Shown: piece after piece, positions 1 to 64,000 of the stretch
Position numbering within the stretch: the stretch's first letter is position 1
How the letters are laid out: every line of letters begins with the position of its first letter
DNA from: Chryseobacterium sp.
GTDB lineage: Bacteria; Bacteroidota; Bacteroidia; Flavobacteriales; Weeksellaceae
Direction of reading: 5' to 3'
Assembly (NCBI GenBank): GCA_031286615.1
Contig: JAITUA010000015.1
Coordinates: 434,001 to 498,000, forward strand
Length of the DNA stretch: 64,000 nt
Program-made: the position numbers and the translations under genes
The notes under the pieces: model-generated
The model's database searches: none
Seen by the model: only the letters and a program-made list of their open reading frames with translations
Told to the model about the DNA's origin: nothing

Positions 1-144
1 TTAAACAAAAGAAAATAAACACGAAGGTGGTGTCACTTTATACAGAAGAATAATACTCTTTCAGTGTATAAAGAATCAGATTTTTTTAAAATGGGGCCTG
101 CTGTAAAGACTCTTATATGTTAAATTTTTTAAATAATTAAAAAA

Positions 145-1146
145 ATGAAATTCAGATTTATCTTTTTAAATTTAATAATAGTATCGGGCGGAATAAAAGC
201 TCAGAATATGGTAAGCATGTCTTCTATACATCCTGCGGCAGATACAGTGGGTGTCAGCAAAAAAGAACTTGCAATACGATATCCTGCTTTAAGACAGTTT
301 GGGGTTTCCGTAAACAGTTATGGTTATAATGATTTTGATGCGAAATTCAATGATAATAATTTGGCAAAGGGAAAGATAAAAACTGAACGCATAAGCTCTT
401 TTTTCAATACACCGGCTATTCGCTGGAAAAATAACTCGCTTTCTGGAACCGTATATTATACCTATACTTCAACCAAGCTGAAGGATATTACTCATGGGGC
501 AGATAATGGGCAGTTTTTGCCGGTGACGTCCGATAAGAGTACAATTGACCTGGCACTAAATTATTCCAGGTCAGACATGATCTTCAACCAGCCTATTATT
601 TACTCATTGGTTGCCAGAGGGATTTCTGACAATTTAAATACTGTCCGGAGGTTCAATTTTAACGGAAGTTTTACCTTACCGCTTAAAAAGAATGAAAATA
701 CTTCATTCTCTGTGGGTCTTTTGGTACTGGTAGATCCTTCTTCGCCATTACCTGTTGAACCTATCATCAACTATTACCACAAATTTGCTTCGTCAGGTTT
801 GGAGCTGATAGTTGACCTTCCCAACGGGGCAAATCTGAAAAAAGGAATAGGGAAGAATGCCTGGTTCAGTGTAGGATCCAACCAAACATCTTATACTCTT
901 TTTTATGATCATCGTAATGATTTTCTTGATGGAAAGATCAGTTATAACACAATTGAGTTGAAAAGCGGAGCCGCCTTTGAATATCTGTTCGCAAAAAATG
1001 TCATGCTGAATGTGGGAGGGGGAATCAACAGCTTTCTGGCTTCAAGAGTTTTCAGAGATGGCGAAAAATACAGCAATGCATCTATAAAAAGCACAACCAA
1101 AAGCTCTCCTTATGTACATGTAGGAGTATCCATGCTGTCTTTTTAA
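145..1146 (+). CDS. Putative outer-membrane beta-barrel protein, function unknown
   Basis: The 333-residue protein begins with a hydrophobic signal peptide (about residues 1-20, ending in KAQ). The rest is rich in alternating polar/aromatic strands, glycine and asparagine (for example the YYTYTSTKL and YTLFYDHRNDF stretches) and ends in a hydrophobic-aromatic C-terminus (MLSF), as in outer-membrane barrels of Bacteroidota. I recognise no specific family. It stands alone and is followed by a strong hairpin at 1225-1260. The start is the first ATG after an A-rich leader. The barrel reading is inferred from composition and the C-terminal residue pattern; no catalytic motif is visible. Confidence 0.6.
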   Translation: MKFRFIFLNLIIVSGGIKAQNMVSMSSIHPAADTVGVSKKELAIRYPALRQFGVSVNSYGYNDFDAKFNDNNLAKGKIKTERISSFFNTPAIRWKNNSLSGTVYYTYTSTKLKDITHGADNGQFLPVTSDKSTIDLALNYSRSDMIFNQPIIYSLVARGISDNLNTVRRFNFNGSFTLPLKKNENTSFSVGLLVLVDPSSPLPVEPIINYYHKFASSGLELIVDLPNGANLKKGIGKNAWFSVGSNQTSYTLFYDHRNDFLDGKISYNTIELKSGAAFEYLFAKNVMLNVGGGINSFLASRVFRDGEKYSNASIKSTTKSSPYVHVGVSMLSF

Positions 1147-1224
1147 TATTTCAATTTAAATCAATAAGCGGGACCATGATACTGAAGAATACTAAGGTTC
1201 AATTCTATACTCATCCATTATTAA

Positions 1225-1260
1225 TCAAAACCCTGATAGCAACATGCATCAGGGTTTTGA
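1225..1260 (+). terminator. Perfect 13-bp stem hairpin after the barrel gene
   Basis: Arms TCAAAACCCTGAT and ATCAGGGTTTTGA are exact reverse complements separated by 10 bases. The 3' arm ends in a T-run, as in a Rho-independent terminator, though no long U tract follows. Confidence 0.7.
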
Positions 1261-1331
1261 GATTGGAAGAAATATAATCGTTCCCAATTGCTCTAAAACA
1301 ATATGGAGAACAGCTACTTATAATTTTTGTT

Positions 1332-1398
1332 TTGAGCTAAATAACCAAATTATTGAGCTTATTTAAAAAGTCTTTTCCTCTGCTGATGCGCAACTTTG
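1332..1398 (+). promoter_or_regulatory. osmC promoter with two Crp/Fnr-like boxes 21 bp apart
   Basis: TTGAGCTAAATAAC (1332-1345) and TTGAGCTTATTTAA (1353-1366) resemble the Fnr/Crp site TTGA-N6-TCAA. They are followed by CAACTTTG (1391-1398), one mismatch from the Bacteroidota -7 element TAnnTTTG. The first box is 107 bp from the osmC ATG. The peroxiredoxin gene has the same layout at 1907-1973, with the same 21-bp box spacing and the same 59-bp distance to the -7-like element, so this is unlikely to be chance. The regulator is not known; three of the four Crp-family genes in the window are full length. Confidence 0.55.
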
Positions 1399-1438
1399 TA
1401 ATGTCAATAATGACAGATAATTTAACAAATAAATAGAT

Positions 1439-1855
1439 ATGAAACGTACAGCAAAAGCCCATTGGGCTGGGAGTGTAAAAGAAGGTAAGGGCGAACTTAC
1501 TACACAAAGCGAAATCCTTAATAAAACCAATTATAGTTTTAAAACCAGGTTCACAGGAGAAGAGAAAGGGACAAATCCTGAAGAATTGCTTGCGGTGGCA
1601 CATGCAGCATGTTTTACGATGGCAGTAAGCCATTCTTTAACAGAACAGGGATTTGAAGCCGTATCATTGGATACCGAAGCAACCTTATCTATGGAAGGTT
1701 TTGATATCACAGGGATACATCTTTCCATTACTGGTTACGTGCCCGGAATAGATGAAGACTGCTTCCACACCATTACCAAGACCGCAGAACAAAATTGTTT
1801 GATTTCTAAAGCATTAAAAATAAAAATCAGTTCAGAATCACATATTGCATCGTGA
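1439..1855 (+). CDS. osmC: OsmC-family organic hydroperoxide reductase
   Basis: This 138-residue protein has the OsmC/Ohr length and both redox cysteines: Cys58 in the AHAACFTMA motif and Cys120 in the TAEQNCLISKAL motif. The family reduces organic hydroperoxides in the cytoplasm through this cysteine pair. The N-terminal AHWAGSVKEGKGEL and the NPEELLAVAHAAC stretch are typical of OsmC rather than Ohr. It is transcribed alone and sits just before an exported peroxiredoxin gene with a matching promoter, so the two are probably co-regulated. The ATG follows an A/T-rich leader without a Shine-Dalgarno sequence. Confidence 0.93.
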   Translation: MKRTAKAHWAGSVKEGKGELTTQSEILNKTNYSFKTRFTGEEKGTNPEELLAVAHAACFTMAVSHSLTEQGFEAVSLDTEATLSMEGFDITGIHLSITGYVPGIDEDCFHTITKTAEQNCLISKALKIKISSESHIAS

Positions 1856-1906
1856 TATTGTTATGCTAAAAAAGTTCTAAACAGACATTGTATCAAATGG
1901 TTTTAT

Positions 1907-1973
1907 TTGAGCTAAATCAACAAACAATTGGGCTTAAATCAAAAACGTTTCTCTTTTTAATCACGCAATTTTA
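1907..1973 (+). promoter_or_regulatory. Peroxiredoxin promoter with two Crp/Fnr-like boxes 21 bp apart
   Basis: TTGAGCTAAATCAA (1907-1920) is a near-ideal Fnr-type TTGA-N6-TCAA box. A second, weaker copy (TTGGGCTTAAATCAA, 1928-1942) starts 21 bp later. CAATTTTA (1966-1973) occupies the -7 position. Box 1 lies 108 bp from the ATG. The arrangement matches the osmC promoter at 1332-1398 in spacing and in much of the sequence. Confidence 0.6.
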
Positions 1974-2014
1974 CCCTATCAATACATTCGTATAATTTTA
2001 AAAAATTCAAAGCT

Positions 2015-2560
2015 ATGACACAACTAAAAAAATGGAATATCGTTTTATTACTGGTGCTTATTATGACCGGTTTGGGAGCTACCGAAGCTTTTGCACAAAA
2101 AACCTTGGATAAAGGATCCAAAGCACCACTTTTCACTTTGAAAAACCAGGACAGTAAGGATTTTCGTTTAGCAGATCATATTGGGAAACAGAAAATCGTA
2201 ATCTTTTTCTATCCAATGGATGAAAGTCCGGTGTGTACTAAAGAAGCTTGCGCTTTCCGCGATGCCTATGAAAAGTATAAAGATGCAAATGCTCTTGTTA
2301 TCGGGATCAACAATGGAACGGTAGAGAGCCATAAAGCTTTTCAGACGAAAGAACATTTACCGTTTGACCTTCTGAGCGATCCGGACAATAAAGTTCTGAA
2401 TCTGTTCGGAGTGAAAGAGGAAGATCTGGGAAATATGGTTTTAAGCGGTCGTGAGACATTCGTCATTGGTAAAAACGGATCCATCGCATACAAATTCAGA
2501 GATTTTATGAAAGGTGATGAACATTCAAAGCAGGTATTATCTTATCTGAAAGGTAAATAA
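2015..2560 (+). CDS. Exported PrxQ/BCP-type peroxiredoxin
   Basis: Residues 1-28 form a signal peptide (basic MTQLKKW, hydrophobic core, cleavage after FAQ). The mature part is a thioredoxin-fold AhpC/TSA domain with peroxidatic Cys74 in PMDESPVCTKEACAFRD and a second cysteine five residues later (Cys79), the C-x4-C layout of atypical 2-Cys PrxQ/BCP enzymes. It would reduce peroxides in the periplasm and needs an exported reductant; the thioredoxin and DsbD encoded just downstream are candidates. Length (181 residues with signal) is normal. Confidence 0.92.
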   Translation: MTQLKKWNIVLLLVLIMTGLGATEAFAQKTLDKGSKAPLFTLKNQDSKDFRLADHIGKQKIVIFFYPMDESPVCTKEACAFRDAYEKYKDANALVIGINNGTVESHKAFQTKEHLPFDLLSDPDNKVLNLFGVKEEDLGNMVLSGRETFVIGKNGSIAYKFRDFMKGDEHSKQVLSYLKGK

Positions 2561-2713
2561 TAAGCTCTTAACCCGGATAATGACTTTTTCTGGTGGTAAT
2601 TGGAGGGGGACAGCTACAGCCTTGTAGTATGATGCATCTCTAAACAAATCTTAAAAACATCCAGTACCCCTTTCAAATACCGAAAGAATTCAAATTTAAT
2701 CTATCAATTTTTT

Positions 2714-3163
2714 ATGAAAAATATAAAAAGTTCTCCTGATATCAGATTTTTCTGCTTCTTTTTATTTTCAATGTTCTCCGGAAGTATTGCTGCACAGCAA
2801 AAACAGGCGAAACAGGAAATCAATTTTAGCTCGGGAGATTATAAAAATGTATTGGCTACAGCAAAGGCAAGCCATAGAAAAATCTTTGTGGATGCATATG
2901 CTACATGGTGCGGGCCTTGCAAAGAGCTTCAGAAAACAACATTTAAAGATTCTAAAGCGGCAGCTTATTTCAATAAAAATTTCATCAATATGAGTGTTGA
3001 TGTTGAAAAAGGTGAAGGCGCTAAGCTTGCTAAAAAATGGGGTGTTTCAGGATTGCCTACACTGCTCATTCTGGATCAGAATGGGAAAGTAATAGACAGC
3101 CATACAGGATATGTTGACGGAAGCGGACTGCTTGAATTTGCAAAAGAAACAACAGGCAAATAG
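2714..3163 (+). CDS. Exported thioredoxin-like protein
   Basis: A 149-residue thioredoxin-fold protein with a signal peptide (about residues 1-28, ending IAAQ) and an active site WCGPC at residues 65-69 in the ATWCGPCKELQKTTF context. The cis-proline region is visible as GVSGLPTLLILD. The family reduces disulfides in exported partners. It lies between an exported peroxiredoxin and exported methionine sulfoxide reductases, all of which need such a reductant, and DsbD at 4621 could recharge it. It has its own 150-bp leader. Confidence 0.9.
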   Translation: MKNIKSSPDIRFFCFFLFSMFSGSIAAQQKQAKQEINFSSGDYKNVLATAKASHRKIFVDAYATWCGPCKELQKTTFKDSKAAAYFNKNFINMSVDVEKGEGAKLAKKWGVSGLPTLLILDQNGKVIDSHTGYVDGSGLLEFAKETTGK

Positions 3164-3249
3164 ATGCCATCGCAATTCCGGATTGGAAAGTACAGTATAA
3201 TCTGTATTATGGAATTGAAAGAGAGTATGTATTAAGAAATATCAGATCA

Positions 3250-3891
3250 ATGAAAAAGCTTTTAATCCTATTATTTGCGTTATTGTTAATTTCTTTTAAA
3301 GGAATTTATGCACAAAATTTTGAAAAAGTAAAGATAAAACCTGCAGGAGAAACAGCTGCTAAAGTTGATACAGTAACCTTTGCTTCAGGGTGTTTCTGGT
3401 GTATTGAAGCAAAGTTTTCACAACTGAAAGGTGTTCAGAAAGTAACCTCAGGATATACAGGCGGATATGTGAAAAACCCAACCTATGAGCAGGTTTCTTC
3501 AGGAACTACCGGACATGCTGAGGCTGCTAATATTATTTACGATCCCTCTGTTATTTCATATGATGAGTTGCTGGAAGCCTTCTTTCTGTCACATGATCCT
3601 ACACAGCTGAACCGCCAGGGCAATGATGTAGGAACTCAATACCGCTCAGCGATATTTTACCACAATGCCTATCAGCGTGAAAGAGCAGAATATTATATTG
3701 ATCAGCTGACCGAACAGCATATTTACAGCAATGCTATCGTAACAGAAGTAAAACCGTTCACTACATTTTATGATGCAGAACGATATCATCAGGAATATTA
3801 TAAAAAGAATCCTTACCGGGAATATTGCAGATATGTTATTCAGCCCGAGCTGGAAAAATTCAAAAAAATATTTAAAAACAAGCTTAAATAA
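3250..3891 (+). CDS. msrA: Exported peptide methionine-S-sulfoxide reductase MsrA
   Basis: The 213-residue protein carries a signal peptide (residues 1-21, ending IYA) and the MsrA domain. The catalytic motif GCFWC (residues 47-51) is followed by the family signatures SGYTGGYVKNPTYEQVSSGTTGHAEA and HDPTQLNRQGNDVGTQYRS. MsrA reduces Met-S-sulfoxide in proteins. The signal peptide places the activity outside the cytoplasm. msrB begins 10 bases after this stop codon, so the pair forms an operon repairing both sulfoxide epimers. Confidence 0.95.
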   Translation: MKKLLILLFALLLISFKGIYAQNFEKVKIKPAGETAAKVDTVTFASGCFWCIEAKFSQLKGVQKVTSGYTGGYVKNPTYEQVSSGTTGHAEAANIIYDPSVISYDELLEAFFLSHDPTQLNRQGNDVGTQYRSAIFYHNAYQRERAEYYIDQLTEQHIYSNAIVTEVKPFTTFYDAERYHQEYYKKNPYREYCRYVIQPELEKFKKIFKNKLK

Positions 3892-3901
3892 TAATGCAAT
3901 T

Positions 3902-4429
3902 ATGATAAAGAATCTCATTTTCAGCGTTATACTTGTTCTGATTACAGGAAGTATATACGGACAAAATATGAAATCAGAAACAGGGCATGAGCATAACCCA
4001 TATTATTCAACTACCGATACCACAAGACTGAAAGTATCTGACAGTGAATGGGAAAAAATTTTATCTCCGGATTTGTATTTAGTCGCAAGGAAAAACAATA
4101 CCGAACAGCCTTTCACAGGTAAATACTGGAAAAGTAAAACGAAAGGAACTTATTATTGTGCCGCTTGTGGCAATATCCTCTTCCGGTCAGATGCCAAGTT
4201 TGCCAGCAGTTGCGGTTGGCCCAGCTTTTATGAACCGTTAAGGAAAACCAGCGTGCGATACAAAGAAGATACATCATACAGCATGGTACGTACAGAGGTG
4301 CTTTGTGGGCGTTGTGACGCACATTTGGGACATATTTTTGATGACGGGCCGCCGCCCACGAATAAGAGGTTCTGCATGAATTCAGTCTCTCTGGATTTTG
4401 AACCGGATAAAGTGCAGAAGAATAGATAA
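3902..4429 (+). CDS. msrB: Exported peptide methionine-R-sulfoxide reductase MsrB
   Basis: The start at 3902 gives 175 residues beginning with a signal peptide (MIKNLIFSVILVLITGSIYGQ); an in-frame upstream ATG at 3770 lies inside msrA and would bury that signal. The SelR domain shows zinc-binding CxxC pairs (Cys86/89, Cys135/138), the GWPSF motif and catalytic Cys158 in RFCMNSVSLDF. It reduces Met-R-sulfoxide and complements MsrA encoded immediately upstream. The first zinc pair is CAAC and the second CGRC, as in the zinc-containing MsrB class. Confidence 0.95.
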   Translation: MIKNLIFSVILVLITGSIYGQNMKSETGHEHNPYYSTTDTTRLKVSDSEWEKILSPDLYLVARKNNTEQPFTGKYWKSKTKGTYYCAACGNILFRSDAKFASSCGWPSFYEPLRKTSVRYKEDTSYSMVRTEVLCGRCDAHLGHIFDDGPPPTNKRFCMNSVSLDFEPDKVQKNR

Positions 4430-4452
4430 ACAGATCTTTTGACTTTTCAAAG

Positions 4453-4490
4453 GCTTATGAAAAATAAGCTCATTTATTATAATTTTTTTT
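4453..4490 (+). terminator. Weak hairpin with T-run after msrB
   Basis: GCTTAT and ATAAGC pair across a 5-base loop, with an eight-T run about 13 bases later. Stem and spacing are weak, so this may only attenuate read-through into dsbD. Confidence 0.35.
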
Positions 4491-4620
4491 CTTCATGTCG
4501 CTATGGGAATACACTTCAGATAAGGGTTCAACAATTTTTCTTATGTTGTAATGACGTATTCCTTTTAGCGGTTTTTGGTTGCTTGTCCAACCCTTTGTTT
4601 CACTTAATTATTTTATCAAT

Positions 4621-6528
4621 ATGTATCAGAAGTTTATGAGTATTCTTGGAATACTGATTATATCATTTTTGGGCATTGGAAATACACATGCGCAAATACA
4701 GAAAACCCCTGTAAAATGGAAAGCCATGATAGAGCAGGAATCAGGAGATACTCTGAATGTGAAATTTTCTGCTACTATAGAGAAAGGATGGCATATTAAC
4801 AGCCAGTTCAATAAGGTGCAGGATGGGCCTTTACCAACGGTGTTTGATGTTTCAAAATCAGATCAGTACAGCCTTGTAGGGGGCGTTACTGAGCCGAAAC
4901 CGCTTGAAAGGGTAGAGCAGGCATTCAATAATCAGAAGCTTTACTACTTTGAAAATGAAGTCAGTTTTGTGCAGAAAATAGTACCGAAAACCAGCGACCC
5001 TATTACTGTAAAAGCAACCATTAGTTATATGTCCTGTGGTAGTACCATGTGTCTGCCACCTGAAACAGAAGACATAACACTGCATTATAAAGCACCCCAT
5101 ACAGGCTCAGAAAATCCGGCAAAAGAAACCAATTTATGGTGGATATTTTTAGGAGGATTCTTGGGAGGATTCTTAGCATTGCTCACCCCTTGTGTATTTT
5201 CTATGATTCCTTTAACTGTAAGTTATTTTACAAAGAATGGAGGTGTAAAAAAAGCTATTATTTATGCAGCTTCCATTGTCGTTATTTATGTAGCCCTTGG
5301 ATTGATAATTACATTGACATTGGGGCCGGATGCACTTAACGCACTTGCCAGCAACGGAATTGTAAATTTTATTTTCTTTTTGATTTTTGTTGTGTTTGCT
5401 ATTTCGTTCTTAGGCGTTTTTGAAATAACCCTGCCTAATTCCTGGCTTAACAGATCAGATAAAATGTCAGATAAAGGAGGATTGATTGGGATATTTTTTA
5501 TGGCTTTTACACTGGCACTGGTTTCTTTTTCTTGTACTGGTCCTATTATTGGAAGTCTGTTGGTTCAGGCTGCCGTTAGTGGAAATGTCATTGGGCCCGC
5601 GATTGGTATGTTTGGTTTTGCCCTTGCCCTTTCTATTCCATTTATGCTTTTCGCAGCCTTTCCAAGTATGCTTAAAAAATTACCAAGATCAGGCAACTGG
5701 CTGGGAAAAGTAAAAATAATTTTAGGCTTTCTGGAACTGGCATTAGCGTTGAAGTTTTTATCTGCATTTGATTTGGTATATCAGCTTGGATTTTTGAAAA
5801 GAGAACTTTTCATTGCGATCTGGATTGCTATTTTTTCACTGTTCGGTTTGTATATGTTGGGTAAACTTAAAATTGATGACCAGGAAACTCAGCCGAAAGT
5901 AGCCATCAGTTCCTTAATTTCATCTATATTGATCTTTAGTTTTGTGATTTATTTAATACCGGGGTTATGGGGAGCGCCATTAAAGCTGGTAAGTGGTTTT
6001 TTACCGCCGTCTTTTTATAAAGAATGGAATCAGGATAAAGCAGTTGTCAACACCAATAATGCCTCTGCCGGTATAGAAAAACATACTCAGTCCTGTCCTC
6101 AGAACCTGAATTGTTTCCATGATTATGATGAAGGAGTAGCATATGCAAAAACGGTAAACAAGCCTGTTCTGCTGGATTTCACAGGATGGAGTTGTGTTAA
6201 CTGCCGTAAAATGGAAGACAATGTATGGAGTGACCCGCAGGTATGGGAAAAATTAAATAATGATTATGTGCTGATTTCCCTCTATGTGGATGATACAACA
6301 GTATTGCCTGAAAAAGAACAGTTCATCTCCGGTACAACCGGCAAAAAAATTAAAACAATCGGGAATAAATGGAGCGATTTTCAAACTTCCAGATTCCAGA
6401 CAAATTCCCAGCCTTATTATGTGATTGTAAATACCAATGGAAATAAGTTGGTTGACCCTATAGCCTATGAGCCTGATGTGAAAAAATATGCGGTCTTTTT
6501 ACAAAAGGGAATTGACAGTAACAAATAA
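4621..6528 (+). CDS. dsbD: Thiol:disulfide interchange protein DsbD
   Basis: With the ATG at 4621 (4636 is possible) the 635-residue protein starts with a signal peptide. It then has an N-terminal DsbD domain containing SYMSCGSTMCLPP, eight or so membrane segments with the electron-carrying cysteines in LLTPCVFSMIPL and SFSCTGPIIG, and a C-terminal exported thioredoxin domain with WSCVNCRKMEDNVW (active site CVNC). DsbD moves electrons from cytoplasmic thioredoxin to periplasmic partners. Its place after exported Prx, Trx, MsrA and MsrB suggests it powers that repair set. A TTG at 4579 would add residues before the signal and is less likely. Confidence 0.94.
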   Translation: MYQKFMSILGILIISFLGIGNTHAQIQKTPVKWKAMIEQESGDTLNVKFSATIEKGWHINSQFNKVQDGPLPTVFDVSKSDQYSLVGGVTEPKPLERVEQAFNNQKLYYFENEVSFVQKIVPKTSDPITVKATISYMSCGSTMCLPPETEDITLHYKAPHTGSENPAKETNLWWIFLGGFLGGFLALLTPCVFSMIPLTVSYFTKNGGVKKAIIYAASIVVIYVALGLIITLTLGPDALNALASNGIVNFIFFLIFVVFAISFLGVFEITLPNSWLNRSDKMSDKGGLIGIFFMAFTLALVSFSCTGPIIGSLLVQAAVSGNVIGPAIGMFGFALALSIPFMLFAAFPSMLKKLPRSGNWLGKVKIILGFLELALALKFLSAFDLVYQLGFLKRELFIAIWIAIFSLFGLYMLGKLKIDDQETQPKVAISSLISSILIFSFVIYLIPGLWGAPLKLVSGFLPPSFYKEWNQDKAVVNTNNASAGIEKHTQSCPQNLNCFHDYDEGVAYAKTVNKPVLLDFTGWSCVNCRKMEDNVWSDPQVWEKLNNDYVLISLYVDDTTVLPEKEQFISGTTGKKIKTIGNKWSDFQTSRFQTNSQPYYVIVNTNGNKLVDPIAYEPDVKKYAVFLQKGIDSNK

Positions 6529-6564
6529 TACTTATGAGTGATAGGACTTCTCTGGAAAATATGT

Positions 6565-7279
6565 TTATCTCAATTTTCTTTTGATATAATAATATCTTAT
6601 TAATAATCTGTCATACCACAGAGCAAATAAAAGCAAACCAACAGGAATAAGAAGGGTTTTCAGCTGAAAATGCTGATAGGTGAATGCCCCAAGGATTCCT
6701 CCCAGAAAGAAGCAGAGGATAATCATTAATTTAAAAAAAATGCTTTTGTTTACCTGTTTTCGCCTCGCTTTTTGATGTGAAAAAACAGGAGTGATAATTC
6801 AATTCCCAGATCTGTAAACAGTCCTGTGAGATGAGTGGTCCGTACTACTGATTGTGAAACACGGGTTACTAGGGCATTTTGCAGCCCCATGGCAAAAAGC
6901 AATGCCGAAGAGATTATCATTTGAGAAATATCTGATATTAAGTCCGATGAAAAACCTACAAAAAGAATAATGATAATTTCAATAGATAGGGGAATTATGT
7001 ATGAGTTATGAGGTTTGTATTTTGCTGTCCATTCAATAATTAATCCAGAAATAAAAGCACCTGATAAGAAAAATAAAATGTACAATAAATAAGTGCCATT
7101 TTATAATTTTCTAAAAATAGTTGTTCTGAAAAAAAAGCAAAGTGTCCTGTTACGTTTGTAGTAAGGTTGGCTACAGAAAGAACGCCGGTGATATTAACCA
7201 ATCCTGCAACACTGGATAAAATAGATGCTAGTTTTAAATTATGGGAATATTTTCGACCTTTTCCTTTATGTCTAAACAT
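6565..7279 (-). pseudogene. DUF1275/YoaK-family membrane protein broken by two frameshifts
   Basis: Three consecutive reading frames join into one YoaK-like protein. The N-terminal frame (7279 to about 7080) reads MFRHKGKGRKYSHNLKLAS with the family-like NITGVLSVANLTTNVTGHFA. The middle frame (about 7080 to 6750) reads LYILFFLSGAFISGLIIEW and later GLQNALVTRVSQSVVRTTHL. The C-terminal frame runs to a stop at 6565-6567 and contains IILCFFLGGILGAFTYQHF. Adding one T near 7087 and one A near 6770 would restore a single frame of about 238 codons. Both sites are short A/T runs, so genuine decay and sequencing error are both possible. Confidence 0.75.
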
Positions 7280-7370
7280 AAATAGTTTCTTTATATCAAA
7301 TTTTAGAATAATTTTATGGAAGAAAAATAATTTTTCAAATAGATTTTAGGAAATATACTATCAATTATAA

Positions 7371-8057
7371 CTATCTATAAACATTGACAATACGTGTCAA
7401 TTTTTCTAAATTTGTTAAATGTATTTTTCTTCCTTCCATTACAATAAGATGTTCTTCCCGGAAATCATGAAGTATCCGAGCTAATGTTTCACTGGCTGTT
7501 CCAACCATACTGGCAAGGTCTGTTCTGGAAAGGGTAATGTATATTTTATTTTCCAAAAAATCTGTTTTGTATTTATTATGCAGGATCAGTAAACTGAGTG
7601 CTACACGTTCTCTGACTGTTCGTTGGGATAAAACTGTCATGAGATTAGCCATTACACTGAATTCATGACTAAGGCTTTTGAGAAGCAATTTGGAAAATAC
7701 CTTCGACTGATCAAGAATATTCAGAAAATTTTCTTTTGAGATAAAAGCGATAACAGAACTTTCTATAGCCTGAGTTGTATCACCATAGGAATCATTACTT
7801 AATATCGCTGAATAACCAAAAAATTCTCCTGCATTATAGATATAGATAATCTGTTCTCTACCGTCATTATCTACTTTGTATTTTTTTACTTTGCCTTCTT
7901 TTAAAAAAAAAATCCCATTTGGAATCGTTCCTTCAGTAAATATAGTCTCATTTTTACGATAATTTTTAATCTGCATCACCTTTTGAAGCATCTCTTTTTC
8001 ATAGAGAGAAAGCTCTTCAAAAAGATATTGATTATTAAAAATAAACTTTGAAATCAT
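7371..8057 (-). CDS. Crp/Fnr-family transcription regulator
   Basis: The 228-residue protein has the cyclic-nucleotide-binding-like beta-roll (NETIFTEGTIPNGIFFLKEGKVKKYKVDNDGREQIIYIYNAGEFFGY split across residues 36-82) and a C-terminal winged helix with the helix-turn-helix segment LSRTDLASMVGTASETLARIL. No N-terminal cysteine cluster is present, so it is not an iron-sulfur Fnr. It is transcribed divergently from pckA, with a Fnr-type palindrome at 8090-8113 in the shared gap, so it may control pckA and itself. The ligand is unknown. Confidence 0.92.
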   Translation of the reverse strand: MISKFIFNNQYLFEELSLYEKEMLQKVMQIKNYRKNETIFTEGTIPNGIFFLKEGKVKKYKVDNDGREQIIYIYNAGEFFGYSAILSNDSYGDTTQAIESSVIAFISKENFLNILDQSKVFSKLLLKSLSHEFSVMANLMTVLSQRTVRERVALSLLILHNKYKTDFLENKIYITLSRTDLASMVGTASETLARILHDFREEHLIVMEGRKIHLTNLEKLTRIVNVYR

Positions 8058-8089
8058 TGATTACTAAATTAAGAAATTTTTTGTCAATA

Positions 8090-8113
8090 TAAATTTGACT
8101 TAAATCAAATTTA
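8090..8113. promoter_or_regulatory. Fnr/Crp-type palindrome between the regulator gene and pckA
   Basis: Perfect 9-bp arms TAAATTTGA (8090-8098) and TCAAATTTA (8105-8113) flank a 6-bp spacer. The core 8095-8108 reads TTGA-N6-TCAA, the Fnr-class consensus. Its centre is about 65 bp upstream of the start site predicted from the -7 element at 8153-8160, a common activator position. Confidence 0.75.
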
Positions 8114-8152
8114 TGGAAGATATGTATCATTTCTGTTTTCTGGTAAAGCTCC

Positions 8153-8160
8153 TACTTTTG
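8153..8160 (+). promoter_or_regulatory. pckA promoter -7 element
   Basis: TACTTTTG matches the Bacteroidota -7 consensus TAnnTTTG. TTCTG at 8131-8135, 17 bp upstream, could serve as a -33 region. The ATG of pckA is 27 bp downstream, giving a short leader. Confidence 0.55.
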
Positions 8161-8186
8161 TCGACATAGTAAATCTGCATCAACTT

Positions 8187-9788
8187 ATGGAATATTTAGA
8201 AACTCTAAGAAATATTGGTATTATACCGAAGAAAGAAGTCTATTATAATTTATCAGTATCTCAATTGATATCCCAAACCCTAAAGAAAGGGCAGGGGATT
8301 ATTACAGATTCAGGAGCTTTAGCCTGTGATACCGGAGAATTCACAGGACGTTCTCCAAAGGATAAATATATTGTGATGGATGATACAACCAGAGATTCCA
8401 TTTGGTGGGGTGAAGTTAATCATCCTTTTTTTTCTGATGATTTTGAAAGGTTGTATGATAATGTTATCAACCATCTTTCGGATAGAGATATTTATGTTAG
8501 AGATGCCTACGCTTGTGCAAAATCTGAGTATAGATTGAAAATAAAGGTTATCACAGAGACTCCTTGGTCAAATTTATTTGTTAGTAACCTTTTTTTGAGA
8601 CTTACAGAAAAGGAATTAGAAACTTTTCAGCATGAATGGCTGATTCTTTGTGCTCCTGAGTTTAAAGCAGATCCTGAGATCCATAAGACCCGTCAACATA
8701 ATTTTACGATTATCAATTTTGCCAGGAAGATAATTCTTATTGGAGGAAGTGGTTACACCGGAGAAATAAAAAAAGGAGTGTTTACAGTGTTGAATTATAT
8801 TCTCCCGTTTGAAAAAAATGTACTCTCTATGCACTGTTCTGCTAATATTGGAGTTAATGGAGATACTGCTGTTTTCTTTGGCCTTTCCGGAACAGGCAAA
8901 ACCACACTCTCGGCAGATCCCTCAAGAAAATTAATTGGTGATGATGAACACGGATGGGATCATGAAAGTGTTTTTAACTTCGAAGGTGGATGCTACGCAA
9001 AATGTGTGAATCTGAGCAAGGAAAAAGAACCACAAATATTTTCTGCAATCCGTCCTGGAACTTTATTGGAGAATGTCCGTTTTTTTGAAGGGACCGATAT
9101 TGTTGATTATGACAATACTTCAGTAACCGAAAATACGAGAGCAGCATATCCGATTGACTTTATTAATAATGCAGTACATCCTTCGATTGGTGGAACACCA
9201 AAAAATATATTTTTCTTAACCTGTGATGCTTTTGGAGTACTTCCCCCGATATCAAAATTATCTGTTGGGCAGGCAATGTATCATTTTATTTCAGGCTATA
9301 CAGCAAAAGTAGCAGGGACAGAAGCTGGAATTACTGAACCACAAACCACATTTTCAGCATGTTTTGGAAAACCCTTTTTACCACTTCATCCTACCCAATA
9401 TGCAGAACTGTTAGGAAAAAAACTAAAAGAAAATGATATTAAGGTGTGGCTTATTAATACCGGCTGGTCAGGAGGTGCTTACGGAGTAGGAGAGCGTATT
9501 AAGTTATCTTATACAAGAGCAATGATATCAGCAGTACTTGAAAGCAAAATGGAAAACGTTGATTTTGAACAAGATGATGTGTTTGGACTTCAGATTCCTC
9601 TTGAGTGTGAGGGCGTTCCATCTGAAATTTTAAATCCTAAAAATACATGGGATGATAAGTCTTCATATGATGAAAGGGCGTTATATCTTGCAAAGCAGTT
9701 TGTACAGAATTTTGAGTCTTTTGAGTCTTTTGCCGATGAAGAAATACTGAGTGGGGGACCTTTACTCAGAAATGAGATTAAGCAATGA
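8187..9788 (+). CDS. pckA: ATP-dependent phosphoenolpyruvate carboxykinase
   Basis: A 533-residue PEPCK (ATP type) converting oxaloacetate and ATP to phosphoenolpyruvate, the gluconeogenic entry step. Visible signatures are TGEFTGRSPKDKY near the N-terminus, the kinase-1a loop GLSGTGKTT from residue 232, GDDEHGWD just after it, and ENTRAAYPIDF. Length is normal. It is the first gene of a tight run with gcvH, gcvT, a second GcvH-like gene and a methyltransferase. Linkage of pckA to glycine cleavage genes is unusual and suggests amino-acid-driven gluconeogenesis under the Crp/Fnr regulator upstream. Confidence 0.96.
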   Translation: MEYLETLRNIGIIPKKEVYYNLSVSQLISQTLKKGQGIITDSGALACDTGEFTGRSPKDKYIVMDDTTRDSIWWGEVNHPFFSDDFERLYDNVINHLSDRDIYVRDAYACAKSEYRLKIKVITETPWSNLFVSNLFLRLTEKELETFQHEWLILCAPEFKADPEIHKTRQHNFTIINFARKIILIGGSGYTGEIKKGVFTVLNYILPFEKNVLSMHCSANIGVNGDTAVFFGLSGTGKTTLSADPSRKLIGDDEHGWDHESVFNFEGGCYAKCVNLSKEKEPQIFSAIRPGTLLENVRFFEGTDIVDYDNTSVTENTRAAYPIDFINNAVHPSIGGTPKNIFFLTCDAFGVLPPISKLSVGQAMYHFISGYTAKVAGTEAGITEPQTTFSACFGKPFLPLHPTQYAELLGKKLKENDIKVWLINTGWSGGAYGVGERIKLSYTRAMISAVLESKMENVDFEQDDVFGLQIPLECEGVPSEILNPKNTWDDKSSYDERALYLAKQFVQNFESFESFADEEILSGGPLLRNEIKQ

Positions 9789-9820
9789 TAAGTATATAAA
9801 TTAATAAAAGAATTGTAGTA

Positions 9821-10201
9821 ATGAAGATTCCTGAAAATCTCTTATACACTGAAGATCATGAGTGGGTTAAACTGGAGAATGATATGGCTTATATCGGGAT
9901 TACCGATTTTGCCCAGCGTGAATTAGGAGATATAGTATATGTTGAAATCGAAACCTTAGGTGAAAATTTAAAAGAGCACGAAGTATTCGGAAGTGTAGAA
10001 GCCGTAAAAACAGTGTCTGATCTGTTTCTTCCTCTTACCGGTGAAATATTGGAAGTCAATCCAAAACTGGAAACCAATCCCGAACTAGTTAATTCCGATC
10101 CTTACGGTGAAGGCTGGATGATTAAAATTAAAGTTAAGAATCTGTTTGATGCGGAGGGGCTGTTGAGATCCGGTTCATATGCATCCTTAATAGGTTTATA
10201 G
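9821..10201 (+). CDS. gcvH: Glycine cleavage system H protein
   Basis: A 126-residue lipoyl-carrier protein that shuttles the aminomethyl group between GcvP, GcvT and the lipoamide dehydrogenase. The lipoylation site is intact: Lys63 in FGSVEAVKTVSDLFLP. The conserved EDHEWVKLE, GITDFAQRELGDIVYVE and NSDPYGEGWMIKI blocks are all present. It starts 32 bp after pckA and ends 3 bp before gcvT. No gcvP is in the window, so P protein must be encoded elsewhere. Confidence 0.96.
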   Translation: MKIPENLLYTEDHEWVKLENDMAYIGITDFAQRELGDIVYVEIETLGENLKEHEVFGSVEAVKTVSDLFLPLTGEILEVNPKLETNPELVNSDPYGEGWMIKIKVKNLFDAEGLLRSGSYASLIGL

Positions 10202-10204
10202 CCA

Positions 10205-11302
10205 ATGAAGACTGTAAAATTAAAAAAGACAGCATTTAACGCGATGCATCACGCTCTTGGAGGAAAGATGGTAGAATTTGCAGGTTATGAAATGCCTGTT
10301 CAGTATACAGGAGTAATGCAAGAGCATGAAACAGTACGGAATCATGTTGGTGTTTTTGATGTATCTCATATGGGAGAAATCTCAATTCAGGGACAGGGTT
10401 CTTTGGAGCTAATCCAGAAAATAACAAGCAATGATGCGTCAAAACTTTATGCAGGAAAAGTTCAGTATAGCTGTATGCCTAATGATATAGGAGGAATTGT
10501 TGATGATTTGCTGGTTTATGAGATAAGTAAAAATGATTATCTGCTGGTTGTTAATGCTTCAAACATCCAAAAAGATCTGAATTGGATTAAAAGACATAAT
10601 TCTTTCGGAGCAGAAATAACTAATATTTCAGATTCTATCTCTTTACTCGCTGTTCAGGGACCAAAATCGATACAAGTTTTACAAAAGCTGACGGATATCA
10701 ATTTAAAAGAAATGGAATCTTATACATTTACCATTGGTGAACTGGCACATATTCCAAATGTTTTGATTTCAACGACAGGTTATACCGGAGAATCAGGGTT
10801 TGAAATTTATGTTGAAAACAAATATGCGGCTCATTTATGGGAGGCTATATTTGAGGCAGGAAAAGATAATGGTATAGAACCGATTGGCTTAGCTGCAAGG
10901 GATACATTGCGTCTTGAGATGGGATATTGTCTGTACGGAAATGATATTAATGATTATACTTCGCCTCTGGAGGCAGGTCTTGGCTGGATAACAAAATTTA
11001 CGAAGGACTTTATTTACAACGGATTTTTAAAAATTCAAAAAGAAAAAGGTGTTACTAAAAAATTAGTTGGTTTTGAAATTGAGTGCAAAGGAATTCCCCG
11101 TCATGGTTATGAAATTTTGGACCACAATGATCACATTATTGGAACGGTTACCTCAGGCACTCAGTCTCCTACCCTTAAAAAAGGAATAGGGATGGGATAT
11201 GTCTCTATTGAAAATGCTGAGCCTGGGAGTGAAGTTTTTATCAATATACGAAATAAACCGATTAAAGCTAAGATTGTTAAAACTCCATTTACTAAAAAAT
11301 AG
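10205..11302 (+). CDS. gcvT: Glycine cleavage system T protein (aminomethyltransferase)
   Basis: The 365-residue GcvT releases ammonia and transfers the methylene group from lipoyl-GcvH to tetrahydrofolate. Typical blocks include the N-terminal MVEFAGYEMPVQYTG, VFDVSHMGEI, STTGYTGESGFEIY and GLAARDTLRLEMGYCLYGND (folate-site region), and a C-terminal GcvT barrel (GTVTSGTQSPTLKKGIGMGY). Length is standard. It follows gcvH by 3 bp and precedes the GcvH-like gene by 13 bp, so the genes are clearly co-transcribed. Confidence 0.96.
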   Translation: MKTVKLKKTAFNAMHHALGGKMVEFAGYEMPVQYTGVMQEHETVRNHVGVFDVSHMGEISIQGQGSLELIQKITSNDASKLYAGKVQYSCMPNDIGGIVDDLLVYEISKNDYLLVVNASNIQKDLNWIKRHNSFGAEITNISDSISLLAVQGPKSIQVLQKLTDINLKEMESYTFTIGELAHIPNVLISTTGYTGESGFEIYVENKYAAHLWEAIFEAGKDNGIEPIGLAARDTLRLEMGYCLYGNDINDYTSPLEAGLGWITKFTKDFIYNGFLKIQKEKGVTKKLVGFEIECKGIPRHGYEILDHNDHIIGTVTSGTQSPTLKKGIGMGYVSIENAEPGSEVFINIRNKPIKAKIVKTPFTKK

Positions 11303-11315
11303 ATTGAAAAATTGT

Positions 11316-11687
11316 ATGCTTGTTCCCAAAAATCTTTATTATACAAGAAATCATTTGTGGTTAAGAAAAATAGGTTTATATGATTTCTGTATAGGCATTA
11401 CAGATTTTGCTCAAAAAGAGGTAGGTGAAATACATTGGGTTGAATTCAGTAAGCAAGAAATCTCAATAACAGAAAAAAGTTCTTTTGGATCTGTATATGG
11501 AATCAATAAGACCTTTGAGCTTATTGCTCCATGTAATTGTAAAATTGCAGAGATCAATAAAAATATAGCCGTAAGACCTTCTCATATTAACACAGATCCC
11601 TATAATTGCTGGTTTTTTATTCTTTCAACTCCTATACCAACTGCTGAATTTTTAACCTATGAAGATTATATAACAATAATAAAATGA
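11316..11687 (+). CDS. GcvH-like protein lacking the lipoylated lysine
   Basis: From the ATG at 11316 the protein has 123 residues and follows the GcvH fold block by block (KNLYYTRNHLWL, GITDFAQKEVGEIHWVEF, FGSVYGINKTFELIAP, NTDPYNCWFFIL). Ungapped alignment with the upstream GcvH puts Asn64 at the lipoyl-Lys position, with Lys65 one residue later; the preceding Glu-Ala is Tyr-Gly. It therefore probably does not carry lipoate in the usual way. An in-frame ATG at 11199 lies inside gcvT and is less likely. The gene overlaps the next by 4 bases (ATGA), which implies translational coupling. Its function is unknown; a partner or decoy role in the T/H system is a guess. Confidence 0.82.
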   Translation: MLVPKNLYYTRNHLWLRKIGLYDFCIGITDFAQKEVGEIHWVEFSKQEISITEKSSFGSVYGINKTFELIAPCNCKIAEINKNIAVRPSHINTDPYNCWFFILSTPIPTAEFLTYEDYITIIK

Positions 11688-12280
11688 TTTTTAAGCAGCT
11701 TAGCCAAAATATGGATGTAGAAGATGTGGTCTTTGATGAGATATATCCTCCAAATATAAAATCTGTAGCAGATAGACATTGGACGCCTGTTGCTGTAGCT
11801 AAAATGGCCGCAGAATATTTGACAGAAAAACAGGGCAAAAGAGTGCTTGATATCGGTGCCGGCGCCGGAAAGTTCTGTCTGGTTGGTGCTGCTTCTACAA
11901 AAGGGGTTTTCTATGGAGTGGAGCAAAGAGTGGCACTTACTAAAATGTCAAGGAAAATTGCCAACAGATATAATATCATGAATGTAGAATTCATCAACTC
12001 CAATATCAATGAAATCAATTTTTCTGATTATGATGCTTTCTATTTTTTTAATTCTTTTTTTGAAAATATAGATACTTCAAATCCGATTGATAATACAATT
12101 CTTCCAGACAGTGGTTTATATCAAGTTTATTCAGATTATGTAAAAGAACAGTTGAATAAAACTCCGGTTGGAACCCGATTAGTGACATATTGGAGTAAGT
12201 GGGATGAAATTCCGACCAACTTTGAATTGGTAGATTCGGCCTTTAATGGCTTCTTAAGTTTTTGGAAAAAGGTATCATAA
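11684..12280 (+). CDS. Class I SAM-dependent methyltransferase-like protein
   Basis: The 198-residue protein has a Rossmann methyltransferase motif I (RVLDIGAGAGKFCLVGA, residues 48-64), a motif II acidic residue in FYGVEQR, and a motif IV-like segment YDAFYFFNSFFENI in place of the usual NPP-type motif. The substrate cannot be told. It overlaps the GcvH-like gene by 4 bases and ends the pckA-gcv operon; a terminator lies at 12490-12522. Coupling suggests it acts with or on the GcvH-like protein, but that is inference. Confidence 0.8.
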   Translation: MIFKQLSQNMDVEDVVFDEIYPPNIKSVADRHWTPVAVAKMAAEYLTEKQGKRVLDIGAGAGKFCLVGAASTKGVFYGVEQRVALTKMSRKIANRYNIMNVEFINSNINEINFSDYDAFYFFNSFFENIDTSNPIDNTILPDSGLYQVYSDYVKEQLNKTPVGTRLVTYWSKWDEIPTNFELVDSAFNGFLSFWKKVS

Positions 12281-12738
12281 CTCTCTTATAAAAAATAATC
12301 TATTTCTCGGATAAAATTAGTCCAAATATTGAATTTAAGATAAATACATATGATTGTATACTATTTTTTCAAATAATAATATAAATACTGATATTTTAGA
12401 AGTAAAAAACTAATAAACCATTTCCATATAGCAGCCTTGTTACAATAAGTTAAATTACATGGTCTGAATATTATGTATATTTTTTGGGGGGTATTACTAC
12501 ATTTTGTGGTAATACCTTTTTTGTAAATTGATAGAAGGAGAATTGAATAACTGATGGATTTTCAAGCTGATAATTTGCAAAATGTTTATATAAGCATTGT
12601 ACCAGTAAAACAATATTACTCATACAGCATAAAAAGCTATATTAAAACCCTTGCTTATTGGAAAGTGAAGTGTCCATAATCTTTATTGATTTATCACATT
12701 GTAAGAAATAATGTTGAATGTGATAAAGATACATACGT
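12281..12738. other. Non-coding gap after the pckA-gcv operon
   Basis: About 460 bases of very AT-rich sequence without a credible reading frame. It holds the terminator at 12490-12522; nothing else was recognised. Confidence 0.6.
12490..12522 (+). terminator. Rho-independent terminator
   Basis: Arms GGTATTAC and GTAATACC pair across an 11-base loop and are followed by six T. It lies 210 bases past the methyltransferase stop and probably ends the pckA operon transcript. Confidence 0.75.
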
Positions 12739-13371
12739 TTAATGGTTTCTGTCCCTGCTTAATAAGTTTCTTTGCTCAAAAACATATTTGGTGTTTTTAT
12801 CAGCCATCCAGTCAATGAGTTTGAGGATTCCTATTACATTTAAAACAATGCCCAGTGGAACACCAATGAAATAGTCTTTTGCTTTGATCAGATGGTCTTC
12901 ATATACGATCGAAAAGAAAAAATAGATGCAAGGCACAAACAGCAACAAGCTTGTTATTAATCCTGCATTGTAAAGCGTCTTACCTTTGATATTAAAAAGG
13001 AAAGTATGGGCTATTATGTTGCCAATAGAAACGACTATAGTTGCCAAACCCAACCAGACCGCCTTCTCTGCAAATACTGCTGCAAGAAAGTAAAACAGCC
13101 ATCCGACAATGACATTTACATACAAAGATGTGTTGGGGTTTAAAGGATAACGGTCAGGTATATCGCTGTGATATATAGCAGTATTGATCATCCCCGGAAA
13201 TGTACCGGCAATTCGATATTCCTCCAGTTGATGAAAAAACAGTGAAACCAAACTCAACCACATTAACAGCTGATAGTGAGATAGGCTTTTGAAATCCACG
13301 TAAATATAGGCTAGAACTAAAATTGCCAATATTCCTCCGATATCATACCAATGCTTTCTTAAAAAATTCAT
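12739..13371 (-). CDS. HXXEE-domain multi-pass membrane protein
   Basis: Using the ATG at 13371 (an upstream in-frame ATG at 13392 is possible) the protein has 210 residues and about six hydrophobic segments. The His-x-x-Glu-Glu motif that names the HXXEE family is seen in LFFHQLEEYRIAGTFPG, with a second family-like His in NIIAHTFLFN. The family is of unknown biochemical function. The Crp-like gene at 13430 lies upstream on the same strand and may be co-transcribed with it. Confidence 0.8.
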   Translation of the reverse strand: MNFLRKHWYDIGGILAILVLAYIYVDFKSLSHYQLLMWLSLVSLFFHQLEEYRIAGTFPGMINTAIYHSDIPDRYPLNPNTSLYVNVIVGWLFYFLAAVFAEKAVWLGLATIVVSIGNIIAHTFLFNIKGKTLYNAGLITSLLLFVPCIYFFFSIVYEDHLIKAKDYFIGVPLGIVLNVIGILKLIDWMADKNTKYVFEQRNLLSRDRNH

Positions 13372-13429
13372 GTTACTTTTTTTAATGTACAAATATCTGA
13401 AAACGTACAGACTTAAAAATTGACTGAAC

Positions 13430-13969
13430 TCAAGACTTTATTAGCCTGCTTAGAGTTTCGGGTGCCAGTCCCAGGTAAAAAGCAATATAGCGTTTAGGTA
13501 TTTGCTGAAAAATATCAGGCTTTTGCTGAAGCAAAATATCAACCCTTTGCTGTGGACTTTGTGTGAAATGAATGATCTGCCTGTTTAAGATTTCTACGAT
13601 CTTGCTTTCCAAAGCTTTCATATAACTGAAAGCAAATTTATGGTCACGGTTTAATAAATCGTCAAATGTAGATTTGGGCATTCCGATTAACTCTGTTTTT
13701 TTGATGGCCTGCAAATAAACCTGGGAAGATTGTCCGGTAAAAAACGAGATGAGGTTACATACTAGATCTCCATCCGTTGCAAAATTTAAGATAGTCTCCT
13801 TGTCTTCATTAAAAAGACAAATTTTAATTGCACCCTTTTTTACCAGGTACATATTCCCATTCGCTACATGAGGAGGGTCAATAAATGCATTTCTGACAAC
13901 GGTTTTTTTTATTGTCCAGATATTGCTATTGGTTTCTGGCGGTAAAAGATGTTTATTAAAGGTTATCAT
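13430..13969 (-). CDS. Crp-like regulator with divergent C-terminus
   Basis: The 179-residue protein carries a cNMP-binding-like domain (GNMYLVKKGAIKICLFNEDKETILNF, FFTGQSSQVYLQAIKKTELIGMP) and a short C-terminal helix-turn-helix (IPKRYIAFYLGLAPETLSRLI), the pattern of Bacteroidota Crp-type regulators that often control a neighbouring gene. It is shorter than the other Crp proteins in this window because the wing after the recognition helix is missing (it ends at RLIKS). Its target is probably the HXXEE gene 59 bp downstream. Confidence 0.82.
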   Translation of the reverse strand: MITFNKHLLPPETNSNIWTIKKTVVRNAFIDPPHVANGNMYLVKKGAIKICLFNEDKETILNFATDGDLVCNLISFFTGQSSQVYLQAIKKTELIGMPKSTFDDLLNRDHKFAFSYMKALESKIVEILNRQIIHFTQSPQQRVDILLQQKPDIFQQIPKRYIAFYLGLAPETLSRLIKS

Positions 13970-14151
13970 GAGCTATACGTTTATTAATAATCTAAAATAT
14001 ACAGAATTAATTTCGCATATTTACTCTGAGCTAACGGAAACATATTGAAAAGCAGAGCAACAAGCATCATTACCAAAATTACTAAATTTTTTGATATCAC
14101 TATAAAAGGCTAGTATCCAACCAAAAAGACTTTTTCTTTGAAAACTTTAAA

Positions 14152-14191
14152 ATACAATTAACAATCCTTAAAAAAGGATTGTTAATTGTAT
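14152..14191 (-). terminator. Long hairpin terminator for the SDR gene
   Basis: An 18-bp perfect stem (14152-14169 with 14174-14191) has a 4-base loop and lies directly after the SDR stop codon at 14195. Length and placement make termination very likely. Confidence 0.8.
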
Positions 14192-14194
14192 AGA

Positions 14195-14959
14195 TTATAA
14201 ATAATAGCCTCCGGAGACTTCTATACGTTGTGCATTGATCCATCTTGCTTCATCAGTACATAAAAAGGCAATAATGCTTCCTATATCATCAGGCAATCCA
14301 ACCCGGCCCAGTGCTGTCTGTGAAGAAATAATTTGATTTAAATCTCTATTGTCCCTCACAACACCGCCACCAAAATCAGTTTCGATAGGTCCTGGGGCAA
14401 CAGCGTTTACGCGGATTCCTCTGGAACCTAATTCTGCAGCCTGATATTTAGTAAGAATCTCAACGGCTCCTTTAGCCGCCGCATAAGCTGCATAGCCCTG
14501 TGTATAAAAACGGGTCAATCCGCTGGAAATATTAATAATGCCACCACCGTTATTCATCATTTTTAAGGCTGATTGTGATAAAAAGTATGTTCCTTTAATA
14601 TGGATATTGAACATGGAATCAAATTGTTCTTCCGTAGTTTCTGCGAAAGTGGCATACTCACCAATTCCTGCATTGTTTATAAGATAATCAATCCTATCAG
14701 TTTGAAAATTATCTTTCAAACAGTTTTCCAGATTCTTGAAAAATAAGGGAATGTTATGAATATTCTTTACATCTAACTGTAAAAAAGCAGTATGGACACC
14801 ATATTTTTCAATTTCCTTTGCAGTTTGAATAGCATCTTCTTTTTTTGATTGGTATGTAAAGATGACATTGATTCCTTTTTTCGCTAAGTTTATAGCCATA
14901 TTTTTACCTAAGCCTCTGCTTGCACCTGTAACAAGTGCGATTTTCTTTTTTTCGCTCAT
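14195..14959 (-). CDS. Short-chain dehydrogenase/reductase (SDR family)
   Basis: The 254-residue classical SDR has the NADP(H)-binding TGASRGLGKNMA motif near the N-terminus, NNAG (DYLINNAGIGEY), the catalytic Ser in INISSGLTRF, the YxxxK pair in YAAYAAAKGAVE and the C-terminal PGPIETDF and VSGGYYL segments. It resembles 3-oxoacyl-ACP reductase-type enzymes, but the substrate cannot be fixed. An AraC-type regulator lies 77 bp upstream on the same strand, so the two may form a small operon. Confidence 0.92.
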   Translation of the reverse strand: MSEKKKIALVTGASRGLGKNMAINLAKKGINVIFTYQSKKEDAIQTAKEIEKYGVHTAFLQLDVKNIHNIPLFFKNLENCLKDNFQTDRIDYLINNAGIGEYATFAETTEEQFDSMFNIHIKGTYFLSQSALKMMNNGGGIINISSGLTRFYTQGYAAYAAAKGAVEILTKYQAAELGSRGIRVNAVAPGPIETDFGGGVVRDNRDLNQIISSQTALGRVGLPDDIGSIIAFLCTDEARWINAQRIEVSGGYYL

Positions 14960-15036
14960 ATTTAAAGTTTTAATTATTCAGCAAATTTAGGCTGACTTTA
15001 TTCTTTAAAATAATGCAAACTTCAGAAAATGCATTG

Positions 15037-15426
15037 CTACATTGGATTTGTAGTATTCTTTTGCCTTTTGCGAAATTGTAAAGGCGTGACTCCAGTAATA
15101 CCTTTGAAAAATTTAATAAAGTTGGTTGTATCCCTATAAGCAAATTGATGGCTGATATCTGCAATTGAAAGGTCGGTCTCAGTTAATAAGGTTTTAACTT
15201 CTTCAATAACACGGTTTTCAATGATCTCACAGGGGGAAGTATTAAGAGTCAATTTAAGAGTATTGCTTAGATGCCGGCTAGCAATATGAAGAGAATCTGC
15301 AAAATCCGAAGTCGAAAGTTGCTTTTCTATTCTTTTTCCAAGCAGATCAGAAATATATGTGTCTACCAATAATAAAAAACTCTGAGTGATCTCTTCATTC
15401 CTTGGAAGCAATTCTTTATTTTTCAT
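15037..15426 (-). CDS. Short AraC-family regulator (DNA-binding domain)
   Basis: The 129-residue protein is mostly an AraC double helix-turn-helix domain: FADSLHIASRHLSNTLKLTLNTSPCEIIENRVIEEV (split, about residues 42-77) and the second helix-turn-helix IADISHQFAYRDTTNFIKFFKGITGVTPLQFRK. It lacks the usual ~170-residue sensor domain. The ATG is preceded by A-rich sequence and no frame continues upstream, so it is a genuine short form rather than an obvious truncation. It may control the adjacent SDR gene. Confidence 0.85.
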   Translation of the reverse strand: MKNKELLPRNEEITQSFLLLVDTYISDLLGKRIEKQLSTSDFADSLHIASRHLSNTLKLTLNTSPCEIIENRVIEEVKTLLTETDLSIADISHQFAYRDTTNFIKFFKGITGVTPLQFRKRQKNTTNPM

Positions 15427-15563
15427 AAGTAAATTTACAAAAAATAAAGTGTTGGCAACTATAAGCCTATTTTCTTTTGTATAGTATTAAGGGCACTGTT
15501 TTTTGTGAGTGAATTATACTATTTTTAGACTGATTAGTACCATTTTTACAATAATTTTTGGAT

Positions 15564-15571
15564 TAAATTTG
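15564..15571 (+). promoter_or_regulatory. Possible promoter of the AraC gene at 15624
   Basis: TAAATTTG matches the Bacteroidota -7 consensus TAnnTTTG, 53 bp before the ATG. No clear -33 element is seen at the right distance. Confidence 0.35.
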
Positions 15572-15623
15572 AAAGCGATTGATTATTGAATGAAAATAAA
15601 TTGAAGTATAATCAATTGTAATA

Positions 15624-16508
15624 ATGAAAAAACAATACCCAACATTTGATATTTTTCATCTTGTGACTAACAAGATATCAAATGATATGCTTAATGCAGA
15701 TAGGTTTCGAGGTTATTTAATAAATAATCCTACTATTCAAAATATTCATAAACATTCTTTCTATCATTTGGTATATTTTACTTCCGGAAAGGGGAGGCAT
15801 GTTATTGATTTTAAAAGTTATCCTATAGAGCCAGGATGTATTTATTTTATGTCACCAGGCCAGGTTCATAACTGGGAATTTGAGAGTGATGTTGACGGAT
15901 ATGTTGTGAATTTTTCTGCTACTTTTTTTGATAAGCTTTTTTTGAGTTCTTCCGCTGTAGATCAGTTTCCGTTCTTTAATGTTTTTTCAAATGAACAGAT
16001 GATGAAGATTAAAGATGATATGAGATCTGAGGTTGTTAAAATCTTTGAGGCTCTTCTTAACGAATTAAATAATAATACTTATCAAACACCCATGATGATA
16101 GCTGCTGAACTGCTCAGGCTATTTGTTATTGCAAGCAGAGAGTTGGGACCTGTTCCTGTTTTAAGCAGAACCAGTTATAATTCAATTCTTTTGAAACAGT
16201 TTTTTGATCTTATACAGGATAATTTTAAGGATATGCGGCTTCCTAAAGATTATGCAGCTTTGCTCTATATTACTTCTAACCATTTGAATTTTCTATGTAA
16301 AGATCAGTTGAATATGTCTGCAGGAGAAATCATCCGGAGTAGAGTGTTGCTTGAAGCAAAACGGATGTTAGTTAATTACGAGCTTTCAGTTGCCAATATT
16401 GCCATGGAACTGAATTTTTTTGATACCTCATATTTTATAAAGTTTTTTAAGAAATACACACAGCTTACTCCTGAAGCATTCCGCAAACAATATTATAGCA
16501 AACCCTGA
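15624..16508 (+). CDS. AraC-family transcription regulator
   Basis: The 294-residue protein has an N-terminal cupin-like sensor (HSFYHLVYFTSGKGRHVIDF, YFMSPGQVHNWEF) and a C-terminal AraC helix-turn-helix pair ending VANIAMELNFFDTSYFIKFFKKYTQLTPEAFRKQY. Its effector is unknown. It is divergent from the short AraC-SDR pair with about 200 bp between them and is the likely regulator of at least one side. Confidence 0.92.
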   Translation: MKKQYPTFDIFHLVTNKISNDMLNADRFRGYLINNPTIQNIHKHSFYHLVYFTSGKGRHVIDFKSYPIEPGCIYFMSPGQVHNWEFESDVDGYVVNFSATFFDKLFLSSSAVDQFPFFNVFSNEQMMKIKDDMRSEVVKIFEALLNELNNNTYQTPMMIAAELLRLFVIASRELGPVPVLSRTSYNSILLKQFFDLIQDNFKDMRLPKDYAALLYITSNHLNFLCKDQLNMSAGEIIRSRVLLEAKRMLVNYELSVANIAMELNFFDTSYFIKFFKKYTQLTPEAFRKQYYSKP

Positions 16509-17139
16509 TAAAATTCTTTCCAAAGAAAGGCTTACTTTCCATCTTATTGAATGGAGTGATGAGAAGATTTGCGGACTAAAGAGAAGTGCTATAACACATA
16601 CATGGACAATAAACAGGAATATCCTATGGTTGTTGTCAACAATCTGTAATATGATTACAGACCATATCTTCTTGGTAGGCTGACATGGACAGTGCTGATT
16701 TTTATACAAATTCTGGTTCAAAGAACTCTATTATGCCTCCCGATTAACCACTGTCTTATTCCTTCGCCCAAGAAGGCCCTTATTAATAGAGACGGTGATG
16801 AAAATCTGACCTATGAAGTTTTTGCTGAAAAACAGAATAGTTAGAATACCATGAAGATTTTAGGTTATCGTTAGTTTAATATGGGTTCCTATAATTGGAG
16901 GAGGAATATTGAAAACCATACCCCTTTTTATCCCTTGCAAGGAGCGTTCTATATAGCCAATAAAGAACGATATTTTCCACGAATAGTACCGTATGTGAAA
17001 ACGGTTCTCTTTATAAATTTGAAAATTAATTCAAATAGACCTCATATAAATCTACCCATACAACTTATTCCGAAAGATGACGGATAGATTAAAATTAAAA
17101 ATAAGAAAGGAGGTGAAAACAGAAAAAATAAATAATAAT
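16509..17139. other. 630-bp gap with no intact gene
   Basis: Only short overlapping frames occur here, the longest about 68 codons (16881-17087), without recognisable domains. The stretch before the cbb3 gene looks like decayed or rearranged sequence. A perfect anti-16S match lies at its end (17105-17117). Confidence 0.5.
17105..17117 (+). promoter_or_regulatory. Extended Shine-Dalgarno sequence upstream of ccoNO
   Basis: AGAAAGGAGGTGA matches the complement of the 16S rRNA 3' end over 13 bases, which is rare in Bacteroidota. It ends 22 bases before the chosen ATG at 17140, further than normal. An in-frame GTG at 17113 overlaps it. Confidence 0.5.
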
Positions 17140-19401
17140 ATGGAGTTACAGAAATTTAATTACGACAACGATATTGTTAGGGCGTTTCTATATGCTACGA
17201 TCATATTCGGTCTGATCGGGTTTACCTTCGGTATAACGGCTGCACTGATGCTGTTTTATCCGGAATTGCCCGAGTTTTTGTTCGGAACTGATGATGCCAC
17301 GATACAGAGTCTGAGATCGGGCGGTATCCAGTCACTAATCAATACCCATGGTGCATTTGGTTTCGGAAGAATCAGGATGATTCACACCAACACGGTAATT
17401 TTTGCATTTGTCTGCAACAGTGTCTATACGGGAGTTTACTATTCATTGCCACGGCTTTTAAAAACTCCAATGGCAAGTCCTACCTTGTCATGGATCCATT
17501 TCTGGACATGGCAGATTATGATCATAGCGACATTTATTACCTTCTTTATGGGTATCAATACTTCCAAGGAGTATGCGGAACATGAATGGCCTATTGATAT
17601 TTTAATAACTTTTTCATGGGTTATTTTTGGTATTAATATGTTTATGACTATTGCAAGAAGGAGAGTTAGGCATCTCTATGTAGCGATATGGTTCTATATT
17701 GGAACATGGATAGGATTGGCCATGCTACATATCTTAAACAATCTGGAGATACCTTTATCCTTTACTGGCTGGAAATCGTATTCGATGTATGCGGGAGTAA
17801 AAGATGCACTGGTACAGTGGTGGTATGGTCACAATGCGGTAGCCTTTATCCTGACCACGCCTATTCTCGGACTGATGTATTATTTCCTTCCCAAGGCAGC
17901 GGAAAGACCTGTTTTTTCGTATAAACTTTCCATTATACATTTCTGGTCACTGATCTTTGTGTATATCTGGGCGGGTCCTCACCATTTACAGTATACGGCC
18001 CTTCCGGCATGGGCACAGGCTGTAGGTACTGGATTTTCGATCATGTTGATCGCTCCTTCCTGGGGAGGAATGTTGAACGGACTTCTTACCCTTCGTGGAG
18101 CATGGGATAAAGTCAGGGACAATCCGATCCTTAAATTTTTCGTAGTGGCGGTTACCTGCTATGGAATGGTAACATTTGAGGGTCCGCTTTTGGCTACCAA
18201 GAATATTAATAAGATCGGGCATTATACGGACTGGGTTATCGGACATGTACATTTAGGAGCCCTAGGCTGGAACGGTTTCATTGCCTTCGGAATGATCTAT
18301 TATCTGGTTCCAATCATGTGGAGAACGAAACTATGGTCCGTAAAGATGGCCAACTGGCATTTCTGGCTCGGTACACTGGGAGTAATATTCTATGCCGTAC
18401 CGATGTATATTTCAGGATTTACGCAGGGTCTGATGTGGAAACAGTTCAATCCAGATGGTACATTGATGTGGAAAAATTGGCTCGATACGGTAACAGCGAT
18501 CATTCCATATTATAAGATGAGATTTTTGGGCGGAGCCTTTTATATATCAGGTGCAATAATGATGCTTGTGAATGTTATTGCAACGATCAGGCACGGATCA
18601 TTCCAGAAGAGTGTACCTGCTGAGGCACCTGCACTTGCAGTTATTAGCAGCAAGAGAAAGGATGGTGAGGGAACGCATCTATGGATCGAAAGAACTCCTT
18701 ATCTGTTGAGTATATTATCCTTTTTGGTATTATCCATCGGAAGTGGTGTGGAGATTATTCCGACATTGTCACTAAAGGCAAGTGTACCTACTATTTCTGC
18801 GGTGAAGCCATATTCGCCTCTTGAACTTGAAGGGAGGGATATTTATATCCGAGAGGGTTGCAATGCCTGCCATTCACAGATGATCAGACCTTTCAGGGAC
18901 GAGATCGTTAGGTTTAACGGTAAGAACGGTGAATACTCCAAGGCAGGAGAATTTATATATGACAGGCCATTTCTTTGGGGGTCAAAGAGAACAGGACCTG
19001 ATCTTCATCGGGAGGGCGGTAAGAACCCAAGTTCATGGCATTACAAACACATGTACAACCCGAGGTCTACTTCTGCGGGATCCATTATGCCACGATATCC
19101 ATGGCTGATCAGCAATGATCTTGACAGATCAAAAATGGTTGATAAGATTGTGTTCATGAAGAAAGAATATGATGTACCATATACCAGAGCTGAGATAGAT
19201 TCAGCGAATTCATGGGCAGATAATCAAGCAGCGGAAATTGTGAAGGACATTTTCTCGGAGGCAAACGATCTGAAAGAGGCTTATGCAAAAAGACCGAAGG
19301 GGGAACTTGAGAAAAAAGAAATCGTCGCTCTAATTTCCTACCTACAGAGACTCGGAACGGACATAAAAACAACTGAAATTAAAACAGTAAGTAATAATTA
19401 A
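17140..19401 (+). CDS. ccoNO: cbb3-type cytochrome c oxidase, fused subunits I and II (CcoNO)
   Basis: From MELQKFNYDN the protein has 753 residues. The N-terminal ~480 residues are CcoN with heme/copper ligands in RMIHTNTVIFAF, WWYGHNAVAF, WAGPHHLQYTALPAW and DWVIGHVHLGALGW. The C-terminal part is CcoO with one membrane anchor and a c-type heme site CNACH at about residues 574-578, followed by SQMIRPFRDEIV. The fusion is the normal form in Bacteroidota. It reduces oxygen with high affinity and pumps protons. ccoQ follows, but no ccoP, ccoS or ccoG is present. Its codons look more GC-rich than the flanks. Confidence 0.93.
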   Translation: MELQKFNYDNDIVRAFLYATIIFGLIGFTFGITAALMLFYPELPEFLFGTDDATIQSLRSGGIQSLINTHGAFGFGRIRMIHTNTVIFAFVCNSVYTGVYYSLPRLLKTPMASPTLSWIHFWTWQIMIIATFITFFMGINTSKEYAEHEWPIDILITFSWVIFGINMFMTIARRRVRHLYVAIWFYIGTWIGLAMLHILNNLEIPLSFTGWKSYSMYAGVKDALVQWWYGHNAVAFILTTPILGLMYYFLPKAAERPVFSYKLSIIHFWSLIFVYIWAGPHHLQYTALPAWAQAVGTGFSIMLIAPSWGGMLNGLLTLRGAWDKVRDNPILKFFVVAVTCYGMVTFEGPLLATKNINKIGHYTDWVIGHVHLGALGWNGFIAFGMIYYLVPIMWRTKLWSVKMANWHFWLGTLGVIFYAVPMYISGFTQGLMWKQFNPDGTLMWKNWLDTVTAIIPYYKMRFLGGAFYISGAIMMLVNVIATIRHGSFQKSVPAEAPALAVISSKRKDGEGTHLWIERTPYLLSILSFLVLSIGSGVEIIPTLSLKASVPTISAVKPYSPLELEGRDIYIREGCNACHSQMIRPFRDEIVRFNGKNGEYSKAGEFIYDRPFLWGSKRTGPDLHREGGKNPSSWHYKHMYNPRSTSAGSIMPRYPWLISNDLDRSKMVDKIVFMKKEYDVPYTRAEIDSANSWADNQAAEIVKDIFSEANDLKEAYAKRPKGELEKKEIVALISYLQRLGTDIKTTEIKTVSNN

Positions 19402-19420
19402 CCAAATAACAGAATTCTTT

Positions 19421-19597
19421 ATGATACCACAGAATTTTAAGGATTTTTTAACCAATACTGACAATACTGGTTTATACCAGACAATAGCTCTCATATTCTT
19501 TATGATTTTTTTTATCTCGCTCATTGTACTGGTATTTAGCAAACCAAAAAAATACTATAAGGAGGTTTCAGAATTTCCGCTTGACGTGAACGATTGA
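19421..19597 (+). CDS. ccoQ: Small CcoQ/FixQ-like cbb3 oxidase subunit
   Basis: The 58-codon frame starts 19 bp after ccoNO: a short polar N-terminus (MIPQNFKDFLTNTDNTG), one membrane helix (IALIFFMIFFISLIVLVF) and a basic tail (SKPKKYYKEV). This is the layout of CcoQ, which stabilises the cbb3 complex. It is inferred from position, size and topology, since CcoQ sequences are poorly conserved. Confidence 0.75.
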   Translation: MIPQNFKDFLTNTDNTGLYQTIALIFFMIFFISLIVLVFSKPKKYYKEVSEFPLDVND

Positions 19598-19608
19598 TTG
19601 GTTTGCGC

Positions 19609-19682
19609 AATACAGTGGACACTCACCAACATTATTCACAATTCTATTTATTAATCTCATTATGAGTGCCACTGTATTTTTA
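19609..19682 (+). terminator. Long imperfect inverted repeat followed by T-run
   Basis: A 16-17-bp stem (AATACAGTGG... with ...CCACTGTATT, one bulged A) encloses a 37-base loop and is followed by T5. It starts 12 bp after ccoQ and fits a terminator, though the large loop could also be a vestige of a small inverted-repeat element. Confidence 0.5.
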
Positions 19683-19768
19683 ATACAATGAATAACTTGC
19701 TGATTGTTAAATATTATATATAGCAGATTTAAACTCCATATACAGTTAATTATTTATTTTGAACTGGG

Positions 19769-19800
19769 AGCTATCTATTTCACTATAGATAGCTTTTTTG
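19769..19800 (+). terminator. Rho-independent terminator
   Basis: AGCTATCTAT and ATAGATAGCT form a perfect 10-bp stem with a 6-base loop and a following TTTTT run. Confidence 0.8.
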
Positions 19801-19963
19801 TTAGTATATCATCCTGTATTATAAATTTCCGGTATTTATTTTTTAGGTCTCAAAAAATTCATGTCCGCAATTGTCAGATTCAAAGTAAAATTTGTCCGAT
19901 TGATCAAATTTTCAGAACAACACATATGAAAAAGTCCTGAAATTTGAATAAAAATAAACAGAT

Positions 19964-20920
19964 ATGAATAGTTTTTTTAAAAAAATAAAAACAAAAAATA
20001 TCCTGGTTATAGTGCTTGTTATTTTTATTGGAATTCAGTTTTACAGACCTGAAATCAAACAAGAACCCATAACCGGTGAGATTCATGTTCCCAGCGATGT
20101 AAGGGCTATCCTGCAGCGTTCTTGTTTTGACTGCCATTCCAATCAGACCGATTTGAAATGGTTTGATCAGATTGCTCCGGCTTACTGGCTGGTAGCAGAT
20201 CATATTAAAAAAGGGAAAGAGGGACTTAATTTCTCCGAATGGGATAAACTGGCTCCTCCGGCACAAAATGCAAAACTTTGGGAAGCTTTTAATCAGATTA
20301 AACTGAATGCAATGCCTCTTAAAAGCTATGAATTGCTTCACCCTGAAGCTAAGCTTTCTGAAAAAGATATCCAAATCCTGAAAAAATATTTGACTTCTCT
20401 TGCTCCAAAACAAAAACCTGATACAGCAAAGATTTCTGCCTATAACAAACAATTTCAGCAAGTCAATGCAATGCATACTACAGCGTCAAAACCATCATTC
20501 CCCACTGCACTAAATGGGATCAGCTATATTCCTGATTACAAAGACTGGAAGCCGATAAGCTCTACAGAGAGGCTGGATAATGGAACTATGCGTATCATAT
20601 TCGGAAATGATATTGCTGTAAAAGCGGCAAAGGAACATAAAACAAATCCATGGCCCGACGGAACCATATTCGCAAAAGTAGCATGGGACCAGATCATTGA
20701 CAGTGACGGCAATGTCACTACCGGAGCCTTTAAACAAGTGGAATATATGATCAAGGATTCTAAAAAATTTGCATCCACAAAAGGCTGGGGCTGGGCAAGA
20801 TTTTTATCACCCAAGCTTGAACCATATGGAAAAACAGCCGACTTTGCCAATGAGTGCATCAGCTGTCACCGTCCTATGAAAGACAATGATTTCGTATTTA
20901 CTTCTCCCATTAACCATTAA
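19964..20920 (+). CDS. Heme-binding domain / cytochrome P460 fusion protein
   Basis: The 318-residue protein has an N-terminal membrane/signal segment (ILVIVLVIFIGIQFY). A heme-binding domain follows with the c-type heme motif CFDCHSNQ and downstream LKWFDQIAPAYWLVADHI. The C-terminal cytochrome P460 domain (GTMRIIFGNDIAVKAA, PWPDGTIFAKVAW) ends with a second heme motif, CISCH, in NECISCHRPMKDNDFVF. P460 domains bind a lysine-cross-linked heme and in known cases oxidise hydroxylamine or detoxify NO species. It is exported. The lipoprotein at 20924 follows by 3 bp, so the two are one operon. Confidence 0.85.
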   Translation: MNSFFKKIKTKNILVIVLVIFIGIQFYRPEIKQEPITGEIHVPSDVRAILQRSCFDCHSNQTDLKWFDQIAPAYWLVADHIKKGKEGLNFSEWDKLAPPAQNAKLWEAFNQIKLNAMPLKSYELLHPEAKLSEKDIQILKKYLTSLAPKQKPDTAKISAYNKQFQQVNAMHTTASKPSFPTALNGISYIPDYKDWKPISSTERLDNGTMRIIFGNDIAVKAAKEHKTNPWPDGTIFAKVAWDQIIDSDGNVTTGAFKQVEYMIKDSKKFASTKGWGWARFLSPKLEPYGKTADFANECISCHRPMKDNDFVFTSPINH

Positions 20921-20923
20921 GCT

Positions 20924-21397
20924 ATGAAGAATCTAACTGTTTATTTAGTAATGTGTGTATTTGTGATGAGCTGCAGTGTCAAGCAAGAGTATGAACCAGT
21001 GAATGAAAATGCTTCCCTTCCTGAGAACTTTGATTTTAATGCAATGAACTTAAAGGTGGTAACCTCTTCTATTAACCATAAAGAACAGACCATGATGACA
21101 CTGTATGGTACTGATTCAGCGATTGATGAATTGGAAGATTATCCTGAAAAAAGTAATAATAAAGAAAGAATACTGGCGCTGATTACCTGGTCACAGAAAG
21201 AAGATCCCTATTGGTATGGAGCAAAAATCCCTGACCATCTTTTATCTGTAGAAGTTATCAAAAGCGGACTGCCATTTTCAGATAATTCCAATATCCAGTA
21301 TCAAAAATATGAAGGGAAAGAACTTAAGAAAGTAAATGCAGACGGAGCAGACAGAATCCGAACAATTCTGAGTATGAAACCTTCAATAATGCCTTAA
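20924..21397 (+). CDS. Lipoprotein of unknown function linked to the P460 cytochrome
   Basis: The 157-residue protein has a lipoprotein signal (MKNLTVYLVMCVFVMSC, lipobox VMSC with Cys17). The mature part contains ITWSQKEDPYWYGAKIPDHLLSVEVI and lacks heme motifs. It starts 3 bp after the P460 cytochrome and is probably its membrane-anchored partner. I do not recognise a named family. Confidence 0.72.
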   Translation: MKNLTVYLVMCVFVMSCSVKQEYEPVNENASLPENFDFNAMNLKVVTSSINHKEQTMMTLYGTDSAIDELEDYPEKSNNKERILALITWSQKEDPYWYGAKIPDHLLSVEVIKSGLPFSDNSNIQYQKYEGKELKKVNADGADRIRTILSMKPSIMP

Positions 21398-21452
21398 AAA
21401 AGGATTTTAAAATCACATATAAAAAATAATATTCATTAAAAACTATTAAAAA

Positions 21453-22346
21453 ATGGGAAAATTTACATTCAGTTCAAGTTTAGTAACAGGATGCATTTCA
21501 GCAGTATTGCTGCTTTTCACTTCCGTCGCATGTTCAAAGGATAATCAGGATGAATCGTCTGATCCTGCCGTTAAAGAAGTACAGTTGAGGAATGATGCCA
21601 GCCTTGGAAGTATATTAACAGATAAGGAGGGGCATACACTTTATTATTTTGCCAATGATGCTACTGCCGCAAACAATTGCACCGGGGGATGTGAACCGAT
21701 ATGGCCCATCTTCAATGTGGATAATCTTTCACCTGAAAAATTGGGAGCAGGATTAGAACTTTCTGATTTTACAACAATAACGACGGGCTCAGGGAAAAAG
21801 CAGGTAACCTACAAAGGAAGACCTCTTTATTACTATGCACCTTTGGTAAATGGAACAAATGTGAAAGAAGATGCCGGAAAAACAGGTGGGGAAAATATCG
21901 GAGGAGTATGGTTTGTGGCAAAACCTGATTATACGATTATGCTTACCAATGCACAGCTTGTAGGGCATGATGGAAAAAACTATACATCAACTTATATGGA
22001 AGGTACAGGAAAAACATTATATTTTACAGATGCCAAAGGAGTAACATTATATACCTTTAAGAATGATAAGCAAAACAAAAATAATTTTACGGCCTCTGAT
22101 TTCTCTAATAACGGAGTTTGGCCCATTTATGAAACAGATAAAATAGTAGTTCCTTCAGGACTGGATAAAACACTTTTCGGATCCATTACAGTATTCGGAA
22201 GAAAACAACTTACTTATAAAGGATGGCCTCTGTACTATTTTGGTCAGGATAATATGGTAATGGGATCTAATAAAGGGAGTTCATTTCCTTCTCCAGGTGG
22301 TATATGGCCGGTACCGGTGAAGAATATGGCAGCAGCTATGCCTTAA
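21453..22346 (+). CDS. Lipoprotein with two repeated COG4315-type domains
   Basis: The 297-residue protein has a lipoprotein signal (LLLFTSVACSKD) and repeats of the secreted family with the Yx(FWY)xxD motif: GHTLYYFANDATAANNC...CEPIWPIF, then YKGRPLYYYAPL, and a second copy with GKTLYFTDAKGVTLYTFKND and GWPLYYFGQDN. Proteins of this family are of unknown role and are often near cytochromes or peroxide-stress genes. Here it follows the P460 pair by 55 bp, which suggests a shared redox context. Confidence 0.82.
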   Translation: MGKFTFSSSLVTGCISAVLLLFTSVACSKDNQDESSDPAVKEVQLRNDASLGSILTDKEGHTLYYFANDATAANNCTGGCEPIWPIFNVDNLSPEKLGAGLELSDFTTITTGSGKKQVTYKGRPLYYYAPLVNGTNVKEDAGKTGGENIGGVWFVAKPDYTIMLTNAQLVGHDGKNYTSTYMEGTGKTLYFTDAKGVTLYTFKNDKQNKNNFTASDFSNNGVWPIYETDKIVVPSGLDKTLFGSITVFGRKQLTYKGWPLYYFGQDNMVMGSNKGSSFPSPGGIWPVPVKNMAAAMP

Positions 22347-22372
22347 TTTTTTGTTTTTATAGAAATCTCAGT

Positions 22373-22413
22373 GCTAAATAGCGGACGTGCTGCCGTGCCG
22401 TTATTTAGCTTTT
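22373..22413 (+). terminator. Terminator after the COG4315 lipoprotein gene
   Basis: GCTAAATAGCGG and CCGTTATTTAGC form a 12-bp stem with one G-U pair and a 12-13-base loop, then TTTTG. It separates the lipoprotein from the kinase gene. Confidence 0.65.
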
Positions 22414-22414
22414 G

Positions 22415-22422
22415 TATCTTTG
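22415..22422 (+). promoter_or_regulatory. Possible promoter of the LytS-like kinase operon
   Basis: TATCTTTG fits the -7 consensus TAnnTTTG, 28 bp before the kinase ATG. It lies right after the upstream terminator. Confidence 0.45.
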
Positions 22423-22450
22423 TGACTGCTTAACTGCCTGATTTTTATTT

Positions 22451-23503
22451 ATGATCTATGCAAAATATATAAACACCAACGGAAGAAAGATATTCAGGAT
22501 TGATCCGAGAATTATTCTATTTAGCGCTCTTTTTATGGGAATTCTGGCTTCATTGCCCAAAGTACTCCGCATGCATATTACCTTGGGAGAGCTGATGGTG
22601 GACTTTTCCATTTCATTTTTGTACTCTTTATTTGTATGGTATTTTAATATCTACAGTCTGCCTAAGTTTTCTATTCAGAATATATCAACAAGCTTTTTCA
22701 ATAAAAAGCTTGTGGTCAGCCTTTCTCTGGGAGTTGTAATGATGGCGGCCATAGTGCTTATTCATCATATTATCTTTCCAAAGTATGGATTCAATACCAT
22801 GGTAGTAATGTACGAATTCAGAGGAATACTGATTAATCTTACGATTTATATGTTTCTGTATCTTTTGTATCAGACGTATAATTCACAGCAGATCAAATTT
22901 GAGCTGGAACAGATCAGAACAGATAATCTCAATGCTCAATATGAACTGCTGAAACAGCAGATTAATCCCCATTTTTTATTCAATAGTCTCAATACGCTGA
23001 AGTCTATGATTGATATAAAAGATGAGAATTCCGGAGATTTTGTGGTCAGGCTTGCGGATTTCTATCGTTTTACTTTAGACAATAGAAAAATGGATCTCAT
23101 TCCCTTAAAAAAGGAACTTGCAATACTGGATGCCTATGTTTTTCTTTTAACATCAAGATTTGAAGACGGCATAGAGTTTAAGATAGATATTCCTGAAGAA
23201 ATATTAAATTCTCACATTCCTCCATTTACGCTGCAGCTGCTATGTGAAAATTGTATCAAACATAATATCGTGTCACTGGCACATCCGTTAGTCATAAAGC
23301 TATACAGTGAAGATGGGTATATTATTATTGAAAACAATTTCCAGCCCAAAAATATTCCACAGGAATCTGCAGGGATAGGCATTGAAAACATCAGAGAACG
23401 TTACAAACATTTTGCTGAAAAAGAGCTGACCATATTGCAGAATGATCTTAATTTCACAGTCAAATTACCCATAGTACATGAAAGTTTTAGTAATAGAAGA
23501 TGA
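22451..23503 (+). CDS. LytS/YehU-type sensor histidine kinase
   Basis: The 350-residue protein has about four membrane helices in residues 20-140, a coiled region, and a His_kinase domain with the phospho-acceptor His in QQINPHFLFNSLNTL. An ATPase part follows, with the N-box-like LLCENCIKHNIV and the G-box-like AGIGIENIRERY. The gene overlaps the LytTR regulator by 26 bp, so they form a two-component pair. The signal sensed is unknown; no periplasmic domain of size is present. Confidence 0.93.
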   Translation: MIYAKYINTNGRKIFRIDPRIILFSALFMGILASLPKVLRMHITLGELMVDFSISFLYSLFVWYFNIYSLPKFSIQNISTSFFNKKLVVSLSLGVVMMAAIVLIHHIIFPKYGFNTMVVMYEFRGILINLTIYMFLYLLYQTYNSQQIKFELEQIRTDNLNAQYELLKQQINPHFLFNSLNTLKSMIDIKDENSGDFVVRLADFYRFTLDNRKMDLIPLKKELAILDAYVFLLTSRFEDGIEFKIDIPEEILNSHIPPFTLQLLCENCIKHNIVSLAHPLVIKLYSEDGYIIIENNFQPKNIPQESAGIGIENIRERYKHFAEKELTILQNDLNFTVKLPIVHESFSNRR

Positions 23504-24245
23504 GATCAAAACCGCAAAGGCATTGGGACGGATGATTGTTGCGGTACAACCGGAAGCTACCATAGTGCAGTATATTGAAAGTGTTGCTATGGCTGTTGAA
23601 TATCTTTCAGGTACTGAGATTCCGGATGTGATATTTATGGATATTCAGCTGGCAGATGGAAACTGTTTTGAAATATTCAGTCAGGTCAGGATAAAAGTTC
23701 CTGTTATTTTCTGTACTGCTTTTGATGAATATGCCCTAGAAGCCTTTAAAAGTAACGGAGTAGATTATATTTTAAAACCTTTTGAGAAAAAAGATATTCA
23801 GTCAGCTTTTGACAAAATCATTAATCTTAAAAATTTTTTTCAGCATGCTCCTTCATCTGATCGGAAACTGGAAGATATCCTGAACACCCTTACCACCGGA
23901 AGAGGAAAAACCAATTTCCTTGTGTTTTCCAACAATAAATACAATAATATTCCTGTCGATAGAATTGCCTGCTTTTACAGCCAGTTCGGAAGTACGGTAC
24001 TGGTGACTTTTGATCAGAAAGAATATTCTATTCCACAGTCATTGGATGAAATAGGACAATTGGTTTCAGGGGCTCAATTCTTCAGGATCAATAGACAATA
24101 CCTGATCAATTTTACAGCCATTGTTGAAGTGGAACATTATTTCTCACGCAAACTCCTTGTTAGCATGAAAATTACAACTCCTGAAAAGCCATTGGTTACC
24201 AAAGACAAGGCTTCCCGATTTCTTCAGTGGCTTGAAGAACGGTAA
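23478..24245 (+). CDS. LytTR-type response regulator
   Basis: The 255-residue protein has an N-terminal receiver domain (acidic VIEDE, phospho-acceptor Asp in VIFMDIQLADG, conserved Lys in YILKPFEKKDI) and a C-terminal LytTR DNA-binding domain (IPVDRIACFYSQFGSTVLVTF, FFRINRQYLINF). It is the partner of the overlapping kinase gene. Targets are not evident. The stop is followed by about 145 bp before another regulator gene. Confidence 0.94.
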   Translation: MKVLVIEDEIKTAKALGRMIVAVQPEATIVQYIESVAMAVEYLSGTEIPDVIFMDIQLADGNCFEIFSQVRIKVPVIFCTAFDEYALEAFKSNGVDYILKPFEKKDIQSAFDKIINLKNFFQHAPSSDRKLEDILNTLTTGRGKTNFLVFSNNKYNNIPVDRIACFYSQFGSTVLVTFDQKEYSIPQSLDEIGQLVSGAQFFRINRQYLINFTAIVEVEHYFSRKLLVSMKITTPEKPLVTKDKASRFLQWLEER

Positions 24246-24390
24246 AATAATCAATTAAAAATAATACATACAAAATAAATCTCTGATTAACATTGGAGAA
24301 AGCTAATGTTTTGCCCAATCAGAAGTAATTTCCGGAAAGCAGAAATATAAAAACAGAAATAGATTATTACTAAATAAAGAACAATCAAAT

Positions 24391-25062
24391 ATGGAGCAAA
24401 AAAATAATATTGTAAACGGGTTTATTAGCCGTAAATTTGGTTTTCTTGGAGAGAGTTTTCTGGAAGAGATTAGAACTCATGGTATCCATGAAAAAATAGA
24501 GGCCCGACAAGAAATTATCAGAGAAGGTGATCGCGTTAAGTATGTTTTGTTTTTAATAAAAGGTGCTATTAAAGTCTACTCTCTGAATGATGGCCGTGAA
24601 CTTGTATATTATTATATTGGTGATGAAGAAAACTGTCTGATGACTTTTTCGTCAATTTTTAATGATAACATAAGTAAAGTATATGCTACTACGGAAGAAC
24701 ACTCTGAAGTTCTTCTTGTTCCTCTGGCAGTGATGAACAGGTGGTTGGTAGCGTTTCCTGCCATTAATACCATATTTTTTCATGAATATGAAAAGAGATT
24801 TTCAGCGGTAATGGATATGATCAACGAAGCGATGTTCCATCATCTGGACATCAGAGTTATTAATTATATTAAACGAAAAGTGATTTTAGCGGAAAATCAG
24901 CCTGTAAAAATCAAGCATAGAGAAATAGCAGGAAGTTTAGGGACTTCAAGGGAAGTGGTGAGCAGAGTACTGAAAAAAATTGAAAATGAAGGAAAGATCT
25001 TTAAAGATGAAGAAGGAAGAATAATGGCAGCAGATCAGATGCTTACCTCATTAAATAAATAA
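24391..25062 (+). CDS. Crp/Fnr-family transcription regulator
   Basis: The 223-residue protein has a cNMP-binding-like roll (RQEIIREGDRVKYVLFLIKGAIKVYSLNDGRELVYYYIGDEENC) and a winged helix with the helix-turn-helix IKHREIAGSLGTSREVVSRVLKKIE. There is no Fnr-type cysteine cluster. It precedes an exported glutathione peroxidase gene by 36 bp and could be in the same transcript. It is one of four Crp-type proteins in the window, any of which could bind the TTGA-N6-TCAA boxes. Confidence 0.93.
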   Translation: MEQKNNIVNGFISRKFGFLGESFLEEIRTHGIHEKIEARQEIIREGDRVKYVLFLIKGAIKVYSLNDGRELVYYYIGDEENCLMTFSSIFNDNISKVYATTEEHSEVLLVPLAVMNRWLVAFPAINTIFFHEYEKRFSAVMDMINEAMFHHLDIRVINYIKRKVILAENQPVKIKHREIAGSLGTSREVVSRVLKKIENEGKIFKDEEGRIMAADQMLTSLNK

Positions 25063-25098
25063 TCTGAGTTTTATAAATTAATAGTAAAATCTTTTTAA

Positions 25099-25665
25099 AT
25101 GAAAAAAATACTTTTTATCGGAATGGTGCTTATAGGAATCATAAGCCTTTCATCATTTATTAAATCAGATGATTCTACAGGCCCAAAACCTGCAAAATCA
25201 ATCTATGATTTTAAGATTGAATCCATAGACGGCGGAAAAATTGATTTTTCTGATTACAAAGGGAAATACATTCTTATTGTAAACACTGCATCCAAGTGCG
25301 GATATACTCCTCAATACAAAGGATTGGAGCAGCTTTACAAAGAGTATGGTGACAAACTGGTTGTCGTAGGTTTTCCATCTGATAATTTTGCAGATCAGGA
25401 GTTTCATGACAATGTGGAAATCAAATCTTTTTGTGAAAAAAATTATGGAGTAACCTTTCCCCTTACCACCGCTGTAGATGTAAAAGGTTCAAAAATCACT
25501 CCGGTATTTGATTATCTTACCCACAAGTCTCAAAATGGAGTAATGGATGCAAAAATAAGCTGGAATTTCAACAAGTTCCTGATCAGCCCCGAAGGAAAAT
25601 TACTGGAATATTTTGACTCTAAAGTAGTTCCTGAAAGTGAAAAAATCACTCATTATTTTAAATAA
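25099..25665 (+). CDS. Exported glutathione-peroxidase-family protein
   Basis: The 188-residue protein has an N-terminal membrane/signal segment (ILFIGMVLIGIISLSSF) and a GPx fold. The peroxidatic cysteine is in NTASKCGYTPQYKGLEQLY; further family blocks are VVGFPSDNFADQE and the Trp/Asn of ISWNFNKFLIS. It is a cysteine, not selenocysteine, enzyme and, like bacterial homologues, probably uses thioredoxin. It adds a further exported peroxide defence to the Prx/Msr set at the window start. Confidence 0.92.
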   Translation: MKKILFIGMVLIGIISLSSFIKSDDSTGPKPAKSIYDFKIESIDGGKIDFSDYKGKYILIVNTASKCGYTPQYKGLEQLYKEYGDKLVVVGFPSDNFADQEFHDNVEIKSFCEKNYGVTFPLTTAVDVKGSKITPVFDYLTHKSQNGVMDAKISWNFNKFLISPEGKLLEYFDSKVVPESEKITHYFK

Positions 25666-25681
25666 TATAATAAGGGAATGA

Positions 25682-25714
25682 TTGAGGCAATTGGAAATAT
25701 TCTTCTTGCCTCAA
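25682..25714 (+). terminator. Hairpin after the glutathione peroxidase gene
   Basis: TTGAGGCAA and TTGCCTCAA form a perfect 9-bp stem with a 15-base loop, 16 bases after the stop. No T-run follows, so efficiency is uncertain. Confidence 0.5.
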
Positions 25715-25899
25715 AGACGTTAAAGGAAATTATTATAGGCTATAACTTAGCTAAGTATACCAATCTTTACAGGGCTTTTAAAAGATGTGTTATCAATCTA
25801 ACCAAAATTTTAAGATTGGTTAACAAGCAATATTTGAATTTTTATCCAAAATATAATAATAGAATCAGCAAAGGTCTATATAATTTTAACACATTATGA

Positions 25900-26709
25900 T
25901 TATATTTTAAACTGATGATAATCTCCTCTATTGGATAAGGACAGATTTTTTGGAACGGTGAAAGTATGGGTGTAATCAAAATTACATATTCCGATCCCCG
26001 GTTCAGGAATATTCCTTTTACTAATACCATCATAAATTGGAGAAGGCCGTATGATGCTTACTTCTCCATTGCATCCTGAAAAAATACATTTTGCTTCATG
26101 CACAATTGTCACAGGTCTTCTTTTTAGATCACTGATAATTTTTATCATGTACATGATACTCGTAATAAGTATTAAGCTCATTAAAAATACTGAATTTATC
26201 TCCCACTTTTCTTTTATAATATATATGAAGAAGAAAACCATAAGTATGTTAAAAATAGCAATACTAAACAAAGCCACATAGGCATTGAAAGGATTAAACG
26301 CCCTTTCCTTTGGATAATAAACCACATGTGGATACGTGGCAAACTTACCATTACCTATAGGATAAGGATTATAAATACCATTTAGGGTATCTCTTATATG
26401 CTTTTCATGATTTGTTTTTATAGCCTGTAGTTCTTCTAATGTGAAATATTTTGTTTTCTCATGACAGGTAGGATGCAGCAGAAAGAGGTTTTCATATTTA
26501 TCTTTTTCTTTAATGGGAATGTCTCTGTAGCTTGGCACATTGGTATCATGTCTGGAAATTATATGGGCCTGATGAACGGTACATTCAAGAGTATCCATAT
26601 CAATGAAAGGCTCGCGGCAAAGTGCACAAAAACTACCCGATAAAGCCCAAAGAAGCTTGAAATCTCTGTCATCAAGCCTTTTTCTATTTTTAGTATTTTT
26701 CTTTTTCAT
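25900..26709 (-). CDS. HNH-type zinc-finger domain fused to two membrane helices
   Basis: The 269-residue protein starts with a basic region and an HNH-nuclease-like fold: CxxC in SFCALCREPF, first His in HQAHIISRHD, Asn in YENLFLLHPTCHEKT and the final His of that segment (residues about 28-90). Two hydrophobic helices follow (about 142-165 and 172-193), then a C-terminal region with spaced cysteines (KCIFSGCNGE, IGICNFDY). The architecture, nuclease fold plus membrane anchor, occurs in some defence or effector proteins, but no partner is evident. It is convergent with the glutathione peroxidase gene and divergent from the DUF4274-like gene. Confidence 0.75.
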   Translation of the reverse strand: MKKKNTKNRKRLDDRDFKLLWALSGSFCALCREPFIDMDTLECTVHQAHIISRHDTNVPSYRDIPIKEKDKYENLFLLHPTCHEKTKYFTLEELQAIKTNHEKHIRDTLNGIYNPYPIGNGKFATYPHVVYYPKERAFNPFNAYVALFSIAIFNILMVFFFIYIIKEKWEINSVFLMSLILITSIMYMIKIISDLKRRPVTIVHEAKCIFSGCNGEVSIIRPSPIYDGISKRNIPEPGIGICNFDYTHTFTVPKNLSLSNRGDYHQFKI

Positions 26710-26801
26710 ATATTTAAAAATACTAATTTATTTAGTTGCAGATTTTAATGATATAAGAAGCTATAATAGATATCATTTAAAACTTTAAATAAAAGTGAAC
26801 C

Positions 26802-27902
26802 ATGAAATTCAACGTATCAGAAAAGAGAGCTGCTTTTTTGGCTCATAATTTTTTTAATTATTCATTTGAAGGAAGAGAGCTCGATTTAAGAATCTTTCAA
26901 AGTATAGGTGAACCGATAGAGCTACAATATATCGCCCAAAATCATAATTACGACAATGGTAATGATTTATTGAATCTTATTATTAATCATCCCAAATGTG
27001 ATATTTCTACGGCAAAAATGATTTTCTTCCGGTCAGATATAGATGGCTTTATAGAGCATAAAAACAATTGCGGAGATACAGATCTTATTACTTCCATTTT
27101 GAAAAATTTTGAGAATAACTTTTATTCACGGGAGCGATTTTATTATAATCCTGATCAGGATCCTGATTCTTTACATTTTGATCGGCAGAAATTTCTTAAT
27201 CAATATCAATCTGCAGAAGCCTTGTTTTCAAAGCCCAAAGGGAAAAGAATAGAACCTTCTTTCGCTCAGGCATTTCATTTGAGAAATTTAAAATTCTACG
27301 AAGGAAATACAACCATTACAAGTAAAGATGGAAAGTTCCTTTTAACAACACCCCATAATGAAATACTATTTCAAATTCCTGTCGGATTTGTTCCTGTTAA
27401 TGATAAGAGGTATAATGATTTTTTTACGTCATGGAAGTTTTCAGAAAATTTAGAGAAACGGTTTGATACCTCTGACAAAGTCTTAAAAAAAGTATTGATA
27501 AAACCCCAGCTCATTGTTGAAAATGAAGATTTTATCATAGTAATGAATATTTTTAATAGCCAACCTTTGCAATTGATTGGCAGTGTAACCAATGTTGCTA
27601 CCATCCTAAGAAACGAGTTGGTTTATCTGGAAGCATTTGTTGATATCGTTGGTGTTGAGGATGAATTTACCAAATTCAAACGAATCAAACACGATAATGC
27701 ATGGTTTGTATCGACCAAAGTAATGCAGATTAAAGTAGTAAATATAGAAAGCTTTTACTTCCTCAAATTACTACTCGTAGAAGTTGAAGGAATCCTATTT
27801 TCACTATTTATTATCACAAGCAATCTCGACAAATTCATTAAAGAAATCACTAGTGAAATAATAAATTCTTTTTCAATTAAAAACGCTCAAAGCTCATTTT
27901 GA
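26802..27902 (+). CDS. DUF4274-like N-terminal domain protein, function unknown
   Basis: The 366-residue soluble protein has, at about residues 35-100, a segment resembling DUF4274 (IELQYIAQNHNYDNGNDLL, HPKCDISTAKMIFFRSD). The rest is not recognised. No signal peptide, membrane helix or catalytic motif is visible. It is divergent from the HNH/membrane gene and separated by 92 bp. The DUF4274 call rests on memory of the motif. Confidence 0.62.
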   Translation: MKFNVSEKRAAFLAHNFFNYSFEGRELDLRIFQSIGEPIELQYIAQNHNYDNGNDLLNLIINHPKCDISTAKMIFFRSDIDGFIEHKNNCGDTDLITSILKNFENNFYSRERFYYNPDQDPDSLHFDRQKFLNQYQSAEALFSKPKGKRIEPSFAQAFHLRNLKFYEGNTTITSKDGKFLLTTPHNEILFQIPVGFVPVNDKRYNDFFTSWKFSENLEKRFDTSDKVLKKVLIKPQLIVENEDFIIVMNIFNSQPLQLIGSVTNVATILRNELVYLEAFVDIVGVEDEFTKFKRIKHDNAWFVSTKVMQIKVVNIESFYFLKLLLVEVEGILFSLFIITSNLDKFIKEITSEIINSFSIKNAQSSF

Positions 27903-28129
27903 TGTATCATATTTGCATTGTAATTGCAGATTAAAAGAGCATTTATAAATATGGACAAAAATCTACAACTATTTTTTAATTTTATCGATTAGAGTCTTAA
28001 TATGTTTATTTTGAGCACTAGGAAGATTAGTAATTACATTAAAAAAAGAATAAGGGTTATATATGGACTGGTTGACGCAGATGGTATAGATGGTTAAAAA
28101 TATAATAAAAGAATAGAAAGATTACAAAA

Positions 28130-28717
28130 ATGACTAATGTATTTGAAAATTTCCTATCCTCAACAGGAGGACTATCAGATGATGAAATCAACTTTTCTGT
28201 ACAGTTCTTTAAACCGATTAACTTAAAAAAAGGTGATTTTTTTATTCATGAAGATGAAATTTGCCGTTATATTGGGTTTATTATTAGTGGCGCTGTAAAA
28301 GCATACGCTACCGATAAAGAAGGAAAGGAAAATATAACCTGCTTTAAGTTTGAAAATGAATTTGTGACTTCATTTCCTGAATTTGTAACGCAGGAAAAAT
28401 CCAGAAGAAGTATCAGGGCTGTAGAAGATAGTGTTATCTATAGAATAAAATACCCAGACTATCAGCTGCTGATGAGACAGATAGTTGCTTTGAACGGAGT
28501 TATAAAATCGGTAATAGAGCAGGAGTATGACCAAAAGGAACGCTATATGCTGAGTTACAATAATAAGTCAGCTTTGGATAAATACCATCATGTCTTATCT
28601 AATGAACCGATGCTCGTTCAGCGCATAGCGACACAAGATCTGGCATCATATCTGGGCATTACGCAGCGATCCCTTACGCGGGCGAAGGGACAAATTCTTA
28701 GACCCGGAATATTATAG
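28130..28717 (+). CDS. Crp/Fnr-family transcription regulator
   Basis: The 195-residue protein has a cNMP-like domain (KGDFFIHEDEICRYIGFIISGAVKAY, residues 36-62) and a C-terminal helix-turn-helix (RIATQDLASYLGITQRSLTRAKGQIL). The usual C-terminal RIRR-type ending is replaced by LRPGIL, and the base composition turns more GC-rich from about 28590 on. It is followed by a metallo-beta-lactamase-fold gene. The altered tail may be a recombination junction, but helices and length remain plausible. Confidence 0.88.
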   Translation: MTNVFENFLSSTGGLSDDEINFSVQFFKPINLKKGDFFIHEDEICRYIGFIISGAVKAYATDKEGKENITCFKFENEFVTSFPEFVTQEKSRRSIRAVEDSVIYRIKYPDYQLLMRQIVALNGVIKSVIEQEYDQKERYMLSYNNKSALDKYHHVLSNEPMLVQRIATQDLASYLGITQRSLTRAKGQILRPGIL

Positions 28718-28770
28718 GACAAATGTCCTTATGTAGCCTTAATCAGGGATGTAGATTTGCACAAAAAATT

Positions 28771-29454
28771 ATGTTACGTCAAATTGCTCCCGAGGTATTC
28801 CAGATTTCACTGATGCCACGAAACAGTATCAACTGCTATATTATCGAAGGTGTATTGGTAGACTCCGGAATACGGAGTTCATTTGCAGCTATAAAGAAAG
28901 CTCTTCAGAAAATCCCTGTTTATCAACATGTACTTACCCATGCTCATGCAGACCATCAGGGCTGTAGCGATCAGATATGTGCCGAGTTCGCGATATCATT
29001 ACTCTGTCATCCCGACGAAGTTTTTAGAACCGAAACAGGTATGGTAACCAACGACTACCCGGTTCCACAGCATTGGATAGCAAAGCTTCAACAAAAATAT
29101 TGGGCAGGGCAGGGGCATAAAGTTGAGCAGACAATCGTTGAAAACGATAAGATCGGAAACTTTCGGGTAATAGAAACACCGGGACATTCGGCGGGTCATA
29201 TTTCTTTGTTCCGCGAGCGGGATGGTGTACTGATAATAGGGGACGTAGCTACAAATATGAACCTGCTTACGACAGCAACAGGGCTGCGGCTTCCACCAAA
29301 TATCTTCACTTCGGATCAGCAGCGCAATATCAAATCGCTTCAGAAATTGGCAGAATTGAAGCCAGCTATCATCTGCTTTGGTCACGGACCGGTCTTGCGA
29401 AATAAAGATCGGAAGTTTGAGCGATTTGTGGCTAAATGCAGTGCAGCCGTTTAA
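28771..29454 (+). CDS. Metallo-beta-lactamase-fold hydrolase
   Basis: Starting at the ATG at 28771 (an upstream ATG at 28723 adds 16 unlikely residues) the protein has 227 residues. The MBL zinc motif HAHADHQG is clear, with further metal ligands in TPGHSAGHISLF and GDVATNMNL and a final His in CFGHGPVL. The substrate is unknown; glyoxalase II-like and lactonase-like activities are both possible. Its codons look distinctly more GC-rich than its neighbours, which suggests foreign origin. Confidence 0.88.
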   Translation: MLRQIAPEVFQISLMPRNSINCYIIEGVLVDSGIRSSFAAIKKALQKIPVYQHVLTHAHADHQGCSDQICAEFAISLLCHPDEVFRTETGMVTNDYPVPQHWIAKLQQKYWAGQGHKVEQTIVENDKIGNFRVIETPGHSAGHISLFRERDGVLIIGDVATNMNLLTTATGLRLPPNIFTSDQQRNIKSLQKLAELKPAIICFGHGPVLRNKDRKFERFVAKCSAAV

Positions 29455-29547
29455 AGATTAATTGTACTATAGTTAAATATGAAAGTTAATATTAGGACTC
29501 CCGAATTCTGGAAATTTTGACTATCCTGCAACTACTATAAATTTATA

Positions 29548-29565
29548 ATATGATGTAAATCATAT
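29548..29565. promoter_or_regulatory. Fnr/Crp-like palindrome upstream of the nitrate reductase operon
   Basis: Perfect 7-bp arms ATATGAT and ATCATAT flank GTAA. The core TGAT-N4-ATCA has the Fnr/Dnr spacing. It lies 193 bp before the first gene of the operon and about 60 bp upstream of the -7-like TAATTTTG at 29618-29625, so it could be an activator site for anaerobic or NO-responsive control. Confidence 0.5.
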
Positions 29566-29630
29566 TTAACATAAAATATTATCTATCAATACGATATACT
29601 CTTCTGGTTTAACAAATTAATTTTGAATAA

Positions 29631-29681
29631 TTTTAAATAAGACAAAATAGTCTTATTTAAAATTTTGTTGCTGTATCTTTG
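29631..29681 (+). promoter_or_regulatory. Inverted-repeat operator and promoter of the nitrate reductase operon
   Basis: A 32-bp inverted repeat (29631-29662) has 13-bp perfect arms with core arms TTAAATAAGA and TCTTATTTAA 8 bp apart, exactly as at 46255-46282 before narK. A -7 element TATCTTTG (TAnnTTTG) follows at 29674-29681, so the repeat covers the -33 region, and TAATTTTG at 29618-29625 is a second possible -7. A repressor binding here would block transcription. The Rrf2/NsrR-like protein at 45551 is the best candidate. Confidence 0.75.
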
Positions 29682-29740
29682 CTAAAGAATAATATAGTCT
29701 ATCTCTGATTATTGATGAGAGACTATTAAAAACATAAAAG

Positions 29741-30796
29741 ATGTTCAGCATTTTTACAAATATCAACAGGAAAGCATTCATTAATGCCATTATTGCAACC
29801 TTAGTGGTTATCGCTATGACAGTAATAGGGTCCGTTAATCTTCAGAACTTTGATGCAGCGTTAATTATTTATTTCTTCGGAACAATCAGTATGACTTTTG
29901 GAGTGGTGTATCACCATTCGGTATGGAAGCAGCGTCCGGCAACACAGAAATATTGGAAACGCACATGGGAATTTATTTTCAGTAAAGATTATCCTATTTA
30001 CATCAAAGAAGTGATCCGTTTATCTGTCCGTAATATTTTGTTTCAGCGGTTTATTCTTCCAAGAGGTAAGGCGAGATGGTTTGGTCATTTTCTTTTAGCC
30101 ACAGGATGTCTTATATCTTTTGCAGTAACATTTGGATTGACATTCGGGTGGATGCATTTTACCTTGAAGGAAGGAACTACTGATATGTATGAAACCCACA
30201 TGATGGGCTTTACAGTAATGACTTTCCCACTCAATACAATAATGGCTCTCATATTATTTCATATTCTGGTCTGGACCGCAATTATGGTTATTATCGGATG
30301 TCTGATCATGATGCACAGAAGATTTGTGGATGAGGGACAAATTGCTACCCAATGGTTTGAGAGAGACTGGCTGCCATTGATCTTGCTTGTAGCTGTTTCT
30401 GTTACAGGGTTAGGAATTTGGTTTGACTATTCATTTCTGGAAGGGAAAATGAGCCAGTTTATGGCAATTACCCATGCCATTACCGTAGCGCTGTTTCTGA
30501 TGTGGATTCCTTTTGGGAAGTTCTTTCACATTTTCCAAAGACCTGCGCAGGTAGGAGCCAATATTTACAAAATTGAAGGAAAACGCAGAGGGATGCAGGT
30601 TTGTCCGCACACCGGAGACGAATACACTACAAAAATGCACATCGAAGACTTAAAAGAAATTACAAAAGAAATGGGATTTGATCTTGAGCGTGAAGACGGT
30701 AAAAGCTATTTAGACTATAGCCCGGAAGGAAAAAGAGCAATGCTTGCAAAAGCACACCTTAAAGCAAGACAGAAATCAGGAACTTATTTTGGTTAA
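29741..30796 (+). CDS. Cytochrome-b-like membrane subunit of the nitrate reductase
   Basis: The 351-residue protein has five or six membrane helices in its first ~260 residues with candidate heme-ligand histidines in MTFGVVYHHSVW, RWFGHFLLATG, LILFHILVW and MAITHAITVALF, similar to NarI-type quinol-oxidising anchors. A soluble C-terminus (VCPHTGDEYTTKMH onward) follows. It heads an operon with the molybdoenzyme 11 bp downstream. It probably takes electrons from quinol and passes them to the iron-sulfur subunits. The assignment is by topology and context. Confidence 0.75.
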   Translation: MFSIFTNINRKAFINAIIATLVVIAMTVIGSVNLQNFDAALIIYFFGTISMTFGVVYHHSVWKQRPATQKYWKRTWEFIFSKDYPIYIKEVIRLSVRNILFQRFILPRGKARWFGHFLLATGCLISFAVTFGLTFGWMHFTLKEGTTDMYETHMMGFTVMTFPLNTIMALILFHILVWTAIMVIIGCLIMMHRRFVDEGQIATQWFERDWLPLILLVAVSVTGLGIWFDYSFLEGKMSQFMAITHAITVALFLMWIPFGKFFHIFQRPAQVGANIYKIEGKRRGMQVCPHTGDEYTTKMHIEDLKEITKEMGFDLEREDGKSYLDYSPEGKRAMLAKAHLKARQKSGTYFG

Positions 30797-30807
30797 AATA
30801 AAATACA

Positions 30808-33039
30808 ATGGCAAAATTACCCGTAACAGCCGACGAAATCATCAGTGTATTCGGACCGCATCAACACTATCCGAATAAAGGAACAGTAAGGTCTAATCCT
30901 CAGAATCCTGATGCCTTAATAAAAACACATTGCTGCTTTTGTGGTCTGCAGTGTGGAATTCAGCTAAAAGTAAAAGACAAAAAAGTGGTAGGTTTTGAGC
31001 CTTGGAACGACTTTCCCTTTAATGAAGGAAGATTATGTCCCAAAGGAGTTCAGAGGTATATGCAGGACAATCATCCGGACCGCTTACTTTCACCCTATAA
31101 AAGAGTAGAAGGAAAAGGGTTTGTACCTATAGAATGGGATGAGGCATACGATGCAGTCATTAAAGAAATCAGAAGAATACAGGATCAATATGGGAAAAAT
31201 GCCTTTGCAATGCTTTCCGGTGTTTCACTGACCAACGAAAAAAGTTATATGGTCGGTAAATTCGCCCGTGTTGCCTTAAAAACTGCTAATCTTGATTACA
31301 ACGGCCGTCTTTGTATGGTAAGTGCAGGTGCAGGAAATAAAAAAGCATTCGGGATGGATCGCTCTTCTAACAGCTGGGCAGATTTAGCACATGCCGAAGT
31401 CATTATCATTACCGGAGCCAATGTAAGTGAATGTTTTCCGGTTCTTACACACAAGATTTGGGAAGCCCGCGATAATGGTGCAAAATTAATTGTGATTGAC
31501 CCACGTCAGATACCCATTGCAAGAACTGCAGATATTCATTTGCCCCTTAGACCGGGAACCGATTCTGCATTAACGAATACGATGCTTAAAGTTCTGATCG
31601 ATAATAATTGGCTTGATAATGATTTCATTAACAATTATACCTCAGGATTTGAAGAAGCTGCTGAGGCGGTAAAAGAATGTACATTAGAATGGGGCGAAGC
31701 CATTACTGGAATTCCAAAAGAATTGATTTTTAAAGCCGCAGAAATGTGGGGGAAAGCAAAAACCAGCTTCCTGATGCATGCCCGTGGAATAGAGCACCAT
31801 TCCAAAGGAGTTCAGAATGTTTCAAGCTGTATCAATTTGGTTCTGGCAACAGGAAGAATCGGTAAACCTTATTGTGGTTACGGAACAATTACCGGACAGG
31901 GAAACGGACAGGGTGGAAGAGAACATGGGCACAAATGCGATCAGCTTCCCGGAAACAGAGATATTGAAAACCCGGAACACCGAAAATTTGTAGCCGATGT
32001 ATGGGGAATCAAAGAAGAAGATATGCCACGAAAAGGATTGAGTGCTTACGAGATCATCGAAGCCATCAACCGCGGTGAGATCAAAGGACTTTTATCAATT
32101 TGTTTTAACCCGTTGGTTTCCTTACCCAATAATAACAATGTTCGTGCAGCATTAGAAAAACTGGAATTTTATGCAGGAATTGATTTCTTTTTATCCGAAA
32201 CCCTTCGTCATGCGAACATTATTCTTGCAGGCTCATTACAGGAAGAAGAAGAAGGAACAACTACCTCTGCTGAAGGCCGTGTAATAAGAATTCGGGCGGT
32301 AGTAGATCCACCGGGAAAAGCTAAGAGAGATAGTGAAATTCTGATGGAACTGGCAAGAAGACTAGGAGAAGGAGATAAATTCAATTATAAAAATAGTGAG
32401 GAAACTTTTAATGAATTAAGAGTAGCTTCAAAAGGCAGTGCAGCAGACTATTACGGTATTACCTATGAAAGAGTAGAAAAGAATTTAGGTATTTTCTGGC
32501 CTTGTCCCACTGAAGATCATCCGGGAACACCAAGACTTTGGGAAGACAGACAATTTAATACCAATGATAAAAAAGCCCATTTCAATCCTACTCCTTACAA
32601 AAAACCAACCGAAGAACCGGATGAAGAGTATCCGATTGTTTTAACTACAGGAAGAGTGGTAAGCCAATATTTAAGTGGTTCACAAACGAGAAGAATTGGA
32701 AAATTGGTAGACCTCTATCCGGAACCTTTATTGGAAATTCACCCAAATCTTGCCGCTGAATATGGTATTGAAGAAAATGATCTGATCAAAGTTTCTACCC
32801 GAAGAGGAAGTGCTTTGTTCCCTGCAAATGTAGTGGAAACAATCAGACAGGACACAGTATTTATCCCTTACCATTGGGGTGGCGTAAACTCAGCCAATCA
32901 ATTAACCATTGATGCTTTGGATCCTGTTTCAAAAATTCCAGAGTTTAAGGTCTGCGCCTGCAAAATAGAAAAAACAGGAAGAAAAAAAGGAGAGCATTCA
33001 AAAGAATTTGCCAATCAAAGCAGAGACATTCAATATTAA
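30808..33039 (+). CDS. Molybdopterin oxidoreductase, nitrate reductase catalytic subunit (Nas/Nap type)
   Basis: The 743-residue enzyme has an N-terminal [4Fe-4S] site [11 protein letters not shown]...GRLCPKG. The Mo-ligating cysteine region [40 protein letters not shown] aligns with the Nap/Nas motif, and a C-terminal molybdopterin-binding domain ([18 protein letters not shown]) completes it. There is no Tat signal, so it is cytoplasmic. It reduces nitrate to nitrite by family and context. The partners encoded (cytochrome b-like, ferredoxin, Rieske) differ from both NarGHI and classical Nap. Confidence 0.88.
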
Positions 33040-33051
33040 GTAAAAAAAATT

Positions 33052-33627
33052 ATGGCAGAGCAATTTGAAAGATTTAATGATATGGAGTTTTTCGTTGACA
33101 TGCAGCGATGTATAGGCTGTCACTCGTGTGAGATGGCTTGTGCAGAGTGCGAAACCAATGGAGAAACCTCAATGATTCATATTCATTATGTGGACAGAGC
33201 AGAAACAATTCAGACTACCGTTCAGGTATGTATGCACTGTGAAGATCCTATATGTGCCAATGTTTGTCCGGCAGACGCCATCACAAAAGATGAATACGGA
33301 ATCGTTCACACTGCAGATACTTCCAAATGTATCGGTTGTGCCAACTGTGTTATCGGCTGCCCGTTCGGAGTTCCGCAAATTCCGGATCAGAGCGCAATGC
33401 TGATGATGAAATGTAACATGTGCTACGACAGAACCAGTACGGGTCTGAAACCAATGTGTGCCACAGTTTGTCCGAGTGGTGCATTAACCTTTGATACCAG
33501 AGAAAACGTAGCTAAAAAAAGACCGAACAGTACACCGGTAAACCGCTTTATTTTCGGAAAAGAAATCGTAAACACAAAAGTAAATATAATGATGCCGAAA
33601 GGCAGTGAAGAATTAAAAGTCTTTTAA
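33052..33627 (+). CDS. Four-cluster ferredoxin subunit
   Basis: The 191-residue protein contains four cysteine groups typical of NarH/DmsB/HybA-type iron-sulfur subunits: CIGCHSCEMAC, CMHCEDPICANVCP, CIGCANCVIGCP and CNMCYDRTSTGLKPMCATVCP, each able to bind a [4Fe-4S] cluster. No signal peptide is present. It starts 12 bp after the catalytic subunit and would wire it to the membrane part. Confidence 0.93.
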   Translation: MAEQFERFNDMEFFVDMQRCIGCHSCEMACAECETNGETSMIHIHYVDRAETIQTTVQVCMHCEDPICANVCPADAITKDEYGIVHTADTSKCIGCANCVIGCPFGVPQIPDQSAMLMMKCNMCYDRTSTGLKPMCATVCPSGALTFDTRENVAKKRPNSTPVNRFIFGKEIVNTKVNIMMPKGSEELKVF

Positions 33628-33638
33628 AACTAATTACA

Positions 33639-34160
33639 ATGTCAGAAGATAATAAAAAAATACCCGCCTGGAAAGCCGATTTTCCAATTAAAAAGCGTGA
33701 AGCAGCCTACGTTTCCCGAAAAGAATTCATCAAATTGATTACCTTTTTCTCAGGGACTTTAGCTTTGGCCAATGTTGCAATTCCTGCATTCAATTTCTTT
33801 AAAGAAGAAAAGGAAATAGGGCAATATTTCGTTGGATTAACTACAGATCTCAATATAGGCGGAATGCGGACTTTCTACATCAATGAAGACCATAGAACAC
33901 CTTATATGCTGATTCGTTTGGCAGAAGATAAATGGAAAGTCTTCGAGCAGAAATGCACCCACCTTTCCTGTTCCGTTTTATACAATCATAATGAAAAAGT
34001 CATAGAATGTCCTTGCCACCACGGCTTTTTCAATCCGGAGGATGGTTCTGTTATACAAGGACCACCACCCAGACCACTTCCGCAGCTTACAGTGGTCATC
34101 AAAGAAGATAAAATATTCGTAACAGATTTCGTAAAACAAACAGCAGAATCTCACGGATAG
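33639..34160 (+). CDS. Rieske [2Fe-2S] protein of the nitrate reductase complex
   Basis: The 173-residue protein has an N-terminal membrane anchor after SRKEFIKLITFFSGTLALA (a near-Tat motif with Arg-Lys) and a C-terminal Rieske domain with the two Cys-His pairs CTHLSC and CPCHHGFF. Rieske proteins usually pass single electrons from a quinol-oxidising cytochrome b. A Rieske subunit in a nitrate reductase operon is unusual and suggests a bc-like electron route into it. Confidence 0.93.
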   Translation: MSEDNKKIPAWKADFPIKKREAAYVSRKEFIKLITFFSGTLALANVAIPAFNFFKEEKEIGQYFVGLTTDLNIGGMRTFYINEDHRTPYMLIRLAEDKWKVFEQKCTHLSCSVLYNHNEKVIECPCHHGFFNPEDGSVIQGPPPRPLPQLTVVIKEDKIFVTDFVKQTAESHG

Positions 34161-34182
34161 ATTCACCCCAAAATAAATAAAG

Positions 34183-34464
34183 ATGTCAGTACGAAAGAAA
34201 CCCATAAAAAAAGTAACCTTCAGAGTCAATGAAATGCTTGTAGCCATTATCAGTGTTTATATTTTACTGGTAAGCCTGCAGATGTGGCTTCTGTTTGGAA
34301 CCATCAATAAAGCTTTAGACAAAGAGCATCTGGACTTTTCAACCTATTCAGCCATTGCTTCAGTCATCATATTTCTATGTACAGTTTTCTTTTTAAGATA
34401 CGTACCTGATATCCCGACTGGTCAAAATAAAAAAAAGGACGATGAGAATGACCATGCCTACTGA
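34183..34464 (+). CDS. Small two-helix membrane protein (DUF6755-like)
   Basis: The 93-residue protein has two membrane segments (AIISVYILLVSLQMWLLF and ASVIIFLCTVFFLRYV) with charged ends. It follows the Rieske gene by 22 bp and its stop lies inside moaA, so it is part of the complex operon. It is probably an assembly or structural subunit. The DUF6755 name is from memory. Confidence 0.7.
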   Translation: MSVRKKPIKKVTFRVNEMLVAIISVYILLVSLQMWLLFGTINKALDKEHLDFSTYSAIASVIIFLCTVFFLRYVPDIPTGQNKKKDDENDHAY

Positions 34465-35446
34465 TCTGCTTGATGCTTTTGGCAGAAAACATGATTATCT
34501 CAGACTTTCGATTACCGATAGCTGTAACTTCAGATGTCTGTACTGTATGCCGGATGAGCCTTTTAAAAGTACATCATCCATCGAGTTGATGACCAGTCAG
34601 GAGATCTTTGAAATTGCAAAAACTTTTGTTAATAAGTTTAATATCAATAAAATCCGGATTACAGGCGGAGAACCATTGGTAAGAAATGATTTTGAAACAA
34701 TCATCCGTAAGATTTCAACATTAGGGACAAGCATCGGAATAACAACCAATGGTGTTTTGCTTCACAAATATTTTGAATTATTTCAGGAATGTGGGGTTAA
34801 AAACCTCAATATCAGTATTGATTCTTTAGATAGGGATAAGTTCAAATATATTACCAAAAGAGATTTATTCCAAAAAGTCTGGGAGAATATCAAAGAAAGT
34901 ATCAAAAGAGGATTTAATGTTAAGCTGAATGTGGTCATCATGCGGGGTTTCAATGAAGATGAAATTCCGGAATTCATTGCCTTATCACATCATTACCCGA
35001 TTGAGCTGAGGTTTATAGAATTTATGCCCTTCAGTGGAAATTCCTGGGAAAAGAAAAAAGTTATTCCGATTGCTGAAATGCTCAGCCTGATTTCTCAGCA
35101 TTTCACGTATGAGAAAATAGAAGATCATAAAAATGATACTTCCAGAAAATATAGAGTCAACGAAGAAAGTAAAGGTGTTTTTGGTTTGATTTCTACCATG
35201 AGCAACTCATTTTGTGCAGGATGTAACCGGATCAGAATAACATCTGATGGAAAAATGAAAAACTGCCTTTTCGGTGCTGATGAGTTTGATTTGCTTAAAG
35301 CTTTCAGAAATAAAGAAGAAATAACAGAACTCATACAAGTCGGTATGATCAAAAAACACAAAGAAAAAGGCGGACAATTTTCTGAAATGGAAAGTGTCAG
35401 GAACCAATCAATGATTAACCGGAGTATGATCAAAATAGGAGGATGA
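34442..35446 (+). CDS. moaA: GTP 3',8-cyclase MoaA
   Basis: The 334-residue radical-SAM enzyme shows CNFRCLYC (CxxxCxxC), ITGGEPLVR, a second cluster CAGCNR...NCLF and the C-terminal Gly-Gly of IKIGG. MoaA makes 3',8-cyclo-GTP in molybdenum cofactor synthesis. The start is one of three close ATGs (34442, 34448, 34454), all inside the previous gene, so the two are translationally coupled. Confidence 0.97.
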   Translation: MRMTMPTDLLDAFGRKHDYLRLSITDSCNFRCLYCMPDEPFKSTSSIELMTSQEIFEIAKTFVNKFNINKIRITGGEPLVRNDFETIIRKISTLGTSIGITTNGVLLHKYFELFQECGVKNLNISIDSLDRDKFKYITKRDLFQKVWENIKESIKRGFNVKLNVVIMRGFNEDEIPEFIALSHHYPIELRFIEFMPFSGNSWEKKKVIPIAEMLSLISQHFTYEKIEDHKNDTSRKYRVNEESKGVFGLISTMSNSFCAGCNRIRITSDGKMKNCLFGADEFDLLKAFRNKEEITELIQVGMIKKHKEKGGQFSEMESVRNQSMINRSMIKIGG

Positions 35447-35514
35447 AATTTTTTATCAACCGATAGGATAAAAAAGACATAACGAACTCTACTAAACTCA
35501 ATAATTTATTAACA

Positions 35515-36114
35515 ATGAGAGAATTAATTAAATTCATTGCTGTTGTAATGATAACATTCACAATGACGCAATGTACAAAATCGGAAACGGCTCAGGCTGA
35601 AAAACATGCAGAAACTTCACAAGCCGTTTCTGAAAAAGAAAACCATAAGCATGATGATAAAGATGATTTGAAATATGTAAGCCGGGAAGTTCAGGTAAAA
35701 GGAGATGTAGTCAATCCGCTTACCTTAACCGTAGATTCTTTGAAGAAAATGAATGTGAAGGAACTCAATGACTTCAAAATTGTCTGTCAGAGCGGTTTAA
35801 CCAAAGACAGTATAGAATCTACAAAAGCAGTACTTCTTACTGATATTTTAGATAAAGCAAAAATTGCCCAAAAGGACCACAAAGACCGTAATTTTTACAT
35901 TGTTGCCCGTGCTTCAGATGATTACAAGGCTACATTTTCCTGGGCAGAATTATTCAACAATCCGGCAGGGGAGAAAGTATATGTAGTGTTTGAACAAAAC
36001 GGAGAACCACTCAAGAAAAAAGGGGAAATGATTGTGGTAAGCCTTTCCGATACCAAAACAGGCCCGCGTCACGTAAAATGGCTGAAAAGCATAGAAGTGA
36101 CCAGAGTAAAATAA
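35515..36114 (+). CDS. Molybdopterin-binding-fold (SUOX-like) lipoprotein
   Basis: The 199-residue protein has a lipoprotein signal (TFTMTQCTKSE, Cys about residue 20), a His/charged linker and a single oxidoreductase molybdopterin-binding domain: NPLTLTVDSLKKM, FKIVCQSGLTKDSIES (Cys at the usual Mo-ligand position), VLLTDILDKAKI and GPRHVKWLKSIEVTRV. It lacks the second (dimerisation) domain of sulfite oxidase and any heme site. Encoded among Moco genes and facing the periplasm, it could bind Moco or another pterin; activity is unknown. Confidence 0.78.
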   Translation: MRELIKFIAVVMITFTMTQCTKSETAQAEKHAETSQAVSEKENHKHDDKDDLKYVSREVQVKGDVVNPLTLTVDSLKKMNVKELNDFKIVCQSGLTKDSIESTKAVLLTDILDKAKIAQKDHKDRNFYIVARASDDYKATFSWAELFNNPAGEKVYVVFEQNGEPLKKKGEMIVVSLSDTKTGPRHVKWLKSIEVTRVK

Positions 36115-36143
36115 TTAAATTGAAAATTTCAAAACGAAAAAAG

Positions 36144-37340
36144 ATGAACCATTTTATATCCGTTTCCGAAGCCAGAAAAATCATTCAGGATCAAATTTTC
36201 ACAACAGAGAAAACGGAACTTTTACTTTTAGAAGCACAGGGATTTTATGCTGCAGAAGAAATACGGGCAACTTTAGATGTTCCCTCTTTTGATAACTCAG
36301 CAATGGATGGATATGGTTTTCGTTTTGAAGACCTTGAAGATTTTGCAGAATTGAAGGTTACCCAAATCATTCCCGCAGGCGTTTCAAAGAATGATTTTGT
36401 TTTAGGCAGGGGAGAAGCCGTTCGCATTTTTACAGGTGCTAAAATTCCGGACGGTGTTGATACTGTGGTGATGCAGGAAAAGGTAAAACAGAATGAACAT
36501 CTTATTCATTTTGATACTAATGAAATTCAAAAGGGTGAAAATATTCGCCTGAAAGCTTCACAGACACAGTCAGGAACTGTAGTTGTTGAAAAAAATACAT
36601 ACATCAATCACGCATTGATCGGATTTCTGGCAGGATTTGGAATTGAAAAAGTTACGGTTTATCAGCGTCTGAAAATAGGACTTGTTTTCACTGGAAATGA
36701 ATTGGTTGAACTGGGAAATCCTTTGGCAGAAGGTGAAATTTACAATTCCAACAGATATACTTTACAAGCGGCTTTAGCAGAAATCAATCATCAGTTTTCG
36801 TGTATAAAGCATGCTCAAGATACAGAAGATGCAACGTTTCATGCGATTAAAGAAGCTTTAGATCATAATGATATTGTACTCATAACAGGCGGAATCTCGG
36901 TCGGGGATTATGACTATGTGAAACCTGCTCTGGAAAAACTTGACGTTAAAGAATTATTCTACAAAATCAGGCAAAAACCTGGAAAACCGTTGTTCTTCGG
37001 AAAGCAAAATAAGAAATTTGTTTTTGCATTACCCGGAAATCCTGCTTCTGTTTTTTCCTGTTACCATCAGTATGTGAAGCCATTTCTGCTTGGATGTTTC
37101 GGGCGTCAGAACTTTGAAGAAGAAGTGGATTTTGCTATTTCAGAATCCTACGTAAGAAAAAAAAACAATGAGCAGACTCAGTTTCTGAAGGCATTCTATT
37201 CCAGAGGAAATGTTCGTATTCTCAACGGTCAGGAATCCTATAAAATGAATTCGGCAGCTCAGGCCAATTGTCTGGTAGAGTTTTCTGAAACGACCATAGA
37301 AATAAATATTGGTGAAAAAGTGAAAATATGGAAAATCTGA
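36144..37340 (+). CDS. moeA: Molybdopterin molybdenumtransferase MoeA
   Basis: From the ATG at 36144 the protein has 398 residues with FISVSEARKII, DNSAMDGYGF, RIFTGAKIPDGVDTVVMQE, GDYDYVKP and FALPGNPASVFSCYHQY, the hallmarks of MoeA, which inserts molybdate into molybdopterin-AMP. An in-frame ATG at 36078 lies in the previous gene. The stop overlaps the start of the ModE-like gene. Confidence 0.96.
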   Translation: MNHFISVSEARKIIQDQIFTTEKTELLLLEAQGFYAAEEIRATLDVPSFDNSAMDGYGFRFEDLEDFAELKVTQIIPAGVSKNDFVLGRGEAVRIFTGAKIPDGVDTVVMQEKVKQNEHLIHFDTNEIQKGENIRLKASQTQSGTVVVEKNTYINHALIGFLAGFGIEKVTVYQRLKIGLVFTGNELVELGNPLAEGEIYNSNRYTLQAALAEINHQFSCIKHAQDTEDATFHAIKEALDHNDIVLITGGISVGDYDYVKPALEKLDVKELFYKIRQKPGKPLFFGKQNKKFVFALPGNPASVFSCYHQYVKPFLLGCFGRQNFEEEVDFAISESYVRKKNNEQTQFLKAFYSRGNVRILNGQESYKMNSAAQANCLVEFSETTIEINIGEKVKIWKI

Positions 37341-37651
37341 AAATCAAAGGCAGGATATGGATAGAAACCGGATCGGGTTTGAAGATTGGTATCGGAAGAG
37401 CCAGGCTTTTAGAACATATTCATCAGTTGGGAAGTATCGCAGAAGCAGCAAAAGCACTGAAAATACCCTATCGGAAAGCCTGGGGAATCGTGCGTGATAT
37501 TAATTCTAATGCCTCCTGTGAAATTGTTACAAAAGAAGTAGGTGGAAAATCCGGAGGGCAAAGCCAGCTCACTGATTACGGAAAACTCATCGTTGAAAAA
37601 TTCAAAACAGCAGAAGAGTCTTTTTTGAAATTCTCAAAAGAAACCATTTAA
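37328..37651 (+). CDS. ModE-like winged-helix regulator
   Basis: The 107-residue protein matches the N-terminal DNA-binding half of ModE (KIGIGRARLLEHIHQLGSIAEAAKALKIPYRKAWGIV and GGKSGGQSQLTDYGKLIV). It has no C-terminal molbindin domains, so a direct molybdate sensor is missing; short forms of this kind are common. It overlaps moeA by 13 bases and probably regulates molybdenum genes. Confidence 0.88.
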   Translation: MENLKIKGRIWIETGSGLKIGIGRARLLEHIHQLGSIAEAAKALKIPYRKAWGIVRDINSNASCEIVTKEVGGKSGGQSQLTDYGKLIVEKFKTAEESFLKFSKETI

Positions 37652-37656
37652 ATACT

Positions 37657-38223
37657 ATGAAAGCAGTTGTTTTAGCAGGAGGTCAAAGCTCCAGAATGGG
37701 TCAGGACAAAGCCCTGATGAAGCTGGGTGAGAAAACTGTAATAGAGTATGTAATAGATAATCTGTCACAGGTTTTTGATGAGGTTTATATTTCTGGTAAC
37801 CATTCAAATTATCCTGATTCTAAAGAAATTATTAAAGACGTTATTGCTCATAAAGGCCCGATGGGCGGAATTCTTTCTGCCTTAGAATACTGTAAAGACG
37901 ATATTTTTATCTGCAGCTGTGATATGCCTTTCTTTTCATCAGAATTAATAAAGAAGATGCTTCAAACAAAAGAGGAAAACAGGATAAACATAGCGCAATA
38001 TCAGGAAAAAGTGTATCCGGTTGTGGGTATTTACCCTTATCGCTTTCTGGATGCCTTCACAAAATCAATAGAAAAAGAAAATCTAAAAATGATGCATTTT
38101 CTTCAGCAGCAAAATGCCAATTATATAAAGTTTAGGGGTGATTTTGAAAGTCAGTTTTTGAATATCAATACACCGGAATGTTTTAAGAATGCTGAAATTT
38201 TAATCAAAGAGTTAAGATCATGA
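37657..38223 (+). CDS. mobA: Molybdenum cofactor guanylyltransferase MobA
   Basis: The 188-residue protein has the nucleotidyltransferase loop VLAGGQSSRMGQDKALM at the N-terminus, ISGNHSNYP, GPMGGILSALEYC and CDMPFFSSELI. MobA adds GMP to Moco to give the bis-MGD form needed by the Nas/Nap-type reductase encoded upstream. Its stop overlaps the TonB receptor start by 4 bases. Confidence 0.94.
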   Translation: MKAVVLAGGQSSRMGQDKALMKLGEKTVIEYVIDNLSQVFDEVYISGNHSNYPDSKEIIKDVIAHKGPMGGILSALEYCKDDIFICSCDMPFFSSELIKKMLQTKEENRINIAQYQEKVYPVVGIYPYRFLDAFTKSIEKENLKMMHFLQQQNANYIKFRGDFESQFLNINTPECFKNAEILIKELRS

Positions 38224-40283
38224 AAAAGAATTATGTGATTGCAGGTGCAATTTTATTTTCACTGAATATGTTTGCACAAGAACAGATAAAGACTGATACC
38301 TTACAGAAGCTGTATGAAATTCAGGAGGTCAATATCCATGGAAAAGAAAAAAATGAAGGACCCATTACCAGAATTGATGCTAAGCTGATGCAGGATTTCA
38401 ACAAAATGAATGTGGTAGATGCAGTCAATCTACTGCCGGGTGTAGGCATCACGCAGATGGGAGCAAGAAATGAAGGAAGCATTCTGGTAAGAGGATTTAA
38501 TTCTCTCAGAACACCGGTTTTTTATGACGGAATTCCTATTTATACCCCTTATGATGGTAATTTTGATTTGAGCCGCTTCACCACTTTTGATATCAACAGT
38601 ATTTCCGTGGAAAAAGGATTGGTTTCCGTTCAATATGGCCCCAATACAATGGGTGGTGCTGTGAACATTATATCCAGAAAACCTGTAAAGGCCTTAGATA
38701 TTGACGGGCAGTCAGGCGTAGGTTTTGCTGACGGAACGGGTATTAACTCTTATTTTACGTCACTCAACATCGGAACAAGACAAAATAAATATTACCTGAT
38801 GGGGTCTGCTTCCATATTGAAAATTGATAATTATTTAATTTCCAGAAAGTTTGACCGTACAGAACTACAGCCGTCATTGGAAAGAGAAAATTCCGGATCT
38901 GTTGATACCAGATTAAGTGCCAAATTTGGGTATACACCTAACAAAACAGATGAATATTCATTGAGTATTCTTTCGCAAAATGCTGAAAAGAATATCTCAC
39001 CCAATGCTTATAATAAAGGAAACAGCAATTGGCGCGATTACCCGGTATATGATAAGAAAAGTATATACATTAAAACAAAGACCTTAGTTGCTCCGAAAAC
39101 GTTCCTGAATTTTACAGGATATTACGATACCTATTACAATAAAATGAAACAGTATGACGATAATACCTATACTTTGCTCAACAAGAATTCCTCTTTTTCG
39201 AGCGTGTATGATGACTATTCATTAGGTGCGATCCTCAATCTGACCACTGAAGTGGTTAAAAACAATGTCATTACGCTTTCTGTGAATAATAAATATGATT
39301 CACATACAGAATACAATGAAGAAATTTTAGCTGACAGCACTTCAGGGCAAAAGTTCAAAGCCGGAGAACCGGAACAAAACTATAAAGACAACACTTTTTA
39401 CGTTGGTTTAGAAGATGTTGTGACTATCAATTCCTTTTTAAAAGCAGTTGTTGGGGCATCTTTTAATTCAAGAAACAACATCAAAGCTCAGGAATACGGA
39501 ACTCATTATGAGACAGGCGAAAAAAATGTTTTATATGACTTCCCGAAAGGATCTGATCATGCATTTGATTACAAAGGAGGAATTATTATACAACCTTTTA
39601 AAAATCATACCATTACAGCATCCGCATCCAAAAGATCAAGATTTGCTTCTCAGAAAGAAAGATATTCCAGCCGTTTTGGAAATCAGGTTCCCAATCCGGA
39701 TTTAAAATCAGAATATACATGGGCTTACGACCTTACTTATTCAGCAAAATTGGGGAATAAGTTCAACTATGAAGTTTCAGGATTTATCAATACGATACGG
39801 GATGCCATTTTTGCAAGAACAGTGGGATCTCAGGACAATGGAAATCCCATTATCCAGAATGTAAATATCGGTAAGGCAATATTCCAGGGATATGAGCTGG
39901 CCCTGAATTATATCCCGGTAAAGAATATAACGTTGGGAGCCAATTACAGTTATATTGATATGAAAGATATGACGGATGGAAGTAATGAGAAATTTACCGA
40001 TGTTCCTAACCATAAAATGATGGCTTACACAAAATTAGAAGCTCCGTCGCTTCGCTCTGTCCTTAATGTCAATGTAGAATTTTATGGAAAAAGATATATA
40101 ACAAGTACAGGAGATCAGGCACCTGAATTTACCTTGGTGAATGCCAAACTCTCTGTAAATATTGTAAAAGGGGTAAACTTTGACTTCGGTGTAAGAAACC
40201 TGTTAGATAGAAATTATTATCTGTCTTATGGCTATCCGAAAGAAGGAAGATCATTCATAACAGCATTAAATTATCACTTTTAA
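38220..40283 (+). CDS. TonB-dependent outer-membrane receptor in the molybdenum operon
   Basis: The 687-residue protein has a signal peptide (LFSLNMFAQ), a plug domain (GVGITQMGARNEGSILVRGF, VEKGLVSVQYGPNTMGGAVNIISRKP) and a long barrel ending LNYHF with aromatic C-terminus. No carboxypeptidase-like extension is present. It overlaps mobA and is followed by moaD 10 bp downstream, so it is translated with the Moco genes. The natural inference is uptake of molybdate or a molybdenum chelate, but the ligand cannot be read from sequence. Confidence 0.9.
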   Translation: MKKNYVIAGAILFSLNMFAQEQIKTDTLQKLYEIQEVNIHGKEKNEGPITRIDAKLMQDFNKMNVVDAVNLLPGVGITQMGARNEGSILVRGFNSLRTPVFYDGIPIYTPYDGNFDLSRFTTFDINSISVEKGLVSVQYGPNTMGGAVNIISRKPVKALDIDGQSGVGFADGTGINSYFTSLNIGTRQNKYYLMGSASILKIDNYLISRKFDRTELQPSLERENSGSVDTRLSAKFGYTPNKTDEYSLSILSQNAEKNISPNAYNKGNSNWRDYPVYDKKSIYIKTKTLVAPKTFLNFTGYYDTYYNKMKQYDDNTYTLLNKNSSFSSVYDDYSLGAILNLTTEVVKNNVITLSVNNKYDSHTEYNEEILADSTSGQKFKAGEPEQNYKDNTFYVGLEDVVTINSFLKAVVGASFNSRNNIKAQEYGTHYETGEKNVLYDFPKGSDHAFDYKGGIIIQPFKNHTITASASKRSRFASQKERYSSRFGNQVPNPDLKSEYTWAYDLTYSAKLGNKFNYEVSGFINTIRDAIFARTVGSQDNGNPIIQNVNIGKAIFQGYELALNYIPVKNITLGANYSYIDMKDMTDGSNEKFTDVPNHKMMAYTKLEAPSLRSVLNVNVEFYGKRYITSTGDQAPEFTLVNAKLSVNIVKGVNFDFGVRNLLDRNYYLSYGYPKEGRSFITALNYHF

Positions 40284-40293
40284 AAATAAAATA

Positions 40294-40527
40294 ATGACAC
40301 TTAAAATATTTGGAAAACTTACAGACATCTTCAAGAACAGTCAATATGATTTGGACACGGAAAAAATCAATAATGTTTCTGATTTAAAAAAACTGTTGTA
40401 TGAAAAATTTCCGGCTTTAAAAGAACTTATATTTTTAATTGTAGTGAATGGAGTAAAGGCTGAAGACGGAGAACCTATTTCCGGTGATGCAGAAATCGCT
40501 TTGCTGCCGCCTTATTCAGGAGGTTGA
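40294..40527 (+). CDS. moaD: Molybdopterin synthase small subunit MoaD
   Basis: The 77-residue ubiquitin-like protein ends in the required Gly-Gly (ALLPPYSGG), the site of thiocarboxylation. It supplies sulfur for the dithiolene of molybdopterin with MoaE (41697). Confidence 0.93.
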   Translation: MTLKIFGKLTDIFKNSQYDLDTEKINNVSDLKKLLYEKFPALKELIFLIVVNGVKAEDGEPISGDAEIALLPPYSGG

Positions 40528-40614
40528 TTTTAATAATCTGATAATCAGTAGGAATGAAAGCCATTGAGTAAACAATTGGCTAACCTTATGTTGCAAATAA
40601 AAACTTTTTTAAGA

Positions 40615-41700
40615 ATGGATTTAAAAAGATACAACAGACAAATGATACTCCCGGACTTCGGAATCACTGCACAGGAAAAACTCGCTGGATCTTCAGTTTT
40701 GGTTGTCGGTGCAGGAGGTTTGGGGTGTCCCGTTCTTCAGATTCTGGTTTCTTCCGGAATAGGAGCAATAGGAATCGTTGATTTTGATATTGTAGAGATG
40801 GATAATCTCCACAGGCAGTTTCTGTACGATGAACAGGATGTGGGAACACCAAAAGTTATTGCCGCAGTTGAACATTTGAATAAGATGAATACAGATACTG
40901 AGATTGCAGCATTTCAGGAAATGCTTACATCAGATAATGTATTTTCCATTATTCATAATTTCGATGTCATTGTAGACTGTACGGATAATTTTACAACCCG
41001 GTATTTACTCAATGATGCCTGCGTTCTGTTGAAAAAACCATTGGTCTATGCATCTATTTTCAGGCATGAAGGCCAGATTTCTGTTTTCAATGTGGAAAAG
41101 GACAATAAGGTAACCAATTATCGTGATCTTTTTCCGGTACCACCCAATCAGAATGAAGTCCCTGATTGTAACGAAGCAGGAGTTTTACCGGCGCATTCGG
41201 CTGTGATAGGTACTTTTCAGGCTAATGAAGTAATCAAGCTGTTAATTGGCTCAGAAGATGTGCTGATTCATAAACTGTTGTCTTTCAATACCAGAAATTA
41301 CCAATCAATGATTGTTAATTTTAATCCAGGCAAAGAAAAATCAGGACCCGAAACAATTGAACAATTTAAAAATTTCAACTATGAAGAATTCTGTAATATC
41401 AGGAAAGAAAATGACATTCCGTCAACTGCAGACTTACAGACATTCCTGAGTCAGAAAAACAGCATTCTGATTGATGTTCGGGAAACAGATGAGCTGCCGA
41501 GATTAAGTTCATTCCAGGCTTTGGAAATTCCGTTAGCTTCTCTCGAACAGAATTTGAAAACATTAGAAAACTACGAGAATCTCTGCTTTATCTGTGCTTC
41601 AGGAAAAAGAAGCAGAAAGGCACTAGAACTTACAAAATCCTATTTTCCGGAAAAAGAAATCAAACATTTTCCAGCCGGAGCAAAATCAATATTATCATGA
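40615..41700 (+). CDS. moeB: MoeB/ThiF-type adenylyltransferase with C-terminal rhodanese domain
   Basis: Starting at MDLKRYNRQMILPDFG the protein has 361 residues: the E1-like ATP-binding domain (SSVLVVGAGGLGCPVLQ, DNLHRQFLYDEQDVG, DCTDNFTTRYLLND) and a C-terminal rhodanese domain with active-site loop CASGKRSRKAL. It adenylates MoaD and, through the rhodanese, may supply sulfur. The zinc CxxC motifs seen in many MoeB are not visible. A TTG start at 40564 is possible but not needed. Confidence 0.9.
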   Translation: MDLKRYNRQMILPDFGITAQEKLAGSSVLVVGAGGLGCPVLQILVSSGIGAIGIVDFDIVEMDNLHRQFLYDEQDVGTPKVIAAVEHLNKMNTDTEIAAFQEMLTSDNVFSIIHNFDVIVDCTDNFTTRYLLNDACVLLKKPLVYASIFRHEGQISVFNVEKDNKVTNYRDLFPVPPNQNEVPDCNEAGVLPAHSAVIGTFQANEVIKLLIGSEDVLIHKLLSFNTRNYQSMIVNFNPGKEKSGPETIEQFKNFNYEEFCNIRKENDIPSTADLQTFLSQKNSILIDVRETDELPRLSSFQALEIPLASLEQNLKTLENYENLCFICASGKRSRKALELTKSYFPEKEIKHFPAGAKSILS

Positions 41701-42134
41701 AAAAAATAAAAAATATATTTATTGAAGGCCCTATCAGTCCCTCATTTGTCGCAGAAAGTATCGCCAAGCATACCGTTAAAACCAATATTGGCGGACACAG
41801 TATTTTTCTGGGACAGATTCGTGAAGACGTGATTAATGATAAAAAAATTCAATACATGGAGTTTACTGCCTATCAGAAAATGGCATTGGAAAAAGCCCAT
41901 GATATCCGGGAAGAAATCATCTCAAAATATAAGCTGATATGTGCGCATATCTACCATTCATTAGGAAATATCAAGGTTGGCGAGATCTGTTTATTTGTCT
42001 TTACTTCTGCTGAGCATAGAAAAGAAGCCATCAATGCCTGTGACGAAATGGTAGATCGAATTAAGAAAGAAATTCCTTTGTGGGGAAAAGAGATTTTAGA
42101 AGATCAATCCCATACCTGGAAAGAAAACAGATAA
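41697..42134 (+). CDS. moaE: Molybdopterin synthase large subunit MoaE
   Basis: The 145-residue protein contains GGHSIFLGQIREDV, MEFTAYQKMALEKA, IYHSLGNIKVGEICLFVFTSAEHRKEA and PLWGKEILEDQSHTWKEN, matching MoaE and its catalytic lysine region. It converts cPMP to molybdopterin with thiocarboxylated MoaD. It overlaps the moeB stop by 4 bases. Confidence 0.95.
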   Translation: MKKIKNIFIEGPISPSFVAESIAKHTVKTNIGGHSIFLGQIREDVINDKKIQYMEFTAYQKMALEKAHDIREEIISKYKLICAHIYHSLGNIKVGEICLFVFTSAEHRKEAINACDEMVDRIKKEIPLWGKEILEDQSHTWKENR

Positions 42135-42174
42135 GCAAAAATAAGGAGTCAACAACAAAATTAATTACAGGAAT

Positions 42175-43080
42175 ATGGTCAATATCACCCACAAATGCAG
42201 TACACTTAGAAAAGCTATTGCCGAAGCAGTAGTTAGCGTAAGTTCACAGGATACGATCGATGCAATTGTAAATCATAAAGTTCCGAAAGGAAATGTATTT
42301 GAAATGTCAAAGACTGCAGGATTATTTGCAGCCAAAAGAACAAGCGATGTTATTCCGGACTGCCATCCGCTTCCGATAGAATATACCTCAATTCAGTTTG
42401 AAATCAGGAATCTTGATATTCATGTCACCTCAGAAATTCATACCATTTACAAGACCGGGGTAGAAGTGGAGGCCATGCATTCTGCTTCTGTAGTTGCACT
42501 CACAATGTATGATATGCTGAAGCCGATTGATAAGAATATTGAAATAAAAAGTATTAAACTGCTGGAGAAAAAAGGAGGAAAATCAGATCGTAAAGATTCT
42601 GGAGAAGGTATTGATGCATCCGTAATTGTTTGTTCAGATAGTATTTTTGCCGGAAAAAAAGAAGATAAAGCAGGAAAAGCGATTATTGCCGCTCTGGAAA
42701 AACATCATGTAGATATTAATGATTATGTTGTTATTCCTGATGAAATCAAGGAAATTCAGGAAAAAATAAAATCAGATGTAGAGCAGGGAACCAGGCTTAT
42801 CATGATCACGGGAGGAACCGGACTGTCAAAACGGGATGTAACCCCTGAAGCTGTTCGTCCTCTTCTGGAGCGGGAAATTCCCGGTGTTGCAGAAGCTATC
42901 AGAAGCTACGGGCAGCTGCGGACCCCTTATTCAATGCTTTCCAGAAGTCTGGCGGGTATGATTGGTGATACCCTTGTTATTGCCCTTCCAGGCTCTACAA
43001 AAGGAGCTGAGGAATCAATGGACGCCATATTTCCGGGAATTCTTCATATCTATAAAATAGTGGCTGGAGCCCAGCATTAA
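42175..43080 (+). CDS. Fused MoaC and MogA/MoaB protein
   Basis: Residues 1-~150 are MoaC (NITHKCSTLRKAIAEA, DVIPDCHPLPIEY, GVEVEAMHSASVVALTMYDM), which makes cyclic pyranopterin monophosphate. Residues ~165-301 are a MogA/MoaB domain (VIVCSDSIFAGKKEDKAG, ITGGTGLSKRDVTPEAV, LPGSTKGAEESM), which adenylates molybdopterin. The fusion joins the first and a late step of Moco synthesis in one chain; such fusions are known in Bacteroidota. Confidence 0.93.
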   Translation: MVNITHKCSTLRKAIAEAVVSVSSQDTIDAIVNHKVPKGNVFEMSKTAGLFAAKRTSDVIPDCHPLPIEYTSIQFEIRNLDIHVTSEIHTIYKTGVEVEAMHSASVVALTMYDMLKPIDKNIEIKSIKLLEKKGGKSDRKDSGEGIDASVIVCSDSIFAGKKEDKAGKAIIAALEKHHVDINDYVVIPDEIKEIQEKIKSDVEQGTRLIMITGGTGLSKRDVTPEAVRPLLEREIPGVAEAIRSYGQLRTPYSMLSRSLAGMIGDTLVIALPGSTKGAEESMDAIFPGILHIYKIVAGAQH

Positions 43081-43124
43081 AAAGGAGTAAAATCAACACA
43101 ATATAATAATCTAAATATTTAAAA

Positions 43125-43349
43125 ATGAGCATCAATATCCAATCTGCGTTAGGAGAATATCTGTTTTTAGCCATGGGAGAATGTAACGGACATAAAGTCG
43201 TTATGGGAATTGGCTACACCTTTGAATATGCTGATAAAAAAGCAAAACAATTTGAGTCATCAAGTGGCGGAACTGTTAAATACATTGATATTTCTGTGAT
43301 AAAAACCGGTGATAAAGAAAAATGTAAAACATTGGAAAAACTAAAGTAA
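43125..43349 (+). CDS. Small cytoplasmic protein of unknown function in the Moco operon
   Basis: The 74-residue protein (MSINIQSALGEYLFLAMGEC start, SSGGTVKYIDISVI core) has no signal peptide or membrane helix and two cysteines. It is preceded by an A-rich leader 44 bp after the MoaC-MogA gene and followed by modA. Position suggests a role in molybdenum handling, but no family is recognised. Confidence 0.7.
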   Translation: MSINIQSALGEYLFLAMGECNGHKVVMGIGYTFEYADKKAKQFESSSGGTVKYIDISVIKTGDKEKCKTLEKLK

Positions 43350-43438
43350 TTTTGTTTTGTAATGCTTTGATTGATCAGAAAACCTTATCTTTTTAATCAG
43401 ATAATAATTTTACATCTTTCTTTTATGAAGTTAATGTT

Positions 43439-44239
43439 ATGAATAAATTGACTCAGTTAAAACTTGTATTAAGTATATTTTTAATTTCATTTGTAATTTT
43501 CAGTTGCAAAAAAAAGCAACCGGACAGTAAGAACAACCATGAAAGTTCTGTAATTTCTGTTGCTGCAGCTGCCAATCTTAGAGATGTTTTAGAAGAATTC
43601 AAAGACGCTTATGTAAAAGAAAACTCTGGTAGAAAAGTTGAAATTACCTATGCTTCTTCAGGATTGCTGGTTCAGCAAATAATAAACGGAGCACCTTTTG
43701 ATCTGTTTCTTTCAGCGGATTCTTCATTTCCTGAAAAGCTTAAAGATACCCATAAAGCTTTCGGGAATTCTTCAGTCTATACGTATGGAAGAATTGCTTT
43801 GTGGAGCTCGAATTTAGACGTTTCGGAAGGTCTGAAGCTTGTATTAAATCCGAAAGTAAAAAAAATAGCCATTGCCAACCCGAAATTGGCTCCTTACGGA
43901 AAAAATGCCGTTGAAGCTTTGAAAAAATCCGGTTTCTATACGATGATTGAACATAAAATTGTCTGGGCTGAAAATATTAATCAGGCAGCACAATTTGCCT
44001 CTTCCGGTAATGCTGATATTGCCTTTGTTGCTCTTTCCAATGTGATAGGTAAAGAAATGACGGGAAAAGGGAAATTTTATGAGCTTTCAGAACAGGAATC
44101 ATCACCAATTCCGCAAAGCGGTATTATTCTGAAAGGAAAGAAAACAACGGAAGCTCAGCTTTTTTTCGATTTTATTAAAAGTGAAAAAGCAATCAAAATC
44201 TGGAAAAAATATGGCTATAAACCTGTAATTAAATTCTAA
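43439..44239 (+). CDS. modA: Molybdate ABC transporter substrate-binding lipoprotein ModA
   Basis: The 266-residue protein has a lipoprotein signal (FVIFSCKKK, Cys about 23) and the ModA blocks SVAAAANLRDVLEEF, ASSGLLVQQIINGAPFDLFLSAD, IAIANPKLAPYGKNAVEAL and SSPIPQSGIILKG. It captures molybdate in the periplasm for ModBC. Its stop overlaps the modB ATG by one base. Confidence 0.95.
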   Translation: MNKLTQLKLVLSIFLISFVIFSCKKKQPDSKNNHESSVISVAAAANLRDVLEEFKDAYVKENSGRKVEITYASSGLLVQQIINGAPFDLFLSADSSFPEKLKDTHKAFGNSSVYTYGRIALWSSNLDVSEGLKLVLNPKVKKIAIANPKLAPYGKNAVEALKKSGFYTMIEHKIVWAENINQAAQFASSGNADIAFVALSNVIGKEMTGKGKFYELSEQESSPIPQSGIILKGKKTTEAQLFFDFIKSEKAIKIWKKYGYKPVIKF

Positions 44240-44922
44240 TGCTGGATCAGGATTTTGTTTATACCTTACTTCTCACCGGAAAATTGGCACTCGTGACCAC
44301 TACTATTCTGGTTATCATTGGCATTCCAGTGGCTTACTGGATTACCTATTCACGGTTTAAACTGAAATTTATCGTAGAAGCGCTCATCTGTATGCCTATG
44401 GTTTTGCCGCCAACGGTGATGGGATATTACCTTTTGGTGGCCTTTAGCCCTGATAATGCTTTTGGACAGTTTTTAGAACAATATTTTGATGTCCGGCTTG
44501 CTTTTTCATTTAACGGAATTGTTATTGCAAGTATTATCGCCAACTTACCTTTCATGATTCAGCCTCTTCAGAACGGTTTCTCCTCATTGTCCGATGAGTT
44601 GAGGCAGGCTTCCTATACGATGGGTAAATCCAAAATTGTTACGCTGATTAAAGTTCTTCTTCCCAACATCAAAACTTCCGTTATTACCGGAATTGCTCTT
44701 ACGTTTGCACATTGTATTGGCGAATTTGGTATTGTCATTATGGTGGGCGGAAACATTCCTAAAGAAACAAGAATAGCATCTGTTGCAATATATGACCAGG
44801 TTCAGGCTCTCAATTTTGAAGCCGCAAACCGATATGCATTTGTACTTTTTATTCTTTCATTTCTTACTTTAGTGCTGATTTATAGTATCAACCGTAAAGT
44901 TAATATGACAACATTCCGATGA
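44239..44922 (+). CDS. modB: Molybdate ABC transporter permease ModB
   Basis: The 227-residue protein has about five membrane helices and the ABC permease EAA loop SDELRQASYTMGKSKIVTLIKVLLPNIKTSVITGIALTFAHCIGEFG. Conserved ALICMPMVLPPTVMGYYLLV is typical of ModB. It forms the membrane channel with ModC, which overlaps its end by 4 bases. Confidence 0.95.
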   Translation: MLDQDFVYTLLLTGKLALVTTTILVIIGIPVAYWITYSRFKLKFIVEALICMPMVLPPTVMGYYLLVAFSPDNAFGQFLEQYFDVRLAFSFNGIVIASIIANLPFMIQPLQNGFSSLSDELRQASYTMGKSKIVTLIKVLLPNIKTSVITGIALTFAHCIGEFGIVIMVGGNIPKETRIASVAIYDQVQALNFEAANRYAFVLFILSFLTLVLIYSINRKVNMTTFR

Positions 44923-45542
44923 TTGAGATCAATATAAAACACCAGATTTTTACATCCTCGGGAAATCAGTTTCTTGAGATAAATGAGCTGTTTGAAGAAG
45001 GGAGTATCATCCATGTTTCCGGAGATTCGGGAATTGGAAAAACTACTTTTTTTAAAATAATATCAGGCTTAATTACTCCGGATTACGGGCTCATTACAGT
45101 AAATAATACTGTTGTAACAGATACAAAAAGCAAAACCTTTCTGTCACCTCAAAAACGTGATATCGCATTGATGTTTCAGCATTATGCTTTGTTTCCCAAT
45201 ATGACTGTGAAAAAAAATATTGAATTTGCGCAGAAAAAAAAGAACGAAGATGTTATTAATCACCTTTTAAAAATATTCAATCTGGAAAATCTGAAAAATA
45301 CAGTTCCTTCCAGGCTTTCCGGTGGCCAGCAGCAAAGAGTGGCGTTGGCAAGAACATTGGTTCAGAATGCCAGAATTGCTCTCTTAGACGAACCTTTTTC
45401 AGCCGTTGATCCTTCAATGAGAAAGGTAATGAAAGAGGAGATCGTGAAAACCTCTATCAATCAGGGAGTAACTTTTTTTGTGATCAGCCATAACGAAAAT
45501 GAGTTTGAAGATTATGCTCATAAAAAACTGGTTATCAGGTGA
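44919..45542 (+). CDS. modC: Molybdate ABC transporter ATPase ModC, short form
   Basis: The 207-residue ATPase has the Walker A GDSGIGKTTFF, Q-loop QHYALFPNMTV, signature LSGGQQQRVALARTL, Walker B ALLDEPFSAVD and the H-loop ISHNENE. It ends before the TOBE molybdate-binding domain that full-length ModC carries (about 350 residues), so regulation by bound molybdate is absent. It energises ModAB. Confidence 0.93.
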   Translation: MIEINIKHQIFTSSGNQFLEINELFEEGSIIHVSGDSGIGKTTFFKIISGLITPDYGLITVNNTVVTDTKSKTFLSPQKRDIALMFQHYALFPNMTVKKNIEFAQKKKNEDVINHLLKIFNLENLKNTVPSRLSGGQQQRVALARTLVQNARIALLDEPFSAVDPSMRKVMKEEIVKTSINQGVTFFVISHNENEFEDYAHKKLVIR

Positions 45543-45550
45543 TTTTTAAA

Positions 45551-45991
45551 TCAACTTGTTGAACCGGGATACTCCATCATTTTCATTACACTTCCGAGGT
45601 CTTTTAAATCTTTAATTTTATAATCGAAAATTATTTTAACCTTTTCTTTCACTACTACTGCCATATCATGAATAGGGCAGGGATTCTCGCTGCTGCAGAT
45701 CTTAAGGCCTAAAAGGCATGAAGAAAGAACTCCTTTTCTTTCAAGATTTTCGTATATGTCCTGAATGGTTAGTTTTTCAAATTGCTCATCATTAAGATAA
45801 AATCCGCCCCCTTTTCCTCTTCCGGAAGAAATCAGTTGTTTCTTGGTAAGCTGCTGAAGAATTTTCGAGGTAAAATGAGTAGGCGTACCAATCTGTTCAG
45901 AGATATCAATTATTCCTATTTTTTTTCTCTCGGACGCCAACACTATACAGGCTTTTATGGCGTATTGACATGTGTATGAAAATATCAGCAT
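45551..45991 (-). CDS. Rrf2-family regulator with three-cysteine cluster (NsrR-like)
   Basis: The 146-residue protein has the Rrf2 winged helix (SYTCQYAIKACIVLA, HFTSKILQQLTKKQLISSGRGKGGGFYL) and a cysteine group CLLGLKICSSENPCPIHD, the spacing that binds an iron-sulfur cluster in NsrR/IscR-type sensors. It is divergent from narK. The inverted repeats at 29631-29662 and 46255-46282 are probably its operators, so it may derepress nitrate genes in response to NO or cluster state. Target assignment is inference. Confidence 0.85.
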   Translation of the reverse strand: MLIFSYTCQYAIKACIVLASERKKIGIIDISEQIGTPTHFTSKILQQLTKKQLISSGRGKGGGFYLNDEQFEKLTIQDIYENLERKGVLSSCLLGLKICSSENPCPIHDMAVVVKEKVKIIFDYKIKDLKDLGSVMKMMEYPGSTS

Positions 45992-46313
45992 TATTTTATC
46001 TAATTATTATAGCTAGAAAAGAAAACCCGTCTAACTAATTAAAAATTGAATTACAAAAATACAAAATCCTGTCTGAAATTAAACAATTATAAGTAAAGTG
46101 AAACTTCAGCCATTAAAGTATTTTGCATGTTATAGAGCTTTCATTATGTGGATCTCACATGTCTGTCTTTTAAAACTCATTTTTTCTAATTATTGTGAAA
46201 TACTATTGATAAAGGTGCATTGTATGACTTTTAACAGAAATCAGAAAAATAATCTTAAATAAGATGTTTTTGTCTTATTTAAAAAGTAATTTTGAAATTC
46301 AAAATATAGATTG
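45992..46313. other. Divergent control region between the Rrf2 gene and narK
   Basis: About 320 bp without genes; holds the narK operator-promoter at 46255-46294. No clear promoter for the Rrf2 gene was picked out. Confidence 0.6.
46255..46294 (+). promoter_or_regulatory. narK operator and promoter
   Basis: Arms TTAAATAAGA (46255-46264) and TCTTATTTAA (46273-46282) are perfect reverse complements 8 bp apart, the same element as before the nitrate reductase operon. TAATTTTG (46287-46294) is a TAnnTTTG -7 box 4 bp further, so a protein on the repeat would cover the -33 to -12 region. The narK ATG is 19 bp downstream. Confidence 0.78.
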
Positions 46314-47786
46314 ATGATAGAAAATTCTTTAGCCTCTGCACATAAAGTCCTTTTCCTGAATACCCTGGCATTCATAGTTTGCTTTGCCTGCTGGACAATG
46401 AATGGGGTATTGGTAACTTATCTGGTTGATAATGGTATTTTTAACTGGTCGGTAGTTGAAACAGGCTGGCTTCTGGGAATTCCCATTCTTACCGGTTCTA
46501 TCATGAGGCTGCCTTTAGGAATTCTAACTGATAAGTATGGGGGAAAACCTGTATTTGCAACCTTACTGTTATTATGTAGTATTCCCTTATTCTTGCTTTA
46601 TTTTGCGAATTCATACTGGATTTATTTTTTATTAAGTGCTTTATTCGGAATGATAGGAACCGGATTTGCCGTAGGAATTGCCTTTACCTCTGTATGGTAT
46701 CCGAAAGAATGGCAGGGTAGAGCGCTGGGTATTTTCGGAATGGGAAATGCCGGTGCTGCCTTAACTACGTTTTTTGCCCCTGCTTTACTGAATTATCTGT
46801 CTGCAACTGATCCGGAAAACGGCTGGAGAATGCTTCCTGTTATTTACGGAATTATACTCATCCTGATCGGATTGATCTTTATATTCTTCGTTAAAAATAA
46901 AAAAGCTGAAGTACAGGATAAAACAATGTCAGAGCTTCTGGCACCGCTATCCAAGCTTAGAGTATGGAGATTCGGGCTCTATTATTTTCTTGTTTTCGGA
47001 TTATTTGTAGCATTTTCTCAATGGCTTCTCCCTTATTATGTCAGTGTTTATAAAACATCATTGATTCTTGGAGGGCTTTTAAGCTCAGCCTTTAGCTTAC
47101 CAAGCGGAGTCATAAGAGCTTTTGGAGGTTACTTGTCAGATAAATTCGGGGCAAGGAAAGTAATGAATTGGGTCCTTTATTCTTCTCTTATTCTGAGCGG
47201 TTTTCTTATGCTTCCTAAGATGGATATATTGACACCAGGCAAGGGGATCACTGCAAAGAAAACAGGAATAATTACTGAGGTTTCAACCAATAAAATTGTA
47301 TTAGGAGAAGAAGCTCTGAACATTCAATCCAAACCCGAAATTCCTGAACATACATCCATACTTCCGGAATCCTTTTCATGGCAGGAAGTTTTAGTGAAGC
47401 AAAACCAACAGGTAAACAAAAAACAACTGCTGGCCCAAGGTCATACACTTATCAAATTTGAAGCTCACATCTGGGTGTTTTCTGTCCTCGTTATTCTCCT
47501 TGGGATCATGTGGGGGATTGGTAAAGCGGCGGTCTATAAATACATCCCTGAATATTTCCCAAATGAAATAGGAGTTGTTGGCGGAATGGTAGGACTTATA
47601 GGTGGACTGGGAGGCTTTATAGGACCTATTCTTTTTGGATATCTCCTTGATTTTTCGGGATTGTGGACCAGCTCATGGATTTTTGTGTTCATCATTTCAG
47701 CAATCTCTCTTTTCTGGATGAATCATGTTATTAAACATATGACGTACCGCGAGGCACCCCATATCAAAGATAAAATTGAACATTGA
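46314..47786 (+). CDS. narK: NarK-type nitrate/nitrite transporter with an extra soluble insertion
   Basis: From the ATG at 46314 the MFS protein has 490 residues. NarK features are ACWTMNGVLVTYL, the first repeat motif PLGILTDKYGGKP and GGYLSDKFGARKVMNW. Between membrane helices, at about residues 303-380, it carries a ~75-residue soluble insertion (ITAKKTGIITEVSTNKIVLG, VLVKQNQQVNKKQLLAQGHT) resembling a barrel-sandwich (biotinyl-lipoyl-like) domain. It imports nitrate for the cytoplasmic reductase or exports nitrite. It is co-transcribed with a second NarK and a porin. Confidence 0.9.
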   Translation: MIENSLASAHKVLFLNTLAFIVCFACWTMNGVLVTYLVDNGIFNWSVVETGWLLGIPILTGSIMRLPLGILTDKYGGKPVFATLLLLCSIPLFLLYFANSYWIYFLLSALFGMIGTGFAVGIAFTSVWYPKEWQGRALGIFGMGNAGAALTTFFAPALLNYLSATDPENGWRMLPVIYGIILILIGLIFIFFVKNKKAEVQDKTMSELLAPLSKLRVWRFGLYYFLVFGLFVAFSQWLLPYYVSVYKTSLILGGLLSSAFSLPSGVIRAFGGYLSDKFGARKVMNWVLYSSLILSGFLMLPKMDILTPGKGITAKKTGIITEVSTNKIVLGEEALNIQSKPEIPEHTSILPESFSWQEVLVKQNQQVNKKQLLAQGHTLIKFEAHIWVFSVLVILLGIMWGIGKAAVYKYIPEYFPNEIGVVGGMVGLIGGLGGFIGPILFGYLLDFSGLWTSSWIFVFIISAISLFWMNHVIKHMTYREAPHIKDKIEH

Positions 47787-47823
47787 TTATAAAATAAAAA
47801 TTTCTAATTTAATATAAATACAG

Positions 47824-49155
47824 ATGAATAACTCAGAATGGTTATCCAACTACGATCCTTCAAACGAAGGGTTTTGGAACTCTACAGGAAAAAAAATTGC
47901 ATGGAAGACTCTTACAATTACCACTACTGCATTACTTTTTTCTTTTGCTACATGGTTTTTATACAGTGTCATTGTCATCAAATTGCCACAGATTGGTTAC
48001 CAATTTTCAGATGACCAGCTTTTCTGGCTTGCAGCAATGCCCGGCCTTGCAGGTGGTATATTAAGAATTGTAAATACCTTTCTCATTCCTATTTATGGAA
48101 CAAAAAAAGTAATTTCCATAACTACTTTTATTAAAATCATACCTCTGCTCATGCTTGGGTTTGCAGTAATGGATCCCAATACTTCTTTCCAGTATTTCAT
48201 GATTATTGGTTTTTTAATGGGAATTGGTGGTGGAGATTTTTCATCTTATATGCCTTCAACTTCGTTATTCTTTCCCAAAAAAGAAGCGGGAACAGCATTG
48301 GGAATTCAGGCTGGGATTGGAAATTTCGGAGTAAGTCTTGTACAGCTGCTTTCTCCTCTCATTATGAGTTTGACAATATTCTCGTTCCTTGGAGGAGGTG
48401 AAATGATTGTTGCTACCGGAAAGAAAATTTATCTTGAGAATATCGCATTTATTTATGTTGTTCCTTTATTTATAACAGGTATCTGGGCATGGTTTTCTTT
48501 AAAAAGTATTCCGGTGATGGCTACTTTCAGAGAACAGTTGGATATTTTCAAGGATAAACATACCCTGTATTGTACAATGACTTACATTATGACTTTTGGA
48601 ATCTTTGCAGGATTATCTGCCTCTTTTCCATTAATGATCAAAAACCTGTATGTTCCTTTAGATAAAGATCTCGATCCTTTGCAATATGCATTTTATGGTC
48701 CTCTTATTGGTTCTGCCACCAGAATTATTTTTGGTAAGGTAGCTGATAAAATTGGAGGTGCATTTCTTACACAGCTTACAGGATTATGCTTAATTCTTCT
48801 TTTCCTGGCTTTGATTTTTGGTGGATATCTAACACCTACCAGCAAAAATGATTTTAATGGATTTTTAGCAATTATTCTTTGTGTATTCTTTTTTACAGGA
48901 ATTGGGAATGCCGCAACCTTTAAACAATATCCGGTTATTTTTTCAAATTCTCCTAGAAAAGCGGCTGGTGTGATCGGCTGGACTGCTGCTGTAGCTGCTT
49001 TTGGTCCATTTGTTTTCAATGTATTGATCAGTCAGTCCCGAGCTATTTCCGGTGATGCCCGTTTATTCTTCTGGTTTCTTATCGCAGGCTGTGTGATGGC
49101 CACTTTTGTGAATTGGTATTTCTATACAAGAAAAGGCTGTGAAAGACCTTGCTAG
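47824..49155 (+). CDS. Second NarK-type nitrate/nitrite transporter
   Basis: The 443-residue MFS protein has about twelve helices and the NarK-like GIGGGDFSSYMPSTSLFFPKKEAG, AGIGNFGVSLVQLLSP and KVADKIGGAFLTQLTG. It starts 37 bp after narK. Tandem NarK1/NarK2 pairs are common in denitrifiers, with one often a nitrate/proton symporter and the other a nitrate/nitrite antiporter; which is which cannot be told here. Confidence 0.92.
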   Translation: MNNSEWLSNYDPSNEGFWNSTGKKIAWKTLTITTTALLFSFATWFLYSVIVIKLPQIGYQFSDDQLFWLAAMPGLAGGILRIVNTFLIPIYGTKKVISITTFIKIIPLLMLGFAVMDPNTSFQYFMIIGFLMGIGGGDFSSYMPSTSLFFPKKEAGTALGIQAGIGNFGVSLVQLLSPLIMSLTIFSFLGGGEMIVATGKKIYLENIAFIYVVPLFITGIWAWFSLKSIPVMATFREQLDIFKDKHTLYCTMTYIMTFGIFAGLSASFPLMIKNLYVPLDKDLDPLQYAFYGPLIGSATRIIFGKVADKIGGAFLTQLTGLCLILLFLALIFGGYLTPTSKNDFNGFLAIILCVFFFTGIGNAATFKQYPVIFSNSPRKAAGVIGWTAAVAAFGPFVFNVLISQSRAISGDARLFFWFLIAGCVMATFVNWYFYTRKGCERPC

Positions 49156-49196
49156 ACCTATAGATAATTAAAAAGCGCAATATAAATTATTAGAAG

Positions 49197-50483
49197 ATGT
49201 TAAAAAAAATAATAGCGGCTGGAGTTTTAGTTTTAGCTTTCAGTCATGCGAATGCACAAATAGATAGTTTAAAACTGAATGTTGACCTGAGAAGTAGAGG
49301 AGAACTCGATAATGGAGTAAAAACTTTAATTCCAACAGGAAAATCTGCTGAAACAACGGTTGCCTCACGTGCCCGTTTCGGAATCGATTATTACTACAAA
49401 AAACTGGAAGTTTATATCAGTGCACAAGACGTAAGAACATGGGGCGAAACAACAACTACTGCCGGGAAAAATCAAAACTTTATCCTGAATGAAGCTTGGG
49501 CAAAATATCAGTTTTCAGACAAGTTCGCAATGAAACTTGGTAGGCAGATTCTTTCTTATGATAACGAACGTTTAGTGGGTGCACTTGATTGGGCAATGCA
49601 GGGAAGAAGCTTTGATGCAGTAAAAGGAGCTTACAAAATCAACTCAAATTCCCGGATTGAAGCTGTTGTAACATATAACAATGATGACAATGATGCCAAT
49701 GATATCCCTGAAAAAGAAATCTACAGCATTGCTGAGAGTGGTGAAATCACAAAATCTCTTCAAATCATCCATTACCAATACACGGGAAAAGATAAATTTC
49801 AATTTTCTGCTATTGCGATGAATAATGTGCTTCAGAATCCTTCCGGTACACATTATGATATGCTAACGTTGGGAGTAAATGCCAGAAAATATTTTGAAAA
49901 CATTGGCTTTTTTGGTTCTGCATATTATCAAACCGGAAAAAATACCCAGGCCCAAAGTAAATCTGCATACCAGTTTTCTGTCAATTCAGATTTTATAATT
50001 CATCCAAAATTCAATGTCGTTGCCGGAACGGAATGGCTTTCCGGGAAAAACTATGATACTGAATCTGGTAAAAATAGCTCTTTCAGTCCTTTGTATGGTA
50101 CCAACCATTTGTATAATGGGTTTATGGATTATTTCTATCTGGGAAACAGTCATTTCAACAGCTTTGGATTGAATGATTACTATTTAAAATCAAATTTTAA
50201 AATCGGTTCCAATTCTCAGTTGCAAACCAATTTCCATGTATTTACTTCAAACGGAAAATTAGGTTTTAATAATATAGGAGAGAAATATTCATCTTATTTA
50301 GGAAGCGAATTAGATATGGTTTTTACCCATACATTCGGGAAAGTAATTACTGCAAACCTTGGACATTCATTTATGTTCGCAGGCGAAAGCATGAAATTTG
50401 TTAAAAATGTTCCTGATCCTAAAAATTTGCAGACATGGACTTGGTTAGGTATTAAAATCACCCCTAGTTTCAAATTAAAATAA
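49197..50483 (+). CDS. Alginate-export-type outer-membrane porin in the narK operon
   Basis: The 428-residue protein has a signal peptide (GVLVLAFSHANAQ) and barrel-like sequence with NVDLRSRGELDNGVK, RARFGIDYYYKKLEVYISAQDVRTWGE and KFAMKLGRQILSYDNERLVG, resembling alginate_exp family porins. It follows the second NarK by 41 bp and ends at a terminator (50504-50530), so it probably lets nitrate or nitrite cross the outer membrane. Confidence 0.8.
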   Translation: MLKKIIAAGVLVLAFSHANAQIDSLKLNVDLRSRGELDNGVKTLIPTGKSAETTVASRARFGIDYYYKKLEVYISAQDVRTWGETTTTAGKNQNFILNEAWAKYQFSDKFAMKLGRQILSYDNERLVGALDWAMQGRSFDAVKGAYKINSNSRIEAVVTYNNDDNDANDIPEKEIYSIAESGEITKSLQIIHYQYTGKDKFQFSAIAMNNVLQNPSGTHYDMLTLGVNARKYFENIGFFGSAYYQTGKNTQAQSKSAYQFSVNSDFIIHPKFNVVAGTEWLSGKNYDTESGKNSSFSPLYGTNHLYNGFMDYFYLGNSHFNSFGLNDYYLKSNFKIGSNSQLQTNFHVFTSNGKLGFNNIGEKYSSYLGSELDMVFTHTFGKVITANLGHSFMFAGESMKFVKNVPDPKNLQTWTWLGIKITPSFKLK

Positions 50484-51029
50484 AGAATATAAACTATTGG
50501 TATAAAAGCTGTAAAATATTTACAGCTTTTTGTTTGTACATAAATATCAAACGTACTAAAGCATAATCTGAAAACGATCTATGTACTACCTGATAAAAAC
50601 AACTTGATCTTTGCTTTGTTTGAAAATATCCGAACGGTAGTAATACAACAACCCTTTAAGAATCTTATATCATGAAAAAATCTATCGAGATATAGAAATC
50701 TATCGATGTGTTATGTTTTGCCTGATTGCGAAAAATCAACATTTTTGCAAAAAAAATTATTATTGACCTGATGTTTACATCAATGAAAACAAGATTCTAA
50801 AAACACATTTGCCTAATCCCCAAGACACAATATTTTTATTGATAGGCTGCTACATTATTAAACCTACATGTATGATTCATGTAATAAATGTACATTTTGT
50901 TGAAGAAATTATTTTCATTTTGAAATCCCGGGTTATAAATTATTAAAATGACTTATGAGAGGCTGATTAATCTTATCATTAATAGTAAAGATTGATAACC
51001 TTTATTACCTCAAATTTTTTAGTGAGAAT
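50484..51029. other. Non-coding gap between the narK operon and the C1q-like genes
   Basis: About 545 bp with a terminator at its start, then AT-rich sequence with short palindromes such as TGATGTTTACATCA (50769-50782) and paired TACATG/CATGTA (50865-50883). These may be regulatory for the downstream genes; no gene is seen. Confidence 0.45.
50504..50530 (+). terminator. Terminator of the narK operon
   Basis: AAAAGCTGTAAA and TTTACAGCTTTT form a perfect 12-bp stem with a 3-base loop, followed by a T-rich stretch. Confidence 0.88.
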
Positions 51030-51926
51030 ATGAGAAAAAAAATACATAAAACAATGATTTTGCCTTGTTGCTTCCTTATCACTACATTGAGTGCTCAGGT
51101 AGGAATGGGTACGAGTAATCCACAAGGGATTTTGCATGTAGATGGAGCTAAGGATAATTCTGCTTCAGGAGCACCAACGGTAACACAAGTTTCTAATGAT
51201 TTTATTGTAAATAAAACAACAGGATTCATTGGTGCAGGAGTTCTTAATCCTAAGGTTCAATTTGATATCAGATCAGCAGGAAGTGAAAACGCTCTTGGTT
51301 TAGGAACAACAACAATGTCGGCAGTAACAGCAGGTGCGGGAGCTACACGATATGATGTAAATAATATACCGGTAGGAGCTAAGATAGAAGTATCTGATGG
51401 CGCGGTATGGCACAAAGCTTATATTGCTCCCCAAAAAGCTGTGATCGTTGTGCGTAAAATTGTAAGTCAGTCTATACCATCTGCTTCTGCAACAACTATT
51501 ATTAATTGGAACGAGGTACGTGATATGAGCAATAGCTTTGATCCCAGCTCTGGTGAATTTACAGCTCCCCGAAATGGAACTTATACTTTTTTATTAACAT
51601 TCAACTTTAACGGAGCAGTTATCAGTGACGGTTCCAGAGTTGAGTCACAATTTTATAATCCCACTACAAGCACTGTTCTTGCCAGTGTATATAAAACTTT
51701 CGGTCAGTCTATGACAGGTACAGCTGATGACGCAAATTCTACCCGTTCAACACAGGCTGGAGGATCAAGTACCGTTACCCTTACTCTTGTTGCAGGGACT
51801 AAAGTAAGTGTCAGACTATATCAGAATCTCACTTCAGGTGCTATCCCGCTTAGAGTTACAACAGACTCCTCGAATCCTGCAAATCCAGATGATGGATTTA
51901 ATAATTTAACCATAATAGAACATTAA
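51030..51926 (+). CDS. Secreted C1q-like domain protein 1
   Basis: The 298-residue protein has a signal peptide (FLITTLSAQ). A conserved N-terminal segment (VGMGTSNPQGILHVDGAKDN) leads to a short module with DGAVWHKAYI and a C-terminal jelly-roll recalling C1q/TNF-like domains (FDPSSGEFTAPRNGTYTFLLTF, ending NNLTIIEH). Two paralogues follow at 10-11-bp spacing. Such proteins are exported and often multimeric; the role is unknown, with adhesion or carbohydrate binding as guesses. Confidence 0.8.
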   Translation: MRKKIHKTMILPCCFLITTLSAQVGMGTSNPQGILHVDGAKDNSASGAPTVTQVSNDFIVNKTTGFIGAGVLNPKVQFDIRSAGSENALGLGTTTMSAVTAGAGATRYDVNNIPVGAKIEVSDGAVWHKAYIAPQKAVIVVRKIVSQSIPSASATTIINWNEVRDMSNSFDPSSGEFTAPRNGTYTFLLTFNFNGAVISDGSRVESQFYNPTTSTVLASVYKTFGQSMTGTADDANSTRSTQAGGSSTVTLTLVAGTKVSVRLYQNLTSGAIPLRVTTDSSNPANPDDGFNNLTIIEH

Positions 51927-51936
51927 GATATAGACT

Positions 51937-52785
51937 ATGAAAAATAAGATCAGTATAACTTATAAACTATTGGCTTGTATTTTATTCTTTTCTGCAACTA
52001 AAACAATTGCACAAACAGGATTTTTTACTCCTACACCTGCACAACCTTTACATATAGATGCGGGAAAAGATAATGGCTCAGCTCCTGATGCCACAAAAAT
52101 ATCTAATGATGTTGTTATTACATCAGATGGCCAAGTTGGCTTTGGACTTTTAAATCCCGTTACTAAAGTTGATCTGAGGTCTTCGTCTGACCAGGGAATT
52201 ATGGGTTTAGGGAATAGTTCACAAAGTCCTTCTGCAGCAGGAGGAGGAGCAATACGTTATAATAACAGTGGATTTTTAGAATACTCTGATGGTGAACAAT
52301 GGATCGCATTGCCACTTACTGCTCCAACCAAAGCACTGGTAAATGCAAGTAAAGGCTCTGCGCAAAGCATTCCAAGTGCAGCTTCAACGGTTATTACAGG
52401 CTGGACAGAAACAGTTGATTTAGGTTCCGGTGCAAGCGGAGATTTTGATCCTTCCACAGGAATTTTTAAGGCTCCTCGTGATGGTTTTTATCTGGTTTCT
52501 TTCAACATTACCCTTGCTAATGGAAATATTCCTAAAAATACATTCATAGAAACTGCAATAGAAAGCAGTCAAGGTACAGATAATATTCCTGTATTTAAAA
52601 CAATAAATTCTTATCCTGCTTTTCAGGCTGGTGCAGTAAGTAACTATATAAGTGGTAACTGTAATGCTATTTTCAACCTTAAAAAAGATGATACGATAAA
52701 ATTCAGCATTAGGCATAATATAGGCAGTGCCCGAAATACTTTGAACGACAGTAAATTAAATAATTTAAGTATCAGTGAATTGTAA
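51937..52785 (+). CDS. Secreted C1q-like domain protein 2
   Basis: The 282-residue paralogue has a signal peptide (FFSATKTIAQ), the TPAQPLHIDAGKDN segment, GGGAIRYNNSGFLEYSDGEQW and a C1q-like domain with FDPSTGIFKAPRDGFYLVSF, ending NNLSISEL. It lies 10 bp after gene 1 and 11 bp before gene 3. Confidence 0.8.
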   Translation: MKNKISITYKLLACILFFSATKTIAQTGFFTPTPAQPLHIDAGKDNGSAPDATKISNDVVITSDGQVGFGLLNPVTKVDLRSSSDQGIMGLGNSSQSPSAAGGGAIRYNNSGFLEYSDGEQWIALPLTAPTKALVNASKGSAQSIPSAASTVITGWTETVDLGSGASGDFDPSTGIFKAPRDGFYLVSFNITLANGNIPKNTFIETAIESSQGTDNIPVFKTINSYPAFQAGAVSNYISGNCNAIFNLKKDDTIKFSIRHNIGSARNTLNDSKLNNLSISEL

Positions 52786-52796
52786 AATACGAAATA

Positions 52797-53705
52797 ATGG
52801 GACGAAAAAATAAAATAAAAAAATTGATCAGTGCTGTTATCGTTTTGTCACTGAATGTAACTTATATAAACGCTCAAGTAGGAATAGGAATACCAAATCC
52901 TACAAATCCTCTTGAGGTTAAAACAGATGCCGGTAATATTATAATCAATAGCTCCGGGAAAATGGGTACAATGGTTGCCAGCCCTAAGGTAGCTTTGGAT
53001 CTGCGCGGTGGAACAAATAGCTCTGTGGCTATTGGAAATACTGCAAAAACGGCTGCTCAGGCTGGTGCTGGTGCATTACGGTATGTTGCAAGTCCGGCCA
53101 TTGGGGTAAAGGGATACTTAGAATTTTCCGACGGTTCAAACTGGGTTAGTTTTTTTCCTAAAGGGAAACCGCGTATTATAGTAATGGCAAGTAAAACTAC
53201 TCAGGATACCTATGTGTTTGAAAGTGCAACCCCTTCAGAAATAGGCACCAAATCTGGTGTAGTTCAGAGAAGATCTTCTTATTTAACAAACTGGACTGAA
53301 AAATTAGACTCTGATTCAGGGGTTCCAACCTCGAATTTCAACCCGGCTACAGGTGAATTTACGGCACCGCGTGATGGTGTTTATTTTGCAACTTTTACTT
53401 TTGCATTACAATCCAGCCAGGTAAATACCGGTGCTAATAATCAAACAGAAGCAATTTGGGAAGTCAGAGATTCTGCCGGTACCATTACACAAAGAATAAA
53501 AACAAATAATGGATATGCTTCCGATACCGGAGCAAGTCCAAATGCAGTACCGGTAGGCTCAGCGTGTACAGTAAGTGTATATCTGAATAAAGGCAGCAAA
53601 TTAAGACCTTTTACCTGGATTACAGTGGCATTTGATGGTACAACCAGTCAGTTTGATGTTTCAGGAAGCGGTGCTTACAATGCACTTACTATAGTAGAAC
53701 AATAA
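52797..53705 (+). CDS. Secreted C1q-like domain protein 3
   Basis: The 302-residue third paralogue has a signal peptide (LSLNVTYINAQ), VGIGIPNPTNPLEV, AGALRYVASPAIGVKGYLEF and FNPATGEFTAPRDGVYFATF, ending YNALTIVEQ. A terminator follows at 53749-53780, closing the three-gene operon. Confidence 0.8.
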   Translation: MGRKNKIKKLISAVIVLSLNVTYINAQVGIGIPNPTNPLEVKTDAGNIIINSSGKMGTMVASPKVALDLRGGTNSSVAIGNTAKTAAQAGAGALRYVASPAIGVKGYLEFSDGSNWVSFFPKGKPRIIVMASKTTQDTYVFESATPSEIGTKSGVVQRRSSYLTNWTEKLDSDSGVPTSNFNPATGEFTAPRDGVYFATFTFALQSSQVNTGANNQTEAIWEVRDSAGTITQRIKTNNGYASDTGASPNAVPVGSACTVSVYLNKGSKLRPFTWITVAFDGTTSQFDVSGSGAYNALTIVEQ

Positions 53706-53748
53706 TGATATTTCAGTAGGTTTCAACAATCTAATTGTATTTTTTCAG

Positions 53749-53780
53749 TCTCCCAATCTGATTTTGGGAGATTTTTTTTT
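53749..53780 (+). terminator. Terminator of the C1q-like operon
   Basis: TCTCCCAA and TTGGGAGA pair across a 7-base loop, followed by a run of nine T. Confidence 0.9.
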
Positions 53781-53807
53781 GAATGAAAAGTAAACTTAAA
53801 ATAAAAA

Positions 53808-53831
53808 CCTGCAACTCATAGGAATTGCAGG
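53808..53831 (-). terminator. Terminator of the GG-peptide genes (minus strand)
   Basis: CCTGCAA and TTGCAGG pair across a 10-base loop. Read on the minus strand it is followed by a T-run, placed just past the stop of the first peptide gene. Confidence 0.6.
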
Positions 53832-53854
53832 CTTTATTTTGGAGAATACAGTGT

Positions 53855-54001
53855 TTAGCTTAATATCTCACATGGTACTATACAAATTACCCACGGACAT
53901 CTCTTGATTCCCGGAGGTGGGCAGCATGCTTCGGAGCAGCTCAATGCTCCGCCATTAATATTCTTCAACTGATCTCTTGAAATTTTTTTAGAATTTTTCA
54001 T
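53855..54001 (-). CDS. Double-glycine leader, Cys-rich small peptide 1
   Basis: The 48-residue frame has a leader MKNSKKISRDQLKNINGG ending in the Gly-Gly cleavage motif of class II bacteriocin/RiPP-type leaders. The 30-residue core has five cysteines (beginning ALSCSEACCPPPG and continuing IKRCPWVICIVPC). It is followed by a terminator and preceded by a similar gene. Chryseobacterium genomes carry many bacteriocin-like peptides of this form. The processing exporter is not in the window. Confidence 0.8.
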   Translation of the reverse strand: MKNSKKISRDQLKNINGGALSCSEACCPPPGIKRCPWVICIVPCEILS

Positions 54002-54028
54002 AGTCAAGTAATTGAATTAAACTAAAAC

Positions 54029-54172
54029 TTAAGGTTGGTTTCCACCACCACATCCGTCATATGGCATACACTGCCACTTTCCGCCAATTAAACAAAGCTG
54101 TCCGCCTCTGCAGTCAATACCACCCTTAATTGTTTTCAATTCCTGTCTTTCGATTTTCTTTAAATTTTTCAT
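54029..54172 (-). CDS. Double-glycine leader, Cys-rich small peptide 2
   Basis: The 47-residue frame has the related leader MKNLKKIERQELKTIKGG. The core has four cysteines (IDCRGGQLCLIGGKWQCMPYD and then GCGGG before the end). The leaders of the two peptides agree at most positions while the cores differ, as expected for precursor peptides sharing one export/processing machine. Confidence 0.82.
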   Translation of the reverse strand: MKNLKKIERQELKTIKGGIDCRGGQLCLIGGKWQCMPYDGCGGGNQP

Positions 54173-54390
54173 AATAATATAGGTTTAGTTCTATTCGAAA
54201 TTAATCAATTTTTGTCAACTGTTATAGAATTATTATGAAAATATTTATTTTCAATGAGTTTATTGTTGGATATTTTCCTTTAAATTTTCAATAATTAAGC
54301 AAAATGTAATGTGTGTAAAGAGGAGTAAATAAGCCATGCTATAGGAATGTGTAACAAATTGATATTTTTTGAATAAATCTTGTCTTGTGG

Positions 54391-54423
54391 CAAGTCAAAT
54401 TTCATAATGACTTGCTAATTTTG
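54391..54423 (+). promoter_or_regulatory. Palindrome and -7 element before the hydrolase gene
   Basis: CAAGTCA (54391-54397) and TGACTTG (54408-54414) are perfect 7-bp arms with a 10-bp spacer, directly followed by TAATTTTG (54416-54423), a TAnnTTTG -7 box. A repressor bound here could block the promoter. Confidence 0.4.
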
Positions 54424-54456
54424 GTTAAAAGTTTAATCACCAAATCTGATAATATT

Positions 54457-55329
54457 ATGAAAAGTCTATTCAAATTCTCCACCGCTTTGAAATCATTACT
54501 GATTTTAACTGTTATCGTTATCACATCCCAGGTATATGGACAAAAAGTAAAACCTTCTGAAAGTGGCTATGCACCTGTTAATGGCATCAAAGTTTACTAC
54601 GAGGTCTATGGAAAAGGAAAACCTGTTATATTGTTACATGGTGCCTTCATGACGATTGATATGAATTGGGGCGAGCTGATCCCGGAACTGTCTAAGACCA
54701 GAAAAGTAATAGCGCTTGAATTACAGGGACATGGGCATACTCCGTTTTCAGAAAGGAAATTATCTCATGCTACTTTGGCTAGTGATGTTACAAAGGTAAT
54801 GGACTATCTGAAAATTGATAAAGCAGACGTTGCAGGGTACAGTTTTGGAGGAGAAGTGGCTTATCAGTTGGCAATACAAAGCCCGGAAAGATTGAACAAA
54901 CTGGTGATTATTTCATCAACATATAAAACTAAAGGCTGGCTGCCTGAAGTAAATAAAGCTCTCGAAGGAATGAAACCCGAACTCTTTACAAACAGCCCTA
55001 TGCATACTGCCTACAATGCCATAGCGCCTGATAAAACGAAATGGACAAAGTTTCTGGAGCAGATGATTGCTTCTGCCGGACAGCCATTCAATCTGGGTGA
55101 TGATAATATTGCTAAAATTTCAGCACCAGTTTTAATTATAGCAGGTGATAATGATGGATTGGATAAAACAGAACTTTCAAAAACCTATAAATTATTGGGA
55201 GGTGATGTTTTTGCAGATATGGGCCCAATGCCAAAATCTCAATTGGCGATCGCCCCGGGACAAACCCATGTTAGCCTGATGATGCAGACAGCAATGATTC
55301 TGAATTACCTGAACAGCTTTTTAAAATAA
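54457..55329 (+). CDS. Exported alpha/beta hydrolase
   Basis: With the ATG at 54457 the protein has 290 residues: a signal peptide (LILTVIVITSQVYGQ), an oxyanion region VILLHGAFMTIDMNWGEL, the nucleophile elbow GYSFGGEV, an Asp in IIAGDNDGLD and a His in PGQTHVSLMM. The catalytic triad Ser-Asp-His is thus complete. The substrate is unknown. An in-frame ATG at 54385 would place extra sequence before the signal. Confidence 0.9.
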   Translation: MKSLFKFSTALKSLLILTVIVITSQVYGQKVKPSESGYAPVNGIKVYYEVYGKGKPVILLHGAFMTIDMNWGELIPELSKTRKVIALELQGHGHTPFSERKLSHATLASDVTKVMDYLKIDKADVAGYSFGGEVAYQLAIQSPERLNKLVIISSTYKTKGWLPEVNKALEGMKPELFTNSPMHTAYNAIAPDKTKWTKFLEQMIASAGQPFNLGDDNIAKISAPVLIIAGDNDGLDKTELSKTYKLLGGDVFADMGPMPKSQLAIAPGQTHVSLMMQTAMILNYLNSFLK

Positions 55330-55363
55330 TAAGATACAATATCATTTCATAAAATTAAATATA

Positions 55364-55957
55364 ATGAGAAAAATAACTGTCTTATCAATGATTACAATGG
55401 ATGGCGTCATACAGGCACCCGGCGGTCCTGAAGAAGATACATCCGGAAACTTTAAGTATGGCGGATGGACCGTATCTTATGGTGATGAACTTTTCGGTGA
55501 AATCATGCAGGAAGAGATGAAACAGACTGACTATCTTCTGGGGAGAAAAACATTTGATATTTTTTCATCATACTGGCCTCAGCATGCTGAATTTTGGCCG
55601 GGAATCAACGAAGGAAATAAATACGTTCTTTCTCAAACTATAGAAAACTCAGATTGGAAGAATACCTTTTTCCTCAAAAATCTGGATGACATCCGAAAGC
55701 TTAAACAATCCGAAGGTGCTGATATTCAGATCTGGGGAAGCAGCGAACTTGTTCATCTGCTGTTGAAACATGATCTTGTAGATGAACTTCGCCTAAAAAT
55801 CTATCCTCTGATCCTTGGCAGAGGGAAAAAACTGTTTGATAATGATTCAGTTCCGGCTGCTTTTGCTCTGACAGAAAACCATGTAACGTCAAAAGGAGTT
55901 ATTATAGCCAATTACAGACGTTCCGGTGAGATTGTGACAGGCAATGTTGAAATGTAA
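55364..55957 (+). CDS. Dihydrofolate-reductase/RibD C-terminal-family protein
   Basis: The 197-residue protein shows the family's NADPH-binding pattern (KITVLSMITMDGVIQAPGGPEED, DYLLGRKTFDIFSSYW, IQIWGSSELVHLLLKHDLVDELRL, YPLILGRGKKLF). These YyaP/YwjB-type proteins are NAD(P)H-dependent reductases of unsettled substrate. It follows the hydrolase by 34 bp and may share its transcript. Confidence 0.9.
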   Translation: MRKITVLSMITMDGVIQAPGGPEEDTSGNFKYGGWTVSYGDELFGEIMQEEMKQTDYLLGRKTFDIFSSYWPQHAEFWPGINEGNKYVLSQTIENSDWKNTFFLKNLDDIRKLKQSEGADIQIWGSSELVHLLLKHDLVDELRLKIYPLILGRGKKLFDNDSVPAAFALTENHVTSKGVIIANYRRSGEIVTGNVEM

Positions 55958-55997
55958 ATAGAAGCCTTTTATTTTTACAACTGCAAAAACCTCCAAT

Positions 55998-56366
55998 ATG
56001 AATACAAAATTTGAAGCAGGAATAAATATTGCCATAAAAATTCCAAAAAGTAAATATGAAAAAACGGTAGCCTTTTATAGAGATATCTTAAAGTTAAATG
56101 TTGAAGAAAAACCGATTAAGAATCCAACTGTTTCCAGAACCCATGAGGTAAAATTCGGGAATAATATTATCTGGCTGGACTGTGTAGATAATTATACACA
56201 TTCCGAAACCTGGTTGCAGCTTACAGTTCCTGATGTAGAAGAAGCTACAGAATACCTGCGATCGAACGGGGTAGAAACCTGTGACGAAATTGAAGAACTT
56301 CCTGAAAATATGCACTGGATCACAGACCCTGCCGGTACCGTTTTTAATTTACAAGAAAGAAAATAA
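55998..56366 (+). CDS. VOC-superfamily (glyoxalase-like) protein
   Basis: The 122-residue protein has the paired beta-alpha-beta VOC layout: IAIKIPKSKYEKTVAFYRDILKLNVEEKP in the first half and LQLTVPDVEEATEYLRSNGVETCDE and WITDPAGTVFNLQER in the second. Metal-ligand residues are not certain. It may act on small-molecule substrates or bind antibiotics; context gives no clue. Confidence 0.85.
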   Translation: MNTKFEAGINIAIKIPKSKYEKTVAFYRDILKLNVEEKPIKNPTVSRTHEVKFGNNIIWLDCVDNYTHSETWLQLTVPDVEEATEYLRSNGVETCDEIEELPENMHWITDPAGTVFNLQERK

Positions 56367-56464
56367 CAAAAGTCAGAAAGACAATGTAGGAAATAGTTAA
56401 AATATGGTTTTAATCAAAATTTTAATACCTTTAACCTTCAAATCATTAAAATTTTAAACAATCC

Positions 56465-57007
56465 ATGAAGACGAAACCATTAACTTTCATCTTAATCCTT
56501 TTTTTTCAACTGGTAAGTATCACGGTATTTTCACAGAAAACAGCAGTTCTAAACTCTTTATTAGATAAAAATTCCGAATTTATTTTTCCGCAGACTCCCG
56601 ATAAGATCTCAAAAGCATTAAATATGAAACCTGTGTTTTATGAAGATGCCAACGAGGAAAAATATGCGAAATGGCCTACAAAAACAGGATTGGAACTGTA
56701 TTGCGGCCTTGGGAAAAACAATGTGATTGATGAGATGTTTTTTACCATTTCAGACAATAAGCCCGTAGTGATAGAAGGCCTTCCATTTGGTCTTATCATG
56801 AATAAAACTACACTGCAGGACAGCAAAACCAAGTTCAGTAAATACAATGCTAAAACGCAGAAACTTGGTGCAGACAGTGAATTTCCGGGAGGTTCAAAAC
56901 TGATTTTTAAGAAAGGGAAACATTATGCAACCTTGTTTTTTGACAATAAAAACCTGCTAAAATCTTTAGGACTTACCACAGAACTGATTGATCCGGCAGC
57001 CAATTAA
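56465..57007 (+). CDS. Secreted protein of unknown function
   Basis: The 180-residue protein has a signal peptide (LILFFQLVSITVFSQ) and a soluble remainder with LELYCGLGKNNVIDEMFFTI and FGLIMNKTTLQDSKTKF. No domain is recognised. A terminator follows at 57032-57060. Confidence 0.7.
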   Translation: MKTKPLTFILILFFQLVSITVFSQKTAVLNSLLDKNSEFIFPQTPDKISKALNMKPVFYEDANEEKYAKWPTKTGLELYCGLGKNNVIDEMFFTISDNKPVVIEGLPFGLIMNKTTLQDSKTKFSKYNAKTQKLGADSEFPGGSKLIFKKGKHYATLFFDNKNLLKSLGLTTELIDPAAN

Positions 57008-57514
57008 TTTCAACAAACTTTCAAATCCTATAAAATCCGTCACTTTTTGGCGGATTTTTTCTATCCATTCATTCCAAATAAAAGTACTGAAAACCCCTCT
57101 GATTACAAAGCAACACAGCTGCTTTCAGAAAATGGATTGAAGAATAAAAATTTAAAATTGATGACTAAAAAATGATATAAAAAAGATCATTTAATATCAA
57201 AAGATAAATATCCACTATCCCTTAAAAAACCGTTCAAAAAAATACTTAAATTCCAGAGTAAAAAATGACAACAAGAAAGTTGTTTCTTTAAAGTTGTTTC
57301 ATTTTTTTACTGCATATCTTAAGAATTTAGTAACGAAAAACGAGCAGAATAATCTAAATTATAATGCCTGTTGAATAAAAAGTGTATTTTTAATAATAAC
57401 AAAATCAGTGCGTTATGGTTAAATAATTATTGTTTGCATAAAATGTCTTTCATGTTTTTATAAAATACCTATATTTACCACCAAGGAGTTCTTAACATCT
57501 TCTTTATCAACCGA
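57008..57514. other. AT-rich leader region before the cobalamin riboswitch
   Basis: No gene is seen. It starts with the terminator at 57032-57060. TATATTTA (57470-57477), one mismatch from TAnnTTTG, is a candidate -7 element for the riboswitch transcript. Confidence 0.4.
57032..57060 (+). terminator. Rho-independent terminator
   Basis: AAAATCCG and CGGATTTT form an 8-bp stem with an 11-base loop, continuing into a T-run. Confidence 0.8.
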
Positions 57515-57730
57515 AACTGGTTACACTTAGCTGTGTCTTAAAAGGGAATCGTGTGCAAATCACGAACTGTCGCGCAACTGTAAGTAACATCAAGGTTTTT
57601 ATCAAAAAAGGTTCACTGTATACCTCGCTATATGGGAAGGACGATAAAAACTGTTACAAGTCAGGAGACCTGCCTATTTCGAATTGACGATGCTTTCGCG
57701 GTCTGAAGCTTATAGTCAGGTATGATACGA
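57515..57730 (+). promoter_or_regulatory. Cobalamin (B12) riboswitch before prpBCD
   Basis: The aptamer core shows the conserved blocks AAAAGGGAA (57540-57548), CGCGCAACTGTAA (57571-57583) and the B12 box AAGTCAGGAGACCTGCC (57658-57674), in the right order and spacing. After the box, GTCAGGTATG (57715-57724) can pair with the ACCTGCC part of the box and offers an expression platform. It lies about 430-480 bp before prpB with no other operon gene between except a doubtful 72-codon frame. By family, adenosyl- or methylcobalamin binding would switch the downstream genes off. Confidence 0.9.
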
Positions 57731-57926
57731 TATGGATAACAGTGGGATCAATGTAATTTGTCGGCTCGTGTTATTTTTGTGATGCAGATAAGTAGTGAGG
57801 CAGTATGCTCTTTCATTATCGTGTATTCATCGTATTTTCCTTTTCCATATTTTTCTTTCTCACAGGCATTGTGAAGTTTATCAGGAACTTTTTATGAGGA
57901 TTTAACCAATATAAAAAGTTAGAAAA
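57731..57926. other. Leader between riboswitch and first possible start
   Basis: No gene or clear terminator stem recognised; may contain the rest of the riboswitch expression platform. Confidence 0.4.
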
Positions 57927-58145
57927 ATGTACCCATTCGATTTCGATTATTTATGCGGGAGCAGCAGGCTTGGAGATAAACAGGTTTGCAGGGAGTTAAT
58001 GATGTATAATTCCGGATCACAAAAAACGAATAAGACAGACCAGCTTTCTTTTAATTTCCTTTTTACCACCATATCATGGAATGGCGGTGGCTGTTGTTAT
58101 GCCTATTCATGGACTTCAGTAAACAAATTTCAACTAAAACAATAA
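57927..58145 (+). CDS. Doubtful small ORF between the riboswitch and prpB
   Basis: A 72-codon frame starts with ATG after an A-rich leader ([20 protein letters not shown]) and stops 8 bp before prpB. It has no recognised domain, no membrane segment and irregular composition. It may be a leader peptide coupled to prpB or just non-coding leader. Confidence 0.3.
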
Positions 58146-58153
58146 ATATTATA

Positions 58154-59050
58154 ATGACTACAAGTGAAAGTTTGAAGTCTCCCGGTTTGAAATTTCGGGA
58201 GGCCATGCGAAAAGAAAGTCCTCTTCAGATTGTTGGAGCCATTAATGCCAATCATGCGCTGTTGGCACAACAGGCAGGTTTCAATGCAATTTATCTTTCA
58301 GGAGGTGGTGTTGCTGCAGGTTCTCTGGGTATTCCGGATTTAGGAATTACCACGCTGGAAGATGTATTGATTGATGTTCAGCGCATCACGAATGTTTGTG
58401 ATGTACCACTGATGGTAGATGTTGATACCGGATTTGGACCTTCAGCATTCAATGTTGCAAGAACCGTAAAATCATTGATTAAAGCAGGCGCTGCAGCTCT
58501 GCATATTGAAGACCAGGTAGGTGCAAAACGTTGTGGACACCGCCCGGGAAAAGAAGTGGTAACCAAAGAAGAAATGGTAGATAGGCTGAAAGCTGCAGCA
58601 GATGCCCGCACCGATGAGAATTTTGTAATTGGTGCCCGTACTGATGCTTTTGCTAATGAAGGATTGGAAAAAACATTAGAAAGAGCAGTAGCTTACAAAG
58701 AAGCAGGAGCAGATTTCATCTTCGCAGAAGCTGTTCCGGACTTAAGCTTTTACCAAAGGTTTGTTGAAGCTACAGGAGTTCCTGTACTGGCCAATATTAC
58801 AGAATTCGGGATGATCAGAATGTACACGGTGGAAGAATTAAAAAATGCAGGCGTGGGATTGATTCTTTATCCGCTTTCGGCTTTCCGTGCAGCCAATAAA
58901 GCAGCGCAAAATGTGTATGAACACCTTCGCAAAGACGGAACGCAAGCCAATGTATTAGATACCATGCAAACCAGAGAAGAACTCTATCAAAGCATTGGTT
59001 ATTACGACTATGAACAAAAATTAGACAACCTTTTTAAACAAAATAATTGA
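58154..59050 (+). CDS. prpB: Methylisocitrate lyase PrpB
   Basis: From [17 protein letters not shown] the protein has 298 residues. The isocitrate-lyase superfamily motifs are [45 protein letters not shown] (catalytic Cys in KRCGH) and IGARTDA. It splits 2-methylisocitrate to pyruvate and succinate, the last step of the methylcitrate cycle. The upstream in-frame ATG (58076) is inside the doubtful ORF. prpC starts 2 bp after the stop. Confidence 0.95.
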
Positions 59051-59052
59051 TA

Positions 59053-60207
59053 ATGTCAACGAACAGTGAACCCACATTTAAACCTAAAAAAAGCGTTGCG
59101 CTTTCAGGGGTAGCAGCAGGTAATACTGCGCTTTGCAGTGTTGGAAAAAGTGGAAACGATCTCCATTACAGAGGATATGATATTCTGGATCTGGCAGAAA
59201 AAGCACAATTTGAAGAAGTAGCCTATCTTTTGATCTATGGCCAGCTGCCTACTGGAGCGCAATTGAAAAATTATAAAGCCAAGCTGAAATCTTTGAGAGG
59301 GCTGCCTCATTCCGTGAGAAACATTCTTAAGAGTATTCCCGCAGCTGCTCATCCAATGGATGTTATGCGTTCCATGGTTTCCGCTATCGGAAGTATTCAG
59401 CCGGAAAAAGACGATCATAATATGGCAGGAGCAAGGGATATTGCAGACAAATTACTGGCATCTTTCAGCTCAGGTCTGCTATACTGGTACCACTATACTC
59501 ATAATGGAAAAGAAATTGACGTAGAAACTGACGATGATACGATAGGAGGACATTTTCTTCACCTGCTGCACGGGAAAAAACCTGCAGATTCATGGGTAAA
59601 AGCAATGGAAATCTCGTTAAACCTCTATGCAGAACATGAATTTAATGCTTCAACATTTACCAGCCGTGTCATTGCCGGAACAGGATCTGATATTTACTCT
59701 GCCATTACCGGAGCAATTGGTGCTTTGAGAGGACCGAAACATGGAGGAGCTAATGAAGTGGCTTTTGAAATCCAAAGCCGATACAATTCTCCGGATGAAG
59801 CAGAAAATGATATTCGCCAGCGTATTGCGAACAAAGAAGTGATTATTGGTTTCGGGCATCCGGTGTATACCATTTCAGATCCTAGAAACGTTGTGATTAA
59901 AAAAGTGGCGAAAGAACTTTCAGAAGAAGCAGGAGATATGCTGCTGTATACTATTGCTGAAAGACTGGAAACGATCATGTGGGAAGAAAAGAAAATGTTC
60001 CCGAATCTGGATTGGTTTTCCGCTGTTTCTTATCACCTGATGGGAGTTCCTACCCTGATGTTTACTCCGTTATTTGTTATTTCAAGAGTAACAGGATGGA
60101 GTGCCCACATTATCGAACAGAGGCAGGATGGAAAAATTATCCGCCCAAGTGCTAACTATACAGGGCCCGAAAACAAAGAATTTGTGTCCATCAACGACCG
60201 TAAATAA
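59053..60207 (+). CDS. prpC: 2-methylcitrate synthase PrpC
   Basis: The 384-residue citrate-synthase-family enzyme contains [63 protein letters not shown] and [14 protein letters not shown]. It condenses propionyl-CoA with oxaloacetate. In-frame starts upstream (TTG at 59047) are unlikely. Context with PrpB and PrpD makes the methylcitrate role clear. Confidence 0.94.
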
Positions 60208-60292
60208 TAGAATGGCGGAAATGAAAAGAAACAATTCATTTCAACTTTTCACACTTAACTTTTAATTAATTAAAATTTTTCAATAATAAAAA

Positions 60293-61744
60293 ATGAGTTC
60301 ACACATCTCAAACGAAAGACCACAACCCGATCAGGTATTAACAGACATTGCAGATTATGTCTTAAACTACGAAATTAAAAATGACTTAGCATGGAAGACC
60401 GCTCACTACTGTCTTCTTGATACCATCGGCTGTGGTCTGGAAGCATTGACTTATCCGGCATGTACAAAACTTTTAGGACCTGTGGTAAAGGGAACCGTAG
60501 TTCCTAACGGAGCAAAGGTACCGGGTACCCAATTCCAGCTGGATCCTATTCAGGCTGCGTTCAATATCGGAGCGATCATCCGTTGGCTGGATTTCAATGA
60601 TACATGGCTGGCAGCAGAATGGGGACATCCTTCTGATAACCTTGGAGGGATTTTAGCGACTGCAGACTGGTTATCCAGAACAAATATTGCAGAAGGAAAA
60701 GCTCCTTTGAAAATGAAACAGGTACTGGAAGCCATGATTATGGCTCACGAAATTCAGGGAGTAATGGCACTGGAGAATTCATTCAACAAAGTAGGACTGG
60801 ATCACGTTTTATTGGTAAAGCTGGCTTCTACAGCAGTTGTAGGAAAGCTGATCGGGTTAAACCGTGATGAAATTATCAATGCCGTGTCACTGGCTTTTGT
60901 GGACGGACAGTCTTTAAGAACTTACCGCCACGCTCCCAATACAGGTTCACGTAAATCATGGGCTGCAGGAGATGCTACCTCAAGAGCGGTACGTCTTGCA
61001 CTGATTGCAAAAACAGGAGAAATGGGCTATCCATCTGTATTGACAGCAAAAACATGGGGATTCTATGATGTCTCCTTCAAAGGAAATGAATTCAAATTCC
61101 AGAGAGAATACAGTTCTTACGTAATGGAAAATGTACTCTTTAAAATTTCTTTCCCTGCAGAATTTCACTCGCAGACTGCAGTGGAAGCTGCAATGACATT
61201 ACACGCAACTTTAAGAGGCCTTGGGAAAACAACAAATGATATCAAAAAAATTACCATCCGTACCCACGAAGCAGCGATTAGAATTATCGATAAAAAAGGA
61301 CCGTTGAATAATCCTGCCGACCGTGATCACTGCATCCAATACATGGTGGCTGTACCATTGATTTATGGAAGACTGACAGCTGCCGATTATGAAGATAACA
61401 TTGCTTCAGATCCTGAAATTGATATACTTCGTGACAAAATTGAATGTGTAGAAGATGTTCAGTTTACAGCAGACTATCACGATCCGGAAAAACGCTCTAT
61501 TGCAAATGCGATGAAAGTAGAACTTAATGACGGAACCATTTTAGACGAAATAGTGGTAGAATATCCCATTGGTCACAAACGCAGAAGAGATGAAGGTATT
61601 CCTGAACTGATCAAGAAATATAAAGTTAATCTTGCCCGTATTTTCCCGGAAAAACAACAAAGAACAATCCTTGAAAATTCATTGGAATATGACACCTTAG
61701 TGAATCTTAACGTCAATGAATTTGTAGATCTTTTAGTCATTTAA
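60293..61744 (+). CDS. prpD: 2-methylcitrate dehydratase PrpD
   Basis: The 483-residue MmgE/PrpD protein has [69 protein letters not shown] and [13 protein letters not shown]. It dehydrates 2-methylcitrate to methylaconitate. It follows prpC by 85 bp, with an inverted repeat after it. Confidence 0.94.
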
Positions 61745-61756
61745 CATCAATAAGAA

Positions 61757-61828
61757 AATGGAGAATTGAATATCAAAACGTTTTTAATGAATAGTCGATA
61801 TTTTTTTGAAAATGATCAATTCTCCATT
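61757..61828. repeat. Intergenic inverted repeat between prpD and mmsA
   Basis: AATGGAGAATTGA (61757-61769) and TCAATTCTCCATT (61816-61828) are perfect 13-bp arms with a 46-base loop. The 3' arm continues as CTCCATTCTCAATTTTTATG. A related ATTCTCAATTTTCAATTC stretch lies in the next gap (63444-63461). This looks like a small intergenic repeat family or weak terminator. Confidence 0.5.
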
Positions 61829-61886
61829 CTCCATTCTCAATTTTTATGATTAAAACGTTCAATGCTCCATTTTTAATTTAAAAACT

Positions 61887-63383
61887 ATGTCACAAAAAAT
61901 AAAAATATTAATCAATGGAAATTTTACAGAAAGTAAAACGAAAAACTATCTTCCTGTAGAAAATCCTGCTTCACAGGAGATCCTTGCAGAAGTTCCTCTC
62001 ACGGAATTGTCTGAAATAGATGAAGCTATTGAAGCTGCCGTAGAAGCCTTCAAAATATGGAAAGAAGTTGCCACTCCTGAAAGAGCAAGATTATTTCTGA
62101 AATACCAGAATCTTTTAAAAGAACATCAAAAAGAAATTGCAGAAATTCTCTCTAAGGAAAACGGAAAGACCTTTGCAGATGCTATGGGAGACGTTTGGCG
62201 CGGTATAGAAGTAGTAGAACATGCCTGTAATATTCCGACTCTGATGATGGGGGAAACAGTAGAAAACGTAGCAAGAGGAGTAGACACTTACAGTTACATT
62301 CAGCCTCTTGGGGTCTGTGCAGGAATTACTCCTTTTAACTTCCCGGCCATGATTCCTTTGTGGATGTTTCCTATGGCGATAGCATGCGGTAATACCTTTA
62401 TTTTAAAACCTTCCGAGCAGACTCCTATGACCTCTATGAAAATGGCAGAGCTGTTTTTGGAGGCAGGCTTTCCTAAAGGTGTTTTAAATATTGTTCATGG
62501 TACCAAAGATCAGGTAAACCATATTTTGAATCATGCTGATATCAGAGCTATTTCATTTGTAGGCTCTGTACCGGTTGCAGAACATGTTTACCGTACCGGA
62601 ACCGATAATCTGAAAAGAGTTCAGGCTTTTGGCGGAGCTAAAAATCATATGGTGGTCATGCCGGATGCGAATAAAAGTCAGGTAATCAATAATTTGGTGG
62701 GAGCTTCCTGTGGTGCTGCCGGCCAGCGTTGTATGGCGATCAGTGTTGCAGTATTGGTAGGAGAGGCCCAAAACTGGGTAGAAGATATTAAAATGGCTTT
62801 AAGTACAATCAAACCAGGAGTTTGGTCTGATGAATCTGCTGCATTTGGTCCGTTAATCAATCAACAATCAAAAGATAAAGTGTTAAGATTGATTAAAAGT
62901 GCTTACGATCAGGGAGCAGAAGTTCTGTTAGATGGAAGCAACTGTACCGTAGAAGGCTATGAAAAAGGATATTTTGTAGGACCTACCTTATTTAATAATG
63001 TTTCTGTGGATATGGATATCTACAAAGAGGAAATTTTTGGGCCGGCATTACTATTATTAAAGGCAGAAACCTTAGATGAAGCGATCAGAATTATTAATGA
63101 AAACCCGTACGGAAACGGAACCTCAATTTTTACCAATTCAGGAGCTGCTGCAAGAAAATTCCAGCATGAAATTGAAGTAGGGCAGATTGGAGTTAACCTT
63201 CCGATTCCTGTTCCACTGCCGTTTTTCTCTTTTACAGGATGGAGAAAGTCATTCTTTGGCGATCTGCATTCTTACGGAAAACAAGGGGTTCGTTTCTACA
63301 CCGAAACCAAGACCATTACAGCCCGTTGGTTTGAAGAAGATGTGCCGGGAGGAAGTGTGAACATGACCATCAACTTAAAATAA
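61887..63383 (+). CDS. mmsA: CoA-acylating methylmalonate-semialdehyde dehydrogenase
   Basis: The 498-residue aldehyde dehydrogenase has [37 protein letters not shown] and the catalytic cysteine in [17 protein letters not shown]. It converts methylmalonate semialdehyde to propionyl-CoA in valine degradation and so supplies the methylcitrate cycle encoded upstream. It has its own leader. Confidence 0.93.
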
Positions 63384-63488
63384 GAGAAAGTAGATCATTG
63401 AAAATGATTGAAATGCTCAATGATCCAATTTTTATGTTCGATTATTCATTCTCAATTTTCAATTCAAATAAATTTTCAATTCAATACT

Positions 63489-64000
63489 ATGGAGTTTAAC
63501 CTAAATGAAGATCAGCTGGCATTTCAGGATGCCGCGAGAAAGTTTGCTGAAAAAGAGCTGTTTCCATATGCTTCAGAATGGGATGCTGAAAAGAAGTTTC
63601 CCAAAGAAGCTATTATTAAGGCCGGAGAATTAGGTTTCTGCGGTGTATATACCAGTGAAGAAGCCGGAGGACTGGGATTATCACGGCTGGATGCTGCCAT
63701 TATATTTGAAGAACTGGCAGCAGCATGTCCTTCTACTACGGCCTATATTACCATACACAATATGGTGTCATGGATGACTGATGAATTTGGAAATGATGAA
63801 ATCAGAAAAAACTTATGCCCGGATCTCGCATCAGGTAAACTTTTAGGCTCCTATTGTCTTACCGAACCAGGTTCAGGCTCAGATGCAGCAGGCCTGAAAA
63901 CAACTGCCATAAAAAAAGGAAACAAATATATTATTAATGGAACCAAAGCTTTTATCTCCGGAGCAGGTGAAAGTGATATATTAATTGTAATGGCCCGCAC
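63489..64000 (+). CDS. Acyl-CoA dehydrogenase, cut by the window end
   Basis: The frame starts MEFNLNEDQLAFQDAARKFA and runs open to the window edge (about 170 residues seen). Acyl-CoA dehydrogenase signatures GLGLSRLDAAIIFEELA, GSYCLTEPGSGSDAAGLKT and NGTKAFISGAG are clear. Next to mmsA it is probably isobutyryl-CoA dehydrogenase of valine breakdown. Confidence 0.92.
   Translation, partial: MEFNLNEDQLAFQDAARKFAEKELFPYASEWDAEKKFPKEAIIKAGELGFCGVYTSEEAGGLGLSRLDAAIIFEELAAACPSTTAYITIHNMVSWMTDEFGNDEIRKNLCPDLASGKLLGSYCLTEPGSGSDAAGLKTTAIKKGNKYIINGTKAFISGAGESDILIVMAR

Follow-up and report, generated by a model that had tools for sequence, protein, structure and literature searches.

A cobalamin riboswitch ahead of the methylcitrate cycle genes prpBCD in Chryseobacterium: a probable B12-responsive choice between two propionyl-CoA routes

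Introduction

Propionyl-CoA can be disposed of through the B12-dependent methylmalonyl-CoA mutase or through the methylcitrate cycle, which does without B12. In a 64 kb window of a Chryseobacterium genome (the whole stretch of DNA analysed), a cobalamin riboswitch precedes prpB, prpC and prpD. The question raised by this locus is whether the riboswitch selects between the two routes according to the supply of the cofactor that one of them needs.

The riboswitch aptamer

The only Rfam match above its gathering score in a cmscan search of the whole window was the Cobalamin family (RF00174), located at 57501..57691 on the + strand. It spans the full model (positions 1-189 of 189) and scores 94.7 bits against a gathering score of 31.5 (E 2.7e-22). 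Inside it lies the B12 box AAGTCAGGAGACCTGCC (57658-57674, +), which in the own-genome copies L006 and L007 has no mismatches to the pattern used. The original prediction of a clear B12 box and core is therefore upheld. Its start at 57515 needs correction: the riboswitch is real, and this coordinate falls 14 nt inside the aptamer.

The aptamer also contains the L5 sequence UCGCGC (57570-57575, +). A P13-like hairpin (57676..57709, +) hardly varies across the 31 aligned leaders, and the genome's own metE and thioesterase riboswitches have a similar one. As read from the sequence, CGCG is complementary between the L5 and L13 loops, so the P13-like loop UUUCGCGG (57694-57701, +), a candidate kissing partner, could kiss L5. 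Class I cobalamin riboswitches prefer adenosylcobalamin, according to the available part of one source (PMC12713380), and an adenosylcobalamin-type class I switch with that presumed ligand is the best reading of the prp leader.

The prp operon and both propionyl-CoA routes

The genes expected next to the riboswitch were confirmed by profile matches, all of which exceed NCBIfam equivalog cut-offs. On the + strand these are prpB, methylisocitrate lyase (58154..59050; NF008455, 507.9 bits, cut-off 353; TIGR02317, 412 bits, cut-off 354.4), prpC, 2-methylcitrate synthase (59053..60207; NF009006, 701.1 bits, cut-off 550), and prpD, 2-methylcitrate dehydratase (60293..61744; NF006943, 880.7 bits, cut-off 575; TIGR02330, 858.7 bits, cut-off 458). 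The prpB start at 58154 was judged the best from the leader alignment; an in-frame ATG at 58076 is not conserved. The prpC frame is open from a TTG at 59047 and has its ATG at 59053.

Beyond prpD the gene run continues with valine-degradation genes. The first is mmsA, methylmalonate-semialdehyde dehydrogenase (61887..63383, +; 787.8 bits to the subfamily model TIGR01722, cut-off 448.5), which acts in the breakdown of valine to propionyl-CoA and whose gene order is retained in several relatives. An acyl-CoA dehydrogenase (63489..63998, +), assigned by family matches with no equivalog above its cut-off, then leaves the window (L007 6490-7650). The mmsA gene is possibly on the same transcript as prpBCD; sharing of that transcript by the valine genes is left doubtful by the gaps of 142 nt between prpD and mmsA and 310 nt between the acyl-CoA dehydrogenase and a hydrolase. 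Past the prp operon lie a second cobalamin riboswitch and then metE, with 11 kb between the two switches.

A choice between routes presupposes methylmalonyl-CoA mutase genes in the same genome, and these are present as frames of 706 aa (contig C20) and 387 aa (contig C3), with a further frame of 1121 aa from the mutase search on contig C11. A cobalamin adenosyltransferase is also encoded, and with prpBCD the genome thus encodes the bypass as well as the B12-dependent route. Further riboswitches in it precede metE and uptake-type genes. Since a MetH activation domain coexists with the riboswitch-preceded metE, the bypass logic seems to be already at work in this genome.

Conservation of the riboswitch with prpB

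Within the genus, the mutase family was found in all 98 genomes and prpB (E up to 1e-60) in 16 of 98, making the latter rare. A same-strand riboswitch lies upstream of prpB at 23 of 23 same-genus loci and at four of nine loci from other genera of the family, or 27 of the 32 loci in the family draws overall. The unbroken pairing within the genus argues that the riboswitch is not a chance neighbour of prpB. Its absence from five of the 32 family loci means that the prp pathway does not need it; one of these five shares a genus handle with four Elizabethkingia-type loci that have the riboswitch.

The picture was extended with at least 80 named prpB loci, the B12-box pattern being run over all 80 and Rfam over 22 of them. 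Among the matches listed, four of the 80 (L048, L049, L051 and L052), all Chryseobacterium or Elizabethkingia, carry the riboswitch ahead of prpB in the same orientation. Seventeen others among the matches listed contain box-like stretches with two to three mismatches. Judged by position, none of these stretches falls in the 1 kb preceding prpB on its own strand; L053, the one of the 17 scanned with Rfam, gave no riboswitch. Absence at L060, L064 and L136 says little, because fewer than 400 bases are present upstream of prpB. Across the order, prpB was above the cut in six of 296 genomes; across the phylum it was found in five of 395 (the window's own counted), and the loci fetched from the other four contained no riboswitch. 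The leader rows L048, L049, L051 and L052 look identical in genome to L032, L028, L042 and L031, so about 27 of the 31 leader rows are independent.

A recurring linkage between prp and metE favours the B12-switch reading. Linkage to metE beyond the operon was seen in the window strain, L199, L200 and L201, and L199 retains the riboswitch and prpBCD although the valine genes are missing. In L061, prp and metE stand head to tail, and in L054, a Chitinophagaceae MAG, they are divergent with a riboswitch before metE. The 11 kb between the two switches of the window strain would suit a prp riboswitch that survives as a relic or hitchhiker of the metE switch nearby and has lost control of prp. So would a rough tree built from 89 riboswitch sequences, where the 29 metE switches cluster with the 27 from prp and fall, weakly, within them. 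We consider this very improbable: the riboswitch stays with prpB where metE is distant (in genome G044, prpB is on contig C30 and metE on C10), and the core of the aptamer scarcely changes over the 31 rows, unlike much of the leader that follows it, the pattern expected from functional selection. Given its weak deep support, the only conclusion drawn from the tree is that the prp, metE and thioesterase switches appear to be close kin.

The leader and its expression platform

The leader is long, with 462 nt from the aptamer and 479 nt from the B12 box to the prpB start. Upstream of the aptamer, a promoter-like element TATATTTA (57470..57477, +) is invariant in 31 of 31 aligned leader rows. The Bacteroidota -7 element has the consensus TAnnTTTG, with which this octamer may be compared. 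A sigma-70 scan of 57300-58200 returned no + strand site and five - strand sites that were not above shuffles. In the same interval a simple scan found no intrinsic terminator on the + strand, and two weak terminator-like sites, both on the - strand.

A candidate anti-aptamer strand, AUAGUCAGGU (57712..57721, +), is complementary to ACCUGCCUAU (57668-57677), which lies in the 3' part of the B12 box, with nine pairs and one mismatch counted by eye. The predicted pair probability of this helix without ligand is 0.83-0.90 in the window copy; over the 31 rows it averages 0.42, near zero in 13 of them, and is about equal to the upstream pairing of the B12 box (mean 0.36). A leader peptide from the ATG at 57722 (MIRYG) was rejected, as it has two codons in L031 and keeps neither length nor sequence in the Elizabethkingia type.

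Further downstream, a predicted three-way-junction domain (57724..57836, +), whose closing stem GAUACGAU / AUCGUAUU encloses two hairpins, is followed by a conserved pyrimidine tract (57835..57862, +) aligned in the 23 genus leaders and an AT-rich inverted repeat AACTTTTTAT...ATAAAAAGTT (57886..57920, +) seen as paired columns in their consensus fold. The fold of 57645-57860 was no better than that of shuffles (z +0.54), and the junction region has a z of -0.46 in the window's own copy and a mean of -2.28 over the 23 leaders. Because structure in the window copy alone is not significant, the case for the junction rests on comparison. With the plain alignment of 23 leaders, 12 junction pairs have changes on both sides against 9.2 in shuffled alignments (reached by 42 of 500), in 40 cells against 18.2 (0 of 500); the covariation score was reached in four of 500 shuffles, and further pair types in the junction were not above shuffles (394 of 500). 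With the model-fitted alignment the counts were 22 pairs (12.6 in shuffles) and 69 cells (27.4 in shuffles), but the fitting itself favours the structure, and eight of the 23 matches to the junction model are its own seeds. On the plain alignment, RNAalifold did not predict the closing stem or either inner hairpin, and yielded a competing stem, UAUGGA/UCCAUA, that may form in place of the junction. When the two groups were folded separately, the closing stem was kept in both and the first hairpin differed in the second. The junction model matched none of the genome's five other riboswitch loci, its own metE included. Taken together, the alignments suggest a lineage-specific junction with some covariation.

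We propose only tentatively that 57724-57862 forms a novel expression platform, in which the junction and pyrimidine tract would convert the aptamer's state into prp output with no ordinary terminator or nearby start codon, for example through Rho access or RNA decay, or belongs to a released B12-responsive small RNA. Riboswitch control of a short regulatory RNA made of aptamer and junction, instead of or besides the prp mRNA, is unlikely. A 462-nt leader with its own junction and conserved pyrimidine tract does exceed the length a switch needs, and an antisense RNA controlled by a B12 riboswitch is known from Listeria, as cited in the available part of PMC11575231. Against this, the aptamer accompanies prpB at all 23 genus loci, the genome's five other riboswitch loci did not show the junction, and inspection of the leader by eye revealed no conserved second promoter.

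Proposed mechanism and significance

Control of the prp mRNA itself is the reading we prefer: the prpBCD leader probably carries a class I riboswitch that senses adenosylcobalamin and acts as an OFF switch, the methylcitrate cycle being made as a bypass when B12 is absent. Computation shows the aptamer next to these genes and its constant association with prpB, the presence of both routes, and a leader that is conserved and bears hints of structure; we infer the ligand, the OFF direction and a two-state fold. With B12 present, the ligand would lock the B12 box into the aptamer and keep prpBCD expression low, and propionyl-CoA from valine, isoleucine and odd-chain acids would therefore go via the mutase. 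Without B12, the downstream anti-aptamer strand would instead capture the 3' part of that box, the leader would adopt its alternative fold, and the B12-free cycle would be made. Counting against this reading are the 462 nt between aptamer and prpB start, the lack of terminator-like or sigma-70-like + strand sites in the scan of 57300-58200, the near-absent anti-aptamer helix in 13 of 31 rows and the five family loci without the riboswitch.

The leader bears no direct sign of direction, which would leave room for an ON switch that raises prp expression with B12. Such a switch is highly unlikely given the metE neighbour and the metabolic logic, and binding lowers expression in most cobalamin riboswitches identified so far, according to the available part of PMC11575231.

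If the OFF reading is true, the locus would be a direct RNA switch between two propionyl-CoA disposal routes, and its setting would depend on the cofactor that determines which route can work. It would extend the metE bypass logic to a whole carbon pathway and provide a genomic marker of B12-dependent propionate use in Chryseobacterium. It also suggests a single B12-starvation response comprising prp, metE and an acyl-CoA thioesterase. The leader, with its own structured domain and no ordinary terminator found, offers a testable uncharacterised expression platform in Bacteroidota.

Comparison with known systems

The switch type is well known and its prp target apparently undescribed: the literature searched gave no description of a cobalamin riboswitch on prp genes, in keeping with the 'little-described' of the original prediction. 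The propionate shunt of Caenorhabditis elegans is an animal system with different chemistry, triggered by propionate build-up and transcription. It is alike in that low B12 turns on an alternative propionate route (PMC7561351, as far as available). The cobalamin regulons of Sun and others (2013) include a class 'isozymes of B12-dependent enzymes', and the available main text uses 'methylcitrate', 'propionate' and 'methylmalonyl' 0 times (PMC3766115). A case against the proposed reading is Corynebacterium glutamicum, which has both propionate routes without a cobalamin riboswitch, in the available part of PMC11071462. In Mycobacterium tuberculosis, B12 represses methylcitrate-cycle expression, as proposed here; the effect differs in being presented as a change in transcription of the PrpR operon, and the three cobalamin riboswitches of that account belong to metE, ppe2 and rpfB (available part of PMC12713380).

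A close parallel is the metE cobalamin riboswitch, found in M. tuberculosis and in the genome studied here. Like the prp switch, it is an RF00174 element before a B12-free bypass gene, with the B12-dependent route encoded elsewhere. The genome's own metE switch resembles the prp one in L5, P13 and the B12-box flanks, with 73% identity over 183 aligned positions. Across the genus, the metE B12 box lies 188-198 nt from the start codon in 21 of 29 cases and 380-551 nt in eight, compared with 479 nt for prp. The target of the metE switch is one isozyme, whereas that of the prp switch is a three-gene pathway.

Riboswitch and downstream genes

The Rfam scan of the 64 kb window returned a single hit above the gathering score, a full-length cobalamin riboswitch (RF00174) at 57501-57691 on the plus strand (94.7 bits, E 2.7e-22). 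The original prediction of a cobalamin riboswitch upstream of prpB, prpC and prpD is thus borne out, as prpB (58154-59050), prpC (ending at 60207) and prpD (60293-61744) follow on the same strand, all three above their NCBIfam equivalog cut-offs. Among the matches listed, Chryseobacterium panacisoli is the closest named relative (96% in PrpB), which assigns the genome to Chryseobacterium. After prpD lies mmsA (above a subfamily cut-off), followed by genes for an acyl-CoA dehydrogenase (no equivalog above cut-off), a 3-hydroxyisobutyryl-CoA hydrolase (above a subfamily cut-off), a 3-hydroxyisobutyrate dehydrogenase (above an equivalog cut-off) and, last, an enoyl-CoA hydratase (no model above cut-off among those shown); the final genes fall outside the window, in the overlapping locus L007. 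The run is predicted to encode the methylcitrate cycle, then valine degradation to propionyl-CoA.

The 4.88 Mb assembly holds six cobalamin riboswitches. Judged by their downstream genes, they precede prpBCD, metE (11 kb beyond the prp riboswitch), a hot-dog thioesterase (PF03061), two loci encoding TonB receptors and DUF5074 proteins, and a Por-tailed secreted protein. Both B12-free bypasses, prpBCD and metE, are therefore preceded by a riboswitch. The methylmalonyl-CoA mutase, whose presence was to be checked, was found as frames of 706 and 387 aa, plus a further frame of 1121 aa. Together with a cobalamin adenosyltransferase, a MetH activation domain within an 889-aa frame, prpBCD and metE, this indicates that the genome encodes the two routes for propionyl-CoA and the two types of methionine synthase.

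The 1121-aa open frame (G000:C11:133928-135613; loci L013 and L015) matched the mutase family in two pieces. It is probably a fused isobutyryl-CoA mutase (IcmF) additional to the two-frame mutase.

The thioesterase (127 aa, 4HBT; 8323-8706, minus strand, of locus L008 on G000:C14) starts 119 nt from the end of its riboswitch (8826-9005, minus strand). Its gene occurred in 60/60 genus genomes searched, with a B12 box 128-137 nt upstream in all 30 loci fetched, and the enzyme could release CoA trapped as propionyl- or methylmalonyl-CoA under B12 shortage. The riboswitch-associated proteins with Por secretion tails (L010, 8488-9591, minus strand; L011, 10168-12426, plus strand) have N-terminal parts that look alike by eye and gave no Pfam match there; they are candidate extracellular B12 binders.

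Conservation and linkage to metE

The mutase family and at least one cobalamin riboswitch were present in all 98 genus genomes drawn, and prpB in 16. A family-wide draw (prpB in 21/197) increased the number of prpB-bearing genomes of the genus to 23, and in every one RF00174 lies upstream of prpB on the same strand. Nine prpB loci came from other genera of the family, four with a riboswitch (the Elizabethkingia-type L039-L042) and five without (L043-L047, L047 being a 40% homologue). In the window the prpB match begins 653 nt after the first position of the aptamer; the corresponding distance is 580-657 nt across the genus and 516-520 nt for Elizabethkingia-type loci. Among the matches listed, 4 of 80 named prpB loci have a riboswitch upstream on the same strand (three from Chryseobacterium, one from Elizabethkingia occulta), most proteobacterial loci being screened by B12-box pattern alone. 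Rfam found no riboswitch at the prpB loci of Elizabethkingia argenteiflava, Myroides, Pedobacter, Sphingobacterium and Parapedobacter.

The window strain and two relatives (L200, L201) share the order riboswitch-prpBCD-valine genes-(asnC, opposite strand)-riboswitch-metE. A third (L199) keeps this order with the valine genes absent, and in a fourth (L202) metE lies outside the 16 kb taken, on another contig. In a Chitinophagaceae MAG (L054) a riboswitch serves metE, which is divergent from prpBC; in a Chitinophagales MAG (L061, 3211-9035) metE lies 25 nt upstream of prpBCD, head to tail on the same strand, and Rfam found no riboswitch at this locus. The two bypasses are thus found side by side more than once. 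Within the genus, metE was present in 45 of 60 genomes, with a B12 box upstream in 29 of the 30 loci fetched.

Leader and proposed mechanism

The aptamer, the genes, their conserved pairing and the presence of both routes are demonstrated computationally. We infer the ligand, direction and anti-aptamer exchange, and consider it quite likely that the riboswitch is an OFF switch for the methylcitrate cycle that responds to adenosylcobalamin. Adenosylcobalamin would bind the prp-leader aptamer and keep the cycle off; in the ligand-free state the B12 box would pair with AUAGUCAGGU.

Upstream of the aptamer, TATATTTA is unchanged in all 31 aligned leaders (about 27 independent). From the sequence, a hairpin 3' of the B12 box has a loop that could pair with the aptamer loop L5 via CGCG, and AUAGUCAGGU, next after it, is able to pair with the box. 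This helix has a ligand-free probability of 0.83-0.90 in the window; over the 31 leaders its mean is 0.42 vs 0.36 for upstream pairing of the box, and it is near zero in 13. A simple scan of 57300-58200 found no intrinsic terminator on the plus strand of the leader, which spans 462 nt from aptamer to prpB.

After AUAGUCAGGU, a three-way junction is predicted at 57724-57836 (plus strand). A model built from eight near relatives matched all 23 genus leaders given, those eight seeds included (weakest non-seed E 0.06). At a cut-off of E <=0.1 it matched neither the five remaining riboswitch loci of this genome nor two Elizabethkingia-type loci. Covariation was strong on the model-fitted alignment (69 cells changed on both sides vs 27.4 shuffled) and weaker on the plain alignment (40 vs 18.2, reached by 0/500 shuffles; 12 pairs vs 9.2, reached by 42/500), where further pair types did not exceed shuffles and RNAalifold predicted a competing stem instead of the junction. 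The folding z averaged -2.28 over the 23 leaders; the copy in the window scored -0.46, and a longer segment of the same leader +0.54.

An AT-rich inverted repeat, AACTTTTTAT...ATAAAAAGTT (57886-57920), is retained in most genus leaders and is a candidate RNA hairpin or protein operator.

Comparison with known systems

In the available text of the sources cited here, an RNA-regulon survey treats isozymes of B12-dependent enzymes as a category of their own (PMC3766115), and its main text contains no occurrence of 'methylcitrate', 'propionate' or 'methylmalonyl'. In M. tuberculosis the PrpR operon is repressed by B12, and the three described cobalamin riboswitches belong to metE, ppe2 and rpfB (PMC12713380). 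Xylanibacter ruminicola has four, none near a propionate-pathway gene (PMC11575231). Riboswitches in Corynebacterium have been attributed to cobalt transport and metE; C. glutamicum encodes the two propionate routes and has no cobalamin riboswitch (PMC11071462). A cobalamin riboswitch on prp genes is likewise absent from the available portions of PMC10924821, PMC2211319, PMC4428469, PMC11287211, PMC13296017, PMC3603451, PMC6461909 and PMC8088520, and no description of one was found in the accessible literature, which excludes most subscription papers. Within the literature searched, prpBCD is a new target for a known riboswitch class.
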